A stretch of 64,000 bases of DNA from Prevotella scopos JCM 17725 (GTDB lineage Bacteria; Bacteroidota; Bacteroidia; Bacteroidales; Bacteroidaceae). Positions 1-64,000 of this stretch are shown piece after piece. The notes under the pieces are model-generated. The model ran no database searches. It saw nothing but the letters and a program-made list of their open reading frames with translations, and had not been told where the DNA came from. The stretch's first letter is position 1. Each line of letters opens with the position of its first letter. The translations under genes were made by a program, and so were the position numbers. The stretch covers positions 682,001 to 746,000 of the forward strand of contig NZ_CP072390.1 of assembly GCF_018127785.1 (NCBI RefSeq), given 5' to 3'.

Positions 1-197
1 TATGTTATTTTTCTAGTCGGTAATTTTTCGTTTGTTACTTGTTGATTACCAGTAACTTTATTTGGTTCCGTTTGTTGTGTTTTCCAAATTTATTTAATAG
101 AGATTATTTTGTGTGATTTGATGAGACTGAAGTATGATTTTAAAGGCGTTTTGTGACCTGTTCGGAGAATAAGCTGTTTGGCTATATACAAAAATAA

Positions 198-236
198 ACT
201 CCCCCATCCTTGTTTATTAAACAAAAATGGGGGAGT
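198..236 (-). terminator. Rho-independent terminator of the HtrA protease gene
   Basis: A 10-bp perfect stem (ACTCCCCCAT with ATGGGGGAGT) lies just beyond the stop codon of the protease gene and is followed, on the minus strand, by a T-rich stretch. The 197 bases to its left hold no gene that I can support. Confidence 0.8.
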
Positions 237-273
237 CCTTAATGGTAGCTATTCAGCTGAAAGCTATTTGATA

Positions 274-1740
274 TTAGTCAGCAAGTGGAATAGCGAAATA
301 AGCCTTCTTGCCAGTTGGGTATATACCTTGAACGTAGAGTACAGGATCTTTGCTGGTTGATGCCTTCTTAACGATGTTTTGTAAGTCATCAATGTTCTTC
401 ACCATGTTTTCATTTACATTCTGAATGATAAATCCGCGACTGATTCCTGCAGTCTTCAAAGCACCATTGTTAACTTTTAATACTTCCAAGCCATAGCTGA
501 TATTTAACTGCTTTTTAAGCTCATTTTGTACTGGACGGAACTGTCCACCAAGGATGTCAATGTCAGCCTGCTCAATTACTTTTGTCGTACCCTGGGCATT
601 CTTCAGTGTGATAGTCTTTGAAACTTCCTTCTTGTTACGGATGTAGGTCACTGTTGCCTTGTCGCCAGGACGCTTGCTGTTGAGTGCTTGCTGAAGTTCA
701 GACATGCGTGTTACCTTTTGTCCGTCAAACTTAGTGATAACATCACCCTTTGTCAGACCTAAGGCTGCACCATTGCCATCCTCAGACACTTCGTTTACAT
801 AAACACCTGCGTTTGTACCGAGGTCAACGTTTTTACCCTCTTCCTTCTGTGTGTTGATGTAATTCAGGACATCACCACCTTGGATGCCGAGCATTACACG
901 TTGTACGCTACCATACTTCTTAATATCATCAACAACTTTGTTCATGATGGAAGTTGGAATAGCAAAGCCATAACCGCTGTATGCACCCGTCTGTGAATAG
1001 AGCATAGCGTTGATACCAACCAGCTCACCCTGTGTATTTACCAATGCACCACCAGAGTTACCCTGATTGATGGCTGCGTCAGTCTGGATAAAGCTCTCGA
1101 TACCATTGCGTGTAGCACCCAAGCCACGTGACTTTGCACTTACGATGCCGGCTGTTACAGTATTGTTGAGGTTGTATGGGTTACCTACAGCAATTACCCA
1201 TTCTCCTACCTTCAACTTGTCGGAGTCGCCAATAGGAAGGGTAGGGAGGTTCGTTGCATTGACTTTCAAAAGAGCAAGGTCTGTCTGTTTGTCAGTTCCA
1301 ACGATGCGTGCAGAGAACTCACGATTGTCATTCAGTGTGATTGTTAATTCATCGGCACCCTCAACAACGTGATTATTTGTTACGATATAACCATCAGATG
1401 AAATGATAACACCGCTACCTGTAGCCTCCTTCTTAGGCGTCTGAACCTGTTGACGACGTGAACCATTACCTTGGTTAGGATTTCCAAAGAAACCAAATGG
1501 GTCAAAAAATCCACCAAATGGGTCATCTTGTACATCCACCATCTGTGTCTTAGAATTCTGGACATACTTGATGTGAACAACAGCAGGAAGTGCTTTCTCT
1601 GCTGCGTAAGTGAGATCAACAGGCTGACCAGGAGTTGCAGCTGGTGCTTCAGCTGCATAAACTTTGATGAAAGCGCCAGTAGAAAAAGCTAGGGCAGTAA
1701 CACATGCTGCACCAACCAAAAACTTTGATAAATTCTTCAT
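274..1740 (-). CDS. Periplasmic Do/HtrA-family serine protease (DegP/DegQ-like)
   Basis: ATP-independent serine endoprotease/chaperone that degrades or refolds misfolded envelope proteins. From the start chosen here, the protein opens with a Lys-containing, hydrophobic signal peptide ending near VYAAEA. The trypsin-like triad is intact: His about 124 (NNHVVEG), Asp about 154 (DLALLKV) and Ser about 229 (GNSGGAL). Two PDZ-like regions follow; the first contains the GLTKGDVITKFDG carboxylate-loop region. A Gly/Phe-rich loop (DPFGGFFDPFGFFG) before the protease domain resembles the LA loop. An upstream in-frame ATG at 1782 would add 14 residues that spoil the signal peptide, so the ATG at 1740 is preferred. 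A TAnnTTTG-type -7 element lies at 1824-1831. Family assignment is firm; the choice between DegP and DegQ is not. Confidence 0.95.
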   Translation of the reverse strand: MKNLSKFLVGAACVTALAFSTGAFIKVYAAEAPAATPGQPVDLTYAAEKALPAVVHIKYVQNSKTQMVDVQDDPFGGFFDPFGFFGNPNQGNGSRRQQVQTPKKEATGSGVIISSDGYIVTNNHVVEGADELTITLNDNREFSARIVGTDKQTDLALLKVNATNLPTLPIGDSDKLKVGEWVIAVGNPYNLNNTVTAGIVSAKSRGLGATRNGIESFIQTDAAINQGNSGGALVNTQGELVGINAMLYSQTGAYSGYGFAIPTSIMNKVVDDIKKYGSVQRVMLGIQGGDVLNYINTQKEEGKNVDLGTNAGVYVNEVSEDGNGAALGLTKGDVITKFDGQKVTRMSELQQALNSKRPGDKATVTYIRNKKEVSKTITLKNAQGTTKVIEQADIDILGGQFRPVQNELKKQLNISYGLEVLKVNNGALKTAGISRGFIIQNVNENMVKNIDDLQNIVKKASTSKDPVLYVQGIYPTGKKAYFAIPLAD

Positions 1741-1823
1741 ATTCTTAATTATTTGTACGTTAAATACATTTATAGGTGTCAAGTCGTCATTAATAAAATG
1801 TCTTGTTGACAGGATTGTTATTG

Positions 1824-1831
1824 CAAATATA
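1824..1831 (-). promoter_or_regulatory. Probable -7 element for the HtrA protease gene
   Basis: Minus-strand TATATTTG matches the Bacteroidota -7 consensus TAnnTTTG. It would give a 5' leader of about 75 nt. The -33 element is weak, so this is tentative. The rest of 1,741-2,270 shows no supportable gene. Confidence 0.4.
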
Positions 1832-2273
1832 AGTGCAAAAATCGTAAAACCGACATTTTGTCATATATCTTTATCCGATTTTAACAATTGAATTTTAATC
1901 CTTAACGGCTATTAATCTGAAACGATTAAGATTTAGCATTTGTTCGATTTTAATATTTGTTTTGTTTGTATTCTGCTTATTTTCCTTTCTTAAATTTATA
2001 AAATGAAATAATCAAACATATTTCTATTCGTGAAGATATGAGTAATATGTTATTTATTGGAACCATATGTTTGCTTGCTTTTAATTGTGATAGCTCATTT
2101 AGCAATTAGATGGTTCTTATTTTAGAAGGTTTAATTTCCTTTTTATGAAAAGGCTCACACAGTTTTAATATTCTTCTAAAAATGGATATCTTTACACTTC
2201 TTGTATTGGTAATAATATGTTTTCTTTTTAAAGTTCTCATACGCCCTGTTTAGATAATCATTGAAATATTTTG

Positions 2274-2300
2274 GCTTTTCCATGTTTTCCATTATCTTTG
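2274..2300 (+). promoter_or_regulatory. Promoter of rnpB
   Basis: A TTGG-type -33 element is followed about 18-19 bp later by TATCTTTG at 2293-2300, the Bacteroidota promoter pattern. It sits directly in front of the P1 helix of RNase P RNA. Confidence 0.65.
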
Positions 2301-2307
2301 CATTCAA

Positions 2308-2697
2308 ATAAGGCAGTGTTCCGGCTCTGTCGCTGGCATCTTGAATGGGTGCGAGAGGAAAGTCCGGGCAGCATAGGGCATCCTGCTTCCGAAAATAGAA
2401 GCTATTGGTGACAGTAGATGTAGGCAGAAGAAAATAACCGCCATATAGCAATGTATGGTAAGGATGAGAAGGTGGTGTAAGAGACTACCAGCAGGCGGGT
2501 GATCGTCTGGCTGTGCCGTTCAGGAGCTGCAAGTTCATGTAAACCGTTGTTTGAGGGTAGCCCGCCCAAGCGTAAGCACAACGGAGGGTAGAATGCTTTA
2601 ATTGTAGGGTAACTTGCAATATAGATAAATGACAGGCATCTTCCTATTATCGAAAGATGAGGAAGAAACAGAACCCGGCTTATAGGAACACTGTTTT
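2308..2697 (+). ncRNA. rnpB: RNase P RNA, catalytic subunit
   Basis: Catalytic RNA that removes 5' leaders from pre-tRNAs. The conserved P4 5' strand (GAGGAAAGTCCGGGC, from about 2354) and its 3' partner (ACAGAACCCGGCTTA, 2668-2682) are both present. The ends pair as helix P1: GCAGTGTTCC at 2313-2322 with GGAACACTGT at 2685-2694. Length is about 385 nt, as expected for bacterial type A. Short reading frames drawn across this RNA are artefacts. Exact ends are estimates from P1. Confidence 0.95.
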
Positions 2698-2807
2698 ATT
2701 TTTCTTTCATACTCGCTCATCTTATCGTGTTCTAGTTGGAATACCGAGGAAGAATGTATTGAAGAGTTGAGATATGATGGCTACTAATATAGAAGACTTG
2801 TTTATTT

Positions 2808-3236
2808 ATGAAAGATTTAGAAGAGCATTATGTAACTGTGTTGGACGATTTCCAACATACAGTTGAAAATAAAATAAGAAACCATAAAAACGATGCTGGT
2901 TTCCCTCAGTTACCTGCTAATATTAGCGAAGATGATCTTGCGGATTACCTCTTTGACTATCAGGCAGCTTTAGATAGTGAGGGTACAGAACGTTCTCGTT
3001 ATACGATAGCAGGCTTTCTTCTCTGTCTGCCTATTTTAATTATGTCAGCTTTCCCAGACGATTCACTTCCTTTCGAAGGAATAATGAATGTGTTGGCAGC
3101 GATAGGAGTTGGGTTGATACTCTTCTTTCTTTACAGAGTAATCATGAAGATCGTGGTTAAGAAGAAGATTCGTCAAGCTAATCAGGATTATCCTGAGGTA
3201 AAGAATTATGTGGACCATGTAATGGCTTTCAAATAA
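2808..3236 (+). CDS. Hypothetical two-TM inner-membrane protein
   Basis: No family recognised. The 142-residue protein has an acidic/helical N-terminal half (about 1-63) and two adjacent hydrophobic segments at about 67-82 and 91-113, separated by a short acidic loop. A basic juxtamembrane stretch (KKKIRQ) and a short tail follow. No signal peptide, so both ends are probably cytoplasmic. It starts 110 bp after rnpB and is followed 25 bp later by a YkvA-family gene on the same strand, so the two are probably co-transcribed. Function unknown. Confidence 0.7.
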   Translation: MKDLEEHYVTVLDDFQHTVENKIRNHKNDAGFPQLPANISEDDLADYLFDYQAALDSEGTERSRYTIAGFLLCLPILIMSAFPDDSLPFEGIMNVLAAIGVGLILFFLYRVIMKIVVKKKIRQANQDYPEVKNYVDHVMAFK

Positions 3237-3261
3237 CTTTTATTTATAATTTTATAGTAGA

Positions 3262-3669
3262 ATGGAATTACCTGATTTTCAGAAATACAAAGATAAGTTT
3301 ACTCAGCAGGATTTTTCAGACAAAATACAACGCATCGCAAAACGCGCTGGTGCTAAGTTGATATATGTAGCATTACTTTTGTATTATTTGATGCAAAGTG
3401 ACAAGGTGTCGTTTAAAGACAAGGCTATTATTGTGGGTGCGTTGGGTTACCTAATCTCGCCACTTGATGCTGTGCCAGATGCTATTCCTATAGCAGGGCT
3501 TGCAGATGATCTTGGTGTTCTGCTTTATGCATTAAATAAGGTGTGGACATCTGTTGATGATAATATGAAGAAGCAGGCACGTGAGAAATTGTCAAAGTGG
3601 TTTGATGACGATGAGATAAACGTAGCAGAGGATCTTTTCACAGAAGATACTACTGATACACCAGTATAA
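3262..3669 (+). CDS. YkvA/DUF1232-family small membrane protein
   Basis: Recognised by the DUF1232 core: a hydrophobic helix, then DKAIIVGALGYLISPLDAVPD, then a second helix with GLADDLGVLLYAL. This is the usual YkvA signature (ALxYLxSPxDxxPD, DD). The 135 residues carry an N-terminal hydrophilic part, one to two membrane-associated helices and an acidic C-terminal tail. The biochemical role of the family is not established. It lies between two other small membrane-protein genes on the same strand with 25- and 20-bp gaps, which suggests one transcript. Confidence 0.8.
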   Translation: MELPDFQKYKDKFTQQDFSDKIQRIAKRAGAKLIYVALLLYYLMQSDKVSFKDKAIIVGALGYLISPLDAVPDAIPIAGLADDLGVLLYALNKVWTSVDDNMKKQAREKLSKWFDDDEINVAEDLFTEDTTDTPV

Positions 3670-3689
3670 GATTTAGGAAGGAGGGTTTT

Positions 3690-3875
3690 ATGTGGCAATA
3701 TATTGTAATAGCAGTTATACTTATATCTGCTATAGGCTACGTACTTTATCGTATGTGGCAATCTTTCCGTGCAGCGAAAGACCCTTGTCATGGATGTGCA
3801 GGTTGTGCTTTACATGATAAGTTGAAAGAGAAACAAAAGAAGAATGGGTATAAGAAGCCTGTCTGTTTCAAATAG
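3690..3875 (+). CDS. Small Cys-rich single-TM protein (FeoB-associated Cys-rich type)
   Basis: A 61-residue protein with one N-terminal membrane helix (about 3-20), then CHGCAGCAL, and a basic tail with a last Cys. The layout of TM helix plus CxGCxGC matches the FeoB-associated Cys-rich membrane protein family, whose members often accompany ferrous-iron transporters. No feoB is nearby, so a role in iron is only suggested. A purine-rich AGGAAGGAGG stretch just upstream gives a strong ribosome-binding site. Confidence 0.7.
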   Translation: MWQYIVIAVILISAIGYVLYRMWQSFRAAKDPCHGCAGCALHDKLKEKQKKNGYKKPVCFK

Positions 3876-4002
3876 AAACAAGGAAGATTTTTGTCAATTA
3901 GTCTCTTTAAGTCATATCTTTTTCTTATGTTTCACAAAACATCTTGAGTTTTTTCTTATAAAGTAGCTTCCCAAATGTTTATTGAAAAAAGTTTCTTATT
4001 TG

Positions 4003-4034
4003 TTTGGCTGAACCGAATTAATTGATTATCTTTG
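4003..4034 (+). promoter_or_regulatory. Promoter of tRNA-Cys
   Basis: TTTG at 4003-4006, 20 bp spacer, TATCTTTG at 4027-4034: a textbook Bacteroidota promoter 36 bp before the tRNA. Confidence 0.7.
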
Positions 4035-4070
4035 CACTCGCAAATCGCAATAATGATTTGTTTATAAAAT

Positions 4071-4141
4071 GGTGCTTGGGCCGGGAGGTTAGGCAATGGT
4101 CTGCAAAACCATGTAGAGCGGTTCGATTCCGCTAGGCACCT
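4071..4141 (+). tRNA. tRNA-Cys (GCA)
   Basis: Cloverleaf reads well: acceptor GGTGCTT pairs with AGGCACC, the anticodon loop holds GCA, and the T arm is AGCGG-TTCGATT-CCGCT. CCA is not encoded. Confidence 0.95.
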
Positions 4142-4142
4142 C

Positions 4143-4173
4143 AAAGGACTCTCAATGTTGAGGGTCCTTTTTT
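4143..4173 (+). terminator. Terminator of tRNA-Cys
   Basis: Thirteen-base-pair stem (43-55 with 58-70 of the 4100s, two G:T pairs) closed by TG and followed by a run of T. It starts two bases after the tRNA. Confidence 0.85.
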
Positions 4174-4263
4174 GTTGCTTCATCCAAATAAGATAATAAT
4201 CACTTATTATAAATGACAGGAACTTTTCCTACTGAACCTCATTTATTTGATTGCTTACTAGTT

Positions 4264-4327
4264 CTGTCCGGAGCTTCCGGACAGTTGTTCCGAAGCCTTC
4301 GAACACTTTGTCCGGAGTGTCCGGACA
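4264..4327. repeat. Three adjacent TCCGGA-type hairpins
   Basis: Three successive short inverted repeats: CTGTCCGG/CCGGACAG with a 5-base loop (4264-4284), TGTTC(C)GAAG/CTTCGAACA (4286-4305) and TGTCCGGA/TCCGGACA with a 3-base loop (4309-4327). They lie between convergent tRNA genes. Function unknown. Confidence 0.7.
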
Positions 4328-4368
4328 GTTTGGGTTTGTGTCTTTCTTGTATAATAGAAATATAAAGC

Positions 4369-4402
4369 AAAAGAGTTGTAATCAAATGATTACAACTCTT
4401 TT
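4369..4402 (-). terminator. Terminator of the tRNA-Val/tRNA-Tyr unit
   Basis: Perfect 16-bp inverted repeat (AAAAGAGTTGTAATCA and complement) around AA, immediately after the 3' end of tRNA-Tyr on the minus strand. T/A tracts on both sides mean it may work in both directions. Confidence 0.85.
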
Positions 4403-4403
4403 G

Positions 4404-4485
4404 TGGGTAGTGATGGATTCGAACCACCGAAGCTAGAAGCAGCAGATTTACAGTCTGCCCCATTTGGCCACTCTGGAAACTACCC
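4404..4485 (-). tRNA. tRNA-Tyr (GTA)
   Basis: Acceptor GGGTAGT/ACTACCC, anticodon loop CTGTAAA giving GTA, and a long variable arm as expected for class II tRNA-Tyr. Eighty-two nucleotides, CCA not encoded. Confidence 0.95.
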
Positions 4486-4492
4486 AAGGTAG

Positions 4493-4567
4493 TGGGCGTT
4501 GACGGATTCGAACCGCCGACCCTCTGCTTGTAAGGCAGATGCTCTAAACCAGCTGAGCTAAACGCCC
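4493..4567 (-). tRNA. tRNA-Val (TAC)
   Basis: Acceptor GGGCGTT/AACGCCC; anticodon stem TCTGC/GCAGA with loop CTTACAA, so the anticodon is TAC. It is seven bases upstream of tRNA-Tyr and surely co-transcribed with it. Confidence 0.95.
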
Positions 4568-4587
4568 TTACTTTTCGTAAGCGGTTG

Positions 4588-4619
4588 CAAAAGTAGTCAT
4601 TTTATTTTAACTGTGCAAA
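4588..4619 (-). promoter_or_regulatory. Promoter of tRNA-Val/tRNA-Tyr
   Basis: On the minus strand TTTG (4616-4619), 20-bp spacer, TACTTTTG (4588-4595), fitting the Bacteroidota consensus. Confidence 0.7.
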
Positions 4620-4703
4620 CTTTATCATGTTTTTTTGCTCTTTTTCTTTCAATGCCGATGATGTGTTACGATTGGGTATGAAATCTCATGATTATAAAAA
4701 ACT

Positions 4704-4737
4704 CCCTATGAACCACTTGATGTGATGATTCATAGGG
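4704..4737 (-). terminator. Terminator of the purine permease gene
   Basis: CCCTATGAA/TTCATAGGG stem with a 16-base loop, followed on the minus strand by GAGTTTTTTA, just beyond the permease stop codon. Confidence 0.75.
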
Positions 4738-4760
4738 GTGATGATTTATTATATGCGTAT

Positions 4761-6065
4761 TTAGCTTTTGACGAAGTTCAAGATAAATAGGACGGCGAGT
4801 ACAATAAGTGTCCAGTTCAGATCTTTCCACTGACGTGTGAAAGTCTTCATGAAGACGTAAGCGAGGATTCCCAAACAGATACCATCAGCAATAGAATAAC
4901 AAAGCACCATTGTAATCATTGTGATAAAGGCTGGGAATGATTCTGTTATATCTTGAAGATTGATTTTCTTTACAGAGTCAATCATTAATACACCAACCAT
5001 TACCAATGCACCACTAGTAGCCGCACTTGGGATAAGTAGGAAGATAGGAGAGAGGAAGAGGGCAACGATGAAGAAGATACCAACGGTAAAAGCTGTTACA
5101 CCAGAGCGGCCACCTTCTGCAATACCACTGGCACTCTCTACGTATGTTGTAAGTGTTGAACTTCCTAACATTGCACCGCAAGTTGTACCGATTGCATCGC
5201 TCATCATAGCCTCTTTTACATGAGGGATATTGCCATTTGGCTCTACAATACCTGTCTTGTCAGCTAAGCCCATCAATGTACCGATTGTGTCAAAGATGTT
5301 AATCAAAAGAAGAGAGAATACGACCAACACAGTCTTCAGATTCATTAGTCCAGAGAAGTCAAACTTGCAGAAGATAGGAGTGATATCTTGTGGTGCTGAT
5401 ACAGGCATCCAACTGTCAGGAATTACCGTAACTCCCATTGGAATGCCAATGATAGTGGTGATGATAATTCCCCAGAAAAGAGAGCCCTTTACATTTCTTG
5501 CCATTAATGCTCCACTTAGAAGAATAGCTATAATACCGAGGATGCAGGTAGGAGTGAATGCGCCAAGTCCGACGAGAGTTGCTTGGTTGTCAACGATAAT
5601 ATCAGCGTTTTTCAAACCAATAAAAGCAATAAACATACCGATACCAGCTGATATGGCATAGCGTAGATTTGTCGGGATAGCGTTGAGAATCATCTCACGA
5701 ACATTGAAAAATGTAATAATGATAAAGAGAATACCCTCAATTAGCATGATGGCTAGAGACTGCTGCCATGTAAACTTCAATGACACACAGAGCGTATAAG
5801 CAAAGAAGGCATTCAGCCCCATAGAAGGTGCCTGTGCAAAAGGCAGCTTCGCCATGAACGCTAAAAGTAAAGTTGCGATAGCAGCAGCAAGAGCAGTGCC
5901 TGTGAAGAGTGCTCCCTTATCCATTCCCGTTGTGGTAAGAATAGCAGGATTTACAGCTAAGATGTAGCTCATCGTTAAGAATGTTGTTGCTCCAGCAATA
6001 ATCTCAGTGCGGAGCTTCATAGATTTGGAATCAAATCCTAGGGCTTTTTCTAAGAAAGTCATCAT
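4761..6065 (-). CDS. NCS2/AzgA-type guanine-hypoxanthine permease
   Basis: Integral membrane importer of purine bases. The N-terminal motif TFLTMSYILAVNPAIL and the following APSMGLNAFFAYTL stretch are typical of the AzgA/PbuG branch of nucleobase:cation symporters; IFDTIGTLMGLADKTG is a further family hallmark. There are about 12-14 hydrophobic segments over roughly 434 residues, the usual length. The frame is open to an ATG at 6119, but that would overlap nudC and add a hydrophilic leader. The paired Met codons at 6065/6062 (MMTFLEKALGF) are the likelier start, 30 bp after the nudC stop. It is the last gene of a run with NudC and a 5'-nucleotidase family protein, so uptake and recycling of purines is the likely shared theme. 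Exact substrate (guanine, hypoxanthine or adenine) cannot be read from sequence. Confidence 0.9.
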   Translation of the reverse strand: MMTFLEKALGFDSKSMKLRTEIIAGATTFLTMSYILAVNPAILTTTGMDKGALFTGTALAAAIATLLLAFMAKLPFAQAPSMGLNAFFAYTLCVSLKFTWQQSLAIMLIEGILFIIITFFNVREMILNAIPTNLRYAISAGIGMFIAFIGLKNADIIVDNQATLVGLGAFTPTCILGIIAILLSGALMARNVKGSLFWGIIITTIIGIPMGVTVIPDSWMPVSAPQDITPIFCKFDFSGLMNLKTVLVVFSLLLINIFDTIGTLMGLADKTGIVEPNGNIPHVKEAMMSDAIGTTCGAMLGSSTLTTYVESASGIAEGGRSGVTAFTVGIFFIVALFLSPIFLLIPSAATSGALVMVGVLMIDSVKKINLQDITESFPAFITMITMVLCYSIADGICLGILAYVFMKTFTRQWKDLNWTLIVLAVLFILNFVKS

Positions 6066-6094
6066 TGTCTTAAGGTTTAAAAATAAGCTTTTGT

Positions 6095-6871
6095 TTATAT
6101 TGAAGTTTTGTTTATCCAATCGTCAAGAATCATTCTTGCTATTGATAATGGTTCTGGAATTGTCGGGAGATTGTCTTTAGTAAACCAAGCTCCCTTTGAA
6201 ATTTCACTTCGTTGTAGGTGTAAGCTTCCACCATCATAATCAGCATTGAAGCCTACCATGAGACCGCATGGATAGGGCCAAGGTTGTGATCCAAAGTAGC
6301 GAAGATTCTTTACTTTTATTCCTGTCTCTTCTTCCACTTCGCGGTGAACGGCTTCCTCAAGTGTTTCACCTGTTTCAACAAAGCCAGCTACAAGTCCATA
6401 GAAATCAGTTTTAAAGTTGCGTGCATGGACAAGAAGAACTTTATTGTCATGATGTACAAGGACAATGACTGCTGTGGCCAGCTGTGCCCATACTTCTTTT
6501 CCGCAGTTTGTGCAACGTTTTGAAATGTCGGTGTGCATCTTCATTGTCGCTCCACAAACGCCACAGAAGCGGGTGTTATTATCCCAGTAAAGTAACTCAT
6601 GACACTTGCCTGCTTTAAGATAAAATTCTTTGGGAAGACGATAGAAGGAGGAACGTAAGCCACACATCTCGTATTGTGCATTGTTGGTTATAGGTTGGTC
6701 AATCATGACAGCCTTTACCTCTGTTCCATCTTTCATCGGTGTGACATTAAGTACGTGTGTCCAAGGATGCAGTGATATTGGGGCATCTTCAGAGAGTGGA
6801 ATAAAGTAATGCTCATCCACTTTCTCAAGCATGATATCTGTTTTACAGAAAATAAACCAATATTTCTTCAT
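6095..6871 (-). CDS. nudC: NAD(+)/NADH pyrophosphatase NudC
   Basis: Hydrolyses NAD(H) to NMN(H) and AMP and can remove NAD caps from RNA. A four-Cys zinc ribbon (CGVCGATMK...RCTNCG) in the middle is followed by a complete Nudix box, GFVETGETLEEAVHREVEEE then TGI, with the REVEEE catalytic glutamates. SQPWPYP after it is the NudC subfamily signature. At 258 residues it has normal length. It sits between a 5'-nucleotidase family gene and a purine permease on the same strand. Cytoplasmic. Confidence 0.95.
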   Translation of the reverse strand: MKKYWFIFCKTDIMLEKVDEHYFIPLSEDAPISLHPWTHVLNVTPMKDGTEVKAVMIDQPITNNAQYEMCGLRSSFYRLPKEFYLKAGKCHELLYWDNNTRFCGVCGATMKMHTDISKRCTNCGKEVWAQLATAVIVLVHHDNKVLLVHARNFKTDFYGLVAGFVETGETLEEAVHREVEEETGIKVKNLRYFGSQPWPYPCGLMVGFNADYDGGSLHLQRSEISKGAWFTKDNLPTIPEPLSIARMILDDWINKTSI

Positions 6872-6962
6872 TAGTCTCAGTGTTAAGACTTTGCCAAATT
6901 CGTTTAATTTGGAACTTAACCTCGTAAACGAGTCAGTTCAGTTTTGACGAGTACTTCTTTTC

Positions 6963-8711
6963 TTATTCTTTGAAAAGAAGTTTGCGGTCACGTGCAGCAG
7001 CAGGAATGGTCCATGCTTCTGGAATAAATTTCCAGTTATGGTTTGGCTGTGGGTTCATTACACCAGCTTTCTTGATTTCTTCCATAAGATAATGTCGCTG
7101 ATCCTTTGGACTTTCCCAGATGATGCGACTCTTCAAAGAGTCACGTGGGATACTTGCTCCCTTGGTTAAGAGTTCTCCACCACCATTAGCACGATAACTA
7201 TTCACTGCTACAGTGTACCATTTAGTTTCATCGAAAGGTTCACCATTACTCATGCGTAGGATGTGTACCTTTTCTCCATCAGGTTTAGTTACATCTACTT
7301 CGTAATCGATACCTGCGGCGGAATCAAAGTTGAAAGAGAAGTTCTTAAAACCAAGACGTTGTGCATCATTCTGAGTGTTTGAAAGCAAAAGCAGATGATC
7401 TTCAGGACTTTTCATAGTGTTACACCATAGATCATAGCTCATCTCAAGATGCTTCCGAATCTCCTTACCTGTGAGGCGCATAGTACAAAGATTATTCTCA
7501 TACTTATAGAGATTGAACATATCTGCAACAGTAATTGGTCCTGCTTTAATAGATGAATTGAATAACAAAGGTGCATTAAAAGCAATATCAGCCCCAGTAA
7601 TCTTTAGTTCTAAATTGAGAATAAGGTCGTTGAAAGCAGAGTTACCGAAGTAGCTATCCTTTGTGTAAATTGTATTTTCAAACTTCCCAATTACCTGATC
7701 ACCCCATGCTTTCACAGCATCGATTTCAGTTTGGAAATGCTCTATGAATGCTTCGTTAGCCTTGATATCTTTTACATCAATAAGTTGTCCATTCGCTTTT
7801 GTAATTGTGTATTGACGTTTACCTTTGACATTCTTAGGTCTAAGTGTTAATGTTGCTATCGCTACACGTTGTGCATTGTTTGCCGGGTCAAGGCAGATAA
7901 CGTCTTTACCTGCAATATTCTTTTCTACAGAATTATGTGGCGTATGGTCGTGACCGAAGAAAATTACGTCAAAGCCAGGAACTTCCTTTGCAACTTTCTG
8001 AGACGCATCTTCGTCATAGTCTGATGTCTTTATGCCACCATCCCAGCCAGAATGGAATAAACCAACAATGACATCAGGCTTCTCTTTCATCTTCACCTCT
8101 GCCATAGTTCTTTTTGCACAAGACACCATTTCATCAAAGCGCAAACCACTCCAGATACTTTCTTTTAGCCAGTTTGGTATGGCCGGTGTTAGCATTCCAA
8201 TGACACTGACCTTGATACCATTCTTTTTCTTGATGGTATAGTAAGGTAGGATGTATGTTTTTTTTGTCTTCGTATCGATAATGTTGGCTCCGAGGATAGG
8301 AAACTTTAATTCCTTGAACCATTTGTCATAGACTTTATGACCAGTTTCAATGTCGTGGTTTCCAACAGTTGCAACATCGTAATCCATATAGTTAAGAACA
8401 CTTGCTGCAATGTTTGTCTTCTCAGGTACTACATAATTATAATAGTAAGATATAGGCTGACCTTGTAGGATGTCGCCATTGTCCATCAGATAAATGTTAT
8501 CTTTCCCATCTTTCTTTCGAAGTTCCTCAACGAGTGTATAGACTCTTGCCATAGAACCGCTTTTAGACTTTCGAGTGATGAAGTCGTATGGGAAAAAGGA
8601 ACCATGCACATCAGATGTTTCGATAAGTTTAATTGTAATATCTTTCTGTTGTGCCATAGTTGAAGAACTAAGTCCTAACATGATGGAAAGTAATATTGTT
8701 GAAAGTTTCAT
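6963..8711 (-). CDS. Secreted 5'-nucleotidase / 2',3'-cyclic phosphodiesterase family metallophosphatase
   Basis: Exported calcineurin-like phosphoesterase of the UshA/CpdB family, releasing nucleosides and phosphate from nucleotides outside the cytoplasm. A signal peptide covers about residues 1-20, ending SSTMAQQ. Metal motifs are present in order: ETSDVHGSF (about 32-40), DNGDILQG, GNHDIETGH (about 117-125), GLFHSGWDGG and FFGHDHTPH. The C-terminal half is the 5'-nucleotidase substrate domain (NSYRANGGGELL). Length 582 fits the family. A -7 element TACTTTTG lies at 8733-8740 on the minus strand. Downstream NudC and purine permease suggest nucleotide scavenging. Whether it prefers cyclic or linear nucleotides is unknown. 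Confidence 0.9.
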   Translation of the reverse strand: MKLSTILLSIMLGLSSSTMAQQKDITIKLIETSDVHGSFFPYDFITRKSKSGSMARVYTLVEELRKKDGKDNIYLMDNGDILQGQPISYYYNYVVPEKTNIAASVLNYMDYDVATVGNHDIETGHKVYDKWFKELKFPILGANIIDTKTKKTYILPYYTIKKKNGIKVSVIGMLTPAIPNWLKESIWSGLRFDEMVSCAKRTMAEVKMKEKPDVIVGLFHSGWDGGIKTSDYDEDASQKVAKEVPGFDVIFFGHDHTPHNSVEKNIAGKDVICLDPANNAQRVAIATLTLRPKNVKGKRQYTITKANGQLIDVKDIKANEAFIEHFQTEIDAVKAWGDQVIGKFENTIYTKDSYFGNSAFNDLILNLELKITGADIAFNAPLLFNSSIKAGPITVADMFNLYKYENNLCTMRLTGKEIRKHLEMSYDLWCNTMKSPEDHLLLLSNTQNDAQRLGFKNFSFNFDSAAGIDYEVDVTKPDGEKVHILRMSNGEPFDETKWYTVAVNSYRANGGGELLTKGASIPRDSLKSRIIWESPKDQRHYLMEEIKKAGVMNPQPNHNWKFIPEAWTIPAAARDRKLLFKE

Positions 8712-9140
8712 AACTTTATTTTTAATTCTGGTACAAAAGTACTAAATTATACGGAAATAAACGAACTTGTCTTGTTATGTTTTCTTGTGTTTCAAAGTTT
8801 CTTTTGGCTGTATATTTTAGATCTGGTGAGTTATATTTAGATGTAGACAATAAATTCTTTCCTAAAAGTATAGCCTTATATTTGAGCTGTTATATAATAA
8901 ATAGTATTAAGGAGCGCAAGTCTAACCTAAGAAAGGTTTGGACTTGGGACTCATCCTTCTTATACAATATAATAACTGTGACGGAGAATGATATATATTG
9001 CTATGATTACTTTAATAAACATAAAGATAGATGCTTTGTACTCCAAGAGGTTTGTTTCGAAAAGTTGTTTTGATGTGAGGGAATCAAGATTTTGATGATA
9101 GCAGTAGATTTAATTATTAATTACCCGTAAAGAAAAGATA
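8712..9140. other. Intergenic stretch without a supportable gene
   Basis: Contains the minus-strand promoter of the 5'-nucleotidase family gene. A 98-codon plus-strand frame at 8777-9073 has no recognisable domain, no clear ribosome-binding site and odd composition. I do not call it. Confidence 0.5.
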
Positions 9141-9175
9141 ATGCCCGCAACCCTTAATGTTTGGGCTACGGGCAT
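9141..9175 (-). terminator. Terminator of the DEAD-box helicase gene
   Basis: Long stem, GATGCCCGTAGCCC against GGGTTGCGGGCAT on the minus strand (about 14 bp with G:T pairs), followed by TCTTTTCTTT. Confidence 0.8.
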
Positions 9176-9203
9176 CATGTTTTGACGACCTAGAGTGTTA
9201 AAT

Positions 9204-10916
9204 TTATTTCTTACCAAGTCCACGAAGCCATTTCAATGGTTTCTTGATAAGTGCCTTCAAACCTGACTCGTTGTTAGATGTTGATGGTAACTCCTCACGA
9301 ATATCATATTTGGTACTTCTTCTTACTGACTTTTCTTCTGAAGTACGCTGGCGGTTGTTACGTTTTTTGCGCTTATTGTTCGACTTTTTATTCTGTTGAT
9401 TGGCAGTACTTTCTACGTTACCTTTATTATTTGAAGGCTTTCTCTCATTGCGCTTCTCGTTATCGGTTTTTGTTTGACGCTCTTGCTGTCTGCCTTTACC
9501 CTGACGATTATTCTTTTTGTTTGCTGACGTTGTTACAGGATTGTTTTCTTTCTGTTTCAGTGCATTGTTGTTCTGTTTATTAGCTACCTTATTCTCCTGT
9601 CTTTTAATGTCGTTTTCATCAGTGGTGTTTTGTGTCTGAGGTACAGGGCGTCTGTTGCGCTGCTTGTTATTTCCCTGTTTCTTATCTTTGTGACTTTGAT
9701 GGTCACGATCTTTCTTCCGACGACTCTTCGCACTATTGCTACCTTTTTTAGGCTTACTATTGCTTTTGTATTCAGGACCTTCGCCAAGTTCTGCTGGAAG
9801 TTGGGCTTTTTCAACCTCTTTTTCTAAGAATGATTCAATCTGTTGGAAGAAGTAGATGTCGTCCTCATTCACGAATGTAATTGCTTTTCCATCACGATCG
9901 GCACGTGCGGTACGACCGATACGATGAACATAATCTTCTGCATCGTGTGGAACATCATAGTTGATGACCATCGCTATGTCATCAATATCAATACCACGTG
10001 AAACGATGTCAGTTGCTACCAAAACATCAATTTGTCCGCTCTTGAACTTGAACATGACGTCATTTCGCTGCTCCTGATCTAAGTCAGAGTGCATCTCCCC
10101 GCAGTTGATATGCTTACGATTGAGTGATGCTGCTATCTGTTTTACTTTCTGTTTTGAACCAGAGAATATAATCACACGCTTAAGGTCTCCTGCTTTGAAA
10201 ATGTCTTTAATGATACCCATCTTCTGAGTTTCATAGCATACATAAGCCTTCTGCTGTATCTTTTCAGCTGGTCTGCTCACTGCAAGTTTTATCTCTATTG
10301 GATTCTTTAACAAGCTTTTAGCAAGCTCTTCAATCTTTGGAGGCATCGTAGCTGAGAACATTATCGTCTGACAAGTAGATGGTAACTTCTTTGCAATTGT
10401 CATAATGTCATCAGAGAAACCCATGTCAAGCATGCGGTCAGCCTCATCAAGAATAAAGAAACTAACCTTGGACAAGTCAACATTACCCAGGGAAATGTGA
10501 GATATGAATCGTCCTGGCGTTGCAATTACAACATCAGCTCCTAATGCAAGGCTCTTTAGTTCCTGATCATATCTATTACCATCATTACCGCCATAGACAG
10601 CAACGCATGATACGCCGTTAAGATAGTAGGCAAAACCCTGCATACCTTGGTCAATCTGCTGTGCTAATTCACGAGTTGGCGACATGATGACACAATTAAT
10701 AGCCGACTCCGGATAACCGCCATCAGCTAACTTGGAAAGTACTGGAAGAAGGTAAGCCGCTGTTTTGCCGGTTCCAGTCTGAGCAACACCCAAAACATCA
10801 TGTCCTTTTAATATTTCAGGAATGCACTTCTCCTGAATTGGAGTGCATTCATCAAAACGCATGTCATAGAGTGCGTCAAGTACGTTATCGTTTAAATCTA
10901 AATCTTCAAAATACAT
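9204..10916 (-). CDS. DEAD-box RNA helicase (RhlE/CsdA-like) with a long basic tail
   Basis: ATP-dependent RNA helicase, probably for ribosome assembly or mRNA turnover. The core carries the Q motif (FDECTPIQ), motif I AQTGTGKT (about 45-52), PTRELAQQ, DEAD within ILDEADRMLDMGF, SAT (FSATMP), and the C-terminal lobe with RGIDI and HRIGRTAR. After about residue 385 a low-complexity tail of about 185 residues is dominated by Lys, Asn, Arg and Gln (KKGSNSAKSRRKK and similar). It is probably disordered and RNA binding. It lies 60 bp downstream of lptF in a lon-tgt-lptF-helicase run. Subfamily within DEAD helicases is a guess; RhlE-like is most common with such tails in this phylum. Confidence 0.92.
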   Translation of the reverse strand: MYFEDLDLNDNVLDALYDMRFDECTPIQEKCIPEILKGHDVLGVAQTGTGKTAAYLLPVLSKLADGGYPESAINCVIMSPTRELAQQIDQGMQGFAYYLNGVSCVAVYGGNDGNRYDQELKSLALGADVVIATPGRFISHISLGNVDLSKVSFFILDEADRMLDMGFSDDIMTIAKKLPSTCQTIMFSATMPPKIEELAKSLLKNPIEIKLAVSRPAEKIQQKAYVCYETQKMGIIKDIFKAGDLKRVIIFSGSKQKVKQIAASLNRKHINCGEMHSDLDQEQRNDVMFKFKSGQIDVLVATDIVSRGIDIDDIAMVINYDVPHDAEDYVHRIGRTARADRDGKAITFVNEDDIYFFQQIESFLEKEVEKAQLPAELGEGPEYKSNSKPKKGSNSAKSRRKKDRDHQSHKDKKQGNNKQRNRRPVPQTQNTTDENDIKRQENKVANKQNNNALKQKENNPVTTSANKKNNRQGKGRQQERQTKTDNEKRNERKPSNNKGNVESTANQQNKKSNNKRKKRNNRQRTSEEKSVRRSTKYDIREELPSTSNNESGLKALIKKPLKWLRGLGKK

Positions 10917-10976
10917 ATATTATTGTTTTTCCCTTTATCATGAGGGTAAGTTTTTAATGTTGTCTTGTTAATCTTG

Positions 10977-12194
10977 TTAGCTAGGTGCATGCCTATAACA
11001 GAAGTAAGCTATTACAGCAAAAATAATGTTAGGAATCCATGCTGCTAGTATTGGAGGTGTGTCAGCCTGTATTGCAAAGGTCGCTGATACGGTTTGGAGC
11101 ATGATGTAACCGAAACTAAGTGCTAAACCGATACCAAGATAAAGTCCCATTCCACCTTTTCGTTTGCGCGAAGAAAGTGAAAGACCGATGATTGTAAGAA
11201 TGAAGGATGAGAATGACATTGCTATTCGTTTATGAAACTCAACTTCATACTGTACCACGTTACCAGAACCACGGCTAGTTTGTTTTGAGATATAATCCAA
11301 TAGCTCTGGAGATGTGAACGTCTCCTGCTGTCCCTTAGAATAGACAAGGTCAGTCGGTTCCATGAGTAGTACTGTGTCCTTTGTGGCACCACTTTGGATA
11401 TGTTCTTTCAATCCTTTGAGCGTACGAATCTTCCAATTGCTAACTTTCCAATGATACTTTGTGTCAGCAACTGTGTCATATTGAATCTCCATTGCAGTCA
11501 TGTGGCTAACAATCTTCTTGTCTTTAAATTTAACAAGTGAAAAACCATAGCCACGCTTATACTGGTTGTCGTAATGCTGTATGTAAGCAATAGTACTCTT
11601 TGCTACTTGCAACTGTACATTCTCTGCTGATGTATTCTTCTTTGAATTACGATAAAGCGATTCAAAGTTCTGTCGAATGACAGTGCCATGAGGAATGACA
11701 TAGCTGTTAAGATAAAATGTTAAACCTGCAATGAGGACACAGGATATCATGTAGGGGCGCATCAATCGTTTGAACGATACTCCTGCTGCCATCATTGATA
11801 TTATCTCAGAGTTACCAGCCAGTTTGGAAGTAAAGAAGATAACGGCAATAAAAACAAACAATGGTGAGAAGAGGTTAGAATAGTAAGGAATAAAGTTAGC
11901 ATAGTAATCAAATATGATTGCACGCCATGGGGCATGATATTGTGTGAATTTTGAGAGATTCTCATTAAAGTCGAACACAATAGCAATAGAGATAATCAGT
12001 AAGATAGCATAGATGTATGTACCAATGAATTTCTTAATGATATACCAATCAAGAATCCCTATATAGCGAGAAGGAGTGAGCATCTTAAGTAGATGTCCCA
12101 CCTTCTTCAATATAGGTAAATGTTCAATAAGGCATTGCCCGAAATGATTAATCAGTCTTTTGATTTTATCAACAATCTCTTTTACCTTACTCAT
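10977..12194 (-). CDS. LptF/LptG-family lipopolysaccharide export permease
   Basis: YjgP/YjgQ-type transmembrane subunit of the Lpt ABC exporter, which extracts LPS from the inner membrane. One N-terminal membrane helix after DWYIIKKFIGTY, two further helices by about residue 130, a large periplasmic beta-rich domain (about 165-300) and three C-terminal helices give the standard six-TM layout. The 5' limit is uncertain: the frame extends into tgt, but the ATG at 12,194 (MSKVKEIV) lies 11 bp after the tgt stop and is preferred. An amphipathic N-terminal extension of about 50 residues precedes the conserved part. Overlap with tgt suggests translational coupling. Which of LptF or LptG it is cannot be decided. 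Confidence 0.88.
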   Translation of the reverse strand: MSKVKEIVDKIKRLINHFGQCLIEHLPILKKVGHLLKMLTPSRYIGILDWYIIKKFIGTYIYAILLIISIAIVFDFNENLSKFTQYHAPWRAIIFDYYANFIPYYSNLFSPLFVFIAVIFFTSKLAGNSEIISMMAAGVSFKRLMRPYMISCVLIAGLTFYLNSYVIPHGTVIRQNFESLYRNSKKNTSAENVQLQVAKSTIAYIQHYDNQYKRGYGFSLVKFKDKKIVSHMTAMEIQYDTVADTKYHWKVSNWKIRTLKGLKEHIQSGATKDTVLLMEPTDLVYSKGQQETFTSPELLDYISKQTSRGSGNVVQYEVEFHKRIAMSFSSFILTIIGLSLSSRKRKGGMGLYLGIGLALSFGYIMLQTVSATFAIQADTPPILAAWIPNIIFAVIAYFCYRHAPS

Positions 12195-12205
12195 TGAGTT
12201 TCTTC

Positions 12206-13333
12206 TTAAATTCTTCTTCCTAATTGTTCGATAACAGATGCCTTCCATTGTACGAAGTCACCTTGCTCAATATGTGTACGTGCGTCTGTGACTAGACGAA
12301 GATAGAAAGCAAGGTTATGTATACTGGCAATCTGCATGGCAAGTAGTTCTCCTGCTTTGAAGAGATGATGGAGATACGCTTTGCTCGTGATGACATCAAT
12401 ATCACAGCCATCTAAATCAATTGGTGAGAAGTCGTTTTCCCACTTCTTGTTCTTCATATTCATCGTTCCATTGTAGGTGAAAAGCATTGCATTACGTCCG
12501 TTGCGAGTAGGCATAACACAATCAAACATATCTACTCCACGCTCAATGGCTTCAAGAATATTCTGTGGTGTACCAACTCCCATCAGGTAACGAGGTTTGT
12601 CTTTAGGAAGAATCTCGTTGACTACTTCAATCATTTCATACATCACCTCGGTTGGTTCGCCAACAGCTAAACCGCCGATAGCATTACCATCGGCACCTTT
12701 ATCAGCCACAAATTTCGAAGCTTCACGGCGTAAGTCTTTATAGGTACAGCCTTGAACGATAGGGAAGAGGCTTTGGTTGTAACCATAGAGAGGCTCAGTC
12801 TCGTTGAATCGTTTAATGCAACGATCGAGCCAACGCTGTGTCATCTCCAAACTCTTTTTGGCATATTGATAATCACTCTGTCCCGGAGGACATTCGTCAA
12901 AAGCCATCATGATATCAGCACCAATGATGCGTTCTGTGTCCATCACGTTTTCTGGTGTAAAGATATGCTTGGAACCATCAATGTGACTTCTAAACTCACA
13001 GCCTTCTTCTGAAAGTTTGCGTATGCCCGTCAAAGAAAAAACTTGGAAGCCACCAGAATCTGTCAAGATAGGACGATCCCAACCATTAAAAGCGTGTAAA
13101 CCACCTGTAGCCTTGATGATGTCAAGTCCTGGGCGCAGGTAGAGGTGATAGGTGTTACCTAAAATAATTTGTGCTTTGACCTGTTTACGTAGCTCCTCAA
13201 AGTGCACTCCCTTAACAGACCCAACTGTCCCGACTGGCATAAAGATGGGAGTTTTAATCTGTCCATGGTCAGTTGTTATGATACCTGTACGAGCATCACT
13301 TGCTTTATCTGTGTGCTGAAGTTCAAATGTCAT
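12206..13333 (-). CDS. tgt: Queuine/preQ1 tRNA-ribosyltransferase
   Basis: Exchanges guanine-34 for a queuosine precursor in tRNAs with GUN anticodons. Family motifs: FMPVGTVGSVKGV, GNTYHLYLRPG, LTDSGGFQVFSL (catalytic region with Asp), GGLAVGEP and MPTRNGRNAMLFT (second catalytic Asp just before, in FDCVMPTR). The C-terminal zinc site looks degenerate. Where characterised enzymes have CxCxxC before AYLHHL, this protein has CDIDVI. The later His in ASIHNL is kept. The start codon overlaps the lon stop by one base. Function is confident, metal content is not. Confidence 0.93.
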   Translation of the reverse strand: MTFELQHTDKASDARTGIITTDHGQIKTPIFMPVGTVGSVKGVHFEELRKQVKAQIILGNTYHLYLRPGLDIIKATGGLHAFNGWDRPILTDSGGFQVFSLTGIRKLSEEGCEFRSHIDGSKHIFTPENVMDTERIIGADIMMAFDECPPGQSDYQYAKKSLEMTQRWLDRCIKRFNETEPLYGYNQSLFPIVQGCTYKDLRREASKFVADKGADGNAIGGLAVGEPTEVMYEMIEVVNEILPKDKPRYLMGVGTPQNILEAIERGVDMFDCVMPTRNGRNAMLFTYNGTMNMKNKKWENDFSPIDLDGCDIDVITSKAYLHHLFKAGELLAMQIASIHNLAFYLRLVTDARTHIEQGDFVQWKASVIEQLGRRI

Positions 13334-15798
13334 TATTTTGCTTCCTCCTTCTTTTCGTCAGCAATTGTAAAGTCAACAGGATGTTCTACTTTCTCATCAG
13401 TTAAAGCGAAGTCCCATACCTGCTGAATGTTCTCAACAAAATGGAAATGAAGTCCGTTACGATAAATCTCTAGGATTTCCTCAACGTCTTTCTTGTTTTC
13501 AGAACACATCACGATGTCTGTTATTCCTGCACGTTTAGCAGCAAGTATCTTTTCCTTAATACCACCTACAGGAAGGACCTTACCACGTAGGGTTATCTCA
13601 CCTGTCATAGCGGTATTCTTACGCACTTTACGTTGTGTGAGTGCTGAAGCAATACTTGTTGCAATTGTGATACCAGCTGAAGGACCATCCTTTGGCGTTG
13701 CTCCTTCTGGCACGTGGATATGGATGTTCCACTGCTCAAAGATACGATAGTCAACGTTCAAGGCGTTGATATGTGCCTTTACATATTCTAATGCAATGAC
13801 TGCAGACTCCTTCATCACATCGCCAAGATTACCAGTCAGTGTCAACTTACCTGATTTGCCTTTTGAAAGTGAAGTCTCAATAAAGAGAATCTCACCACCA
13901 ACACTCGTCCAAGCAAGTCCAGTAACAAGACCTGCATATTTGTTGCCTTGATAGATATCACGTGTGTAAGATGGTTTGCCGAGCAAGTCCACCAGCTTGT
14001 CAGGTGTAATCTTCGTGTAAGGAAGTAGCTTGTCCATCGCCTGTTTGAATGCAAGTTTGCGCATCGCTTTATTGATTTGCTTTTCAAGCTGACGAACACC
14101 ACTCTCACGTGTATAGTTTTCTATGATTTTCTCTAGTGTAGCCTTAGTAAACTTAGGCTTCTCTTCTAACTGGTCTAAACCAGTATTCTCAAGTTCTTTT
14201 GGAACAAGATGACGTTTTGCAATCTCTACCTTTTCTTCCGTGATATAACCAGAAACTTCAATGAGTTCCATACGGTCGAGTAGTGGACGTGGAATTGTGT
14301 TGAGATCATTTGCTGTAGCAATGAACAATACCTTCGATAGGTCATAATCCATATCTAGATAATTATCATGGAAGGCGTTGTTCTGCTCTGGGTCGAGAAC
14401 CTCCAATAAAGCTGATGATGGGTCACCATTAATTGTGTTTTGTGTTACCTTATCAATCTCATCAAGTATGAATACAGGATTTGATGAGCCTGCCTTTTGA
14501 ATATTCTTAATGATACGTCCAGGCATAGCACCAATGTAGGTTTTACGATGCCCTCTAATCTCTGATTCATCGTGTAAACCACCCAATGATACACGTACAT
14601 ACTTACGCTTCATGGCCTCAGCAATACTCTTTCCTAAGCTGGTCTTACCCACTCCTGGAGGACCATAAAGGCAGAGGATTGGTGACTTCAGGTTACCACG
14701 TAACTGGAGGACCGCGATGTATTCAAGGATACGTTCTTTCACTTTCTCCATACCATAGTGATCCTTATCGAGGATACGCTTTGCACGTTTCAAGTCAAGA
14801 TCGTCTTTGGTATATTCATTCCATGGTAGGTTTACCATCGTTTGAAGATAGTTCACCTGCACGCTATAATCAGGACTTTGTGGATTAAGGGTGTCCAGTT
14901 TATCTAATTCCTTTTGGAATATCTTTGCAACATCCTCAGACCACTTTTTGTTCTTTGCTTTAGCGAGTAATTCTTTCTTGTCAGGTGCTGAGTCACCATC
15001 CCCCAATTCTTCTTTGATATTTTTAATTTGTTGATGCAGAAAATATTCGCGCTGTTGTTCGTCGAGATCCTCACGTGTCTTAGTACGGATATCTTGACGA
15101 AGAGTTTGGAACTGGATTTCACGGTTCAGTACCTTCATTAACGAGAACAGACGCCCCTTAATGGAGTCTTCTTCTAACATTTGAATTTTGTCTGTTACGG
15201 AGAAAGGCATGGTTGAACATACATAATTTACCGCAACGACAGGATTGTTGATATTGTTGAGTGCAAATTGTGTGTCATCAGGAATATCATCGCTTCCATG
15301 GATATATTCCTTTGCAACCAATTTCATGTCTTCTACAGCCGTAGAGAATTCCTTGTCATTCTTTGGCTCAGACTCTTCTGGCAAAGCAACAGTGTATCCC
15401 TTCATGTAAGGGCTTAGAGTTGTAATCTTCTTGATCTTACATTTACCAAGTCCTTGTAGTATAACAGTACGATTATTGCCCTCATAATTTCCTGGCATAT
15501 CAAAAGCACGTACGAAGCGTGCATAGATACCAGTCATATAAATATCGTCTTCTCGAGGGTCATTAATATTGCTATCTTTCTGGCTTACAATTGCTATAAT
15601 CGTGTTTGGATTCTCCTCCAATTGCTCAACTAATGCTAATGTTGGCTTTCTACCAACAAGGATCGGAGAAAGAATTCCAGGGAACATAACGAGGTTACGG
15701 GTTACGAAGATAGGGATTTCGCCATCAACTTGTACGTTCAAGTTTGGCATATCACCTTCGTAATCAGTAATCATTTGTATAGAGCTATTTTGTTTCAT
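13333..15798 (-). CDS. lon: ATP-dependent Lon protease
   Basis: Cytoplasmic AAA+ serine protease for damaged and regulatory proteins. Domain order is complete: N-terminal substrate domain (about 25-235), coiled-coil linker, AAA module with Walker [10 protein letters not shown] (about 374-382) and Walker B FILDEIDK, and a C-terminal protease domain with catalytic Ser in KDGPSAG (about 703) and Lys in [13 protein letters not shown] (about 746). Length 821 is normal. A minus-strand TAACTTTG -7 element lies at 15,828-15,835. It heads a run with tgt, lptF and a helicase. The adjacent insertion sequence lies upstream and does not interrupt it. Confidence 0.97.
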
Positions 15799-15956
15799 AA
15801 AGTTCTTTTATACCTACTTTTAGCTTGCAAAGTTACAAAATAAAACCGAAAGACTGAAAGAATAAAGTCGCTTTAATTGGGACTTCAACAAAAAGAAGGT
15901 GGATTATGCATATCTTACGTTGAATGTATGGATTGAAAAATATGATTTATAGTTTA

Positions 15957-17637
15957 GGGAATTTCAGTTAATTCACTCCTGAACCTGCCAAGAGCATTCA
16001 AAAACTGGATTCTTTTTCTTGGAAAAGTTCCTAGAAAAAGAATTTGCAGTGTTTTCTGCTCAAAAATCTCAAATGTTGAGCCGTATGGGCATACCTGCCC
16101 CTTCCATACCTGCCTATGGATGGATATAAATCACCTTATCTTTTTATCAAGCCACCTTCTTCATGTCCCTGGCCATCAGCCTTGCGGCAAGAATGGCGGC
16201 ATTAGCCGTATGGATTCCGAAGAAGAGCAGTAATGTTTCGCTGAACATGTTACGTGCCTTGATGCGCCCAACGGCATAGTGCTGTTTCTGATTCCCGAAG
16301 CTGCCCTCCATTACAGTGGCCCTGAGGTTTCCAATAATCTTTCTCGCCGTCCTGAGACATTCTGATTCTTCTTTGGGCTTGGGACCTTTTCTGACGAAAC
16401 AGGTGGTTATGCCTTTTTCCGTACACATTGTTCGGTTGGCATTGTTGGCATATATGGAATCGGCACCGACACGCTTAACTTTGACCCCCGTCAGAGATTC
16501 CTGATACTCAACACATTGCTTAAGACGAACACCCTCGTTGAAAGCCTCAAAGCTGTGGTGCTCTATGAATGATATGCCGTCAATCTGTATGTTGTTGACC
16601 TTTGCCCCAAACTCCACACGCTTGTTTTCCTTGCCCCTGACAATGGGACGGAGGTAGGGACGGTCGATGCTGACAATACGGTGCCTGACTTCCTTGCCTG
16701 AAAACAAGGCTGACTGTTGGCGGAATACGGCACGTATGGCGGAGAGACGCTTTTCCTGTTCTGCCGACAGGCTGATACAAGGGCTATACAATTTGCAAAG
16801 ACGGTACCACTGAGAAAGAAGTTTGGAGAGCAGTTTCAGAAGTCTTCTCCTGAGCTTGCGCGTGGATGATGCTGTGTGCTTGCGCTGCTTGGCGTATGCA
16901 AGCCTAGCCTTCTCAACATCATTATACTTGCTCCTCGGAACACGCTCCGACAGGTGCTTACACTCGGAGACAAGCAGCTTGTGAAGCCAATGGCAACACT
17001 CCCAGAGTAGCTTGATGTCTGTCGGGAAGCGCAGGTAGCTCTCATAACAGGTTGCATCCGTCAGGCATAGGTCCTTGTCCTTGAGGCTGTCTTTCCATTT
17101 GGCGTACAATATGCCCTGAAGGCTGTCTATGTCAAGAAGACGGGCAAGACGGTTGCGTATGGCACTTACAATCTTTCCATCCCTAATGGGACAGGAAGGG
17201 TCTATCAGAGCGTCACAGAACATCTGCATGTGGATGCTTCCGTTAAGCATCTCTATCAAGCCATCGTCAGACAGACCTGTGTATGACTTGAGGAACATCA
17301 GGGCTATTTCTCCCTCACACGAAAAAAGAGGCTTTTTGCCCCGCTTGCTCTTATGGCTACGACTCGTACATGCTGCTGCCAACTCCTTAAGTGGGAGCTG
17401 GGAATGGATACGTCCAAGTTCGCTTTTTGCAAAGCTGTCACGATAGCTCTGTAAAAAATCAAACTCTGTAAAGGGCAAAGTTGGTGTTATATCAGAAATT
17501 TTTTGTATCTTCACGACGTTTTTTTTAAATTTTTCCCCCGATTCTGCCCGTGAAGGGTCGTTCGGGGGATTTTATGTAAAGGTACAAATAATATATTACA
17601 CTGACAAACAATTAGTTAGAAAAATTCTGAATATCCC
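15957..17637 (-). mobile_element. Insertion sequence, IS5/IS1182-like, copy 1
   Basis: A 1,681-bp element bounded by imperfect inverted ends, GGGAATTTCAG at the left and the complement GGGATATTCAG at the right. TAGTTTA is duplicated immediately outside both ends (15,950-15,956 and 17,638-17,644), a 7-bp target duplication proving simple insertion. A second nearly identical copy of identical length is at 38,283-39,963. It sits between lon and trmN6 without breaking either. Confidence 0.9.
16147..17514 (-). CDS. IS5/IS1182-like DDE transposase (copy 1)
   Basis: Transposase of 455 residues. The N-terminal DUF772-like region (SCEGEIALMFLKSYTGLSDD) is followed by an RNase H-like core. Candidate catalytic residues are Asp in LTDATCYES, Asp in VGADSIYANN and Glu in TVMEGSFGNQKQHY. 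The C-terminal RIKARNMFSETLLLFFGIHT matches the transposase DDE-domain pattern of the IS5/IS1182 superfamily. It appears intact and differs from the second copy by a single noticed residue (Glu versus Asp in NDV[E/D]KARL), so transposition is recent. Higher GC content than the flanking genes. Confidence 0.88.
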   Translation of the reverse strand: MKIQKISDITPTLPFTEFDFLQSYRDSFAKSELGRIHSQLPLKELAAACTSRSHKSKRGKKPLFSCEGEIALMFLKSYTGLSDDGLIEMLNGSIHMQMFCDALIDPSCPIRDGKIVSAIRNRLARLLDIDSLQGILYAKWKDSLKDKDLCLTDATCYESYLRFPTDIKLLWECCHWLHKLLVSECKHLSERVPRSKYNDVEKARLAYAKQRKHTASSTRKLRRRLLKLLSKLLSQWYRLCKLYSPCISLSAEQEKRLSAIRAVFRQQSALFSGKEVRHRIVSIDRPYLRPIVRGKENKRVEFGAKVNNIQIDGISFIEHHSFEAFNEGVRLKQCVEYQESLTGVKVKRVGADSIYANNANRTMCTEKGITTCFVRKGPKPKEESECLRTARKIIGNLRATVMEGSFGNQKQHYAVGRIKARNMFSETLLLFFGIHTANAAILAARLMARDMKKVA

Positions 17638-17855
17638 TAGTTTAAGTGGGATGTCTCTATGATTTCATCTTCCAGAAAGGTGAGTGAAGATTACATAAAA
17701 CCTGAGAATAGTTTTATTGTAAGTTGCTGTCACTTTTAACATTCCGTGCATGTTGCTGTGAATTAATAAGTTAAATGACTACAGGTAGTGACAGTGATGG
17801 CCGGAAAATAGGTTGTTTGTGGCGTCATAACACAGCAAATTAATTTATTATAATT

Positions 17856-18566
17856 TTATCTGATATAAAATTCTTTTGTCAGATTATGATACCAATCGGT
17901 AAGAGAATTATCAGCGTTTGTAAGCACCTCTTCATTTATGATGCGTTGTGTTTTAGAATTCTTTGATAATTCAATCAGACAACGTTTTGCTGGTTTCGAA
18001 GATTTAGTTTTTATGTATGTTATTTTGTGCACAGATAATCCGTTAAATATAGCCTCTGCTTCAAGTAAATTTTTATTATCTGAAGGGATGATGATTGAAA
18101 GAGTCCCGTTTGCTTTAAGAAGTCGTTTTGAATGAAAGATAAGCTCTTGGTGAGAGAGCGTGTCAGTATGTCTTGCAGTTGTCCTTTGCTGTAAAGGATT
18201 TTTTAATGAGTTAATAAAGTAGGGTGGATTGCAAACAATAGCGTCATATATCCCTTCTTCTTTTGTTTCGCAGTAGGGACAATAATCTTGCAATGACTTG
18301 TTGAGAATATTTATATTATCACTGAATGGAGACCGCATGACGTTAAAACGTGCATCTTCAAGGGCTCCTTCATCAATCTCAATTGCATCAATGCTTGCTG
18401 ATGGAAAACGTTGTGCCATCATAAGAGCAATAAGTGCTGTCCCCGTTCCTATGTCAAGGATTTTTAATCCTCCTTCTGCCCAGGCCCCAAGTAACACACC
18501 ATCCGTTCCAACCTTCATGGCTGTATGCTCATCGATGATATGAAATTGTTTGAAAGTGAAGCCCAT
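17856..18566 (-). CDS. trmN6: tRNA1(Val) (adenine(37)-N6)-methyltransferase
   Basis: SAM-dependent N6-adenine methyltransferase (YfiC family) acting on A37 of tRNA-Val. Motif I appears as ILDIGTGTALIALMMAQ (about 35-50), the acidic ribose contact as AIEIDE, and the catalytic NPPYF motif near 116-120. The N-terminal FTFKQFHI...TDGVLLGAW stretch is the TrmN6 substrate signature. Length 236 is standard. The lipid kinase gene ends 17 bp upstream on the same strand, so they may share a transcript. Confidence 0.92.
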   Translation of the reverse strand: MGFTFKQFHIIDEHTAMKVGTDGVLLGAWAEGGLKILDIGTGTALIALMMAQRFPSASIDAIEIDEGALEDARFNVMRSPFSDNINILNKSLQDYCPYCETKEEGIYDAIVCNPPYFINSLKNPLQQRTTARHTDTLSHQELIFHSKRLLKANGTLSIIIPSDNKNLLEAEAIFNGLSVHKITYIKTKSSKPAKRCLIELSKNSKTQRIINEEVLTNADNSLTDWYHNLTKEFYIR

Positions 18567-18583
18567 TGGTCTTGTTTATGATT

Positions 18584-19615
18584 TTACATGTTCAATTTGC
18601 GAAGTAGGTTTTTGTTAATAGCTTGTACCTTTCTACTTTGTTTTGTAAAATCTTGTCTCATCAAATCAAAGTTATAAAAGATCTCTGAAAAAGCTGTTTG
18701 TAAGATGTTGGGTTGCCTATTATCTTTTTTGCTCTTTGGATTTACAATAATATTTATACCCTTTGGGACAATAGAAATGTCAACATCAACACCTGATGTG
18801 ATAGGGTCGCCATCGAAATGAATAACACCTTCTTTTTTACGATGTATATGAATGTGTTTAGTTCTGAATGTTTTTATCTTCAGATTTTTATCAAGTGTCT
18901 TGTTGAAAAGTTCAATTGCGACTTGTGGTGCATCGATAATATCGAAAGGTTCCATGATAATAATATCCAACAATCCATCGCTCATTGAGGCTTGTGGAGC
19001 AATATATGCATTGTTTCCATATTGAGAAGCGTTGGCTGCTGATACAAGGAATGCTTTATAACGATGTGTCCCATCTTCATCCTCGATTTCGTAAGTCTCA
19101 GGTTTATAACTGAGTCCTTCTTCAAGAATTTTTTGCATATATGTGATGGGACCACGTTTTCCGGCCTCTGCAAACTTCATTGAAATAAAAGCGTCAAACC
19201 CCATGCCACAGGTGCAAAAGAAAGGATGTTCATTAATAATGCCATAATCAAGTTTTTTTACATCATAGCTATTAATGATATCAACACATTTCTTTAGATT
19301 CATTGGTAAATCAAGATGTCTGGCAAGTCCATTCCCCGAGCCACAAGGGAGTATGCCTAAGGCGGTGTTCGAATTAATAAGTGCTCTGCCGACCTCATTG
19401 ACTGTGCCATCACCGCCTACTGCGATAACGATATCAACTCCTTCTTTCACGGCTTCTTGTGCAAGAATAGTTGCATGCCCAGCATATTGAGTTTCTGCAA
19501 TATGATAGTCAAACTGTTCTTTGTCGAGTCGTTCCTCTATAAGATTGGGAATACCAGCCTTACAAATAGTACCCGATATGGGGTTGAGGATAAAAACTAT
19601 TTTTTTCTTATTCAT
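18584..19615 (-). CDS. Diacylglycerol/sphingoid-base kinase family protein
   Basis: Lipid kinase of the DAGK/LCB5 superfamily. The N-terminal NPISGTICK contacts phosphates, followed by AVGGDGTVNEV (about 55-65) and LPCGSGNGLARHL (about 87-99), all family hallmarks. HFDGDPITSG and the C-terminal beta sandwich follow. The ATG at 19,615 (MNKKKIVFILNPISG) is preferred to an ATG six codons upstream because the conserved strand begins right there. It is divergent from a serine palmitoyltransferase gene 190 bp away. In Bacteroidota this pairing suggests phosphorylation of sphingoid or ceramide lipids, but the substrate could equally be diacylglycerol. Confidence 0.88.
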   Translation of the reverse strand: MNKKKIVFILNPISGTICKAGIPNLIEERLDKEQFDYHIAETQYAGHATILAQEAVKEGVDIVIAVGGDGTVNEVGRALINSNTALGILPCGSGNGLARHLDLPMNLKKCVDIINSYDVKKLDYGIINEHPFFCTCGMGFDAFISMKFAEAGKRGPITYMQKILEEGLSYKPETYEIEDEDGTHRYKAFLVSAANASQYGNNAYIAPQASMSDGLLDIIIMEPFDIIDAPQVAIELFNKTLDKNLKIKTFRTKHIHIHRKKEGVIHFDGDPITSGVDVDISIVPKGINIIVNPKSKKDNRQPNILQTAFSEIFYNFDLMRQDFTKQSRKVQAINKNLLRKLNM

Positions 19616-19747
19616 TGGGTCAAACAAGCGCATTGTTTATTTGGACAAAGATACATATTTATTAGTTATATCATGGTTATTATGGGAGCAAAAATGTTTA
19701 AAAATCACTTTTCTAATTAAAAACTGCTTTTTATCATTCTAAATTAG

Positions 19748-19755
19748 TATCTTTG
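19748..19755 (+). promoter_or_regulatory. Probable -7 element of the serine palmitoyltransferase gene
   Basis: TATCTTTG followed by CA, about 52 bp before the ATG; the -33 element is poor (GCTTTTT). Confidence 0.5.
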
Positions 19756-19806
19756 CACCCTAAAAATAATATTAAGTAGTCATTGACTACACCACATTAA
19801 AATATA

Positions 19807-20997
19807 ATGGGACAGTTACAAGACAAGTACAAAAGCTATCGCGAGCCGCAGAAGTTCATGGATGCTGGTGTTTATCCATACTTCCGTGAGATTACAAGTA
19901 AGCAAGGAACAGAGGTAACAGATATTGATGGCAATAAAATCCTTATGTTTGGTTCTAACGCCTATACTGGCTTACCTAATGATCCACGTGTGATTAGTGC
20001 TGCTCAAAAAGCTCTTGAAAAGTATGGTTCAGGTTGTGCTGGAAGTCGTTTCTTGAATGGAACGCTTGATCTCCACGTGCAGTTGGAGAAAGAACTTGCA
20101 GCATTTGAAGGTAAAGATGAGGCACTTGTTTTCTCTACAGGTTTTTCAGTAAATGCTGGTGTTCTCTCAGTTGTTGTAGGACGAGGAGATTATGTCATTT
20201 GTGACGATCGTGATCATGCAAGTATTGTTGATGGACGTCGTCTGAGCTTTGCCACCCAACTTCGTTATAAGCACAATGATATGGAAGATTTGGAGCGTGT
20301 CCTCCAGCGACTTCCTCATGACGCAGTTAAACTGATTGTTGTTGATGGAGTCTTCTCTATGGAAGGTGACTTAGCAAATCTACCTGCAATTGTTGAATTG
20401 AAACACAAATACAATTGTTCCATCATGGTTGATGAAGCACATGGTTTAGGTGTGTTCGGACGTCAGGGTAGGGGTGTTTGTGATCATTTTGGTTTGACAG
20501 ACGAGGTCGACCTTATTATGGGTACCTTCTCAAAGAGTTTGGCATCAATTGGTGGCTTTATTGCTGGTGATAAAGATACGATTAATTATTTGCGTCATAC
20601 TTGCCGCACTTATATCTTCTCAGCAAGTAATGCACCAGCTGCAACAGCAGCAGCTTTGGAAGCACTTCACATTATAGAACAGGAACCAGAACGCTTAGAA
20701 CAACTTTGGAAGGTTACAAATTATGCTTTGAAGCGATTTAGAGAAGAAGGTTTCGAGATTGGCGACACTGAAAGCCCAATTATTCCACTTTATGTTCGTG
20801 ATATTGAAAAGACCTTTATCGTGACTAAGTTTGCGTATGAGGCAGGCGTTTTTATTAATCCTGTAATTCCTCCAGCTTGTGCTCCACAAGATACCTTGGT
20901 ACGTTTTGCTTTGATGGCTACACATACCGAGGAACAGGTTGAGCGTGGTGTCCAGGCTTTAACTAAGATATTTAAGGAGCAGGGCATAATTAAATAA
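19807..20997 (+). CDS. spt: Serine palmitoyltransferase (alpha-oxoamine synthase family)
   Basis: PLP enzyme condensing serine with a fatty acyl-CoA, the first step of sphingolipid synthesis. Family features: FGSNAYTGLPNDPRV, SGCAGSRFLNG, CDDRDHASIVDG, VDEAHGLGVFG and GTFSKSLASIGG, where the Lys (about 243) binds PLP. Length 396 fits. KBL and BioF belong to the same family. The SPT call rests on the N-terminal YREPQKFMDAGVYPYFREI type start common in Bacteroidota SPT, and on the neighbouring lipid kinase. No biotin or threonine genes are nearby. Confidence 0.88.
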   Translation: MGQLQDKYKSYREPQKFMDAGVYPYFREITSKQGTEVTDIDGNKILMFGSNAYTGLPNDPRVISAAQKALEKYGSGCAGSRFLNGTLDLHVQLEKELAAFEGKDEALVFSTGFSVNAGVLSVVVGRGDYVICDDRDHASIVDGRRLSFATQLRYKHNDMEDLERVLQRLPHDAVKLIVVDGVFSMEGDLANLPAIVELKHKYNCSIMVDEAHGLGVFGRQGRGVCDHFGLTDEVDLIMGTFSKSLASIGGFIAGDKDTINYLRHTCRTYIFSASNAPAATAAALEALHIIEQEPERLEQLWKVTNYALKRFREEGFEIGDTESPIIPLYVRDIEKTFIVTKFAYEAGVFINPVIPPACAPQDTLVRFALMATHTEEQVERGVQALTKIFKEQGIIK

Positions 20998-21042
20998 AAT
21001 GTAATTTCGTCCTATATTTGTGGACTTATAATATACAAAATA

Positions 21043-21077
21043 AAGGAATTATTCATGTTGAGTAATTCCTTTTTTTA
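21043..21077 (+). terminator. Terminator of the serine palmitoyltransferase gene
   Basis: AAGGAATTA/TAATTCCTT stem with an 11-base loop followed by TTTTTT, 46 bp after the stop codon. Confidence 0.8.
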
Positions 21078-22209
21078 TACCTTATATATGTAAGTGATAA
21101 TAACGGCGCAATAAGTATGTGTGATAACAAAGTCTAGATGTGATGTTACGTACTTAAGGGATAAATGAAGAAACACTTCTCTTTAATACTAGGTATTACG
21201 AATGACGATTACTTAAAATCATCGATTTACAATAGTGTAAGTTTAATGTTAGCAATGGGGTAGAACGTTTTAAGCTCCTAATTTATACTATGTCTGTGGA
21301 CGTTTAGTATCACTAGATTTTGTGCAGATATTTTATATGTTTGGTGCAGGTGCTTAGCACATGTGGTGTTGAGGCTTAGCACAATTGGTGCGGATGCTAA
21401 ACACAATATGTGTTGATGGTTATGTTTACAAGGATACACAATTGAGTGGATGAATGGGAACGTATTGTGAGAATTATATTGTATTACTATGGTTTGTTTT
21501 GAGTCTAAGATGATTCGTATGAGGGATATAAAAAATCTACATTAGTAGATTATTATTTATACTTTGATTTCAGCCATAAATCTACGACATTGAGCTATGC
21601 TGTTAAGAAAGGCTCTTGCCAAAGTATGTAAAAGTGGGAAACTCTATGGTATTGGGATGTTATAGTTGGGTAATGAATTTCTTTTGGCATGAGATTCGTT
21701 ATTGCGTAATAATATTCTTTGCATAATTGATTTTTTGTTCTTCGGAAACTTATAGGTTTATACCCAAGGATTGATCTAAAAAGCGAGTGTATGAAAGGTA
21801 TATAAAACATAAGAAATATTTTTTTATATATGATGTTGTAGGCAAGTTAGAAATCTATTACCTTTATGAACCATTATCAAGCCTGAATTTATCTTGAAAA
21901 TAAGTTGATGGAAATGTTTGTGTAGTGCCATAGTTTATTTCCTTATTACCTTAATATAAGATATGGGGGCTTTTGTGATGGTATTTTACAGTATGGAGTA
22001 ATCTACTATAATATGATAAATGTCATTAGATGGACAAACAATCGAATTGCAAGTGTGGTAAAATTATAAAAATTTTGCCATGATCACTATTTTGATGTTG
22101 TTCTTTTATAGTAGTCTGTTAATCAATAATTTTGCTATTTGTGAAGACCATTTTTATTTTGCTCTTTTGGGATAAAATCAGATTTCTATTGAAAAAAAAT
22201 GAAGAAAAG
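21078..22209. other. Long intergenic region with no gene seen
   Basis: About 1.1 kb of AT-rich sequence between the spt terminator and the tRNA cluster. No frame has a family match, a good start or normal codon use. It contains the 22-bp tandem repeats described separately. A small RNA or a decayed gene cannot be excluded. Confidence 0.5.
21342..21410. repeat. 22-bp tandem repeat, three units
   Basis: Units begin TGGTG at exactly 21,342, 21,364 and 21,386, with an approximate consensus TGGTGYNGRNGCTTAGCACA. Weaker half-units flank both sides (TGTGCAG near 21,321 and TGTTGATGG near 21,411). The period is two helical turns. Confidence 0.7.
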
Positions 22210-22241
22210 TTTGGCGGTGTCGAAAATATATAGTACCTTTG
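22210..22241 (+). promoter_or_regulatory. Promoter of the five-tRNA cluster
   Basis: TTTG at 22,210-22,213, 20-bp spacer, TACCTTTG at 22,234-22,241. The leader TTTGCACTCGCAA is also found at the tRNA-Cys promoter. Confidence 0.7.
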
Positions 22242-22283
22242 CACTCGCAATTCGGAAATGAGTTTATCACTAAGAATATGCAA

Positions 22284-22357
22284 CGGGGTGTAGCGCAGCT
22301 CGGTAGCGCATCTGGTTTGGGACCAGGCGGTCGCAGGTTCGAATCCTGTCACCCCGA
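22284..22357 (+). tRNA. tRNA-Pro (TGG)
   Basis: Acceptor CGGGGTG/CACCCCG, anticodon loop TTTGGGA giving TGG, T arm GCAGG-TTCGAAT-CCTGT. Confidence 0.95.
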
Positions 22358-22395
22358 CTTTTGTCTAACTCTTTAGAGAAAGAGAGACTTTAAAT

Positions 22396-22468
<73 letters not shown>

Positions 22469-22511
22469 CTTTGATATTCTGAAAAATATAGAAGTAAGCT
22501 TCTTGTTTTAT

Positions 22512-22593
22512 GCCCAGGTGGCGGAATTGGTAGACGCGCACGTTTCAGGTGCGTGTGTTTCACGACGTGCAGGTTCGAGTCCTGTTCTGGGCA
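22512..22593 (+). tRNA. tRNA-Leu (CAG)
   Basis: Class II tRNA with long variable arm; acceptor GCCCAGG/TCTGGGC, anticodon stem CACGT/GCGTG, loop TTCAGGT. Confidence 0.93.
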
Positions 22594-22623
22594 CTTTATG
22601 ATTCAGAATACTTTTTATATGCT

Positions 22624-22707
22624 GGAGAGGTGGCGGAATTGGTAGACGCGCTACTTTGAGGGGGTAGTGAAAATTGTTTCGTGGGAGTTCGAGTCTCCTC
22701 CTCTTCA
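22624..22707 (+). tRNA. tRNA-Leu (GAG)
   Basis: Class II tRNA; anticodon stem CTACT/GGTAG with loop TTGAGGG. Acceptor GGAGAGG pairs with CCTCTTC (one G:T). Confidence 0.93.
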
Positions 22708-22746
22708 CATAAATCTTTTAAGTAAGTGGTTACTTACGCTGTAAAT

Positions 22747-22819
<73 letters not shown>

Positions 22820-22851
22820 CTTTTTAGAGAAACATATATAGCAATTTCTTT

Positions 22852-23391
22852 ATGAATTTATATTTGCGATATTTCGATAATGAAGTATTAGTTCATAGCG
22901 TTGAGGAAGCTCTCGATTTCCTAAGTTCTATTCCTGATATTCAGCTTACTCCAGAATTGGAAGATGATATTAGAAATTATGCTGCTAGCGATGTCTTTTA
23001 TCCTAAACGTTATAAAGTTCGTCCTCGTGTTTATTTCATTGTCATCAAGACTGAAGCTGCCACTATGATGGATTTTAAACAGAAAAAAGCTCTTCGTCCT
23101 GTTGCTGATGGTATGGTGCGAAAGGACAACCCTGCAATTATGCATCTCAACGAGGAGCGTGATGGATGGTATGAAGGCGAACTTGATTTCAAGCGAGTTG
23201 TTCTAATCCCAACATCAGGCAAGCATGAATATAGAGATACACATTTTGTTGCACAGTGCAAAGCTGTTTCAGGCTGGGATTGTTATAATCGTATCGTAGA
23301 GTATTTGAAAGATAGGGTAGATAATAGAAGTCAATTCCCATCGGCTAAAGGTAAGAATTTTAAGTTTAAATATTTAGGTATGTGGAAGTAA
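22852..23391 (+). CDS. Conserved hypothetical protein upstream of ssb
   Basis: I do not recognise a named family. The 179-residue protein is soluble, with an acidic N-terminal helix-rich part (about 1-50) and a beta-rich centre (RPRVYFIVIKTEAATMMDFK). A conserved-looking C-terminal half follows, containing WYEGELDFKRVVLIP and GWDCYNRIVEYLKDR. No signal peptide or membrane helix. It follows a tRNA cluster by 32 bp and precedes ssb by 37 bp, so it may be transcribed as the tail of the tRNA unit and with ssb-gldE. Confidence 0.75.
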   Translation: MNLYLRYFDNEVLVHSVEEALDFLSSIPDIQLTPELEDDIRNYAASDVFYPKRYKVRPRVYFIVIKTEAATMMDFKQKKALRPVADGMVRKDNPAIMHLNEERDGWYEGELDFKRVVLIPTSGKHEYRDTHFVAQCKAVSGWDCYNRIVEYLKDRVDNRSQFPSAKGKNFKFKYLGMWK

Positions 23392-23428
23392 TTCACATGC
23401 CTTTTTGTTGTTACTTAGTTAATCATCT

Positions 23429-23836
23429 ATGAATAGAGTATTGTTGATTGGTAATGTTGGGCGCGAACCAGAGATAAAATATTATGAGGCCGATCAATGT
23501 GTTGCCTCGTTTACTTTTGCCACAACAGAGCGAGGATATACGCTGCCTAATGGAACAGTTGTTCCCGACCGCACTGATTGGCATAATATAGTTCTGTTTA
23601 AAGCCCTGGCTAAATATGCAGAAAAATATATCCATAAAGGTGACAAACTTTATATTGAAGGACGTATTCGCTATCGTTCTTATGACGATAAGAAGGGGAT
23701 GCGACGATACGTTACAGAGATTTATGGTGATAATCTTGAATGGCTTTCTACTTCCCGTAAAAATGAAAATATTTCTGAGGTAAAAGTAGATGATAGTGCC
23801 GACGATACTTCAGATGATACTAAATTACCTTTTTGA
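23429..23836 (+). CDS. ssb: Single-stranded DNA-binding protein
   Basis: Protects single-stranded DNA in replication and repair. One OB fold (about 1-110): MNRVLLIGNVGREPE, FTFATTERG, DWHNIVLFKALAKYAEKYI, GDKLYIEGRIRYRSY. It ends with an acidic linker and the DDTKLPF tip that recruits partner proteins. Length 135 is typical of the short Bacteroidota SSB. The stop codon overlaps the gldE start as TGATG, suggesting translational coupling. Confidence 0.95.
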   Translation: MNRVLLIGNVGREPEIKYYEADQCVASFTFATTERGYTLPNGTVVPDRTDWHNIVLFKALAKYAEKYIHKGDKLYIEGRIRYRSYDDKKGMRRYVTEIYGDNLEWLSTSRKNENISEVKVDDSADDTSDDTKLPF

Positions 23837-25155
23837 TGAATATTTTTTTAGTTGATATCTCCTCTTATATTACAGTCAATCCAATAGATCTCAGTGTAAT
23901 TATTACTTCTCTATTGGCTATTGTTTTACTTGGTTTGTCAGCATTTGCTAGTGCATCTGAGATAGCGTTCTTCAGTCTATCTCCAACGGATATAGAATCA
24001 CTTGATCCTGATAAGAATGCTTCAGATAAACTTATTGAATTGCTGCGAGAAGATAGTGAACGCACATTGGCTACAATTCTTATTACGAATAATCTTGTCA
24101 ATGTTGCAATTATTATGTTATGTAATTACATCTTCGCACACCTATTTACATTTGGTGAAGTGTGGTTACAATTTATCTGCGTAACGATTTTATTAACTTT
24201 CCTTCTTCTCCTCTTTGGTGAAATCATTCCTAAAGTTTATAGTAGAAGAAAACCGCTTGCTTTTTGTAGAAGTGGTGTGAAAGGAATAATTTTTTTTAGA
24301 AACTTGTTTTGGCCAATAGAAACGATTCTTTTGAAAAGTGGAGCATTTGCTGAGAAAGTAGTTCAAAAGGAGAATCGGCAATTATCTGTCGATGATCTTG
24401 AACAGGCTTTGGAATTAACTGACAAGAATGAAATTAAGGATGAACAAGGGATGCTTCAAGGAATTATACGCTTTGGAGATGAGACTGCTAAAGAGGTGAT
24501 GACCTCTCGACAAGATATTGTTGATTTGGATATTCGTTGCTCTTATGATGATGTTTTAAAGTGTATAGTGGATAATAACTATTCACGTATTCCTGTTATT
24601 CAAGACAATCAGGATAACATTCGGGGAGTACTTTATATTAAAGACCTATTACCTCATCTTTCAAAACCAATAAACTTCAGATGGCAGAGCTTAATTCGTC
24701 CACCTTATTTTGTACCAGAAACTAAGAAGATTGACGATTTATTGCGTGATTTTCAAGAAAATAAAGTTCATATAGCCATTGTTGTTGATGAATTTGGTGG
24801 TACAAGTGGTATTGTTACATTGGAGGATATTCTAGAAGAGATAGTAGGCGAAATTAATGACGAATTTGATGAGGAAGAGCGTAATTATACTAAATTAGGC
24901 TCAAATACCTATATTTTTGAGGGTAAAACGCTTTTGAATGATTTCTTGAAAATTCTTAACCTCTCTGATGATGAATTTGGTGATATTGAAGGAGATGCAG
25001 ATTCTTTAGCCGGCTTACTTTTAGAAATCAAAGGTGATTTCCCAGTGGTTCATGAACAATTATTCTACAAAAACTATAAATTCGAGGTGTTGGCTATTGA
25101 AGAGCGTCGTATAAGTAAAGTTAAAGTTACTTTCTGTGGTACGGATAACAAATGA
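23836..25155 (+). CDS. gldE: GldE-type CNNM/CorC-family membrane protein with CBS domains
   Basis: Integral inner-membrane protein of the hemolysin C/CNNM family, linked in Bacteroidota to the gliding/type IX secretion locus, though many non-gliding species keep it. DUF21 domain with about four membrane segments (about 20-160), a CBS pair (about 210-325; VMTSRQDIVDLD, FGGTSGIVTLEDILEEIVGEI) and a C-terminal CorC_HlyC domain. The ATG at 23,836 overlaps the ssb stop; a TTG one codon earlier is less likely. The 3' end overlaps the phosphopantetheinyl transferase gene by 20 bp. Role possibly in divalent cation handling. Confidence 0.9.
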   Translation: MNIFLVDISSYITVNPIDLSVIITSLLAIVLLGLSAFASASEIAFFSLSPTDIESLDPDKNASDKLIELLREDSERTLATILITNNLVNVAIIMLCNYIFAHLFTFGEVWLQFICVTILLTFLLLLFGEIIPKVYSRRKPLAFCRSGVKGIIFFRNLFWPIETILLKSGAFAEKVVQKENRQLSVDDLEQALELTDKNEIKDEQGMLQGIIRFGDETAKEVMTSRQDIVDLDIRCSYDDVLKCIVDNNYSRIPVIQDNQDNIRGVLYIKDLLPHLSKPINFRWQSLIRPPYFVPETKKIDDLLRDFQENKVHIAIVVDEFGGTSGIVTLEDILEEIVGEINDEFDEEERNYTKLGSNTYIFEGKTLLNDFLKILNLSDDEFGDIEGDADSLAGLLLEIKGDFPVVHEQLFYKNYKFEVLAIEERRISKVKVTFCGTDNK

Positions 25156-25642
25156 TGCTGGAGGTAAGGTTTTAGTTGGACTACTGCAAATTGATAAAGG
25201 TAGAAAGGCTGAGAAAGATGGAGTAAACAAAATCTTGAAAGAGATGTTGGGTTATACACCCATCCTGCAGCATAATGAAGATGGTAAACCGATTATGGGG
25301 GGGTATAATATTAGTATAACTCATACCATTGGCTTTGTTGCTGTTATTCTTTCCAGAGAATATGAGGTTGGTATTGATATAGAGTTCGTTTCTTCTAGAG
25401 TAAAACGTGTTCAATCACGCTTCCTGAGAGATGATGAAATCATGGCAGATGTAACCGATATGCTCATTACTTGGTGTGCTAAAGAAACGATGTATAAGCT
25501 TTGTTCTTCAGAACATTTGGCTTTGAAGGATATTCTAGTAAAGCCAAAATTAAGGTTAGTTACTAACCTTAGATCATCTCTAACACTTAGTTTTAAATGC
25601 GAATGTAACGCTAATTATGTTCTTACTTATGTATGGAAGTGA
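25136..25642 (+). CDS. 4'-phosphopantetheinyl transferase superfamily protein
   Basis: Attaches the phosphopantetheine arm of CoA to carrier proteins. Key motifs: NISITHTIGFVAVI (substrate pocket), VGIDIEFVS (metal-binding D-x-E) and WCAKETMYK, corresponding to the family W-x-x-KEA box. No usable ATG precedes the conserved part, so the GTG at 25,136, inside gldE, is the likely start. At 168 residues it is short for the Sfp type. It is probably translationally coupled to gldE. The physiological carrier protein cannot be inferred. Confidence 0.87.
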   Translation: MVRITNDAGGKVLVGLLQIDKGRKAEKDGVNKILKEMLGYTPILQHNEDGKPIMGGYNISITHTIGFVAVILSREYEVGIDIEFVSSRVKRVQSRFLRDDEIMADVTDMLITWCAKETMYKLCSSEHLALKDILVKPKLRLVTNLRSSLTLSFKCECNANYVLTYVWK

Positions 25643-25769
25643 AATGTCTCAATACATATTTTTAGATAGTATATGTTTTCGTTTGTGATAAAATATGCAC
25701 GTTATATTACAAAACATATTATATTTGCGCAAATAATATTTAAATATTTACTTTTGTTTGTTGTTTTAT

Positions 25770-25800
25770 TTTGTTTTTATAATCATTTTGTTTATATTTG
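25770..25800 (+). promoter_or_regulatory. Promoter of the 37-residue peptide gene
   Basis: TTTG at 25,770-25,773, 19-bp spacer, TATATTTG at 25,793-25,800. About 45 bp upstream a 12-bp perfect palindrome ATTTGCGCAAAT (25,723-25,734) overlaps another TATATTTG and may be an operator. Confidence 0.6.
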
Positions 25801-25865
25801 TATCAGTCATTTAGCACTAAAGATAATATTTTACCAACTAGTCTAATTAACAGGAAGGATTGAAC

Positions 25866-25979
25866 ATGAAAAAAAGCAAAACACTTGATTTTTTCGAAGA
25901 TTATGACTTCGAAAATCAAAATAATCAGGAGCAAACTGATGTGAATCAAACACTTGGTGGTGAGATTTGGTACAACTAA
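25866..25979 (+). CDS. Small 37-residue peptide with Gly-Gly near its C terminus
   Basis: A short gene with strong gene-like signals: a good promoter, a strong Shine-Dalgarno (AGGAAGGA, six bases from the ATG) and a stem-loop terminator 40 bp after the stop. The peptide starts MKKSKTLDFFEDYDFENQ, is very acidic and Asn/Gln rich, and ends TLGGEIWYN. A Gly-Gly before a short aromatic tail resembles the cleavage site of double-glycine leader peptides, in which case EIWYN would be released. No maturation enzyme or exporter is adjacent. It could also simply be a small intracellular protein. Function unknown. Confidence 0.65.
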   Translation: MKKSKTLDFFEDYDFENQNNQEQTDVNQTLGGEIWYN

Positions 25980-26018
25980 ATTTTACGTGTATTAGACATT
26001 ATATTTTATCGTAGAATT

Positions 26019-26056
26019 AAAAACGCACTAGCTTTATGAGTTTAAGTGCGTTTTTT
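26019..26056 (+). terminator. Terminator of the small peptide gene
   Basis: AAAAACGCACT/AGTGCGTTTTT stem followed by T-rich sequence. A closely similar hairpin lies at 40,091-40,124 on the far side of the island. Confidence 0.8.
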
Positions 26057-26476
26057 ATGTTTTATTTCTAAGTTCATTATGTTTCAGTTTGAAACATAGT
26101 GGGATTTCTTTAATAGGTGTGTTTTTCGCCCATTAATAGCAGAAGAATAATGTGAGGTCTCAAGAGTTTGAATCACCTAGTAATGGGCATTGAAGAATTG
26201 GCACAGCAATCCAATGAGTAAATGGAGGTTTCATCATCTACATAGCCATGATAAGCGCGAGAGCCTCTGATACGTTGAAAAAAAGTGTAAGTTGTGTGAT
26301 ATGTTGTTTGGGTTAGGCGATACTGTTATCTTTTGCAGTCTCCCTTTCTCTGTGAGATTAATTATAATATGAAACTTACTTCTGGTATTCTGTATCCATA
26401 AACTTAATTCCCTGTCACTCCCGTTATTTGTAGATAGTTCTTAACTTGTTATTTTACAGTAAGATGCCTGAAATAT
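26057..26476. other. Intergenic stretch at the left edge of the IS1380 element
   Basis: About 420 bases with no supportable gene on either strand. The minus strand has short open fragments without a family match. It may be remnants of an older insertion. Confidence 0.4.
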
Positions 26477-28078
26477 CCTCAATTCCGCAGCATTATTCCT
26501 TGTGAGGTACTTTTATATATTGAAGTGACATTTTTGGGGTTTATCCATTGATATGGGGATTTTCTGGGGTTCTTGGTTCTTGCATAGACATGAAATCCCC
26601 CACCCAAACCAATGGGGAATATGATAACCACAAAGAAATACTGTTTATTCAAGGAAGACTTCAGAGTAGTAGGTTTTATTTGTATATAGGTTCAGAACGT
26701 TCTGCCTTCCAGTGCGCACCCATTTTGCTGGCACGCTGACAAAATGTAGGATAAAGGCTTTCAGCCTGCTTGTCTTTTTCAATGGCTTGACCTTTTCGCT
26801 GATATGACGGACGAGATAGATATATAAGTTCTTCAGCATGGCGGTAACCATCATGAAAACCATATTCTCAGCCATAAAGGAAAAGGGCAGATGCGACCAG
26901 CCAAAGTCATTGTTCTGTATATCGAAGTTCTTTTCGCTTGCTCCACGCTCATTATAAAATGTAATGATGTCTTTCTCGGTAGACATCCAGTTATTGGTGA
27001 GGATACAGCGGTATGTGTATATTACTCCGAACATATCCGTCTGTTGCTTGCCATCCTTGTCTTTCAAAGGACTACGCTGTACGACAAGCCTGTATGACTT
27101 ACCTTCGATGAGGTTGTCTATGCTGATGGAGGTGACATCGCATTTCTCGTAGCCAAGCTCAACGCCTTTCCATTCTTTCAACTGTCGGAAGTTCTCATAG
27201 CGACTGCCACAGTTGGCTGCACGTATATAGAACGTGTTGCAGCGCGACTCTACGGTTTGGATGATTTCCTTTGAGAACGACCCACAATCAGCACGGAAAC
27301 GCTCTATTACCACACCAAGTTCTGAGGTTACACGGTCCATAATGCGACAGAGCGTGTCTTCTTGATGGAATCTCACATTGGTGTTTCCGTCACGATTCTC
27401 ACCTCCGACTATGATTCCCCCGATGGAAGCCCAACCAGGGAAATAGCCAAAATCCAGCTTGTAGGAATACTTTGCATCGAACTTGTGGGCTGGAATAAAC
27501 TGATGGTCAAAGTCTAAGTCAACATGACTACCCACCTTTATAAGCCTCATCCTCCGTATCATTCGTAAAAGTAAGGTATTCAACTTCTGTGCCGTATTGA
27601 AACTATACGACTTGTCGGAGGTTTCGCTCTTATAGATAATGTTCTCTTCAGCAAGCTCCTTTAGTCCGCGCCCTACAGTGTCGGCACCGGGTAATAGCGT
27701 ATCAGGTCTCTGCTTGAACTGTCCTATAAGCACATTGATGTCCTCAAGGCATTCTCCACCACAAAGGTAACTGAAGAAGAGAGAGCCGAAAATACTTCCA
27801 TGGCTGAATGCTTTGCCGCTACTTCCACGTTTACCCAATACAGATTCGGTAAGTTTTTCAAAGCCTAACTTTGAGAAAACGTCCATAATGTGATAAATTC
27901 CTCCGAAAGAAGTGATATTCTCGTTTTTAATAGCTATCTTTGTCATGTCAGTTTTTTGCTTACTTGTTATGTTCGCAGCACCAAGATAGGTGAAATTTCT
28001 GACATATCCAAGTGTTTTGAGAACTTTGTTTCTCAGACACTTGGAGTTCTCACAAGAATTTATGCTGCGGAATTAAGG
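26477..28078 (-). mobile_element. Complete IS1380-family insertion sequence
   Basis: A 1,602-bp element whose ends are inverted copies of CCTYAATTCCGCAGCATNA, continuing imperfectly to CTTGTGAG (about 30 bp, few mismatches). Starting with CCT and having this length are usual for the IS1380 family. It carries one transposase. No target duplication is visible (AATAT on the left, ACCTA on the right), so a neighbour sequence was probably lost or rearranged. Confidence 0.82.
26645..27946 (-). CDS. IS1380-family transposase
   Basis: A 433-residue DDE transposase. Catalytic-region landmarks are DLDFDHQFIPAHKFDAK (about 144-160), RADCGSFSKE (about 216-225) and NERGASEKNFDIQNNDFGW with the Glu. The final third includes the helical MAENMVFMMVTAMLKN segment typical of the family. 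It looks intact. A truncated relative at 37,563 shares most of the middle, so two members of the same family lie on either side of the Druantia-like genes in the same orientation. Confidence 0.92.
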   Translation of the reverse strand: MTKIAIKNENITSFGGIYHIMDVFSKLGFEKLTESVLGKRGSSGKAFSHGSIFGSLFFSYLCGGECLEDINVLIGQFKQRPDTLLPGADTVGRGLKELAEENIIYKSETSDKSYSFNTAQKLNTLLLRMIRRMRLIKVGSHVDLDFDHQFIPAHKFDAKYSYKLDFGYFPGWASIGGIIVGGENRDGNTNVRFHQEDTLCRIMDRVTSELGVVIERFRADCGSFSKEIIQTVESRCNTFYIRAANCGSRYENFRQLKEWKGVELGYEKCDVTSISIDNLIEGKSYRLVVQRSPLKDKDGKQQTDMFGVIYTYRCILTNNWMSTEKDIITFYNERGASEKNFDIQNNDFGWSHLPFSFMAENMVFMMVTAMLKNLYIYLVRHISEKVKPLKKTSRLKAFILHFVSVPAKWVRTGRQNVLNLYTNKTYYSEVFLE

Positions 28079-28088
28079 ACCTAATATA

Positions 28089-28197
28089 TTTGCAGCACTA
28101 AGACCAGCTGAAATTTCTGACATTTCAAAATGTCTTGAAGACTTTGTTTTTCAGGCACTTGAATCTCTCAAAGATTTTACGCTACAGAATTAAGAGC
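28089..28197 (-). repeat. Relic right end of a second IS1380-like element
   Basis: About 110 bp that align at roughly 75% identity with the right end of the complete IS1380 element (27,971-28,078), including the same internal GAAATTTCTGACAT and terminal GAATTAAG blocks. It directly adjoins the complete element and ends 12 bp before the ATG of the next gene. A TATATTTG promoter-like element lies between the two at 28,085-28,092. Confidence 0.65.
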
Positions 28198-28209
28198 AAA
28201 GAAAAAGCT

Positions 28210-29664
28210 ATGGGTTATTTTGAAACTATCCTAACGGCTCACAACTTCGAAAAATGTCCAGAATATTTGTGGCAAATCCGAGTTACTGCTGAAGAGTATG
28301 CCAACCTGAAACAACTCTTAGCACGCCAAATCCATATTTACAATAGAAACTGTAGTAATCGTTTCATTACCGTTCGTAAGGAATGTGTCCTGTATATTGC
28401 AGAATTTTGGCGTAGGGAATATCATGAAGGTCCTCATAGTGTCCAAATGATACTTGACTCTTTGGGTATTTATGTTACTTCAGAACTACGTGATGAATTC
28501 TATGAGTCTGCTCAACGTGGTCTTAAAGCGTTAGACTTAGAACTCTTTGAGGGAAATGGGGGCAGAAGATACCTTGACTCCATGTTATATCAAGGTGGTT
28601 TGCCAATGAAGCTGGTAACAGGAAGTGAAAATGGTGGCGTATGGGACCGATTTACCCGTGGACTGGTAAACAGAAAAGTAGATTTTGAAGAACTTAATTT
28701 GGGAATAGTTGCTTCTCAAAGTAAGTGCTTGAAGGATTATTGTAACCAGCTGATTATTGGAGTTGAGTCAGCGCAATTCATGCTTATGCCATTCTATTGT
28801 CAGAATGAGCAAGATGTTTGGTATATATATTTGCAGGAACTTGCCAAACAAGAAAAGATCCGTCACCGTCAAATCCACCCCTACTCTCTTGGTTGGGAAT
28901 TCAGAATTGATACTGTAGAAAAGAAAATATATTCAAAGTACGTAGTTGAAGGCTACCAAAATCTTCCTGAGGCTTTTCTTATTGAGAACAGATTGGCCCA
29001 TGTACCTTTTTTTTCTGTTCAAGTCAGAAAGAACGGGCAAGCAGTTGACACATTCGATTATGTTAAAAACTTCTGTCGCTATCCGGTAGTCAGCAAGCAT
29101 CCATATGCTGATGGTGACAGTATATCCCTTTTCTTACATGAACAAGAGAAACCATATATTACTGATTACCTAGACACGAACATCCCACACTTGCTTTATC
29201 GTAAGAAAGATGGCAAGTATGAGTTAGGTAATCAAATCGGCAGGACAGATTCATTCCTGCTTATACCTAAGGATTGGTACATTGAAAATGAAACTTCATT
29301 TACTATTATTGATTATCAATGGGGTAACAGAATTATTCAGGGAATAGAGATTCCTTCTGATTTCATTGATAATATTATTGTTAAAGGAGCTGACGGTATT
29401 ATCACTTTTGGTATGGCTTCACCTCTCTACTGGACAGAGATGGCTACTTCTCCACTTTATATACCAGATGTGATAGAACCACTCTATAATGCGGAAAATA
29501 GTATTTTTTCTCTATGTTATGATACTGATAATGGTAAAAAAATACGAGGGAGATTAACGTTCAATTCCGCAACAAGCGGCAGACAGAATGGTCTGACAAA
29601 CCTTCTTATGGAGAAATATTTGCAAGAGCCGTTGATACTAATGGGAATTTTGTTACACCAATAA
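28210..29664 (+). CDS. DruH-like protein, N-terminal part (frame 1 before the A7 slip)
   Basis: No named domain recognised. It begins MGYFETILTAHNFEKCPEYLWQ and contains helical and beta-rich parts without signal peptide or membrane helices. The frame extends up to an ATG at 28,135, but that segment lies in the relic IS end, and a purine-rich AAAGAAAAAG stands before the 28,210 ATG. After the run of seven A at 29,536 the last 40 codons (from IRGRLTFNSATSG on) look like an out-of-frame tail. The -1 frame continues smoothly for 620 residues into the next gene, so natural product length is probably about 1,064. Position before a DruE-like helicase suggests the DruH role in a Druantia-type system. 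Confidence 0.75.
   Translation: MGYFETILTAHNFEKCPEYLWQIRVTAEEYANLKQLLARQIHIYNRNCSNRFITVRKECVLYIAEFWRREYHEGPHSVQMILDSLGIYVTSELRDEFYESAQRGLKALDLELFEGNGGRRYLDSMLYQGGLPMKLVTGSENGGVWDRFTRGLVNRKVDFEELNLGIVASQSKCLKDYCNQLIIGVESAQFMLMPFYCQNEQDVWYIYLQELAKQEKIRHRQIHPYSLGWEFRIDTVEKKIYSKYVVEGYQNLPEAFLIENRLAHVPFFSVQVRKNGQAVDTFDYVKNFCRYPVVSKHPYADGDSISLFLHEQEKPYITDYLDTNIPHLLYRKKDGKYELGNQIGRTDSFLLIPKDWYIENETSFTIIDYQWGNRIIQGIEIPSDFIDNIIVKGADGIITFGMASPLYWTEMATSPLYIPDVIEPLYNAENSIFSLCYDTDNGKKIRGRLTFNSATSGRQNGLTNLLMEKYLQEPLILMGILLHQ
29536..29542 (+). promoter_or_regulatory. A7 slippery site, probable -1 frameshift joining two frames
   Basis: Zero frame reads GGT AAA AAA ATA; slipping back one base gives AAA AAA AAT ACG AGG. 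The -1 frame is closed by TAA at 29,535-29,537, opens exactly at this run, and has no stop through 31,400. That is what a -1 event, or loss of one A from an A8 run, would produce. Confidence 0.7.
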
Positions 29665-29669
29665 AACTT

Positions 29670-31403
29670 ATGAACATTGGTAATGGATTTTCTGTAAGCT
29701 TACAACATGCAGATAAAGATACTTGTCAGATTAAAGTGACCTGGGATCACGGACATGTAACTACAAACGAAGGAGTCAAGAAGGCTAATGATGTTTGGGA
29801 GATAAAAAAAGAAGACTGTCCTGACCATAGGTGTATACATTTCACATTAGTTCCTGAAGGTAACAGTTTGAATCAATTTACAATCTCTGTCAAGGCTCCG
29901 TTTAAGGATTTTTCCATTATAAACATATATGGAGATAATGTCATAAATGACAGTTGGGTGCCATACACTGATATTGACAAATACCAATACCACATTGTAG
30001 GACAAAATGTCAAGCAATATTCTTTTGGAGATGTCGTCCGAGAACTCAGATGGATGAACGACAAACTTTACATTTTTGAAAAAGGAAAAGCAATTAAGCC
30101 AATTCCATACGAGGGAAACCTGCTTATATTGTTTGATTCTCGTGAAAATCTGCGGTCAAAACTGGAAAGAACTTCAATGAATATGCTTAATGCAGAGCTT
30201 AAAGTATCTTTTTCTCTTAGCAATAGTAACAGTTTGGAATTCAGTATAAAAGATTCGCCATATCGACCAAAGCAAATAGGTAATGGGCGACTGATAATTA
30301 CAGGAAACAATCATATTCCTGTTAAATTTACAGGTGTACTTAAATTATTGAAATTAGAGGAACCAGAATTGGAACCAATAGAAATATCATTTGATGAAGA
30401 AAACGGTTCCTACACGCTTCCTGAGGATATTCGTCCTTGGGGAAAAACTATCGTAATTGGTCGTACAAGGGGACGTATCTGTCCTGCCCTTGTAGATTTG
30501 ACAAGAGAGATGGATGGAGCTTTTAGAGCAAACAACAGGGAAAATGCCATAAGCTCTATAAAAGAAAAATTAACAAAATCCACTCTTGGCGATAATTTGT
30601 GGAAAAGAATTCTGGGGTGGTTTGACCGATCTCAAAAAGAAGATATTCCTGCAAGTTCTATTCTGGAATTATACTGTACAGCACAAGACTATAAAGCTTT
30701 GATATGTCTGGTTTTTCAATTATTCGTTAAATGTACGGATGACAATGAGCGTGAAATCTTGAAGGAAAAGCTTAAAATATTCAGTAGTGACCTTGCTTTT
30801 CAATGGTATTGGCTTCAACCATATCTTTCCGGCATCTTTAGTCAACTTAACACCTTTATCAGTGACCCTATGGTGCCAGCAGTGCAAGATATTTACATTA
30901 AATGGTCCATGACTTATAAAGGAGAAGATATGATAAAGCTTTTAAGTGCTTTGAATGATCCTGAACAATATATGAGTAACATTGTTCAATGCTTCAATGA
31001 CGTCTTATCTCTCTTTACAGATTGGCTGAAAGACCTTTGCGTTTCTTCACTTACTGAATCTTATGGAATTCCTTCAAATGATATTATTGTCGATTTAGCA
31101 GAAACCATTATTAAGATTCCAAAGAAAATATATCCCATAGAACTAAAGAAAGATGACTATATCGATTCAAATCAGGAATATCTTGGAGAAGAAGTTGCTT
31201 TATTCTTCAATACTTATAATGAACCAAACAGATCTGGTAATGAACAATGGTTGTTTAAACGAGTCAATGCGGTCGTAGCCCATATCAAAAAGGGAGTAGA
31301 TTTGTTTACGGTAAAGGATGAGATACGAAGAAGTATCATATTTTGTAGCAAATCGTCAAATCCCCATTTTATAATTGCACTAAACAATAAATTATCTCAT
31401 TGA
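29670..31403 (+). CDS. DruH-like protein, C-terminal part (frame 2 after the A7 slip)
   Basis: From its first ATG this frame encodes 577 residues, but it is open back to 29,538 and adds protein-like sequence (QTEWSDKPSYGEIFARAVDT) before the Met. I therefore read it as the second half of one roughly 1,064-residue protein. No named domain recognised; the first half is beta-rich and the second half helical (WFDRSQKEDIPASSILELY onward). The stop codon is one base before the helicase ATG, so translation is coupled. If translated on its own, its ATG has only a weak ribosome-binding site. Part of a Druantia-like operon by context. Confidence 0.75.
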   Translation: MNIGNGFSVSLQHADKDTCQIKVTWDHGHVTTNEGVKKANDVWEIKKEDCPDHRCIHFTLVPEGNSLNQFTISVKAPFKDFSIINIYGDNVINDSWVPYTDIDKYQYHIVGQNVKQYSFGDVVRELRWMNDKLYIFEKGKAIKPIPYEGNLLILFDSRENLRSKLERTSMNMLNAELKVSFSLSNSNSLEFSIKDSPYRPKQIGNGRLIITGNNHIPVKFTGVLKLLKLEEPELEPIEISFDEENGSYTLPEDIRPWGKTIVIGRTRGRICPALVDLTREMDGAFRANNRENAISSIKEKLTKSTLGDNLWKRILGWFDRSQKEDIPASSILELYCTAQDYKALICLVFQLFVKCTDDNEREILKEKLKIFSSDLAFQWYWLQPYLSGIFSQLNTFISDPMVPAVQDIYIKWSMTYKGEDMIKLLSALNDPEQYMSNIVQCFNDVLSLFTDWLKDLCVSSLTESYGIPSNDIIVDLAETIIKIPKKIYPIELKKDDYIDSNQEYLGEEVALFFNTYNEPNRSGNEQWLFKRVNAVVAHIKKGVDLFTVKDEIRRSIIFCSKSSNPHFIIALNNKLSH

Positions 31404-31404
31404 C

Positions 31405-34400
31405 ATGAAGTTTGAGAATTTCTATAAAGAATCAGAGGAAAACATGCGTTTAGCATTGCTTTCTCTTTGGACACCAGGAAACCATCCTATGCGTGCTGCC
31501 GTTAACGAGCTCTTTGACAGAGAACCATTATTGTCAGAACCTGTATTCCAAAGTACTTTCGGATGGGAACCTGCACCAGATGACAGCTGGAAAAAGGCTT
31601 TGAATCCGACAATCATCAGCAAACTTGGTATTGGAGTCAAGTATCCTCCATATAAACATCAGGCAGAGAGTTGGAAAAGTTTGGCTGAAGGAAAGAGTAT
31701 TGTCGTAACATCAGGTACTGGTTCAGGTAAAACCGAGTGCTTTATGTACCCTATTCTGAGTGACCTTTATGAGCAAGGACACACTAATGCCATAGAAGCT
31801 ATCTTTCTCTACCCTCTCAATGCCTTGATGGAAGATCAAAAGAAACGTCTATCTGAGTATTGTAAGGCTACCGGCTTACATTTTGCATTATACAATGGAG
31901 ACACTCCAGAACATCGTGCTGATGGTAGAGATGAAATTCTTCCAAATGAGATTGTAACCCGTGATGATATACGTGACCCAAATAACCAAGGAACACGCCC
32001 TGAAATTCTTCTGACAAACCCAAGTATGCTTGAGTATATACTTGTTCGTCAAAAAGATCAGCAAATGTTACAAGAATCAGCTAACAGACTTCGCTGGATT
32101 GTTATAGATGAAGCACATAGTTATTCCGGTTCTGCGGCTGTAGAACTCGCATATCAGATTAAAAGAGTACTTGAGGCTTTCGGTAGAACTCCAGAACAGG
32201 TACGATTTGCATGTACATCTGCTACGATTGGTGGTGACGAGGGTTCTCAGTCGCTTTCAGACTTCATCTCAACGGTTACAGGCCAGTCCGTTGAACGGAT
32301 TAAGGTTATCGGTGGTCAGCGTTTGGTTCGTCCTTTGGATAAGGACCAACTTGCCGTTGAACTTAAAGCAAATAATCTCCCTTCTGTTGATAATGTATTG
32401 TCTCTCCGTGACAAAATAAATAAGGTTTCTGGCATGACTCTTCAGCAGATGTGGGAACATCTATGCCCGGACACAACCTTTGACAGGGCTGATCTGATAC
32501 CAGCATTGCAGCTTCTGGATAGACTTTGCGAAATGTCCCAAGAAAAAACTCCTGTCCTGTCACTTAGAGCACATTATTTTATGCGTTCCATAAACGGACT
32601 TTATGCTTGTGCAAATGAAAACTGCGATAGTGCTAATCCTGCTTCACCGATTTATGGACACCTAACCACATACAAGGCATCAGTATGTCCAAAGTGTGGT
32701 GTACCATTACTTGAAATTGTACAATGTAAGCGATGTGGTGGTTTTGTGTTAATGGGCTGTAGTGACTTACAGACTCATAAGATTTCCCCTTGTGAAGACA
32801 CCGCTAACAGAGATGATTATTTCTCTATTGATCTTACCTCTGAGCAAGAAGAAGAGGATGAAATGGCCAGTTCAGGCAGTCCTGACATATTCTTTCTTAT
32901 GCCATACGAAAAGGAAAAGTTCTTTACTCCTGTTGCCAAAGCTCATTCTGTAACCATGAACATTGTGCATAATAGTACTGGAGCAATATTGGATGTTCAT
33001 GCTGACAGCAAAGGCACATGGGTCGAAGTCAGAAAAGATGACGGACATTCTTATTGCCCTGGATGCGGGAAATTAGCTCATGGGAAACGACTTAATTTAA
33101 AACACTTCCGTATTCCTATCAACTTTATCAACCAGACAATTTCACCTGTTTTCCTTCGAGAATGTGCTCATGAAGGGAACAGTTGGGGAAAGTATATCGC
33201 TTTTACAGATAGCCGCCAAGGAACCGCTATCTCTGCTAAAACGTTCAATATTAATGTTGAGCGTAATCAAAGTAATAAGAATATGCTGGAGAGACTTTCT
33301 CAAATACAAACAACAAGTCCATTAGATACTATTCCAGAACCTGTAAGGAATACTTTGACAGCAGAACAGATAGCCATGATATTGGCTAATGCCCCATCTT
33401 CTCCAGACGGAGTGTCTTTATATGATGTTTCAGAAGCAATATATAACCAAGCGATGTTTGACCATATATCAAATAATGATGGTGCAAAGAATAAGAATGC
33501 ATATAAGTGCGCACTGATAAGAGGCGTTATAGGCAGACGTCCAGCGTATGAAACCAATGCAGAAACCATGGGCTTTATCTATCTGGACTATCCTGATTTG
33601 AAGACTGCAAAAGTTCCTTCTGTATTGGCAGATTATGCAGACCAAAACGGGATAACTATCAAAGACCAGGATTGGCAGGATTATTTGAAACTCGCCATAG
33701 ATTATGTAATGAGGCTGGGCAACCACATTCAGCCTTTGGCAGATGATGAGAAGAAATATGTCCGTGAAAGCAATTTAAGCACTCCAATTGCAGCCTCTGA
33801 TGACCAAAGAGAAAAAATCAAACGTTGGCCCTCTGTAAAGATTGTCGAGGGAGGAAAGGTTTTTGAACATCAATCACGACTTGTTGTACTTCTCTGTGCA
33901 GGGTTAGGTATACATACGGTTGAGAAATTACAGGCTAATGTAAGAATCGTTGATGCAATTATCACCGAAGCATGGAATACTTTAATTGAAAAGAAAGTCT
34001 TTACCAAGGTTAAAGCTGACGATACAGACGGGTATAATAATCCACGCTTCTATCCGGATAACAAATATGTAGATTGCTATTTCCTTGACTTATCGGGTAA
34101 AGAAGGAAATAATGTCTGCAAAGTTAAGAGATTGCAAGATGCATGGGTATGTCCTGTCTCACATCAGCTTTTAGATACCACATTTTGCGGATACAGCCCA
34201 TTGATCACAGGAAGAATCTGTGAAAGGTTGTTTGTTAAATACAAATGTAACGAAAGTAAGATAACCATGCCTTCACGACCTAAAGACAATGAAGAGGTCG
34301 TAAACTGGCAGGAAAATGATGAAAACATCAAGGCTCTGAAGGCTGCTGGCCTTTGGACTGACCGCCATAAGTATGCTTATCACAAAACTCCTATTTATAT

Positions 34401-37400
34401 TGCTGCAGAACACTCTGCACAGCAATCAAAACAATTACTCCGTGATTACACCAGATCATTTAGTCAAAAGACCCCTTTGATTAATGTTCTTCACTGTTCC
34501 ACTACTATGGAAATGGGCGTGGACATTGGTGACATTGACGTTGTATTGATGGATACCGTACCTCCTACTGCAGCCAACTATCTACAGCGTGTAGGCCGTG
34601 CTGGCCGTATGGGCCAAAGCAAGGCTATTGCATTCTCGTTATGCAATAATACACCAGTTGGACAGCACGCATTCGCAAATCCGATGTGGGCATTGCAGAC
34701 TACAAACCATATGATTAAGGTTCGTCCGAGTCAGACTGTCATACAACGACATATCAATTCGTTCTTCTTCAGACAGTTTATATGTGACAACGGATCCGGA
34801 ATTCAGGTAATTGTTTCAATTGACGAGTTTATGACTTCCACCTGTAACACATTTATCCAATTCTTGGATGATATGAGCACAAATCAAGCAGAAGAGTGTA
34901 AATTCAAAAAAGTTTTTGGAAAAAACATCGCATATACCATAAATGTCACAAAGGAAACAATACAAGCAATTCAGAAAGAATACAATACTGTAATTGATGA
35001 ACTTAATGCAGCCTTTGTTCAGTTCCAAAATGATACAAGACGACAGATAGCTATTAGCAATCAGATAAGAAAAACCAAGTCGGAAGGTTTGCTAAACTAC
35101 CTGTCTGACCACCAGTTTATACCAAATGCAAATATGCCAACAGGTGTAGTAACATTTGATTTCACTGATAGAGACCAGTCTGTAAAACTACATCGCCTGT
35201 ACGATAATGTTGATAAATTACAAAACAGAATAGCTGCAGAGTCCGATAGTATAGAGAAATTTAACCTACAGAACGAACTGAATAAGGTTCATAAAGAGAT
35301 TACCAATCTTCGTCGTGCAACAACGGCTTCGCGTGATATTCATACAGCTCTCGATGAATATGCACCAGAGCAGACTGTTGTTGTAAACGAAAAAAACTAT
35401 GTTTCTGCTGGAATCAAACTACTTGGTGCCTATAATGAAGAAACACAAACCAAAGCAATCTATCATTGCATACATTGCGGTAAGACTGAATATAAAAGGA
35501 TTCTACAAAAAGGTGCATTATGTTCCTGCGGTAATCCATATCATAGCATTATTGATAAAGATCATGGCTCATACACTCTTGCTTATGAACCTATAGGTTT
35601 CTGTACTGATCAGAATGTAGATAGTTCACGTGAAGAAAAGACCGTAAAACATTACTATGACATTAGACCTGTCTTGTTGAAAACAGATTGGAGTAAACAT
35701 AAGGACATAAATATGTGCGAGCTTATCACCAGTGGTGAAACTGGTAACATTTTATTCTATAATGTTGGTAATGGACATGGATTTGCTTTCTGTAAGCGCT
35801 GTGGACGAGCATCTGTTGAGTATACCGCCATAACTTCAAAAGTAAGTGTACCTTATGCGGTCAAGCCTGGACATAAGAGACTTTGGGGTGATGGCTGTGA
35901 AGCCAACGATAATGATATTGCACGTCACGTTGTATTAACAGGTAATCATCCTACTTGCTATACAGTGCTACGTTTCAAGAAGGATGCAGTATCTTCAAAA
36001 TTTGAAAACGATGAGCAACTTGTATACTCTCTTGGTGTTGTCCTTAAACGTGCATTAGCTTTAAGCGAAGGAATAGATGAGGGCGAAGTTGACTTTGGCA
36101 TCAAACAAGAACTTGACGCCTGGGTTCTCTTCATCTTTGATACAGCAAAAGGAGGATGCGGTTATTCACTGAAATTGATGAATCCTGTTCTTTGCCAGGA
36201 AATTTTTGACCTTGCAAGACAAGCACTTGAAGAAACAACATGTAACTGTCATATAGAAGGTGGCGCTTGTGCAAGATGTTTGATTGACCGTAACAATTAT
36301 CGTTATTCATACCTTTTATCAAAGGCAAAGGCTCTTGATTGGCTGAACCATCAAAAGAACAAAGCCATTGGACTACCTGCTCAGGTAAAGGCTTCAAGCC
36401 CTTCAGCAAGAGTAGTTTGTCAACCCTTGAAGGATATAGTAAAACTGTCGGTCACGGATCCTGAAGTCAAGAAGATAACCCTGTGCATTTCTGACCTGAC
36501 AGATGATAATGTTGTTACGGATTGGTCAAGTGTCCGTTCAGAGATGGGAAAACACATCAAAACAGGAGTATCAAATGGTAAAAACATTTCCCTTGTAGTT
36601 GAGTATCATCCTGAACTTCATAATTCACTTACAGAGAAACTTCCATTCATCAATTTGAAGGATAAATTTCCTGATTGTGAAGTCTCGATTGTCAAGGATC
36701 TAGGTGAAATGAAGACTGCTGTTATTGTTGAGCGTAACACCGGGGTACTCAGGTACTTCACAGACAAAGACTCTGTCTTGTCGTTTTCTAATAACTGGGG
36801 AAAGAATTGTCATTATGTCTTTGTGGATAATAATCGCGTAACATTCAATGAACAGAAAGAACCAACCTATGTAATGTCTCCATCACAAGTTGTACGTGAA
36901 GGTCTTACACACGCAAGAACATTCCAGATTAAGAATTATTTCTCTACTGCAATTGCACCTTTCCTGCTGAATCAGCAGGACACAGATATGCTCGTTGAAG
37001 TCTTGAAAGGTAAACATGTTAATATTACATTTAGTGATATGTATGTAAACAGTGCCTTGGCAAGTTTGATGCTTGTTTACCTCATCAAAGAGATGAAGCA
37101 ACTCTTTGGTTATACGATCGATAGTATAACCTTACAATTAGACTCTCCAAAGAGAAAATGTTATAACGACAGGTACAACGAATGGACTCCTATTAATATG
37201 AATTTCTCCTGTAAAGAGGATGCTGACGAATATACGGATAATTTGTTTATGAATGTATTGGGTATAGAGCCAGAACATTCATTTAATGACGCAAACCACC
37301 ATCGTTGGCTGAAAATAGAAACAAAAGACGGAGGTCGTGTTGAAATCAGGCCTGACCACGGAATTAGTGGTGGTTATAAATCTGACAGCAAGTATTTGAA

Positions 37401-37488
37401 CCTTGACTCTCTCAATGGTTCTGTAAATGTCGTAAGAAATAACGAGGATGTACTCTATTATGTAATTATTAAAAAAAGTGACGCCTAA
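31405..37488 (+). CDS. DruE-like giant DEAH-box helicase with DUF1998-type C terminus
   Basis: A 2,027-residue superfamily 2 helicase. Motifs in order: YKHQAESW (Q-like), Walker A SGTGSGKTE (about 103-111), DEAH (235-238), SAT (272-274), and the second RecA lobe far downstream with STTMEMGVDIGDIDVVL and QRVGRAGRMG (about 1,060-1,068). Between the lobes are paired-Cys zinc sites (CPKCG...CKRCGG, CPGCG). The C-terminal region has DTAKGGCGYS then CNC...CARCLID (about 1,580-1,630), the four-Cys cluster of DUF1998 helicases such as MrfA. About 350 further residues follow. Size and architecture match DruE, the constant subunit of Druantia anti-phage systems. With one upstream partner the closest layout is the two-gene type. 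Other DUF1998 helicases (DISARM, DpdJ-like) are smaller or differently accompanied. Confidence 0.88.
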   Translation: MKFENFYKESEENMRLALLSLWTPGNHPMRAAVNELFDREPLLSEPVFQSTFGWEPAPDDSWKKALNPTIISKLGIGVKYPPYKHQAESWKSLAEGKSIVVTSGTGSGKTECFMYPILSDLYEQGHTNAIEAIFLYPLNALMEDQKKRLSEYCKATGLHFALYNGDTPEHRADGRDEILPNEIVTRDDIRDPNNQGTRPEILLTNPSMLEYILVRQKDQQMLQESANRLRWIVIDEAHSYSGSAAVELAYQIKRVLEAFGRTPEQVRFACTSATIGGDEGSQSLSDFISTVTGQSVERIKVIGGQRLVRPLDKDQLAVELKANNLPSVDNVLSLRDKINKVSGMTLQQMWEHLCPDTTFDRADLIPALQLLDRLCEMSQEKTPVLSLRAHYFMRSINGLYACANENCDSANPASPIYGHLTTYKASVCPKCGVPLLEIVQCKRCGGFVLMGCSDLQTHKISPCEDTANRDDYFSIDLTSEQEEEDEMASSGSPDIFFLMPYEKEKFFTPVAKAHSVTMNIVHNSTGAILDVHADSKGTWVEVRKDDGHSYCPGCGKLAHGKRLNLKHFRIPINFINQTISPVFLRECAHEGNSWGKYIAFTDSRQGTAISAKTFNINVERNQSNKNMLERLSQIQTTSPLDTIPEPVRNTLTAEQIAMILANAPSSPDGVSLYDVSEAIYNQAMFDHISNNDGAKNKNAYKCALIRGVIGRRPAYETNAETMGFIYLDYPDLKTAKVPSVLADYADQNGITIKDQDWQDYLKLAIDYVMRLGNHIQPLADDEKKYVRESNLSTPIAASDDQREKIKRWPSVKIVEGGKVFEHQSRLVVLLCAGLGIHTVEKLQANVRIVDAIITEAWNTLIEKKVFTKVKADDTDGYNNPRFYPDNKYVDCYFLDLSGKEGNNVCKVKRLQDAWVCPVSHQLLDTTFCGYSPLITGRICERLFVKYKCNESKITMPSRPKDNEEVVNWQENDENIKALKAAGLWTDRHKYAYHKTPIYIAAEHSAQQSKQLLRDYTRSFSQKTPLINVLHCSTTMEMGVDIGDIDVVLMDTVPPTAANYLQRVGRAGRMGQSKAIAFSLCNNTPVGQHAFANPMWALQTTNHMIKVRPSQTVIQRHINSFFFRQFICDNGSGIQVIVSIDEFMTSTCNTFIQFLDDMSTNQAEECKFKKVFGKNIAYTINVTKETIQAIQKEYNTVIDELNAAFVQFQNDTRRQIAISNQIRKTKSEGLLNYLSDHQFIPNANMPTGVVTFDFTDRDQSVKLHRLYDNVDKLQNRIAAESDSIEKFNLQNELNKVHKEITNLRRATTASRDIHTALDEYAPEQTVVVNEKNYVSAGIKLLGAYNEETQTKAIYHCIHCGKTEYKRILQKGALCSCGNPYHSIIDKDHGSYTLAYEPIGFCTDQNVDSSREEKTVKHYYDIRPVLLKTDWSKHKDINMCELITSGETGNILFYNVGNGHGFAFCKRCGRASVEYTAITSKVSVPYAVKPGHKRLWGDGCEANDNDIARHVVLTGNHPTCYTVLRFKKDAVSSKFENDEQLVYSLGVVLKRALALSEGIDEGEVDFGIKQELDAWVLFIFDTAKGGCGYSLKLMNPVLCQEIFDLARQALEETTCNCHIEGGACARCLIDRNNYRYSYLLSKAKALDWLNHQKNKAIGLPAQVKASSPSARVVCQPLKDIVKLSVTDPEVKKITLCISDLTDDNVVTDWSSVRSEMGKHIKTGVSNGKNISLVVEYHPELHNSLTEKLPFINLKDKFPDCEVSIVKDLGEMKTAVIVERNTGVLRYFTDKDSVLSFSNNWGKNCHYVFVDNNRVTFNEQKEPTYVMSPSQVVREGLTHARTFQIKNYFSTAIAPFLLNQQDTDMLVEVLKGKHVNITFSDMYVNSALASLMLVYLIKEMKQLFGYTIDSITLQLDSPKRKCYNDRYNEWTPINMNFSCKEDADEYTDNLFMNVLGIEPEHSFNDANHHRWLKIETKDGGRVEIRPDHGISGGYKSDSKYLNLDSLNGSVNVVRNNEDVLYYVIIKKSDA

Positions 37489-37562
37489 TACTGACAGAAG
37501 AGTAATATCTGTTTCATATAGAGTTCAGCCCAAGTTTAAGGGAAAATGTTTATCAAAAAAAT

Positions 37563-38282
37563 CTATTTTTTTTCGAGGAATATTAATTGGTTCTTCAGCA
37601 TGGCGGTAACCATCATGAAAACCATATTCTCAGCCATAAAGGAAAAGGGCAGATGTGACCAGCCGAAGTCATTGTTCTGTATGTCGAAGTTCTTTTCACT
37701 TGCCCCACGCTCATTATAGAATGTAATGATGTCCTTCTCGGTAGACACCCAGTCATTGGTGAGGATACAGCGGTATGTGTATATTACTCCGAACATATCC
37801 GTCTGTTGCTTGCCATCCTTGTCTTTCAAAGGACTACGCTGTACGACAAGTCTGTATGACTTTCCTTCTATCAAGCTGTCCATGCTGATGGATGTGACAT
37901 CGCATTTCTCATAGCCAATCTCAACGTTTTTCCATTCCTTCAACTGTTGGAAATTCTCGTAGCGACTGCCGCAGTTGGCAGCGCGAATGTAGAACGTGTT
38001 GCAGCGCTGCTCTACGGTTTGTATGATTTCCTTTGAGAACGACCCGCAGTCAGCACGGAAACGCTCTATTACCACACCAAGTTCTGAGGTTACATGGTCC
38101 ATAATGCGACGGAGCGTGTCTTCTTGATGGTATCTCACATTGGTGTTTCCGTCACGGTTCTCACCTCCGACTATGATTCCCCCAATGGAAGCCCAACCAA
38201 GGAAATAGCCAAAGTCCTGCTTGTAAGAATACTTTGCATCGAACTTGTGGGTTGGAATAAACTGGTGGTCAAAGTCTAAGTC
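37563..38282 (-). pseudogene. Truncated IS1380-family transposase
   Basis: Closely related to the transposase at 26,645 from DLDFDHQ (its residue about 144) through MAENMVFMMVTAMLKN, then breaking off near 37,590. About 143 N-terminal and about 60 C-terminal residues are missing. The 5' cut coincides exactly with the left end of the IS5-like copy 2 at 38,283; the 3' cut leads into unrelated AT-rich sequence. It cannot be functional. Confidence 0.9.
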
Positions 38283-39963
38283 GGGAATTTCAGTTAATTC
38301 ACTCCTGAACCTGCCAAGAGCATTCAAAAACTGGATTCTTTTTCTTGGAAAAGTTCCTAGAAAAAGAATTTGCAGTGTTTTCTGCTCAAAAATCTCAAAT
38401 GTTGAGCCGTATGGGCATACCTGCCCCTTCCATACCTGCCTATGGATGGATATAAATCACCTTATCTTTTTATCAAGCCACCTTCTTCATGTCCCTGGCC
38501 ATCAGCCTTGCGGCAAGAATGGCGGCATTAGCCGTATGGATTCCGAAGAAGAGCAGTAATGTTTCGCTGAACATGTTACGTGCCTTGATGCGCCCAACGG
38601 CATAGTGCTGTTTCTGATTCCCGAAGCTGCCCTCCATTACAGTGGCCCTGAGGTTTCCAATAATCTTTCTCGCCGTCCTGAGACATTCTGATTCTTCTTT
38701 GGGCTTGGGACCTTTTCTGACGAAACAGGTGGTTATGCCTTTTTCCGTACACATTGTTCGGTTGGCATTGTTGGCATATATGGAATCGGCACCGACACGC
38801 TTAACTTTGACCCCCGTCAGAGATTCCTGATACTCAACACATTGCTTAAGACGAACACCCTCGTTGAAAGCCTCAAAGCTGTGGTGCTCTATGAATGATA
38901 TGCCGTCAATCTGTATGTTGTTGACCTTTGCCCCAAACTCCACACGCTTGTTTTCCTTGCCCCTGACAATGGGACGGAGGTAGGGACGGTCGATGCTGAC
39001 AATACGGTGCCTGACTTCCTTGCCTGAAAACAAGGCTGACTGTTGGCGGAATACGGCACGTATGGCGGAGAGACGCTTTTCCTGTTCTGCCGACAGGCTG
39101 ATACAAGGGCTATACAATTTGCAAAGACGGTACCACTGAGAAAGAAGTTTGGAGAGCAGTTTCAGAAGTCTTCTCCTGAGCTTGCGCGTGGATGATGCTG
39201 TGTGCTTGCGCTGCTTGGCGTATGCAAGCCTAGCCTTGTCAACATCATTATACTTGCTCCTCGGAACACGCTCCGACAGGTGCTTACACTCGGAGACGAG
39301 CAGCTTGTGAAGCCAATGGCAACACTCCCAGAGTAGCTTGATGTCTGTCGGGAAGCGCAGGTAGCTCTCATAACAGGTCGCATCCGTCAGGCATAGGTCC
39401 TTGTCCTTGAGGCTGTCTTTCCATTTGGCGTACAATATGCCCTGAAGGCTGTCTATGTCAAGAAGACGGGCAAGACGGTTGCGTATGGCGCTTACAATCT
39501 TTCCATCCCTGATGGGACAGGAAGGGTCTATCAGAGCGTCACAGAACATCTGCATGTGGATGCTTCCGTTAAGCATCTCTATCAAGCCATCGTCAGACAG
39601 ACCTGTGTATGACTTGAGGAACATCAGGGCTATTTCTCCCTCACACGAAAAAAGAGGCTTTTTGCCCCGCTTGCTCTTATGGCTACGACTCGTACATGCT
39701 GCTGCCAACTCCTTAAGTGGGAGCTGGGAATGGATACGTCCAAGTTCGCTTTTTGCAAAGCTGTCACGATAGCTCTGTAAAAAATCAAACTCTGTAAAGG
39801 GCAAAGTTGGTGTTATATCAGAAATTTTTTGTATCTTCACGACGTTTTTTTTAAATTTTTCCCCCGATTCTGCCCGTGAAGGGTCGTTCGGGGGATTTTA
39901 TGTAAAGGTACAAATAATATATTACACTGACAAACAATTAGTTAGAAAAATTCTGAATATCCC
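38283..39963 (-). mobile_element. Insertion sequence, IS5/IS1182-like, copy 2
   Basis: Same 1,681-bp length and ends as copy 1. Here the flanks differ (TAAGTC on the left, TATATAATA on the right), so there is no target duplication. The left neighbour is a transposase fragment whose missing N-terminal part is not found on the right. This points to a deletion or recombination that used this element as one edge. Confidence 0.88.
38473..39840 (-). CDS. IS5/IS1182-like DDE transposase (copy 2)
   Basis: Essentially the same 455-residue protein as copy 1, with Asp in place of Glu in NDVDKARL and a handful of silent base changes. All candidate catalytic residues are retained (LTDATCYES, VGADSIYANN, TVMEGSFGNQ), so it is probably active. 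The near identity means the two copies separated recently, and they offer a 1.7-kb direct homology in the same orientation flanking 20.6 kb that includes trmN6, spt, a tRNA cluster and ssb. Confidence 0.9.
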   Translation of the reverse strand: MKIQKISDITPTLPFTEFDFLQSYRDSFAKSELGRIHSQLPLKELAAACTSRSHKSKRGKKPLFSCEGEIALMFLKSYTGLSDDGLIEMLNGSIHMQMFCDALIDPSCPIRDGKIVSAIRNRLARLLDIDSLQGILYAKWKDSLKDKDLCLTDATCYESYLRFPTDIKLLWECCHWLHKLLVSECKHLSERVPRSKYNDVDKARLAYAKQRKHTASSTRKLRRRLLKLLSKLLSQWYRLCKLYSPCISLSAEQEKRLSAIRAVFRQQSALFSGKEVRHRIVSIDRPYLRPIVRGKENKRVEFGAKVNNIQIDGISFIEHHSFEAFNEGVRLKQCVEYQESLTGVKVKRVGADSIYANNANRTMCTEKGITTCFVRKGPKPKEESECLRTARKIIGNLRATVMEGSFGNQKQHYAVGRIKARNMFSETLLLFFGIHTANAAILAARLMARDMKKVA

Positions 39964-40090
39964 TATATAATAATAATTTCCTACTGTGGAAATATTTATT
40001 AATCAATGATTGGTATCTTTTTAATTTGCCTTTTGTGTGTGTGTTCACTAGCATTTCTCTATTGAGACATTATAATTTATAAGAACATTA

Positions 40091-40124
40091 AAAACGCACT
40101 TGCTTTATGAATCAAGTGCGTTTT
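40091..40124 (-). terminator. Stem-loop terminator at the right edge of the island
   Basis: Perfect 12-bp stem AAAACGCACTTG/CAAGTGCGTTTT. It lies downstream of the HAD gene on the minus strand. The surrounding 75 bases resemble those around the terminator at 26,019. Confidence 0.75.
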
Positions 40125-40262
40125 ATGTTTGTTTCTGTGTTTATTTTCTATAAACTTAAAATTTTATAATCGAATATCCGTTTTAAAAACATCTGACATC
40201 ACGTGTATCTTAATGTCATCTCCTACAATTGCATGGTTACTTGCTTTACAAAGATGACTCTT

Positions 40263-40688
40263 TTAAAAATTCCACCAATGTTTTTTCTTAGGGGGTTGAT
40301 GGTCTTCAAACGAACGATGTGCAAAGTTACGACTTTCCCATGTTTCGTTATTGGTTATCATCTGATATATTGTTCCCCAATCAGGAAGACCTCCAAGATT
40401 TCGATCATCAATAAACATCTCTACCTTCAGCTTTCTTGAGAAATGATTATTCTTTTCTTCTTCTTCTTCAGGATAGTCCTTGTTTACAGCCCAGAAATCT
40501 ACACCACGTTCATGACACCAATCAACTGCTTCCTGGAGTAATTTCCCCTCTCTGACGCTCCATAATATTAATTGGTGCCCATCTTTTATAAGCATTTTAA
40601 GTGTATCGGTAGCGAAAGGAATTTCACTACCGATTTTAGGATATCTGTGTTCTACGATGGTTCCATCGAAGTCAACTGCAATAATCAT
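40263..40688 (-). CDS. HAD-superfamily hydrolase-like protein (BT0820 type)
   Basis: A 141-residue HAD-fold protein. The N-terminal IAVDFDGTIVEHRYP has the DxDGT nucleophile motif, LILWSVREG carries the motif II position, and VEMFIDDRNLGG provides the acidic motif IV. It is a minimal fold without a cap domain, like the small Bacteroidota proteins found beside polysaccharide genes. It follows the tyrosine kinase gene by 35 bp and is probably in the same operon (rfbA - kinase - HAD). Substrate unknown; phosphosugar phosphatase is a context guess. Confidence 0.82.
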   Translation of the reverse strand: MIIAVDFDGTIVEHRYPKIGSEIPFATDTLKMLIKDGHQLILWSVREGKLLQEAVDWCHERGVDFWAVNKDYPEEEEEKNNHFSRKLKVEMFIDDRNLGGLPDWGTIYQMITNNETWESRNFAHRSFEDHQPPKKKHWWNF

Positions 40689-40723
40689 CGTTTATTTAAA
40701 ATCTATTTCTTTTATTTCTGATT

Positions 40724-43234
40724 TTATCTTTTTACAGAGTTATCGTTCTTATTACCGTAGTGACTATTTGTATAGTTACCATAGTTGCCATAGTTTCCGT
40801 ATTGACCGTAACTTGTACCATAGCTAGCTCTTCCATATCTACCATACTTACCATAGCCACCATAGCCATAGTAATAACTATACTTTCTCTTTGACATATC
40901 AATACCATTGAGAACAATAGCCATGTTAGGGAACTTCTTCTCATTTGCAAGTGCGTTAATCAAGTTGAAACTTGATTTTGGTGTGTAGTCTGCACGACAC
41001 ATGTAGATTGATGCGTTTGCAACACGTGCAATCTGAAGTGTATCCGTAACTAAACCTACTGGAGCCGTATCAATCATGATATAATCATACTTTTCTTTCA
41101 AGAGGTTTATGATAATATCAAGTGAATTACGAGCAATAAGTTCTGCTGGGTTAGGAGGGATAGGACCAGCCATGAGAAGATCTAAGTTCTTGTTAACTCC
41201 TGAAGGTAAAATCTGTTCTTCTACCTCTTCCATTGTTGGATTGTCCTTAACAAGTAGGTTTGTAATTCCATGTTTGTGATCGTGTATATCGAAAAGTTCT
41301 GCCAAACGTGGACGACGAATGTCAAGACCAACTAGAATTACTTTCTTTCCTAAGAGTCCAAAACTTACAGACAGGTTGGCTGCATTAAAGGTTTTACCTT
41401 CACCTGATGTAGATGAGGTAAAGAGCACAACCTTCTCTCCTTCCTTCAACATAAATTGAAGGTTGGTACGCATTGAGCGGAAAATCTCCTCCATCTGATT
41501 ATTCTGATTTTCGTGTACAACGATGTCAGCTTTGCCCTTTGCCTTATTACTTGCAACTGCAACGTCAGCAATGATAGGTAGTTTTGTAAGTCGTGTAACA
41601 TCATCATGACCTTCGATCTTATAGCGGAAGAATTGAAGAATAAGGATCACAGCCACTGGAAGAACTAAACCAATCAATAACGCAATAAGCATAATTGTCG
41701 TTGACTTAGGACTTATCTTACCAACCAGTTGTGGGTCATCTATTAGCTTACCCTTATCGGCTGTAGCTGCCAATGATATATTATTCTCCTCACGCTTTTG
41801 AAGCAGCATGAGATAAAGGCCAGACTTAACTTCCTGTTGACGGTCAATCTGTGTCAGCATACGTTCCTGCTGTGGAGTCTCAGCTACTTCTCCATTAAAT
41901 TTATTAACCTGTGCTGCAACTGCATCACGCTGGATCATGAGATTCTGGCGTGCTGCTGAAATCGCTCTACGAATGTTACCATTTAACTCTCGTATTTGGG
42001 CTGTTAGAGGTTCTACTACAGGAGAGTTTTCAGATGCACTGCGGAGTAAACGATTACGTTCAAGTACTAATTCATTGTATTTATTAATCAAAGTTGTAGA
42101 ACTCTGATCATCCAAACCAACATTAGAAGGAATGACCTGGGAAAGATTACGTGAAGAAATTTCTACCTCTTTTGCAATAGTATTGAATAATTCTATCTGT
42201 GTCTCAACATCTGCAAGCTTTAATTCTGAATTATTCTGATTTGCAACAGAATTTCCGGCATTCATCTTTAACTCAACAATTCCATTTTTTTGCTTATAAT
42301 TTTGCAATTGTCCCTCAGTCTTACCAAGTTCTGCATTAATCTTGCCTAAACGATCGTTTATGAACTTGTCCGTACGAATTGCAATGGTATTTTTGTCTTC
42401 ATTCGCCTGACGATTATATACTATTGCTAGCTGTTTAAGGTAATCAAGAGAACGCTGTGGAACCTCATCTGTCAGCTGTAGCTGTGCAATGGAAGTTGAC
42501 TTTGCTGTCTGTGCTACTTGAAGTTCGCTAACATATTTGTTAGACGCCATTCGTGGTGAAAGAACACTAACATTAAGAATTTGTCCACTCCTCATCGTAT
42601 GCCCGTTGTTAGGACTAATCGTGATAATACCTGCACGAGTTGCTATTGTAGCAGGAAGGCTTGTAATCTTTCTGTTAATCGAGTAAGGACCTTCACTTGA
42701 GTTATCATTAGTAGGCACATAATATGTTCCTGTAACTATATAAGTCAAGCTGTCTTTTGTAATGCTCAAATTGATGGGCGCATTAAGTCTTTCGAGGTGG
42801 GATTTGTCAACGTCAACATTAAGAGGTTGATCATGATATAAAATAATATCTTTAACTCTTCCTTTTGTTGAATAATTAACATATAATTTTAAATCCCTAA
42901 TTGCATCCTCTGCTATAGAGTGAGATGTTAGTATCTCCATCTCATTGTCGATACCAGTCGAATTCGAGATGATACCAAGGTTAGACATACTCTGTAAAGA
43001 CTGTCCACGTCTGTTATTACTTTCGTCTTTAATCAGCAACTTTGCTGTGGACTGATACATAGGGGTGGCATACCTGAGATAAATTGCACCTAAACCTCCG
43101 AAAATAATTAATGATAGAATGAACCAGTACCAATTAAGTACGATAGCCCGATACAAAGTGGCAAAATCAAAGGAGAAATTGCTTTCATGAACCTCTTGTT
43201 CTTTCCCTTGTTCTAATTTAGTTGTTTCTTCCAT
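40724..43234 (-). CDS. Exopolysaccharide chain-length / BY-type tyrosine kinase (Wzc-like)
   Basis: Inner-membrane co-polymerase controlling length and export of a surface polysaccharide. N-terminal Wzz domain with a membrane helix (about 33-53), a long periplasmic coiled-coil region with GNVR-type PQQERMLTQIDRQQEVKSGL, a second helix (about 510-530), then a cytoplasmic kinase. Walker A is SSTSGEGKTFNAANL (about 604-618), Walker A' LVGLDIRRPRL and Walker B IMIDTAP. The tail from about 785 is Tyr/Gly/Asn rich (YSYYYGYGGYGKYGRYG and more), the autophosphorylation cluster, unusually long here. It lies between rfbA and a HAD gene. No polymerase or flippase is in the window. Confidence 0.93.
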   Translation of the reverse strand: MEETTKLEQGKEQEVHESNFSFDFATLYRAIVLNWYWFILSLIIFGGLGAIYLRYATPMYQSTAKLLIKDESNNRRGQSLQSMSNLGIISNSTGIDNEMEILTSHSIAEDAIRDLKLYVNYSTKGRVKDIILYHDQPLNVDVDKSHLERLNAPINLSITKDSLTYIVTGTYYVPTNDNSSEGPYSINRKITSLPATIATRAGIITISPNNGHTMRSGQILNVSVLSPRMASNKYVSELQVAQTAKSTSIAQLQLTDEVPQRSLDYLKQLAIVYNRQANEDKNTIAIRTDKFINDRLGKINAELGKTEGQLQNYKQKNGIVELKMNAGNSVANQNNSELKLADVETQIELFNTIAKEVEISSRNLSQVIPSNVGLDDQSSTTLINKYNELVLERNRLLRSASENSPVVEPLTAQIRELNGNIRRAISAARQNLMIQRDAVAAQVNKFNGEVAETPQQERMLTQIDRQQEVKSGLYLMLLQKREENNISLAATADKGKLIDDPQLVGKISPKSTTIMLIALLIGLVLPVAVILILQFFRYKIEGHDDVTRLTKLPIIADVAVASNKAKGKADIVVHENQNNQMEEIFRSMRTNLQFMLKEGEKVVLFTSSTSGEGKTFNAANLSVSFGLLGKKVILVGLDIRRPRLAELFDIHDHKHGITNLLVKDNPTMEEVEEQILPSGVNKNLDLLMAGPIPPNPAELIARNSLDIIINLLKEKYDYIMIDTAPVGLVTDTLQIARVANASIYMCRADYTPKSSFNLINALANEKKFPNMAIVLNGIDMSKRKYSYYYGYGGYGKYGRYGRASYGTSYGQYGNYGNYGNYTNSHYGNKNDNSVKR

Positions 43235-43277
43235 ATTTATTACAATTCTTATTATTCTGTGATGGATTTATAAAGCT

Positions 43278-44159
43278 TTATTTGTTCTCTTCTACAAGCT
43301 GAAGAAGATATTTCCCATAATTATTCTTTATCATGGGTTGTGCTTCTTCTCGAAGCTTTTCAGTAGTTATCCAGCCTTTTCTATATGCAATTTCTTCGAG
43401 GCATGCAACCTTAAGTCCTTGTCTTTTCTCAATACATTCTATGAAAGTACTTGCCTCCGATAAACTATCGTGTGTACCTGTATCAAGCCATGCAAAGCCG
43501 CGTTGGAGGGTTTGCACCATCAATGCGTCCTGTTTGAGATAGCACTGATTTACAGTTGTTATTTCTAATTCTCCTCTTGGTGAAGGTTTAATGTTCTTCG
43601 CAATCTCTACAACACTATTTGGATAGAAGTATAGTCCAACAACTGCATAGTTACTTTTGGGATGTTCTGGTTTTTCTTCTATACTTAAACATTTACCATT
43701 CTGATCAAACTCAGCAACACCATATCTTTCTGGGTCATTTACATAATAACCGAAGACAGTTGCCTTATTTCCTTTTTCTGCAATCTGTACACTACTACGC
43801 AGTAAAGAACTAAAACCTGCTCCATAAAAGATATTATCTCCAAGAACTAAACAGACAGAATCTTTGCCTATGAATTCTTCTCCTATAATAAATGCCTGTG
43901 CTAATCCATCAGGTGAAGGCTGTTCTGCATACTCAAAGCGTACTCCAAAACTACTTCCGTCTCCTAATAGACGCTTGAACCCAGGCAAGTCAAATGGTGT
44001 GGAGATAATTAAAATTTCTTTAATGCCAGCCAGCATTAATACTGATACTGGATAATATATCATAGGCTTATCATAAATAGGTATAAGTTGTTTGCTTATT
44101 CCTTTGGTGATAGGGTAGAGGCGTGTGCCAGAACCGCCGGCGAGTACTATTCCTTTCAT
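43278..44159 (-). CDS. rfbA: Glucose-1-phosphate thymidylyltransferase
   Basis: Makes dTDP-glucose from dTTP and glucose-1-phosphate, the first step towards dTDP-rhamnose. N-terminal [20 protein letters not shown] is the nucleotidyl transferase signature (GxGTRLxP...K), followed by [29 protein letters not shown] and [12 protein letters not shown]. Length 293 is the standard short RmlA form. rfbB, rfbC and rfbD are not in the window. The adjacent chain-length kinase supports a role in surface polysaccharide. Confidence 0.95.
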
Positions 44160-44459
44160 AATAGCGTGGTTTTATGTTTGTTTCTTAATTAGTAGTTATT
44201 GCTTATATACTCAATCGTTAAAATCTTATGGATAGAATCAAGTCTATGTGTTATATATGTAAGTGGACGCAAAGAGTGGGGCGTACTCAAATTGACTAGG
44301 TCTTTGAGAACAACCAATCTTTTCTTCAAGTATTTGCCGTTACGTACGCTCATTTACTATATAGCATATTTTGTATGCAAAGGTAATAAATTTAATTTAA
44401 TTAAAAGCTGTGAAAATGAGAAATCATTAATGTAATGTGTGATTTTCATGTTTTTTTAT
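44160..44459. other. Divergent intergenic region
   Basis: About 300 AT-rich bases between rfbA (minus) and the next plus-strand gene. Apart from promoter-like elements I see nothing; a 78-codon frame here has no support. Confidence 0.4.
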
Positions 44460-44467
44460 TAACTTTG
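44460..44467 (+). promoter_or_regulatory. Probable -7 element for the 44,525 gene
   Basis: TAACTTTG followed by CA. A transcript from here excludes an upstream in-frame ATG at 44,435 and fixes the start at 44,525. Confidence 0.55.
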
Positions 44468-44524
44468 CAATCGAGTAAAAACAAAAAGTTCATTTTAATA
44501 ACTTCAAAACTTTCAACGAAAGAT

Positions 44525-45157
44525 ATGGTATTCTTATCAAAATTATTTGGAAAGAATGATGTTAAACAATCAAAGACTGGTGGCATGGAGGATTATATGA
44601 CACTCGTTCGAGTTTATTTTCAGTCAGTACTCGCAGCTCGATTGGGTATCAATAATTTAGCAATGCTTCCAGATCTTCGTACCTACAAACAGACATTCCG
44701 TGTTCCAACACTCAATAATAAGTTAGGTCTTGGTGAAAAAGCAAGTGTTCGCAAGACGATGAAAAATCTTTATAATGTGAATGATAACTTCTTTGATGAG
44801 ATTGATGCAAGTATCAAAAAGAACTGTAAGAAGATGCAAGATATTCAACCTTATCTTTATCAATTCCAAGGATTTACACAAGACTTAATGATGCTTGTTG
44901 GAAACTTGATGAAGTTTAAATTGCGTGTTCCAGGATTCTTTAAGAAAGTTATCTATACGATGACAGAAAAGACCATAAATGATATTTACGATAAAAATAG
45001 TTTTTCAGACCCAGGTGTTATAAAGTCGGTTATGTCGGTTCGTCAATATAACCAGCGTCTTGGATTTAGTCGTAAATGGACGACAGACTTTGTTTATCAG
45101 GTTGTAACACTTGCGAAAAAAGAACCAAAACCAGCTGAGGAGCAAGAGTCAAAATAA
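44525..45157 (+). CDS. Conserved hypothetical protein
   Basis: A soluble 210-residue protein beginning MVFLSKLFGKNDVKQSKTGG; no named family recognised. It is mostly helical and basic in the middle (KKNCKKMQDIQPYLYQFQGF, FKLRVPGFFKKVIYTM) and ends in a short acidic tail. No signal peptide. The start is chosen because a promoter-like TAACTTTG lies between it and the upstream in-frame ATG. It precedes the coiled-coil - zapA - rny group by 66 bp on the same strand, so a cell-division or RNA-decay link is possible but unproven. Confidence 0.72.
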   Translation: MVFLSKLFGKNDVKQSKTGGMEDYMTLVRVYFQSVLAARLGINNLAMLPDLRTYKQTFRVPTLNNKLGLGEKASVRKTMKNLYNVNDNFFDEIDASIKKNCKKMQDIQPYLYQFQGFTQDLMMLVGNLMKFKLRVPGFFKKVIYTMTEKTINDIYDKNSFSDPGVIKSVMSVRQYNQRLGFSRKWTTDFVYQVVTLAKKEPKPAEEQESK

Positions 45158-45223
45158 TTAAGCATATATTTGCTTAAATAGAAACTTTAATGTAATTTTG
45201 TAGCCAAAACGAATAGATAAGCT

Positions 45224-45517
45224 ATGAGTTCAAACGAGAAGGTTCTGAATACGTTTGCGACGCGTGTACGTCAGATGATTCTTCAGTATGAAGCACTGAA
45301 GAATGAGAATGATGACTTATATGCGCTTGTTGATCAGCGTGAGCAGGAGATAAAGCAACTGCAGGAAGAATTATCCCAAGCAGAAGCAGATTATAATTCG
45401 TTGAAAATGGCTAAAATGCTTGAAGTTACAGATGGAGATATGGAAGCAGCACAAAAGCGTGTATCCAAACTCATCCGAGATGTAAATAAGTGTATTACAC
45501 TTCTAAGTGAGAAATAA
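45224..45517 (+). CDS. Small coiled-coil protein upstream of zapA
   Basis: A 97-residue protein that is almost entirely a predicted coiled coil (about 15-65: NENDDLYALVDQREQEIKQL and onward) with a short C-terminal helix (RVSKLIRDVNKCITLL). It has no signal peptide and looks like a ZapB-type or structural partner, but no named family is certain. The zapA start lies 11 bp after its stop, so the two are surely co-transcribed. A role in the division ring is inferred from that link. Confidence 0.75.
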   Translation: MSSNEKVLNTFATRVRQMILQYEALKNENDDLYALVDQREQEIKQLQEELSQAEADYNSLKMAKMLEVTDGDMEAAQKRVSKLIRDVNKCITLLSEK

Positions 45518-45528
45518 AACAGAATATA

Positions 45529-45819
45529 ATGGCAGACGATAAGCTACATATAAGATTGCATGTTTATGATGCAGAACTTTCCGTAAATGTACCTAGGGAG
45601 GATGAAGAGTATTATCGTTCGGCAGCCAAGCTTATTACTGACACAATTAATACTTATTCAACTCTTTTTAAGGGTAAGAAGGGGGATAAGGATATTATAT
45701 ATATGGCAATGCTAGATATTGCATTGCGATATAAGAAAGAAGGTGTACGTAATGATACAGCTCCATTTAATGATATCCTCAATAAACTCACTTCAGAAAT
45801 TGAAGATGCACTGAAGTAG
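45529..45819 (+). CDS. zapA: Cell division protein ZapA
   Basis: FtsZ-associated protein that cross-links protofilaments. The 96 residues show the ZapA pattern: a beta-strand start (KLHIRLHVYDAELSVNVPRE), then YYRSAAKLITDTINTYS, and the helix with IYMAMLDIALRYKKE. Length is normal. It sits between a coiled-coil gene and rny, a common arrangement in Bacteroidota. Confidence 0.88.
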   Translation: MADDKLHIRLHVYDAELSVNVPREDEEYYRSAAKLITDTINTYSTLFKGKKGDKDIIYMAMLDIALRYKKEGVRNDTAPFNDILNKLTSEIEDALK

Positions 45820-45855
45820 GGAGAATATTTAAATTTAAATTATAATAAAGAATCA

Positions 45856-47397
45856 ATGAGTCCAATAGTAACAGTTATTATAGCTGTGGTATGCCTTTCG
45901 GCTGGATGTGCTGGTGGATTTGCTATTTTCCGTTATATACTAACAGGAAAATACAAAGATACAATGGATAAAGCGGAGAAAGCTGCAGAGGTAATCAAAG
46001 AAAAGAAACTTCTTGAAGTTAAAGAAAAGTTCTTAAACAAAAAAAGCGAACTAGAGAAAGAAGTCCAACAGCGTACGCTAAAGATACAACAAGGTGAAAA
46101 TCGCTTGAAGCAACGTGAGGTTGCTCTGAACCAACGTCAGGAAGAAATAAATCGTCGTAAACAGGATGTAGATCAGCAGCAGCAACGTGTTGATAACGAG
46201 AAAAAACTACTGCAAATTAAGCAGCAGGATCTTGAGAAAATGCAAGAACAGGAGCGAATGAAACTAGAAGAACTCTCTGGTCTTAGTTCTGACGAGGCAA
46301 AGAAACGTTTGATAGAAAGTCTGAAAGATCAGGCCAAACTTGATGCTGCATCTTATATCAATGAAATAGTGGACGAGGCAAAGCTGAATGCAAATCAACA
46401 AGCTAAGCGTATTGTTATTCAGACTATTCAGCGTGTAGCTACTGAAACTGCTATTGAGAATTCCGTTAGTGTATTCCATATAGATAGTGATGAAGTGAAA
46501 GGTCGTATTATTGGTCGTGAAGGTCGTAATATTCGTGCTTTAGAAGCAGCAACAGGAGTTGAGATTGTAGTTGATGATACTCCTGAAGCTATTGTAATAT
46601 CAGCTTTTGACCCCGTACGTCGTGAGATTTGTCGATTAGCTCTACACCAACTTGTTACAGACGGACGTATCCATCCAGCCCGTATTGAGGAAGTTGTTGC
46701 TAAGGTAAAAAAACAGCTTGACAATGAAATCATCGAAACGGGTAAGCGTACTGCTATTGATTTGGGTATTCATGGTCTTCATCCAGAGTTGATTCGTATC
46801 ATAGGTAAGATGAAATATCGTTCTTCATACGGTCAGAATCTTCTACAGCATGCTCGTGAGACTGCAAATCTCTGTGCTGTTATGGCAAGTGAATTAGGTT
46901 TGAATCCGAAGAAGGCAAAACGTGCAGGCTTGTTGCATGACATTGGTAAGGTTCCTGATGAAGAAACTGATTTACCACATGCACTTTACGGAGGTAAGAT
47001 TGCTGAGAAGTATAAAGAGAAACCAGATATTTGCAATGCCATTGCTGCTCACCATGATGAGGTCGAGATGACTACACTTCTTGCACCAATTGTTCAGGTG
47101 TGTGATGCTATCTCTGGTGCTCGTCCTGGTGCTCGTCGTGAGATTGTGGAAGCTTATATTAAGCGTCTGAATGATCTTGAAGCGATAGCAATGAGCTATC
47201 CTGGTGTAACTAAGACTTATGCGATCCAAGCTGGTCGTGAGCTTCGTGTAATCGTAGGAGCTGATAAGATGGACGATGCAGAAAGCGAAAAACTCAGTTC
47301 AGAGATAGCAGAAAAGATACAGAATGAGATGACTTATCCTGGTCAGGTTAAGATTACTGTCATTCGTGAGATTCGTTCTGTTGCATACGCAAAGTAA
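45856..47397 (+). CDS. rny: Ribonuclease Y
   Basis: Membrane-anchored endoribonuclease that starts mRNA decay. An N-terminal TM helix (about 4-26) is followed by a long charged coiled coil (about 35-150). A KH domain (about 205-270) follows, with [20 protein letters not shown], and then an HD domain with [18 protein letters not shown] and [12 protein letters not shown] (catalytic HD pair). AAHHDEVE and the C-terminal [13 protein letters not shown] complete the pattern. Length 513 is typical. A strong terminator follows 24 bp after the stop. Confidence 0.96.
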
Positions 47398-47420
47398 AAC
47401 TTTAATTGAATTATATATAG

Positions 47421-47450
47421 AGCACTCCCGGCGAGGGGGTGCTTTTTATA
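47421..47450 (+). terminator. Terminator of the zapA-rny unit
   Basis: AGCACTCCC/GGGGGTGCT stem with loop GGCGA and TTTTTA tail. Confidence 0.88.
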
Positions 47451-47819
47451 TTTCTATAGGTTTGTAAAACATGGGATTTCTCTTGATTTATAGTGGCTAT
47501 TAAAAATAATAATTTGGTGAAAAAATTTTAAGCTTATGCACTGCCCTAAATTTATGAAAAAAAACTTATCAATCTAAGTGTTTAAGTCGAATTTTTTATT
47601 TCATAAAACAAACCAAAATATATCAGTAAAGGAAATATTCTTTCTACATTTTTACTGAATCCTAACCACAAGTTAAACGTACTTCAATATTAAACTTTGA
47701 TAAAAAGGTCTATTGGCTTTAGTGTTAATTAATATACTGTATCCTGCATAAAACAGTTTGGAATTCGTATCGTTGTGGTCATTATGAAGAGTTAAAAATA
47801 ATCTCACTAACTGCTTCTC

Positions 47820-48990
47820 CAAAACAATGAAGACTGTGAGAGCGAGAAAGTTACATGGGCTGACTCCACTGAAGGAGTACACATCACTCTGAAATACCGC
47901 CATACTACCATCAATGTTGATAGGAGTGATATCCCTATATTTGACTTCTGCCACGAACGGAGTTGGATATATCCGAAATGTGGAACTATAAGACGATTTT
48001 CGAAGCTAGAATCACTCGATACCGAGGTAACGATGAGACAAAAAGTATCCTTGTTTCGTAGGTAATGCCAAACTTGCGGCTGTCTTTTTTGAGTGGAAAA
48101 ATAACGATAGGTACGTTACTATCCACTAAGAATCAGACAATGACAGCACGGATGATGCGTCTATCCTTTGAGCATGCTCACGGAGTGATGCAATGAGCCG
48201 TTGAATGAGTACTGAATTGGAGTGAGAACAAGTATATATATGAAAAAATCTGTATGGATGAGAAATCAATCTAAAAAAAAGTATGCGTATGTGAGTATGC
48301 TCTATGATAGAGATACGGGGAAGTCATTGAAGTAGAGTCTGGTCAGACCAAGAAAAGAGTTGGGAAAAAGTGTGTTAAGACTCTTAACGAAAAGCAAGGG
48401 GCTGGTGAGTAGACCATATGCGCTGACATGTTAAATACCTGTATCGATAGAGCGAAGAAGAACCTTTTTAATGCAAGTAATTGCCAAAGCATGCACCACT
48501 TTGTAACCTATCTGAACGATGCAGTTGACAAGATTTGCTAACGTGAGGTTATGCACTTTCATGAACTGAAATACACCAAATATTTATGGTAAAAGAATAA
48601 GTCAAAAAACACCACCAAGGACCAAGTTTGTATTAACAAACCTGAAGATGTAGAATATGAGGTTTTTCAGGCTTGGAAAGTCAAAGAACTCTTTCATGAC
48701 CTCTAACGTCTCAAGTATCATGGCGCCTGGATGCTTACGGAATATTGCTATGTAGGATGGACGATGTATTGCAATACAGCATAGAGGAAATCAGCGGAGT
48801 GGTCTTTATTTTCAAGTGACACATTAAAGGTGTCGTCAGAGCTATGGTAATAGGTGCCAATAAAGGCAAAGCCAAAATAACAGGCGGATTCTATTCACTA
48901 GATGAAAACCATTGGAAGAAGATATGGAACTGCAGAGCGATACAGAATCACAATCCTATTTTTCTATGGTTGGTTAGACTTTAGTTAATT
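47820..48990 (+). pseudogene. Decayed ISL3/ISAon1-like transposase
   Basis: Plus-strand remnants, broken by many stops and frameshifts, still read as an ISL3-family transposase. They include an N-terminal zinc-ribbon trace (WIYPKCG, then CQTCG), KSVWMRNQSKKKYAYVSMLY with DRDTGK, ADMLNTCIDRAKKNLFNASN with HHFVTYLNDAVDKIC, and a C-terminal SLDENHWKKIW trace. No frame is open for long. The flanks show no clear inverted ends. The 370 bases between rny and this relic hold nothing else I can support. Confidence 0.7.
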
Positions 48991-49083
48991 CACGCTAAAG
49001 CCAGCAGAACTGATAAAAAAGTCCTCGGCAAAGCATAAAATTAATTTATGGATTGTAGAGGACTCTTATTTAGGTTATGGTTG

Positions 49084-49383
49084 TTAGCAACCAGAACCGT
49101 CAAGGCGGCATGAAGCTGCTGCAGGGGAGTCATTTAGTTCAATACCTGCTTCTGCTGGAGATAGTGTTACTGTCCCATCTTCTAGTACAAAGCAAGGAAC
49201 ACCGGCATAACCATATTTCTTTGCATCATCAAAAACTGCATTATTGTCACGAAGACGAAGAAACTCTTTCAAATATCTAATATTTGAGCCAATTTCAATT
49301 ACCTCATAACGGCTATCACCTTCTACGCGCTTGTCAACTGCAATACAGTCAGGACAAGTATTCATTCCATAAATCTTAATCAT
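49084..49383 (-). CDS. Glutaredoxin-like thioredoxin-fold protein
   Basis: A 99-residue protein opening MIKIYGMNTCPDCIAVDKRV, a thioredoxin-fold beta strand and CPDC redox motif like glutaredoxin-related proteins. GVPCFVLEDG is the cis-Pro loop. The C-terminal tail has two further Cys (SCRLDGSGC), which is unusual and could bind metal. It lies 50 bp downstream of a YecH-type gene. Redox partner or substrate unknown. Confidence 0.85.
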   Translation of the reverse strand: MIKIYGMNTCPDCIAVDKRVEGDSRYEVIEIGSNIRYLKEFLRLRDNNAVFDDAKKYGYAGVPCFVLEDGTVTLSPAEAGIELNDSPAAASCRLDGSGC

Positions 49384-49433
49384 GATTTTCTCTCTTTTTG
49401 CTAATTAAATATAAGTCAACTAAATTAACAGTT

Positions 49434-49664
49434 TTAGTGATTACAAATCTTCGTTGTATCAACAGTAAACCCACTCTTAGCAGGCATGAATTTTCCTCGC
49501 TCTGTTAAGAAGTCAACTAGTTCTTCTGCATTCATACCATCTACGGAACAAGTATGAAAGCGCTCATTCTCACCGAAATGCGCTATAATAGCTTTAACTA
49601 GATCCTCTTTTGTTTCGTAGCTATTTCCCTCCATCATGTGAAGTACATCATGTCCATGTGCCAT
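49434..49664 (-). CDS. YecH/DUF2492-family metal-binding protein
   Basis: A 76-residue protein starting MAHGHDVLHMMEG, which matches the His-rich start of YecH. It continues with FGENERFHTCSVDGMNAEEL, where His and Cys are conserved, and ends KICNH. Family members are small putative metal binders. It precedes the glutaredoxin-like gene and the two probably form one unit. Precise function unknown. Confidence 0.85.
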   Translation of the reverse strand: MAHGHDVLHMMEGNSYETKEDLVKAIIAHFGENERFHTCSVDGMNAEELVDFLTERGKFMPAKSGFTVDTTKICNH

Positions 49665-49928
49665 ATTTTCTTTTTTTTCGTTAATAATTTAATACATTAA
49701 GTTCATCATTGAACAAATTATTATGAGCAAAAGTTATGCCATCTGTTAAATTAACTAATATTAATAGTATAAAAATGATAATGTGACATAAATTAATTAC
49801 TTTTGTGTTTGATAGCAGATTATGTTTGTAAGATGAAAATTACAACTGATGCTGTTTAACTTTAGTGTCTCTTGTTTATTCATTCAAAGAAGCATTGATG
49901 TATATAAATATTTGATAATAATTATATT

Positions 49929-50387
49929 ATGATGAAGAAACTTTTACTTGCTTTTGCAGCTACGATGTTGTTATTATCATCATGTGGTACAAATAAGACG
50001 ATGATGGAGCAATCTACTATAGTAAATTATACTGAAGCTCGTAATTACTTTCATATTGGTAATGAAACAAAGCCTATTATAAAAAAAATAACTTCTAAAC
50101 AAATCCTTGCACAGGAGTTTGGGGAAGCTGCTTTTATGGGTAAAGATGGTGAACCAACCAAAATAGATTTCAACAATAACTTTGCCATAGCTTATATTCT
50201 TCCAAAAACAAATCGGAAAACTGTTTTAGCCCCTCTTTCACTGATTTTAAAGAAAAATCACCTAGAATTGCAGTATAAATTAGAACAAGGGAAGGTACAA
50301 TCTTATTATACGCAACCATTTTTTATTATTGTTGTTAACAAAAAATATATTGATTATAAGGTTGTTGAAATTGAAGGTTGGGATTAG
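49929..50387 (+). CDS. Putative lipoprotein
   Basis: A 152-residue protein with a type II signal peptide: basic MMKK, hydrophobic stretch, and lipobox LLSSC (Cys about 19). The mature part is beta-rich and shows no family I recognise (DFNNNFAIAYILPKTNRKTV; FIIVVNKKYIDYKVVEIEGW). Probably anchored in the outer or inner membrane facing the periplasm. It is monocistronic between divergent yecH and a bidirectional terminator. Confidence 0.75.
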   Translation: MMKKLLLAFAATMLLLSSCGTNKTMMEQSTIVNYTEARNYFHIGNETKPIIKKITSKQILAQEFGEAAFMGKDGEPTKIDFNNNFAIAYILPKTNRKTVLAPLSLILKKNHLELQYKLEQGKVQSYYTQPFFIIVVNKKYIDYKVVEIEGWD

Positions 50388-50462
50388 TTAAATAAGAACC
50401 CGAATGAAAATAGAAATCTAAATATAAAAAAGAAACATAATTATTCTCTTTAAGTTTTTATA

Positions 50463-50498
50463 AAAAAGAAGGATAACTCAAAACGAGCTATCCTTTTT
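50463..50498. terminator. Bidirectional terminator
   Basis: AAGGATAACTC/GAGCTATCCTT stem (one mismatch) with A-rich left and T-rich right sides. It stands between the lipoprotein gene (plus) and the tRNA-Thr/Gly unit (minus) and can serve both. Confidence 0.75.
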
Positions 50499-50515
50499 AT
50501 ATTTTATAATCGGTG

Positions 50516-50586
50516 AGCGGAATACGGGAATCGAACCCGCCTCCCAGGCTTGGGAAGCCCGTGCACTACCGATGTGCTAATTCCGC
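50516..50586 (-). tRNA. tRNA-Gly (CCC)
   Basis: Acceptor GCGGAAT/ATTCCGC, anticodon stem CGGGC/GCCTG with loop TTCCCAA. Seventy-one nucleotides. Confidence 0.93.
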
Positions 50587-50592
50587 AAATGG

Positions 50593-50665
<73 letters not shown>

Positions 50666-50677
50666 GGTATTGCTGTG

Positions 50678-50709
50678 CAAAGTTACATTAAAAAAAACAA
50701 ACAACCAAA
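50678..50709 (-). promoter_or_regulatory. Promoter of tRNA-Thr/tRNA-Gly
   Basis: Minus strand TTTG (50,706-50,709), 20-bp spacer, TAACTTTG (50,678-50,685). Confidence 0.7.
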
Positions 50710-50863
50710 TTTTTGATTTATGTTTTTTTCTTCTGTTCTAGAACAAATATAATACTTTATGTTATTATAACTTTTTCATTTAATTTTGTTGATAGAACAT
50801 CACTTTGTTATTATTGAAAAATGTTGGCTCTATAAAGAATTGTATGGTGCTATCTCACACGAG

Positions 50864-50935
50864 TGTTAATCCGACAAAACGAAAAGTAGGTGCGTTGCAA
50901 AACGAAAAGTGATATTTTGATGCAAAACGAAAAGT
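50864..50935. promoter_or_regulatory. Prophage terminus with three MuA-like transposase binding sites
   Basis: RCAAAACGAAAAGT occurs at 50,874-50,887, 50,897-50,910 and 50,922-50,935, in the same orientation, with 23- and 25-bp spacing. The outermost copy is preceded by TGTTAATCCG, putting a terminal TG at 50,864. The CGAAA core is shared with the known Mu end sites. Confidence 0.75.
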
Positions 50936-51023
50936 AACAATTCTCAACACGCACACAATAGTAAAAAGGTGGCAAATTCTTGCAAGACTTGGATAATTCT
51001 GCAAGATTTTGCCACCTTTTAGA

Positions 51024-51698
51024 TTATACGTTGAGTTCAAACTTTATATCTTCATTACCATTAAGAAGTTCTTTTGTACGCTCTATATTATTTTTATAAA
51101 TGTGCACATTAGCAAGATTGAGCGTTATAGACTTTAAAGGGAAATCTATTTGCCTTGACATTAAATAAAGATGATAAATGTCTGCTGGAAGACCTAAATT
51201 TGCATCAGAACTTCGCTGAAAGGCTGACATTACAAGTTCACATTCATCTATTTGGAATTGTACAAGGCTAAGACAGGGTGCTTGATTAGTTTCTGCACCA
51301 GTCTCGCCTAAGAATAACACATAATTTTTGCTGCTACGCTTTTCACGATTTATCTTCTCTATCAGCGGAGGCAATTTCTCCAGATAGGTAGGATAACTAT
51401 TGACAAGAATTGAACCACAATAATCCCACCAAGCAATACCTGCCTTACGATACTTTTCAATCTGCCTTTCACCTTGCATGAAAAGTTGTAACTCATCCTT
51501 TAGCTTCCTACGTGCTATACTGTGAGTTTCGAAGATGTCGAGTAAGTCTGAAGGAGTAAGTGTTAGCTGTTCGTTCAACAGATACCTAATTTCCCCTTTC
51601 TTGTTACACTGTTGCTTTCCTATATGAATGATTCTGTCTAAAATCTTGTAGTATTTATTCATCGTTTTATCAGCATTTGAATTGCGTTTAACCAGCAT
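51024..51698 (-). CDS. Phage thymidylate-synthase-like protein
   Basis: A 224-residue relative of thymidylate synthase/dCMP hydroxymethylase. Visible landmarks are the dimer-region ELQLFMQGERQIEKYRKAGI then WWDY, the catalytic-loop APCLSLVQF with Cys about 142, the nucleotide-site QRSSDANLGLPADIYHLYLM and LANVHIYKNNIERT. The family RSADxFLGLPFN, HIYxNH and PC motifs correspond. It is shorter than ThyA (about 264). The gene overlaps the end of the adenine methylase gene by 11 bp, so they are coupled. In this position it more likely helps make a modified pyrimidine than housekeeping dTMP. A second possible start is the ATG at 51,662. Confidence 0.82.
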   Translation of the reverse strand: MLVKRNSNADKTMNKYYKILDRIIHIGKQQCNKKGEIRYLLNEQLTLTPSDLLDIFETHSIARRKLKDELQLFMQGERQIEKYRKAGIAWWDYCGSILVNSYPTYLEKLPPLIEKINREKRSSKNYVLFLGETGAETNQAPCLSLVQFQIDECELVMSAFQRSSDANLGLPADIYHLYLMSRQIDFPLKSITLNLANVHIYKNNIERTKELLNGNEDIKFELNV

Positions 51699-52521
51699 TC
51701 TTATACAGCATCATATCTGTATAGGTTGAGTTATAATTCATGCGAGCATTGAATTCCACCTTAGTACACTTCTCAAATGGATTACCAATATGCTTATTTC
51801 GACCTATCCAGTCACAGAGTTCAAGTATAGACGACTTATTGCTTGTGAAGTAAACAAATGAATGTCCAGCAAGAACTGACAGTACATCGAGATAATCAGC
51901 AAGCTTCCAATACATCTTATAAGTACCAACTTCAGTACTGAGGTAAGGAGGGTCAACCAAAAATACGACATTTGGAGTATCCTTATACTGATTAAAGACT
52001 TGTTTATAGTCTGCTGAAACAATTGTTAAACCATCCAAATAGCCATCACAAAGCGGATAATCAGTAGAGCGAATATTGTTATACAACGTCTCCTTGTTCA
52101 TGTCGTCAATATTCAGACAATACTTCATCGAAAATAAAAGAGAAGATGATATCGTGATGAAGTCCAAATAACCATAACGATCTTGATGTTTAATTAAGCA
52201 CTCAAAAATCTGTTTGCGTGCTCCTCCAACAATAGGCTTATGCTTAGGCAGTTCACGAACTATCTTTCTAAGCTCAGAGAGTAATTCATTAGTCTGTGGC
52301 ACGTGTTCAAGACGTAGTCTGTAACCATCAAAATCATTATACACGACTTTAGAATGTGGTTTCTCGGACTTCGTAATATGTGACAACAAACCACTTCCTC
52401 CGAACAAATCAACAAATGTTGTTCCGTCTGGGAACTGTTCTAACACCTTCTTAAATTCTTTTGCGAACATCCGCTTTTGTCCAACGAATGGAAGCGGAGC
52501 AGAATAATATATTTTCTTCAT
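51688..52521 (-). CDS. D12-class DNA adenine-N6 methyltransferase (Dam-like)
   Basis: SAM-dependent DNA methylase. N-terminal APLPFVGQKRMFA corresponds to the Dam PFxxxGGK-type start. TTFVDLFGGSGLLS (about 34-47) is the SAM motif. FLVDPPYLSTEVGTY (about 185-200) contains the catalytic DPPY. Length 277 is normal. It sits just inside the phage end together with a thymidylate-synthase-like gene, i.e. where Mu has its Mom DNA modification gene. Likely protects phage DNA from host restriction; the recognition sequence is unknown. Confidence 0.9.
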   Translation of the reverse strand: MKKIYYSAPLPFVGQKRMFAKEFKKVLEQFPDGTTFVDLFGGSGLLSHITKSEKPHSKVVYNDFDGYRLRLEHVPQTNELLSELRKIVRELPKHKPIVGGARKQIFECLIKHQDRYGYLDFITISSSLLFSMKYCLNIDDMNKETLYNNIRSTDYPLCDGYLDGLTIVSADYKQVFNQYKDTPNVVFLVDPPYLSTEVGTYKMYWKLADYLDVLSVLAGHSFVYFTSNKSSILELCDWIGRNKHIGNPFEKCTKVEFNARMNYNSTYTDMMLYKNAG

Positions 52522-52574
52522 AATAATGCAAAGGTCGTGAGTTTTTCTTTCACAAGCATAAACGTATATACAGC

Positions 52575-52817
52575 TTACACTGCAAACAAATTGCAGTCAG
52601 TTTGAAATCGCTTGATAAGGCCATATACTTTACGTTCACTTATAGCGTATTTTACGGCAAGTACTGCCACTATGTAAGACACTTTTTCATGATTTTCCAA
52701 CATTTGTCTATATTCAGTATATAGATCTATATATTTTTCATCATTCAATCTAACTCCTGCTATATGGAGGTTTCTTAATAGTTCCCTGTTAATTTTTACA
52801 ATCTCAATTATCTTCAT
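52575..52817 (-). CDS. Small phage protein of unknown function
   Basis: An 80-residue, helical, soluble protein starting MKIIEIVKINRELLRNLHIA with AVLAVKYAISERKVYGLIKR near the end, the latter resembling a helix-turn-helix. A longer start at 52,877 would run through the large inverted repeat and is rejected. No family recognised; a DNA-binding role is only a possibility. It lies between the tail fibre and the methylase genes. Confidence 0.6.
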   Translation of the reverse strand: MKIIEIVKINRELLRNLHIAGVRLNDEKYIDLYTEYRQMLENHEKVSYIVAVLAVKYAISERKVYGLIKRFQTDCNLFAV

Positions 52818-52839
52818 ATCTAATAAATTTCGTAAATTT

Positions 52840-52949
52840 GCAACGCCAATCACTTTTATTATACAATAAAACGCCACAAGAGCGAGCGAGGATATTTGCC
52901 CCCGGTCGCGCTCTTGTGGCGTACATTGTTTAAAAGTGATTGGCGTTGC
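52840..52949. repeat. Large two-step inverted repeat after the tail-fibre gene
   Basis: Outer arms of 19 bp, perfect (52,840-52,858 with 52,931-52,949, GCAACGCCAATCACTTTTA). Inner arms of 14 bp, perfect (52,871-52,884 with 52,909-52,922, ACGCCACAAGAGCG). The loop is 24 bases and the spacers are unequal (12 and 8). Could be a strong terminator, an RNA structure or a recombinase site. Confidence 0.8.
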
Positions 52950-53014
52950 TTATTAACAGGCTGGGGGCTTTTTACTCCCTCCCCACGTAAAGATACTTTA
53001 TTTATTCATTATAT

Positions 53015-54874
53015 TTATATAGAGAAAGTGTGTAGTGTCGTTTTCATTACATCTAAGAGGATACTTGCCATTCTCTTATATCCTTCTTCTGTTGGATGTA
53101 GACCATCTTCCATCAATATTGAGATATTGTGTTTATTGATATTACATAAATGAAACCAATCACATACAGGAAGACTTTCATATTTTCCAATCTCAATCAT
53201 AGCATTTGCGAAATCTTCTTGATAAGCTCCAGTTCCATTATATCTGCCATCCCAGTCTTGTGACCCACTTTTTGCTTTTGCGAAGTTTATGAGGATTATA
53301 ATAGCCTTTGGATTTACCTCATACACCTTATCTATAATACTGCGCATAGCACCGTAAAAACCTTTCCTTGTTTTGTTTTTGTAATCATCGAAGGTTCCAA
53401 GAGATCCTGCCCACCAATCATTAATACCCTCTTCAATTGTGTACATGTCAGCCTTTACAATTTGTGAAACTCCATCTTTTGCAAGGCTGCCACTTACAGC
53501 GTTATTGGTGAATTTTGAGAAATTCAGAACGCTTCTGACGTTCGTTTGGTATCCAAGCATATTATTATTTCTTGCAGAAATAGATGTACCAACACTACAC
53601 CAATGTAGAGGTATAGTATTACTTGCATTATCCTTGTCAGATGAAACTATTGGCAGTTTCTTATAGCTCTCAATATTAAAGTGTACGTTGAGATTCAACG
53701 TCATGTCGCCGTATGCATAACCTCGCTTGCCAAGCATCCTATATTTTGTCGCAACTTTAGTTGAATATTTGGGGGCAACTCCATCAAAGAAAAAGCCGAC
53801 ACTACAACCTCGTGGTATTACAATATCTGTATCAGTCGCTTGGTAGACACTTTGCAATGTAGGACATCCTCCATTGACATCATCTACATAAAATATTCCA
53901 ATTCTTCTATCGGGCTTAGAGCCTCCATTAAAAGATTTTATAATTCCTCCAAGTTCATATTTAACAGGAAAAACAAGGAAATCATCAACTCCAGCAGCAG
54001 TAGCTTCTGAAGAACTAATATCACCAACTACTTCTTGTAATTTAACTTTTCTATAGCGTACACCTAATAGTTCTTCATCAGTAGTGGGGTATTTTGCAGT
54101 GTTGTATGCTACGGAAATACTACCTATATTTGTAGTTGAAGCACATACCTTAACTTGTGACCACTTCTCTCCGATTCTTGTATAGGAATTACTCTTTACT
54201 TGTGTTATAAATGTACCATTTGTATCATATACACAAATTCCACAATAGCCGTCATTACCATATACCCCCAATGGTGAACCTGTAATTTTCAGAAACAGAC
54301 CATCCTTATATGTAGGAAGAGGAAATTCTTTTATTACATAGCCATTGTTAGAGACCATACTTCCATCATTTTTTAACAAACTATTTAGTTGTGGTATGCC
54401 TTCTATCTCCACATCATCAGACCAAATAGCATCTATACCATTGATGCTATCATGTATAGAGTTTGTCACAGCTTTCTGAGACATCACTTTTGTAGCACTA
54501 TCACCTGTCTCCTGCGCAATAGAAAGAGTCGTTCCGCCACTGACCTTTCCCATCAGCAACCAGCCTGGCTTCTGATACGCATAAATATTTCCATTCTCAG
54601 AACTATCAGCATGTGTATCATCATAGATGCTTACTAACTGACCATAGCGGAGAGCCTTGCCGTTAGCTCCGACAGGGTCTGTATCAGCCTCCATAGCTGA
54701 CTTAGACTGATAAACCTTTTTAATGCCAAGTCCATCAGCCGACTGCTCCAATGAGGCTATGTATGCTAATGTGTCTTCATGCAGCTTACCAACCTCTTCA
54801 GGCGTAATGCTGTCTACTTGACTTTTCTCTTTGAGTTCCTTTGCTCGCTTGAGCAGATTATATATTGTATCCAT
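53015..54874 (-). CDS. Phage tail fibre / receptor-binding protein with SGNH hydrolase domain
   Basis: A 619-residue protein. The N-terminal 70 residues form a coiled coil (NLLKRAKELKEKSQVDSITP) that probably trimerises and joins the baseplate; a beta-rich middle follows. The last 220 residues are an SGNH/GDSL hydrolase: HWCSVGTSIS (block I Ser-like), EEGINDWWAG (block III with Asn) and ILMEDGLHPTEEGYKRM (DGxHP block V with the His). Such domains deacetylate surface polysaccharide. The block I Gly-x-Ser context (SVGTS) is somewhat unusual, so activity is not certain. Confidence 0.82.
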   Translation of the reverse strand: MDTIYNLLKRAKELKEKSQVDSITPEEVGKLHEDTLAYIASLEQSADGLGIKKVYQSKSAMEADTDPVGANGKALRYGQLVSIYDDTHADSSENGNIYAYQKPGWLLMGKVSGGTTLSIAQETGDSATKVMSQKAVTNSIHDSINGIDAIWSDDVEIEGIPQLNSLLKNDGSMVSNNGYVIKEFPLPTYKDGLFLKITGSPLGVYGNDGYCGICVYDTNGTFITQVKSNSYTRIGEKWSQVKVCASTTNIGSISVAYNTAKYPTTDEELLGVRYRKVKLQEVVGDISSSEATAAGVDDFLVFPVKYELGGIIKSFNGGSKPDRRIGIFYVDDVNGGCPTLQSVYQATDTDIVIPRGCSVGFFFDGVAPKYSTKVATKYRMLGKRGYAYGDMTLNLNVHFNIESYKKLPIVSSDKDNASNTIPLHWCSVGTSISARNNNMLGYQTNVRSVLNFSKFTNNAVSGSLAKDGVSQIVKADMYTIEEGINDWWAGSLGTFDDYKNKTRKGFYGAMRSIIDKVYEVNPKAIIILINFAKAKSGSQDWDGRYNGTGAYQEDFANAMIEIGKYESLPVCDWFHLCNINKHNISILMEDGLHPTEEGYKRMASILLDVMKTTLHTFSI

Positions 54875-54883
54875 AGTTATTTT

Positions 54884-55699
54884 TTATGTCGGTATGAAGA
54901 AATATGTTTCAATTGTACAATTCATTGGAGCAGGAAGGCTGGAATCTCCCAGAGTGCCTACAATTTTTCCTTCTCCATCTGCTTGCATGATACAAACTAT
55001 CTGACGCTGACCATCTTTGTTTTTTACTCCAACTAAAAAAGATTCTGAGAATATAGGGGGAACGGGAACACGTGTTGTTGGGTACTTAAACACAACCCCT
55101 GGTCCATCGGTCCATTCTGTATTATCACTTTCAAGCGAAATCTTCTTAATTAAAAAACCTGGTCCTCTTTTATTTCGAATTGTACCATGATAACCATTCA
55201 CAGGATGTGAGAAGGCATCGTCCTCTTCTTTCCATTCTTGCGACTCAACTTTCATCTTCGGACCTATAAGGTCAAAAAGAGTTTTCAACTCGAAGACATT
55301 AAAGGCTCCTTCTGTTTTCTCAAATGACAGAAAAGCCTCTGCTGTCTCCCTACATGCATGTTCTTGTCCATCCTCAAATGTACGTACATCAGAATTAGAT
55401 TTTCTAACACCTACATACAAAGGGTCATTCCAACTGTGTGCAACAAGAGTTGTTTCCTTTATTTCATGGATAACTCCGTCAAGCACCAACCAATTTTTCT
55501 TAGTTTGGAAGGTAGTCGTCGCAGCACTTTGATCAATCTTCTTTAATTCTCCTTGAAACCGGTCAAGTAAAAAGACAGAGGTGTTTGCACCAAGAGCCTG
55601 AAGGAGTGCAGACATCTGATTAGCTGGGTTCTCCTGTAATGTCTTGATATCATCGATGTAGAGGGGCTGTCCGCCCTCGCTAAAGAGTATCTTATTCAT
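54884..55699 (-). CDS. Phage tail/baseplate-associated protein
   Basis: A 271-residue protein with no named family that I recognise. It opens MNKILFSEGGQPLYIDDIKT and is beta-rich with hydrophilic loops (WLVLDGVIHEIKETTLVAHS; GYHGTIRNKRGPGFLIKKI). The 5' end overlaps the upstream tail gene by 8 bp and the fibre gene begins 10 bp after its stop. A protein at this place typically links the baseplate to the fibre, which I infer from order only. Confidence 0.7.
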   Translation of the reverse strand: MNKILFSEGGQPLYIDDIKTLQENPANQMSALLQALGANTSVFLLDRFQGELKKIDQSAATTTFQTKKNWLVLDGVIHEIKETTLVAHSWNDPLYVGVRKSNSDVRTFEDGQEHACRETAEAFLSFEKTEGAFNVFELKTLFDLIGPKMKVESQEWKEEDDAFSHPVNGYHGTIRNKRGPGFLIKKISLESDNTEWTDGPGVVFKYPTTRVPVPPIFSESFLVGVKNKDGQRQIVCIMQADGEGKIVGTLGDSSLPAPMNCTIETYFFIPT

Positions 55700-56207
55700 A
55701 TTCGTATATTTCTATGCGGAAAGATCGTCCCGCAGGTTTATAATGATTCAATAGGTTTAATATAGTTGTCAACTGCTGTCCGCCATACTTATCTTCTGCA
55801 GCAGATGTAGAGGTGCATAGAAAAGACGGCACATAGACAATAAAAGAGGCCTCTTTAGGTACATCGTCATAGGCTCTGATGTACAAGGGAGAACTACCAC
55901 TCACATAGACAGGATCAAGACCTTCACTCTTGAAATGTAAAACTGTCTGAACTTTCTGCCCTGCAGATACTATGTATATTTGACGTTTTGTAAGGAAGAA
56001 GGCATCATTCAGAACCTTTTCTATGTATTGTACACCTGCAGTAATGGTGAGTCGATTCAAGACATCGGTGCGATAACTATAGAATCGATTATACAAGTCT
56101 CTTATTCCTCTCAGCATTGCTTTGAGCAAAGCCACAATCACCTTGCTTCTCAATATAGGAGGTAGCAATTGAAAACCAAGTTTTATAACATCCAATTTAT
56201 ACCACAT
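55692..56207 (-). CDS. Phage baseplate-peripheral protein (gpI/gp48-like position)
   Basis: A 171-residue soluble protein following the baseplate J-like gene, the place of Mu gp48/P2 gpI. It contains a helical first half (LLPPILRSKVIVALLKAMLR, DLYNRFYSYRTDVLNRL) and a beta-rich second half, ending with RIEIYEYE. Sequence similarity to the family is not evident by eye; the call rests on gene order and on overlaps with both neighbours. Confidence 0.65.
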   Translation of the reverse strand: MWYKLDVIKLGFQLLPPILRSKVIVALLKAMLRGIRDLYNRFYSYRTDVLNRLTITAGVQYIEKVLNDAFFLTKRQIYIVSAGQKVQTVLHFKSEGLDPVYVSGSSPLYIRAYDDVPKEASFIVYVPSFLCTSTSAAEDKYGGQQLTTILNLLNHYKPAGRSFRIEIYEYE

Positions 56208-57042
56208 AGACTAATGCATTTCTTAAGTTAACAGGGGAAAAACTTCCGCTAACAGCGGTATAATTATTACCGTTGATATCATTATATGTCATTCCATCTG
56301 TACTATACTTACATGCGTGGAGCTCCACATCCAACACACCTTCCACATTCTGTATAGCATCAACTAATTTAGTCTTATTGAATGTGCCACCATAGATTAT
56401 ATTTCTGAGATAAGCGTTTACAGCATTCTCAACAACAAAACTACCGTCTTCGATTCTTGTTCCTGTCCTGTCAATTACCAATGGGTCGATACGTATCGTT
56501 GCAGTGATACTGATACTATCTGCAGGTAAAGAACGAACCGAAAGAATGACACCAGCTATTTTAACACGATTCAAATACTGTTTGAATGCTGTTAAAACAT
56601 CTTCTGAAAGAATAGCCGGCTGTCCTCCTGCTTCAGCAGAAGCAAGAATCTCTACGGAAGTTCCTCTATCGCGTACAGCAACATACTTGACGACTCGCTT
56701 CTTCTCAGATACCTGTTCATAGCCATATTGCTGTGTCGCCTCATTAAAGATTAAAGCATCACCATACTGGAACTCTTTTGCAATCTTATAGTACCAAGGT
56801 ACACTTGCTACAACAGCACGACTGATCTTATCGTCTACGTCTGCCTTGAACTGGTCGAACAGAACCTCCAGAACATGGCTACAGGCAGCCACGATGTAAA
56901 ACAGAACATTCTCGATACTAACCACAGAGAAACTATCATCAAAGGTATCGTTCTCCGATAGTCCGTATCGTTCTCTTACTGTACCATCCGCCATAAAGGC
57001 ATTTGTCATTGTTTGTTTTATCTCTGCTATACTACGAGCCAT
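56197..57042 (-). CDS. Baseplate J-like protein
   Basis: Baseplate wedge protein (Mu gp47/P2 gpJ group). 281 residues; the N-terminal ARSIAEIKQTMTNAFMADGTVRERYG is typical of phage baseplate subunits in this phylum. The C-terminal half matches the J-like pattern: ADSISITATIRIDPLVI, VVENAVNAYLRNIIYGGTFN and VDAIQNVEGVLDVEL. The gene overlaps the next one by 11 bp. Confidence 0.85.
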   Translation of the reverse strand: MARSIAEIKQTMTNAFMADGTVRERYGLSENDTFDDSFSVVSIENVLFYIVAACSHVLEVLFDQFKADVDDKISRAVVASVPWYYKIAKEFQYGDALIFNEATQQYGYEQVSEKKRVVKYVAVRDRGTSVEILASAEAGGQPAILSEDVLTAFKQYLNRVKIAGVILSVRSLPADSISITATIRIDPLVIDRTGTRIEDGSFVVENAVNAYLRNIIYGGTFNKTKLVDAIQNVEGVLDVELHACKYSTDGMTYNDINGNNYTAVSGSFSPVNLRNALVYVV

Positions 57043-57054
57043 ATTTTGTTTACT

Positions 57055-57330
57055 TTAATTGAACTGTGGCGAGAACTCACCACTGAATACCCTTAACTTG
57101 ACATCCGTCATACCTCTCTCTGTCGCTGGAGATACATCATTAGCCTTGCAATACTGTTGTATTAATCGGTTGTAACTTACGTCAGGAAGTTGCAATCTGC
57201 TTCCTGCTGCTAACGTTTCAGTCATACCGATACCGTTCGCAGCAGCCAAAGCAGGCAATGCTTCCAGCGAGCCATACTCCTGTATGGCTATATCAGCCAA
57301 GGTCTGACCATCTTTTACTTGAACTTCCAT
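57055..57330 (-). CDS. LysM-like tail protein (gpX/gp53-type)
   Basis: A 91-residue protein with an N-terminal LysM-like repeat: VKDGQTLADIAIQEYGSLEA, LPALAAANGIGMTETLAAGS, then RLQLPD. Such short LysM proteins sit at the tail tube-baseplate junction in P2- and Mu-like phages. It lies between the lysis gene u-spanin (16-bp overlap) and the baseplate J-like gene. Confidence 0.82.
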   Translation of the reverse strand: MEVQVKDGQTLADIAIQEYGSLEALPALAAANGIGMTETLAAGSRLQLPDVSYNRLIQQYCKANDVSPATERGMTDVKLRVFSGEFSPQFN

Positions 57331-57821
57331 CTTATTACGAAATAAAGAGCTAACATCATAAGAATACCGAATGCAACAAAACCTGTTTCCATTGCACGCT
57401 TTTCAATCCAGCTCAATTCTTTTTCCTTGTAAACTATCTTTGGTTTCTCTTTATATTGTTTATGATCCTTATCGTGTATGGTTATGTGGGTTGTGTCATG
57501 CACCGTTGTAAGACCTTTTATCTCCGCACCTGGAAGACTTTCTAATATATGCGTCAAAACACCGTTATGTATTCTTGCCGTTGAGCGATACAAGGCATTC
57601 TGCAAAACTGAGACAGAGTCTTTCGTTGCACGCTCCTGGTGATACTCTGGCAACTGCAGTGATACAGGCGCAAGACGTTCTGTAACTCTTATGGTATCAT
57701 GACTGACAACGTGCAGCGTGTCGGTGCTTATGCTCTCTACAGGCACATAGACTTTATGCGAGCATGCAGAGAAAAGGAAAGCAGTAAGGATTACTGCTAA
57801 TAATGCTTTAAATGTTTTCAT
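57315..57821 (-). CDS. Probable unimolecular spanin (lipoprotein with C-terminal TM)
   Basis: Predicted outer/inner membrane linker for the last step of lysis. From the ATG at 57,821 (MKTFKALLAVILTAFLFSACSH) the protein starts with a lipoprotein signal and lipobox (Cys about 20). It continues with a periplasmic beta/helical part (about 21-140) and ends with one membrane helix (FGILMMLALYFVIRWKFK). Lipobox plus C-terminal TM is the u-spanin layout. An upstream in-frame start at 57,908 would destroy the signal peptide. It directly follows the amidase gene (11-bp gap). Confidence 0.72.
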   Translation of the reverse strand: MKTFKALLAVILTAFLFSACSHKVYVPVESISTDTLHVVSHDTIRVTERLAPVSLQLPEYHQERATKDSVSVLQNALYRSTARIHNGVLTHILESLPGAEIKGLTTVHDTTHITIHDKDHKQYKEKPKIVYKEKELSWIEKRAMETGFVAFGILMMLALYFVIRWKFK

Positions 57822-57831
57822 ATTGTTGTTG

Positions 57832-58275
57832 TTAGATGTTTGCGTATTCAGTCTTTGCATCGAAACAAGGGCAAGCCTTGACATACTCGTTTGAGGTGAT
57901 TCTGCCATCGTGGTTCAAGTCTGTCGAGAAGTCACGATGTCCTTGAATTACAGCTACAGGATATTTCTTGTGCAGCATACTAAGCAGTGTGCGAAGACTT
58001 GCTTTCTGTGCATCTGTGCGATTGTCTGCAGGCTTGCCCATTCTGTCTATACCACCAATATATGCTACATTGATAGAAACGGAATTAAACCCCTTCACGC
58101 CATTGCTCACCTTGTCTTCATCAAGTAGCTGGGTAATCTTGCCATCTGGTGCTACGGCATAGTGGTATCCAGGATTAACCCATCCTTTACGGAGGAATTC
58201 CTGTCGTAGGCTCTCAATAGTCTGTGACTGATGGCTCGCAGTACAATGCACTGCAATATACTTAATCGTTCTCAT
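57832..58275 (-). CDS. N-acetylmuramoyl-L-alanine amidase (endolysin)
   Basis: Cuts the peptidoglycan amide bond to release phage. 147-residue Amidase_2 fold: IKYIAVHCTAS (Zn-binding His about 9), GYHYAVAPDGKI, VAYIGGIDR, VIQGHRDFS (second His) and KACPCFD (third ligand region). No signal peptide, so it needs the holin. Start overlaps the holin-like gene end by 4 bp. Confidence 0.92.
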   Translation of the reverse strand: MRTIKYIAVHCTASHQSQTIESLRQEFLRKGWVNPGYHYAVAPDGKITQLLDEDKVSNGVKGFNSVSINVAYIGGIDRMGKPADNRTDAQKASLRTLLSMLHKKYPVAVIQGHRDFSTDLNHDGRITSNEYVKACPCFDAKTEYANI

Positions 58276-58529
58276 TCTTCCTCCTTTCCGTTCTTAGAGT
58301 TGACAACTCGGTCGATGTAATTTCTCACGTCGCCCCATTTACTCTGGATGTAGATACCCACACCGAAGATAGAACCAGCATAAACCAATGTCTGTGACAC
58401 ATACCACAGCACGCTGTCCTTAACATCACCTCCGTTGAAGAAGAAGCTCAGAAAAGCCATAGCTACACCACTTGCAAGTAGGAAAATAGCCGAGCCGTAT
58501 TGTATCCATTCCTTCGTGTTTCTTTGCAT
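58272..58529 (-). CDS. Holin-like two-TM protein
   Basis: An 85-residue membrane protein with two hydrophobic segments (about 12-30 and 45-62), a short charged N terminus and a highly charged C-terminal tail (VNSKNGKEEE). Size, topology and direct coupling to the amidase gene make it the likely holin. No named family matched by eye, so the role is inferred. Confidence 0.72.
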   Translation of the reverse strand: MQRNTKEWIQYGSAIFLLASGVAMAFLSFFFNGGDVKDSVLWYVSQTLVYAGSIFGVGIYIQSKWGDVRNYIDRVVNSKNGKEEE

Positions 58530-58540
58530 ATTGCTTAAGT

Positions 58541-58846
58541 TTAATATTGTGCATCTATTTCGATGCTTTTGGTTGTTATTTTTATATTAGTCACAGTTTG
58601 TCTGTCCATCTCCAGCTGCTCTCTGATGAGCGTTCTCCAATAGATAGGATCATTGTCAAGCAGCATATCACTGATACCACAGCCAGTCATCGGTCGTTCT
58701 TTCAACTCTCCCTTATGTAAGTGAAGAATCAAAGCCTGATTCTGATGCAGCGTGTCAGCGACAATAAGACCAGAAATAATCTTTCCGTCTGGCCCTCGAC
58801 GCGGTTGTATAACCGCTTCATAGTCTATCAATGTAATACCTTTCAT
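58541..58846 (-). CDS. Baseplate protein (gp46/GPW-gp25-like)
   Basis: A 101-residue baseplate wedge candidate. It contains LHLHKGELKERPMTGCGISD, where the LxTxxGExPxxPxxG-like pattern of the gp46/gp25 group is visible, and ends with VTNIKITTKSIEIDAQY. It follows the spike gene by one base and precedes the holin, so the lysis cassette interrupts the usual baseplate gene row. Confidence 0.75.
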   Translation of the reverse strand: MKGITLIDYEAVIQPRRGPDGKIISGLIVADTLHQNQALILHLHKGELKERPMTGCGISDMLLDNDPIYWRTLIREQLEMDRQTVTNIKITTKSIEIDAQY

Positions 58847-58847
58847 A

Positions 58848-59312
58848 TCAATGTTTGATAGTTACGTCTTCATAATCAGTCTTCTTAAAATCCTGTGCCT
58901 TAGTCAGAGGTGGACCAGTTGGTCCATGAGTACCCTGGTGTGTATGGCTATTGACAGCTTTAACCAGTTCATTAAGTTTCTTGGTTAAGTCCTCAATATT
59001 AACCAATCCTCCAAGCTTACCTCCATTTATCGTTATAGATTCAACATGATCCACTGCTAAGACGACAAGGCTTGAATAGTCTCCTGACAGACTTCCAATG
59101 ATAACTGCAGTACCGACTTTAGGAACTATCAGCATCTCTCCACTATCATCTGTTTCAGATGCACGAAGGCGAACCTCTGGTACAAGAAGGCTTCCTATTT
59201 CCACATCACAAGTACGACCGCTTACGCTCTTAACGATACCTTGTAGTACAGTCATCTCTTGCTGTGGTGCTACACCTCGCAACCTTTCTCTTAATTCCTT
59301 ATATTGATCCAT
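58848..59312 (-). CDS. Tail spike / baseplate assembly protein V (gp45-like)
   Basis: A 154-residue central spike protein. OB-fold N terminus (VLQGIVKSVSGRTCDVEIGS, VPKVGTAVIIGSLSGDYSSL) and a beta-helical apex with SHTHQGTHGPTGPP, the HxH region that in gpV-type spikes binds a metal ion at the tip. It follows the hub gene by 4 bp. Confidence 0.83.
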   Translation of the reverse strand: MDQYKELRERLRGVAPQQEMTVLQGIVKSVSGRTCDVEIGSLLVPEVRLRASETDDSGEMLIVPKVGTAVIIGSLSGDYSSLVVLAVDHVESITINGGKLGGLVNIEDLTKKLNELVKAVNSHTHQGTHGPTGPPLTKAQDFKKTDYEDVTIKH

Positions 59313-59316
59313 ATCC

Positions 59317-60270
59317 TTAGCTTAATCTGAATCCAAGTTCTATTTTTCGTTTACCACCGTCTCTGCTGAAAGTTGTTGTTACTGCCCTTACAAAGTAGCA
59401 GCCATCCTTACGTGGATAATCCGCATCATAAAGCCACGCCATATCGCCAGGAACACATTCAGGTATGAGCCACGTCGTGATACTTCCATCATAGCCATCG
59501 AAACTACGACGTTTAACTTCAAGTTCGCCACGAAGTTTCATACTTGCAGCATCAGAAGTAGGACATTTTATTTCTACCTTCTCACCACCAGTAACTCCGA
59601 CCTCTACCTCTTTTACTGTTCCGTCAGGAAGAAGAGCTTTAACCACTACACGAACCTTGCGATCAGCTGCTTGTCGATAGGTCAGATTAACCGCCTCCAC
59701 ATTCAGCGCAAAGTTATAAAAGCGGTTCACCCCGACAACCTCACCTGGGGGATGCACGTGTAAAACACCATTAGAAAGGTATATATCTGCACCACATTCC
59801 TCCTGCACCTTCTTAAGCACATCATATCCAGTAGCATTGTGAATGACAAACTTAGCATAGGTCCAGCTGTAAGAGCATTGAATAGAGTAGTTCTTCCCAA
59901 TTCCCTGCACCACCTTCTTAAGAAGATCAGCAAGTGAAACTTTCTTCAGTACTTCGTTTTTGAGTTCCTTACGAAAGGTGTACAGATCATCCTCACAAGT
60001 CAGCTTAATATTGCCACCATCTGTACTGATTTGTTGCAGCCAGCCAGTGAACTCCTCCTTTAAGCCTTCCTCCTTATACCCAAAGCGAATAATAACCTTA
60101 TCACCTCTGTGAAGTTTATCTTCAACATCCAAGGCTACATTATACTGCGCACCTGGTAATGTTATAGTTGCCGTATCAGCAAGTAGTTCGACACTTCTAT
60201 GCACCTCAACACTGTCAAGCATTCCAATGTGCCAGCCTCCTATCTCTATGTCGTAAGCCATTGTGTACAT
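59317..60270 (-). CDS. Baseplate hub protein (Mu gp44/P2 gpD-like)
   Basis: A 317-residue hub protein joining tail tube to spike. The N-terminal beta barrel (HRSVELLADTATITLPGAQY, DKVIIRFGYKEEGLKEEFTG) and the C-terminal barrel (VPGDMAWLYDADYPRKDGCY) fit the late-control D/gp27 type. Start is ATG at 60,270 or three codons later. Confidence 0.8.
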   Translation of the reverse strand: MYTMAYDIEIGGWHIGMLDSVEVHRSVELLADTATITLPGAQYNVALDVEDKLHRGDKVIIRFGYKEEGLKEEFTGWLQQISTDGGNIKLTCEDDLYTFRKELKNEVLKKVSLADLLKKVVQGIGKNYSIQCSYSWTYAKFVIHNATGYDVLKKVQEECGADIYLSNGVLHVHPPGEVVGVNRFYNFALNVEAVNLTYRQAADRKVRVVVKALLPDGTVKEVEVGVTGGEKVEIKCPTSDAASMKLRGELEVKRRSFDGYDGSITTWLIPECVPGDMAWLYDADYPRKDGCYFVRAVTTTFSRDGGKRKIELGFRLS

Positions 60271-60274
60271 AAGC

Positions 60275-60892
60275 CTATCGTTTTAAGTCCTGCTGATTTA
60301 AGAGAAGTTTATATATGTCATCACTATATGCCTTTAGCGAATAGTTCTGATTAGAAGAGCCACTTGTGAAAGGAATCTCCCAGCTTTCAATTACGAGATG
60401 CGATATACCGAATATTTCCAGTAAAGGGTTTAACGCAGTCACTCGTCCAGCTTCACAGAATGAGCGTAAACGGCTTACGTCTTCCTCAGGATATTTACCA
60501 TTTTCACCAATAAGGATACCTTCTATACTGATAGTATAATCATCTTGTGACCACCGCTCCTTAATACTTCCTTTTACAGCACCTTTGTTGACGTGTCGCC
60601 GCACGATAATATTCTGACCTTGCAGACTAATCATCGGCTCAATTGGCAAAAGCCACTCTTGGGCACCACTTTCTTCAAGACGTAGACGAAGAGGTAGTTG
60701 CATTGGTATACCAAGTGCATTAGTGCGAACAGTATCTTCCAACTCCTCATCACTCATTGACTTGATTTCATTATATTCCTCTTCGTCCACCTCTCTAAGC
60801 TTATTCACATTGAACAGCCAATAAGGTGGAATCTTGTTGCCTGTGACTCTCAGGGCAACGTTTTCGAGTGCAAATCTTGCTACCTTGTTCAT
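60275..60892 (-). CDS. Phage tail protein, DUF6046-like
   Basis: A 205-residue protein between tape measure and hub, the place of the Mu gp43 DNA-circularisation/tail-terminator type protein. It contains [40 protein letters not shown] and [20 protein letters not shown]. The layout agrees with the DUF6046 proteins of Bacteroidota phages, as far as I recall them. It overlaps the tape-measure gene by 4 bp (ATGA). Confidence 0.72.
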
Positions 60893-62667
60893 CTGTCTGT
60901 ACTTGCTGCTATAGCTAACGCTCGGTTCATACTTTGCAGAATAGTTCGCTCAAGTTCCGCAGTGTCAGTCTTATCGTTCATATAAACATTGATATTATCG
61001 AAGAATTTTCCGATGTGCATAGTGATGGAAGTGTTGCGAGTGCCACCAGTAGCAAGTTCCTCGGCTGACTTGCGACCACCTTTCTTACCACCCTTTTTAC
61101 CTTTCTTTCCCTTCTTGCCTTTGCTTTCACCTTCTCCAAAAACGACAGCACCTGTGCTACCACTTAATCCAGGGGTACTTATCTTATTCTCTTTCTTAGC
61201 AGAAGATGTCTTTTTGTCCTTCTGCTGTTCTTGTCGAAGGTGTGTCTGAAAATTCCCTCCAACACCACTCACAAGCTGTTTGGTTCCATTGATAGCCTTG
61301 GCAGCACTTTCGACTCCAGACAACTTCTTGAAGCCTTCCATTGCAGAAGCTGCTGCTCCTTGAAAGTCTCCAGAGAATAGTTTCTTTAAGGCTTCACCAA
61401 GCTTGCCAAGTCCTGCAAGCATCTCGTTGAAGCGATTGATGATATAGTCTTTGATGATATTACCAAACCCCTTTAATGTATCCCACATTGTCAGGATAAA
61501 AGCACGAAATCCAGCAAACTTATTCCAACAATAGACAACTGCTGCGACTAAAGCAGCGATACCTATGATAATAAGTCCGATAGGGTTTGCATCCATAGCA
61601 GCATTGAGCAACCATTGAACGCCAGTCCATATCCTCGTTACAGTTGTCACAACACCGATAGCAGCTGCATAAACTGACATCGCTATTGCCTGTGCATTAA
61701 AGACTATTGCAGCAACACCAATGACAGACGACAGAGCCAATATCTCCATCTTAAACCGTGATACAAATCCTATAACACTCTCTATCACATTGATAACTTT
61801 TGCTATTGCTTCAGCAATAACAGGAACTATACCTATAAAGAGATCAAGAGCTTGAGATACGTAAGGTTGAATCTTGTTATAAATATCAACGGCTAATTGA
61901 ATAAACGTGTCTTGTAGCGTAGCAAATTTACCTGCGACTGTCTGAGACTGCTTATCCATCATACTGAAAAACTTTCCACCTTCTCCAGAAGCATGTTGAA
62001 TTGCCTGCACAACATTTTCAAAGGTGATTTGCCCCTTCGACATTCTATCCTGTAACTTTGCATAAGATTCACCTGTCATCTTTGCAAGTTCCTGAAGCGG
62101 ATTAAAACCAGCATTGATAAACTGAAGGTTGTCCTGTCCAGCCAACTTACCAGCTGCTGACACCTGACCAAGCACTAATGACAAACTTTGCAGAGCTTGC
62201 TTATTTCCTCCAGAGATATCTCCTAACTTTTTAAGAAGTGGTAGAACTTTTCCTGTCTCCACTCCGAAGTTAAGCATAGTCTTCGCATTCTCAGTCAAGT
62301 CTAACTTACCAAAAGGTGATTCAGCTGCAAACTTGGCAATTTCAGAAAGCATTCCCTTAGCTTTTGTCTCACTTCCTACTAAGGTTGTAAAGGCAACGGC
62401 TGTTTGTTCTGCTTCTGCACCTATCTTAGTAATAGCACCAACAGCACCAGCAACAAGGGCATAAGGGTTGGTAAGGAGTTCCATTCCAGGAATGGACATC
62501 AGCGAACTCTTGAGTGTCGAAAAAGAAAAAGCCTCACGCAGGCGTGCACCTGTAGTACGTGCCTTACGTGATATATCGTCCAGCTGAGTGGATGTCTGAC
62601 GAGCAACCGTCAGAACATTACCACTATCTGCTTGTAGTTTGATTAAAAACTTAAGTACGCTGTCCAT
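60889..62667 (-). CDS. Tail tape-measure protein
   Basis: Sets tail length and helps DNA entry. 592 residues with N-terminal coiled coil, then a conserved helical tape-measure region ([59 protein letters not shown]) and two or more hydrophobic segments (about 300-385). A Lys/Gly-rich stretch ([18 protein letters not shown]) follows at about 520-540. It starts inside the frameshift extension of the chaperone gene. Confidence 0.88.
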
Positions 62668-63114
62668 TAGAGTCTTTTTCTATTTTTCTAATCTCTTTGA
62701 GTGCGCTGAGTGTTGATGCCCATTTCTCGTCTGGCAGGAGTTCAGGGTCAATGCTTAGATAGTAGCGTAGCATTGTATCTATGAAGATAATATCCTGGGC
62801 GTTGTCAAAGTCATCAACCCCGGCCTCCTCTAAAGTTTTTTTATCTCAGCCTCCTTTACCTTCAAGACCTCATCCATCTTGGCAACTACTGCCATGAAGA
62901 GTTCATCATCGGTTTTGATTTCCTCATCACCAGCAACCCAGAGTTGCTTCAACATGACTTCGCTCATCTTGATAGGGTCTTTGATTACGCTGGCATAGCT
63001 CAGGTCTTGACGTGTAGGCTTATGCAACACACAAGACTTGCCCTCTACGCTGATTTCAAACAAATCACCATGCGTGGCCTTCCACTTATTAATGTCTTCT
63101 GTTGAATATTTCAT
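62651..63114 (-). CDS. Tail assembly chaperone, frameshift fusion product (G-T type)
   Basis: A -1 shift on the A7 run (62,836-62,842, minus strand) at the end of the short chaperone lets translation continue for 61 residues, TLEEAGVDDFDNAQDIIFID through SNGQRT, to a stop inside the tape-measure gene. The product is 154 residues. Position before the tape measure and the pair of short/long products are the hallmark of phage tail assembly chaperones. Confidence 0.75.
62830..63114 (-). CDS. Tail assembly chaperone, short form
   Basis: A 94-residue protein (MKYSTEDINKWKATHGDLFE, then KMSEVMLKQLWVAGDEEIKT) ending EIKKL. Acidic and helical, just upstream of the tape-measure gene; it corresponds to the G-type chaperone. 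The stop codon lies directly after the slippery run, so most ribosomes give this product. Confidence 0.82.
   Translation of the reverse strand: MKYSTEDINKWKATHGDLFEISVEGKSCVLHKPTRQDLSYASVIKDPIKMSEVMLKQLWVAGDEEIKTDDELFMAVVAKMDEVLKVKEAEIKKL
62836..62842 (-). promoter_or_regulatory. Slippery A7 heptamer for -1 frameshifting
   Basis: On the minus strand GAG ATA AAA AAA CTT TAG; re-reading one A opens ACT TTA GAG GAG and leads to a 61-codon extension with no stop. Confidence 0.75.
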
Positions 63115-63131
63115 ATCTTTGATGTTAATTG

Positions 63132-63539
63132 TTATAAACTCTTCTGATCAATGTAGATGAATGGCAGTGACTTCTCTTGGAACTTGTCACCTTGCTTCCA
63201 TTCTGTCTGATCTTCCGTCAACTCCACACCTTTGAGAATGTCTGTTGTGATAGGATCACCGTTTTCAGGATTCCCATAAGCAACAACGATATCAAAGCTC
63301 ATATTGAGGATATTGCCATTAGCAGCACTCTTCAAAGCTTGATACTCACTCTGCAGTAGGGTAAGTTCGCCACTATAGTCTACATTGCCATGCTGAATGC
63401 CATGAGGCTTATTACCCTTAGCATACAGCAGTTCCTTCTCTTGCTTCGAGCCATATTTCACACCTCGAAGTCCAGTTACAGGCCTACCTGCAACAACTAC
63501 GGTCACATCTGACCACTCGTATTCCTTAGTATTTACCAT
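63132..63539 (-). CDS. Tail tube protein
   Basis: A 135-residue protein (MVNTKEYEWSDVTVVVAGRP, then VTGLRGVKYGSKQEKELLYA; EKSLPFIYIDQKSL) with the beta-sheet pattern of myophage tail tubes. It lies directly after the sheath gene (2-bp gap) and before the chaperones, the standard order. Confidence 0.8.
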   Translation of the reverse strand: MVNTKEYEWSDVTVVVAGRPVTGLRGVKYGSKQEKELLYAKGNKPHGIQHGNVDYSGELTLLQSEYQALKSAANGNILNMSFDIVVAYGNPENGDPITTDILKGVELTEDQTEWKQGDKFQEKSLPFIYIDQKSL

Positions 63540-63541
63540 GT

Positions 63542-64000
63542 CTATACTGTTGTTACTTGAAAACCAAGGTTGACATCAACATAGCGTGCATAACCGAATG
63601 GACGAACCTTCAATGTCATTTCAACCTTTGAAGTCGCAACCACATTCTGTTTTGGATCTATGTAACAAGAACAACCTTCGCCGTTATTACCGGCACTCAA
63701 CTCTCCTGCAGCGGTCATAGAACGATTAATAGCGTTCTCTACAGTCTGCTGCCAGCTTGTAATAACCCCTGTCTGCATTGTGCCGTCAGAATTGATTTCC
63801 AACTCATCCAGCATCATATCCAACAAGGTGTTATAGGCAATACGATAAGCCTTATCAATGACACGACGGTTTGACAGATGAGCATAATCATCAGTCTCGA
63901 CACAAGCCAATCGATCGTCAGCAAAGAAGTAACCACTGCGTCCGACATACTTTCGTGCCGTGATATAACCCTTATCATGGATAGAAGAGATAACTTCACT
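63542..64000 (-). CDS. Tail sheath protein, C-terminal part (runs off the window)
   Basis: The frame is open to the right window edge, so only the last 152 or so residues are seen. They read like the C-terminal domain of DUF2586/Mu gpL-type contractile sheaths: YVGRSGYFFADDRLACVETD, YAHLSNRRVIDKAYRIAYNT, and a final VEMTLKVRPFGYARYVDVNL then GFQV. The ATG at 63,910 is internal to the protein and not a start. Confidence 0.85.
   Translation of the reverse strand, partial: SEVISSIHDKGYITARKYVGRSGYFFADDRLACVETDDYAHLSNRRVIDKAYRIAYNTLLDMMLDELEINSDGTMQTGVITSWQQTVENAINRSMTAAGELSAGNNGEGCSCYIDPKQNVVATSKVEMTLKVRPFGYARYVDVNLGFQVTTV

What the first reader, a model, noticed from the sequence alone, without database searches (positions are those of the whole stretch)
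29530..29680. A defence gene is split in two exactly at a seven-A slippery run
The first frame (28,210-29,664) and second frame (29,670-31,403) join perfectly by a -1 shift at A7 (29,536-29,542). The -1 frame has a stop at 29,535, opens at the run, stays open for 620 codons and gives protein-like sequence before its first ATG (QTEWSDKPSYGEIFARAVDT). Meanwhile the zero frame ends after 40 codons. The result is one protein of about 1,064 residues. Explanations are programmed frameshifting, RNA polymerase slippage, phase variation by loss of one A from A8 (an on/off switch for a costly defence system), a fixed mutation, or an assembly error. The first three would be new control of a Druantia-type system.
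Basis: partly seen in the sequence, partly recalled or inferred. Interest (0 to 1): 0.85.

Follow-up and report, generated by a model that had tools for sequence, protein, structure and literature searches.

The report
Broken phage-defence gene, probably no switch
A phage-defence gene in a Prevotella-like bacterium reads as two pieces because a short run of A's is one base short; close relatives carry the gene whole, and an indispensable gene in the same genome record is broken in the same way, so this is most likely a sequencing slip or an ordinary recent mutation rather than a new kind of gene control.

Summary
The split is really in the sequence: the first frame (28,210-29,664) and a -1 frame meet at A7 (29,536-29,542), and a 99.3%-identical relative puts the joint exactly there. 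The gene is druH of a Druantia type III pair; druE (31,405-37,488) is intact. It is not a natural two-gene layout: druH is one ORF in 4 of 4 named relatives, and none of 101 short or partial database forms ends or starts at this joint. The A-run lies in a variable loop and is not conserved (KKN in 1 of 36 rows). The same record has single-copy murG split by the same -1 step at a short A-run, while 19 of 19 relatives have it whole, so the assembly very probably carries one-base errors of this kind. My odds: sequencing error 0.50, real recent loss of function 0.38, reversible switch 0.06, programmed slippage 0.04, natural two-gene layout 0.02. Reads across 29,536 would decide. The pair lies in an IS1380-type-bordered island 98.3% identical to one in P. 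jejuni, although a housekeeping gene is only 84% identical: recent horizontal transfer.

The parts
28210..29664 (+). druH, first frame: about 444 homologous codons and then about 40 off-frame codons to TAA
   Evidence: (seven DruH3 models, best E 2.2e-15, residues 19-168 matched)
29536..29542 (+). A7, the place where the frame changes; the P. jejuni copy has A8 then C
29538..31403 (+). druH, rest of the gene in the -1 frame (open from after the stop at 29,535; first ATG 29,670)
31405..37488 (+). druE, intact, 2,027 aa; DEAD helicase, helicase C-terminal and MZB domains
   Evidence: (DruE3, 2422.5 bits, nearly full length)
26477..28078 (-). left border: IS1380-type insertion sequence (transposase 26,645-27,946, Pfam DDE_Tnp_1_4), inverted ends at both sides
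37563..38282 (-). right border: remnant of a second IS1380-type copy, cut off at 38,282 by another insertion sequence
38283..39965 (-). other insertion sequence, 99.7% identical to 15,957-17,639

Best explanation
The window holds a horizontally acquired Druantia type III pair whose druH is a single gene in relatives. The A7 is most likely a one-base-short reading of an A-run in this assembly (sequencing or assembly error); the strain itself then carries an uninterrupted druH beside its intact druE, and the joint has no regulatory meaning. Shown: the split and its place, whole druH in relatives, the lack of conservation of the run, and another -1 break at an A-run in single-copy murG of the same record. 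Inferred: that murG cannot really be broken (recalled: it is essential), and that this particular break is an error too.
For: 4 of 4 named relatives have druH as one ORF of 1,064-1,089 codons; the nearest copy is 99.3% identical and longer by one base at the site. murG is split in this record: its halves match murG positions 2-69 and 71-352 in different frames, it is the only murG match in the genome at E 1e-20, and 19 of 19 relatives have it whole. Four of five followed-up breaks need a -1 step, druH and murG among them. After the joint, differences from P. jejuni are 8 synonymous to 3 non-synonymous (P 0.002 against neutrality), so the second part has been under selection for most of the separation: the break is an artefact or very young. 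In the survey PMC3711429 (passages) singleton frame breaks supported by BLAST are expected to be mostly sequencing errors.
Against: The genome is rated 99.88% complete with 0.16% contamination, and murG is the only plainly indispensable gene that I saw broken in about 2.06 of 3.30 Mb (sorted by eye). 132 A or T runs of seven or more lie inside long ORFs of 1.264 Mb, so run errors are sporadic, not systematic. One of five breaks is +1. Shortened DruH forms are common in metagenomes, which raises the chance that a real lesion occurred.
Confidence: 0.5

Rival explanations
1. Real, recent loss of function: slippage during replication removed one A, druH is a young pseudogene in this strain, and the system is off while druE stays intact.
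For: A-runs are natural slip sites. PMC13316683 section 2.2 (read) reports that DruH alone inhibits growth of M. smegmatis, that DruE neutralises this, and that both are needed for defence, so losing druH first is harmless. Short DruH forms in the database end at many different points, often with off-frame or unrelated residues.
Against: Selection is seen on the part after the joint, so the loss would have to be very young; the same record has a break in murG that very probably cannot be real. Some of the short database forms will be contig ends or assembly faults.
Confidence: 0.38
2. Phase variation: the run switches between A7 (off) and A8 (on), an on/off switch for a costly defence gene.
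For: Two close copies differ in run length at this site, and DruH has a reported cost.
Against: Only one copy of each state was seen, in two species, with a substitution next to the run as well. The run is short and not conserved. No population data could be had: plasmids, phages and viral contigs gave no match and metagenome contigs could not be scanned.
Confidence: 0.06
3. Programmed -1 ribosomal frameshifting or RNA polymerase slippage at the run makes a full-length DruH at some level.
For: The heptamers T_AAA_AAA and AAA_AAA_A stand in the zero frame and are on the list of A-rich heptamers in PMC3711429 (passages). RNA downstream folds slightly better than shuffles (z -1.6 to -2.0).
Against: Relatives have the gene in one frame and the site is not conserved. 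In the T_AAA_AAA slip the first codon would re-pair with TAA, a poor match. The fold differs from shuffles only weakly, and one of its stems is broken by a substitution in P. jejuni. The survey gives eight or more as usual for transcriptional slippage (it also argues for one dnaX case with seven).
Confidence: 0.04
4. Two natural genes with ends at 29,664 and 29,670.
For: The stop and the ATG are five bases apart, which would allow re-initiation.
Against: The first would end in about 40 non-homologous codons, and the cut lies inside a beta-domain. Among 101 short or partial forms none starts at residue 488 or ends at 445; the nearest starts, 434 and 449, are fragments that also lack the C-terminus.
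Confidence: 0.02

Closest known systems
Druantia type III (druH-druE) anti-phage defence
   Same: Adjacent druH and druE; DruE3 model matched over nearly its whole length; DruH of the usual size (about 1,064 aa) in intact relatives with the N-terminal match to DruH3 models.
   Different: druH is interrupted in this record. The Bacteroidales DruH proteins match PADLOC's DruH3 models only in about 150-180 N-terminal residues.
Programmed -1 frameshift genes (dnaX, insertion-sequence transposases)
   Same: A -1 step at an A-run.
   Different: No conserved site and no frame-shifted homologues at the same place.
Homopolymer phase-variable genes
   Same: The two nearest copies differ by one base at a run.
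   Different: Short A-run, only one copy of each state, no evidence of switching.

Membership tests
Druantia type III | DruE of the type III kind | tested here: met
   DruE3 PDLC00036, 2422.5 bits, residues 1-2024 on profile 3-2022 of 2023.
Druantia type III | DruH next to DruE | tested here: met
   druH pieces directly upstream on the same strand; DruH3 models match N-terminal residues 19-168 only, best E 2.2e-15. The second piece alone hits no PADLOC model.
Druantia type III | uninterrupted DruH | tested here: not met
   frame broken at A7 in this record; whole in 4 of 4 named relatives. Whether the strain itself is broken is open.
Druantia type III | defence against phages | not testable with these tools
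   Needs plaque assays.
Programmed -1 frameshifting | slip site conserved in related genes | tested here: not met
   KKN in 1 of 36 rows; no such A-run in the seven more distant relatives shown.
Programmed -1 frameshifting | several homologues broken at the same place | tested here: not met
   none of 101 short or partial forms ends at residue 445; nearest ends 432, 455, 457.
Programmed -1 frameshifting | stimulating RNA structure | tested here: inconclusive
   z -1.6 to -2.0 for three downstream stretches; one stem is not kept in P. jejuni.
Homopolymer phase variation | run kept in related genes | tested here: not met
   among the relatives read it is present only in the P. jejuni copy and P0001.
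Homopolymer phase variation | run length varies within a strain or species | not testable with these tools
   No reads and no second isolate of the species.

The most novel reading that the evidence does not exclude
The A7/A8 run is a natural switch or leak: DruH, harmful on its own, is held off or at a trace level by the one-base-short run while intact druE stays primed; slippage or reversion of the run gives the full sensor in a fraction of cells, so that a mobile Druantia island can spread in a mostly silent state.
Probability: 0.07. Interest if true: 0.7.

Novelty: not a real feature. Interest (0 to 1): 0.17.

Why it matters
Mostly a caution: a defence gene split at a homopolymer looks like regulation, and the useful test was whether an indispensable gene in the same record is broken in the same way. 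If the break is real, it is one more case of loss of a costly defence gene. The island is a clear case of an IS-bordered Druantia III shared between two species of the genus.

Tried and rejected

The split lpxA-like gene looked at first like a broken essential gene; one search showed an intact lpxA at C2:873,139, so it is supporting evidence only. The break at C2:910,422 is a two-part ISAon1 transposase, probably natural, and was dropped. A SusC-like candidate at C2:399,667-399,862 was not confirmed by Pfam in its first two parts and was dropped. A DUF7834 gene near C2:1,314,829 had only its second part scanned and was not counted. The other listed candidates (99, 63, which overlap in 464 kb, and 10, with different thresholds) were sorted by eye as gene overlaps, non-coding pairs or insertion-sequence remnants. 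That sorting is my judgement, no computed result, and true breaks may be among them.

Paper searches: Druantia with frameshift (4 papers) and Druantia with Prevotella (2 papers); by title and start of abstract none is about such control; I did not read them. Homopolymer phase variation and P. jejuni: listings only.

Full report
What is there. A7 lies at 29,536-29,542; the zero frame from ATG 28,210 ends at TAA 29,662-29,664; the -1 frame has a stop at 29,535 and its next one at 31,401. The next gene, 31,405-37,488, is intact. PADLOC calls the first piece DruH (seven DruH3 models, best E 2.2e-15, residues 19-168 only) and the next gene DruE3 (2422.5 bits, nearly full length); the second druH piece alone hits no model. 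This is a Druantia type III pair.

Whole elsewhere. A scan of one genome per species with the second piece gave four relatives. In all four, druH is one ORF, of 1,089, 1,064, 1,083 and 1,066 codons. The nearest, Prevotella jejuni DSM 26989 (L002), is 99.3% identical over druH, has 1,064 aa from the ATG, and differs at the site: A8 then C where the window has A7 then T. In 200 genomes of the genus, 12 have a match: the window's own, G071 with a whole druH in one frame, and ten with part matches (nine at about residues 402-662, two N-terminal; one genome has both). In 399 genomes of the family, 6 match at E 1e-60: the window's own and five others, each with its main match in one open frame (G402 residues 1-1064, G339 1-1062, G519 1-921, G235 and G261 3-681; open frames 856-1,100 codons). 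Some of these are probably the named records again; G402 matches L002 at 100%.

Protein database. Three searches (227 hits with 120 listed, 62, and 84) left 180 distinct proteins in hand: 79 full length, 101 short, partial or fused. None of the 101 ends at the joint (residue 445) or starts at the window's ATG (residue 488). The nearest ends are 429, 432, 455, 457 and 462. The nearest starts are 434 and 449; the second begins four residues past the joint, but both are fragments that also lack the C-terminus. P0001, 100% identical to L002's DruH in the table, stands for 154 sequences and has the same KKN residues; how many of its members are whole is not shown.

The site is not conserved. In an alignment of 36 full-length rows (31 of the 79 plus five loci; P0049 and L003 look like one sequence) residues 443-445 are KKN in 1 of 36, and the loop varies in length. 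At DNA level the seven more distant relatives shown have no such A-run. The AlphaFold model of the intact protein (mean pLDDT 85.7, pTM 0.73) puts the joint by the strands 442-446 and 450-455 of a beta-domain. The 42 residues between the joint and the ATG hold five invariant positions (K456, W461, G468, I470, R473), at a mean conservation that is average for the protein. Two fragments, or a restart at 29,670, are unlikely to give a working DruH (inference).

Is the break real? I tested the record itself: about 2.06 of the 3.30 Mb of the window's genome were scanned for genes that change frame in the middle (with different thresholds; 99, 63 and 10 listed pairs, sorted by eye). Five conserved non-transposon genes were kept: druH; murG near C2:245,026; a second lpxA-like gene at 566,937 (G6); a sulfatase at 936,903; and an outer-membrane barrel gene at 1,247,701 (T8). 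The barrel gene is the weakest, as its first part matched no model. murG is the telling one: its two parts match murG positions 2-69 and 71-352 in different frames, no other murG match lies in this genome at E 1e-20, and 19 of 19 relatives have it whole. A bacterium without MurG should not grow (recalled). Four of the five, druH and murG among them, need a -1 step; the barrel gene needs +1; murG's joint too is at a short A-run. So the record very probably holds at least one error of the type seen in druH.

How far this goes. If indispensable genes are about a tenth of the coding sequence (recalled estimate), one error among them predicts several elsewhere, enough to account for druH and the others; with a count of one this is rough. 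Against it: the genome is rated 99.88% complete, murG is the only plainly indispensable gene that I saw broken, and 132 A or T runs of seven or more lie inside long ORFs of 1.264 Mb. Differences from P. jejuni are 12 synonymous to 7 non-synonymous in druH (4 to 4 before the joint, 8 to 3 after it, P 0.002 against neutrality) and 14 to 15 in druE. The part after the joint has been under selection for most of the separation, so the break is an artefact or very young.

A real loss stays plausible. Short DruH forms in the database end at many points, often with a few off-frame or unrelated residues, and one tail (TIQQ) recurs at two positions, as if from one inserted element; some will be contig ends or assembly faults. 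PMC13316683 (abstract, outline and section 2.2 read) reports that DruH alone inhibits growth of M. smegmatis, that DruE neutralises this, and that both are needed for defence. PMC13192584, a preprint (passages), describes DruH as the likely sensor, with Ig-like domains, and DruE as the effector. Losing druH while keeping druE would fit both.

Why not control. The survey PMC3711429 (passages) takes a conserved site as a mark of programmed frameshifting; it is absent here. Heptamers that fit the zero frame, T_AAA_AAA and AAA_AAA_A, are on its list, and RNA downstream folds only slightly better than shuffles (z -1.6 to -2.0), with one stem not kept in P. jejuni; a small leak cannot be excluded. 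A switch by run length cannot be tested without reads: the only other close copy read at DNA level is in another species and differs by a neighbouring substitution too.

Setting. The island 26,477-38,282 is bordered by IS1380-type copies and matches P. jejuni at 98.3% over 11.8 kb, with no match of the flanks at E 1e-20. The housekeeping gene 19,807-20,997 is only 84% identical to P. jejuni's. The island was shared recently between species. In the window the right border copy is cut off by another insertion sequence, so the unit is probably no longer mobile by its own ends (inference).

Verdict. Observation confirmed. Most likely a sequencing run-length error (0.50) or a recent loss-of-function mutation (0.38) in an ordinary Druantia III pair; regulation at the run is unlikely (0.10 in all).

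Noticed in passing
26477-38282: The druHE pair lies between IS1380-type copies in an island 98.3% identical to one in P. jejuni with other flanks: an IS-bordered defence island shared between species.
   Followed up: partly
28085-28194: A 111-base repeat, 80% identical to the end of the left insertion sequence (27,968-28,077), lies directly upstream of the druH ATG; the promoter region of druH may be an old IS end.
   Followed up: no
L069:2137-3242 (G000:C2 near 245,026, outside the window): Single-copy murG is split by a -1 step at a short A-run in this record; 19 of 19 relatives have it whole.
   Followed up: yes
L045:4373-5163 (G000:C2 near 566,937, outside the window): A second lpxA-like gene is split at G6; the main lpxA is intact. 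Error, loss or a G-run switch cannot be told apart here.
   Followed up: partly
P0106, P0108, P0113, P0118, P0154 and P0129: DruH proteins of one lineage end early at many points; the tail TIQQ follows residue 791 in five proteins and residue 705 in one, as if the same element had been inserted at two places.
   Followed up: partly
   Followed up: no
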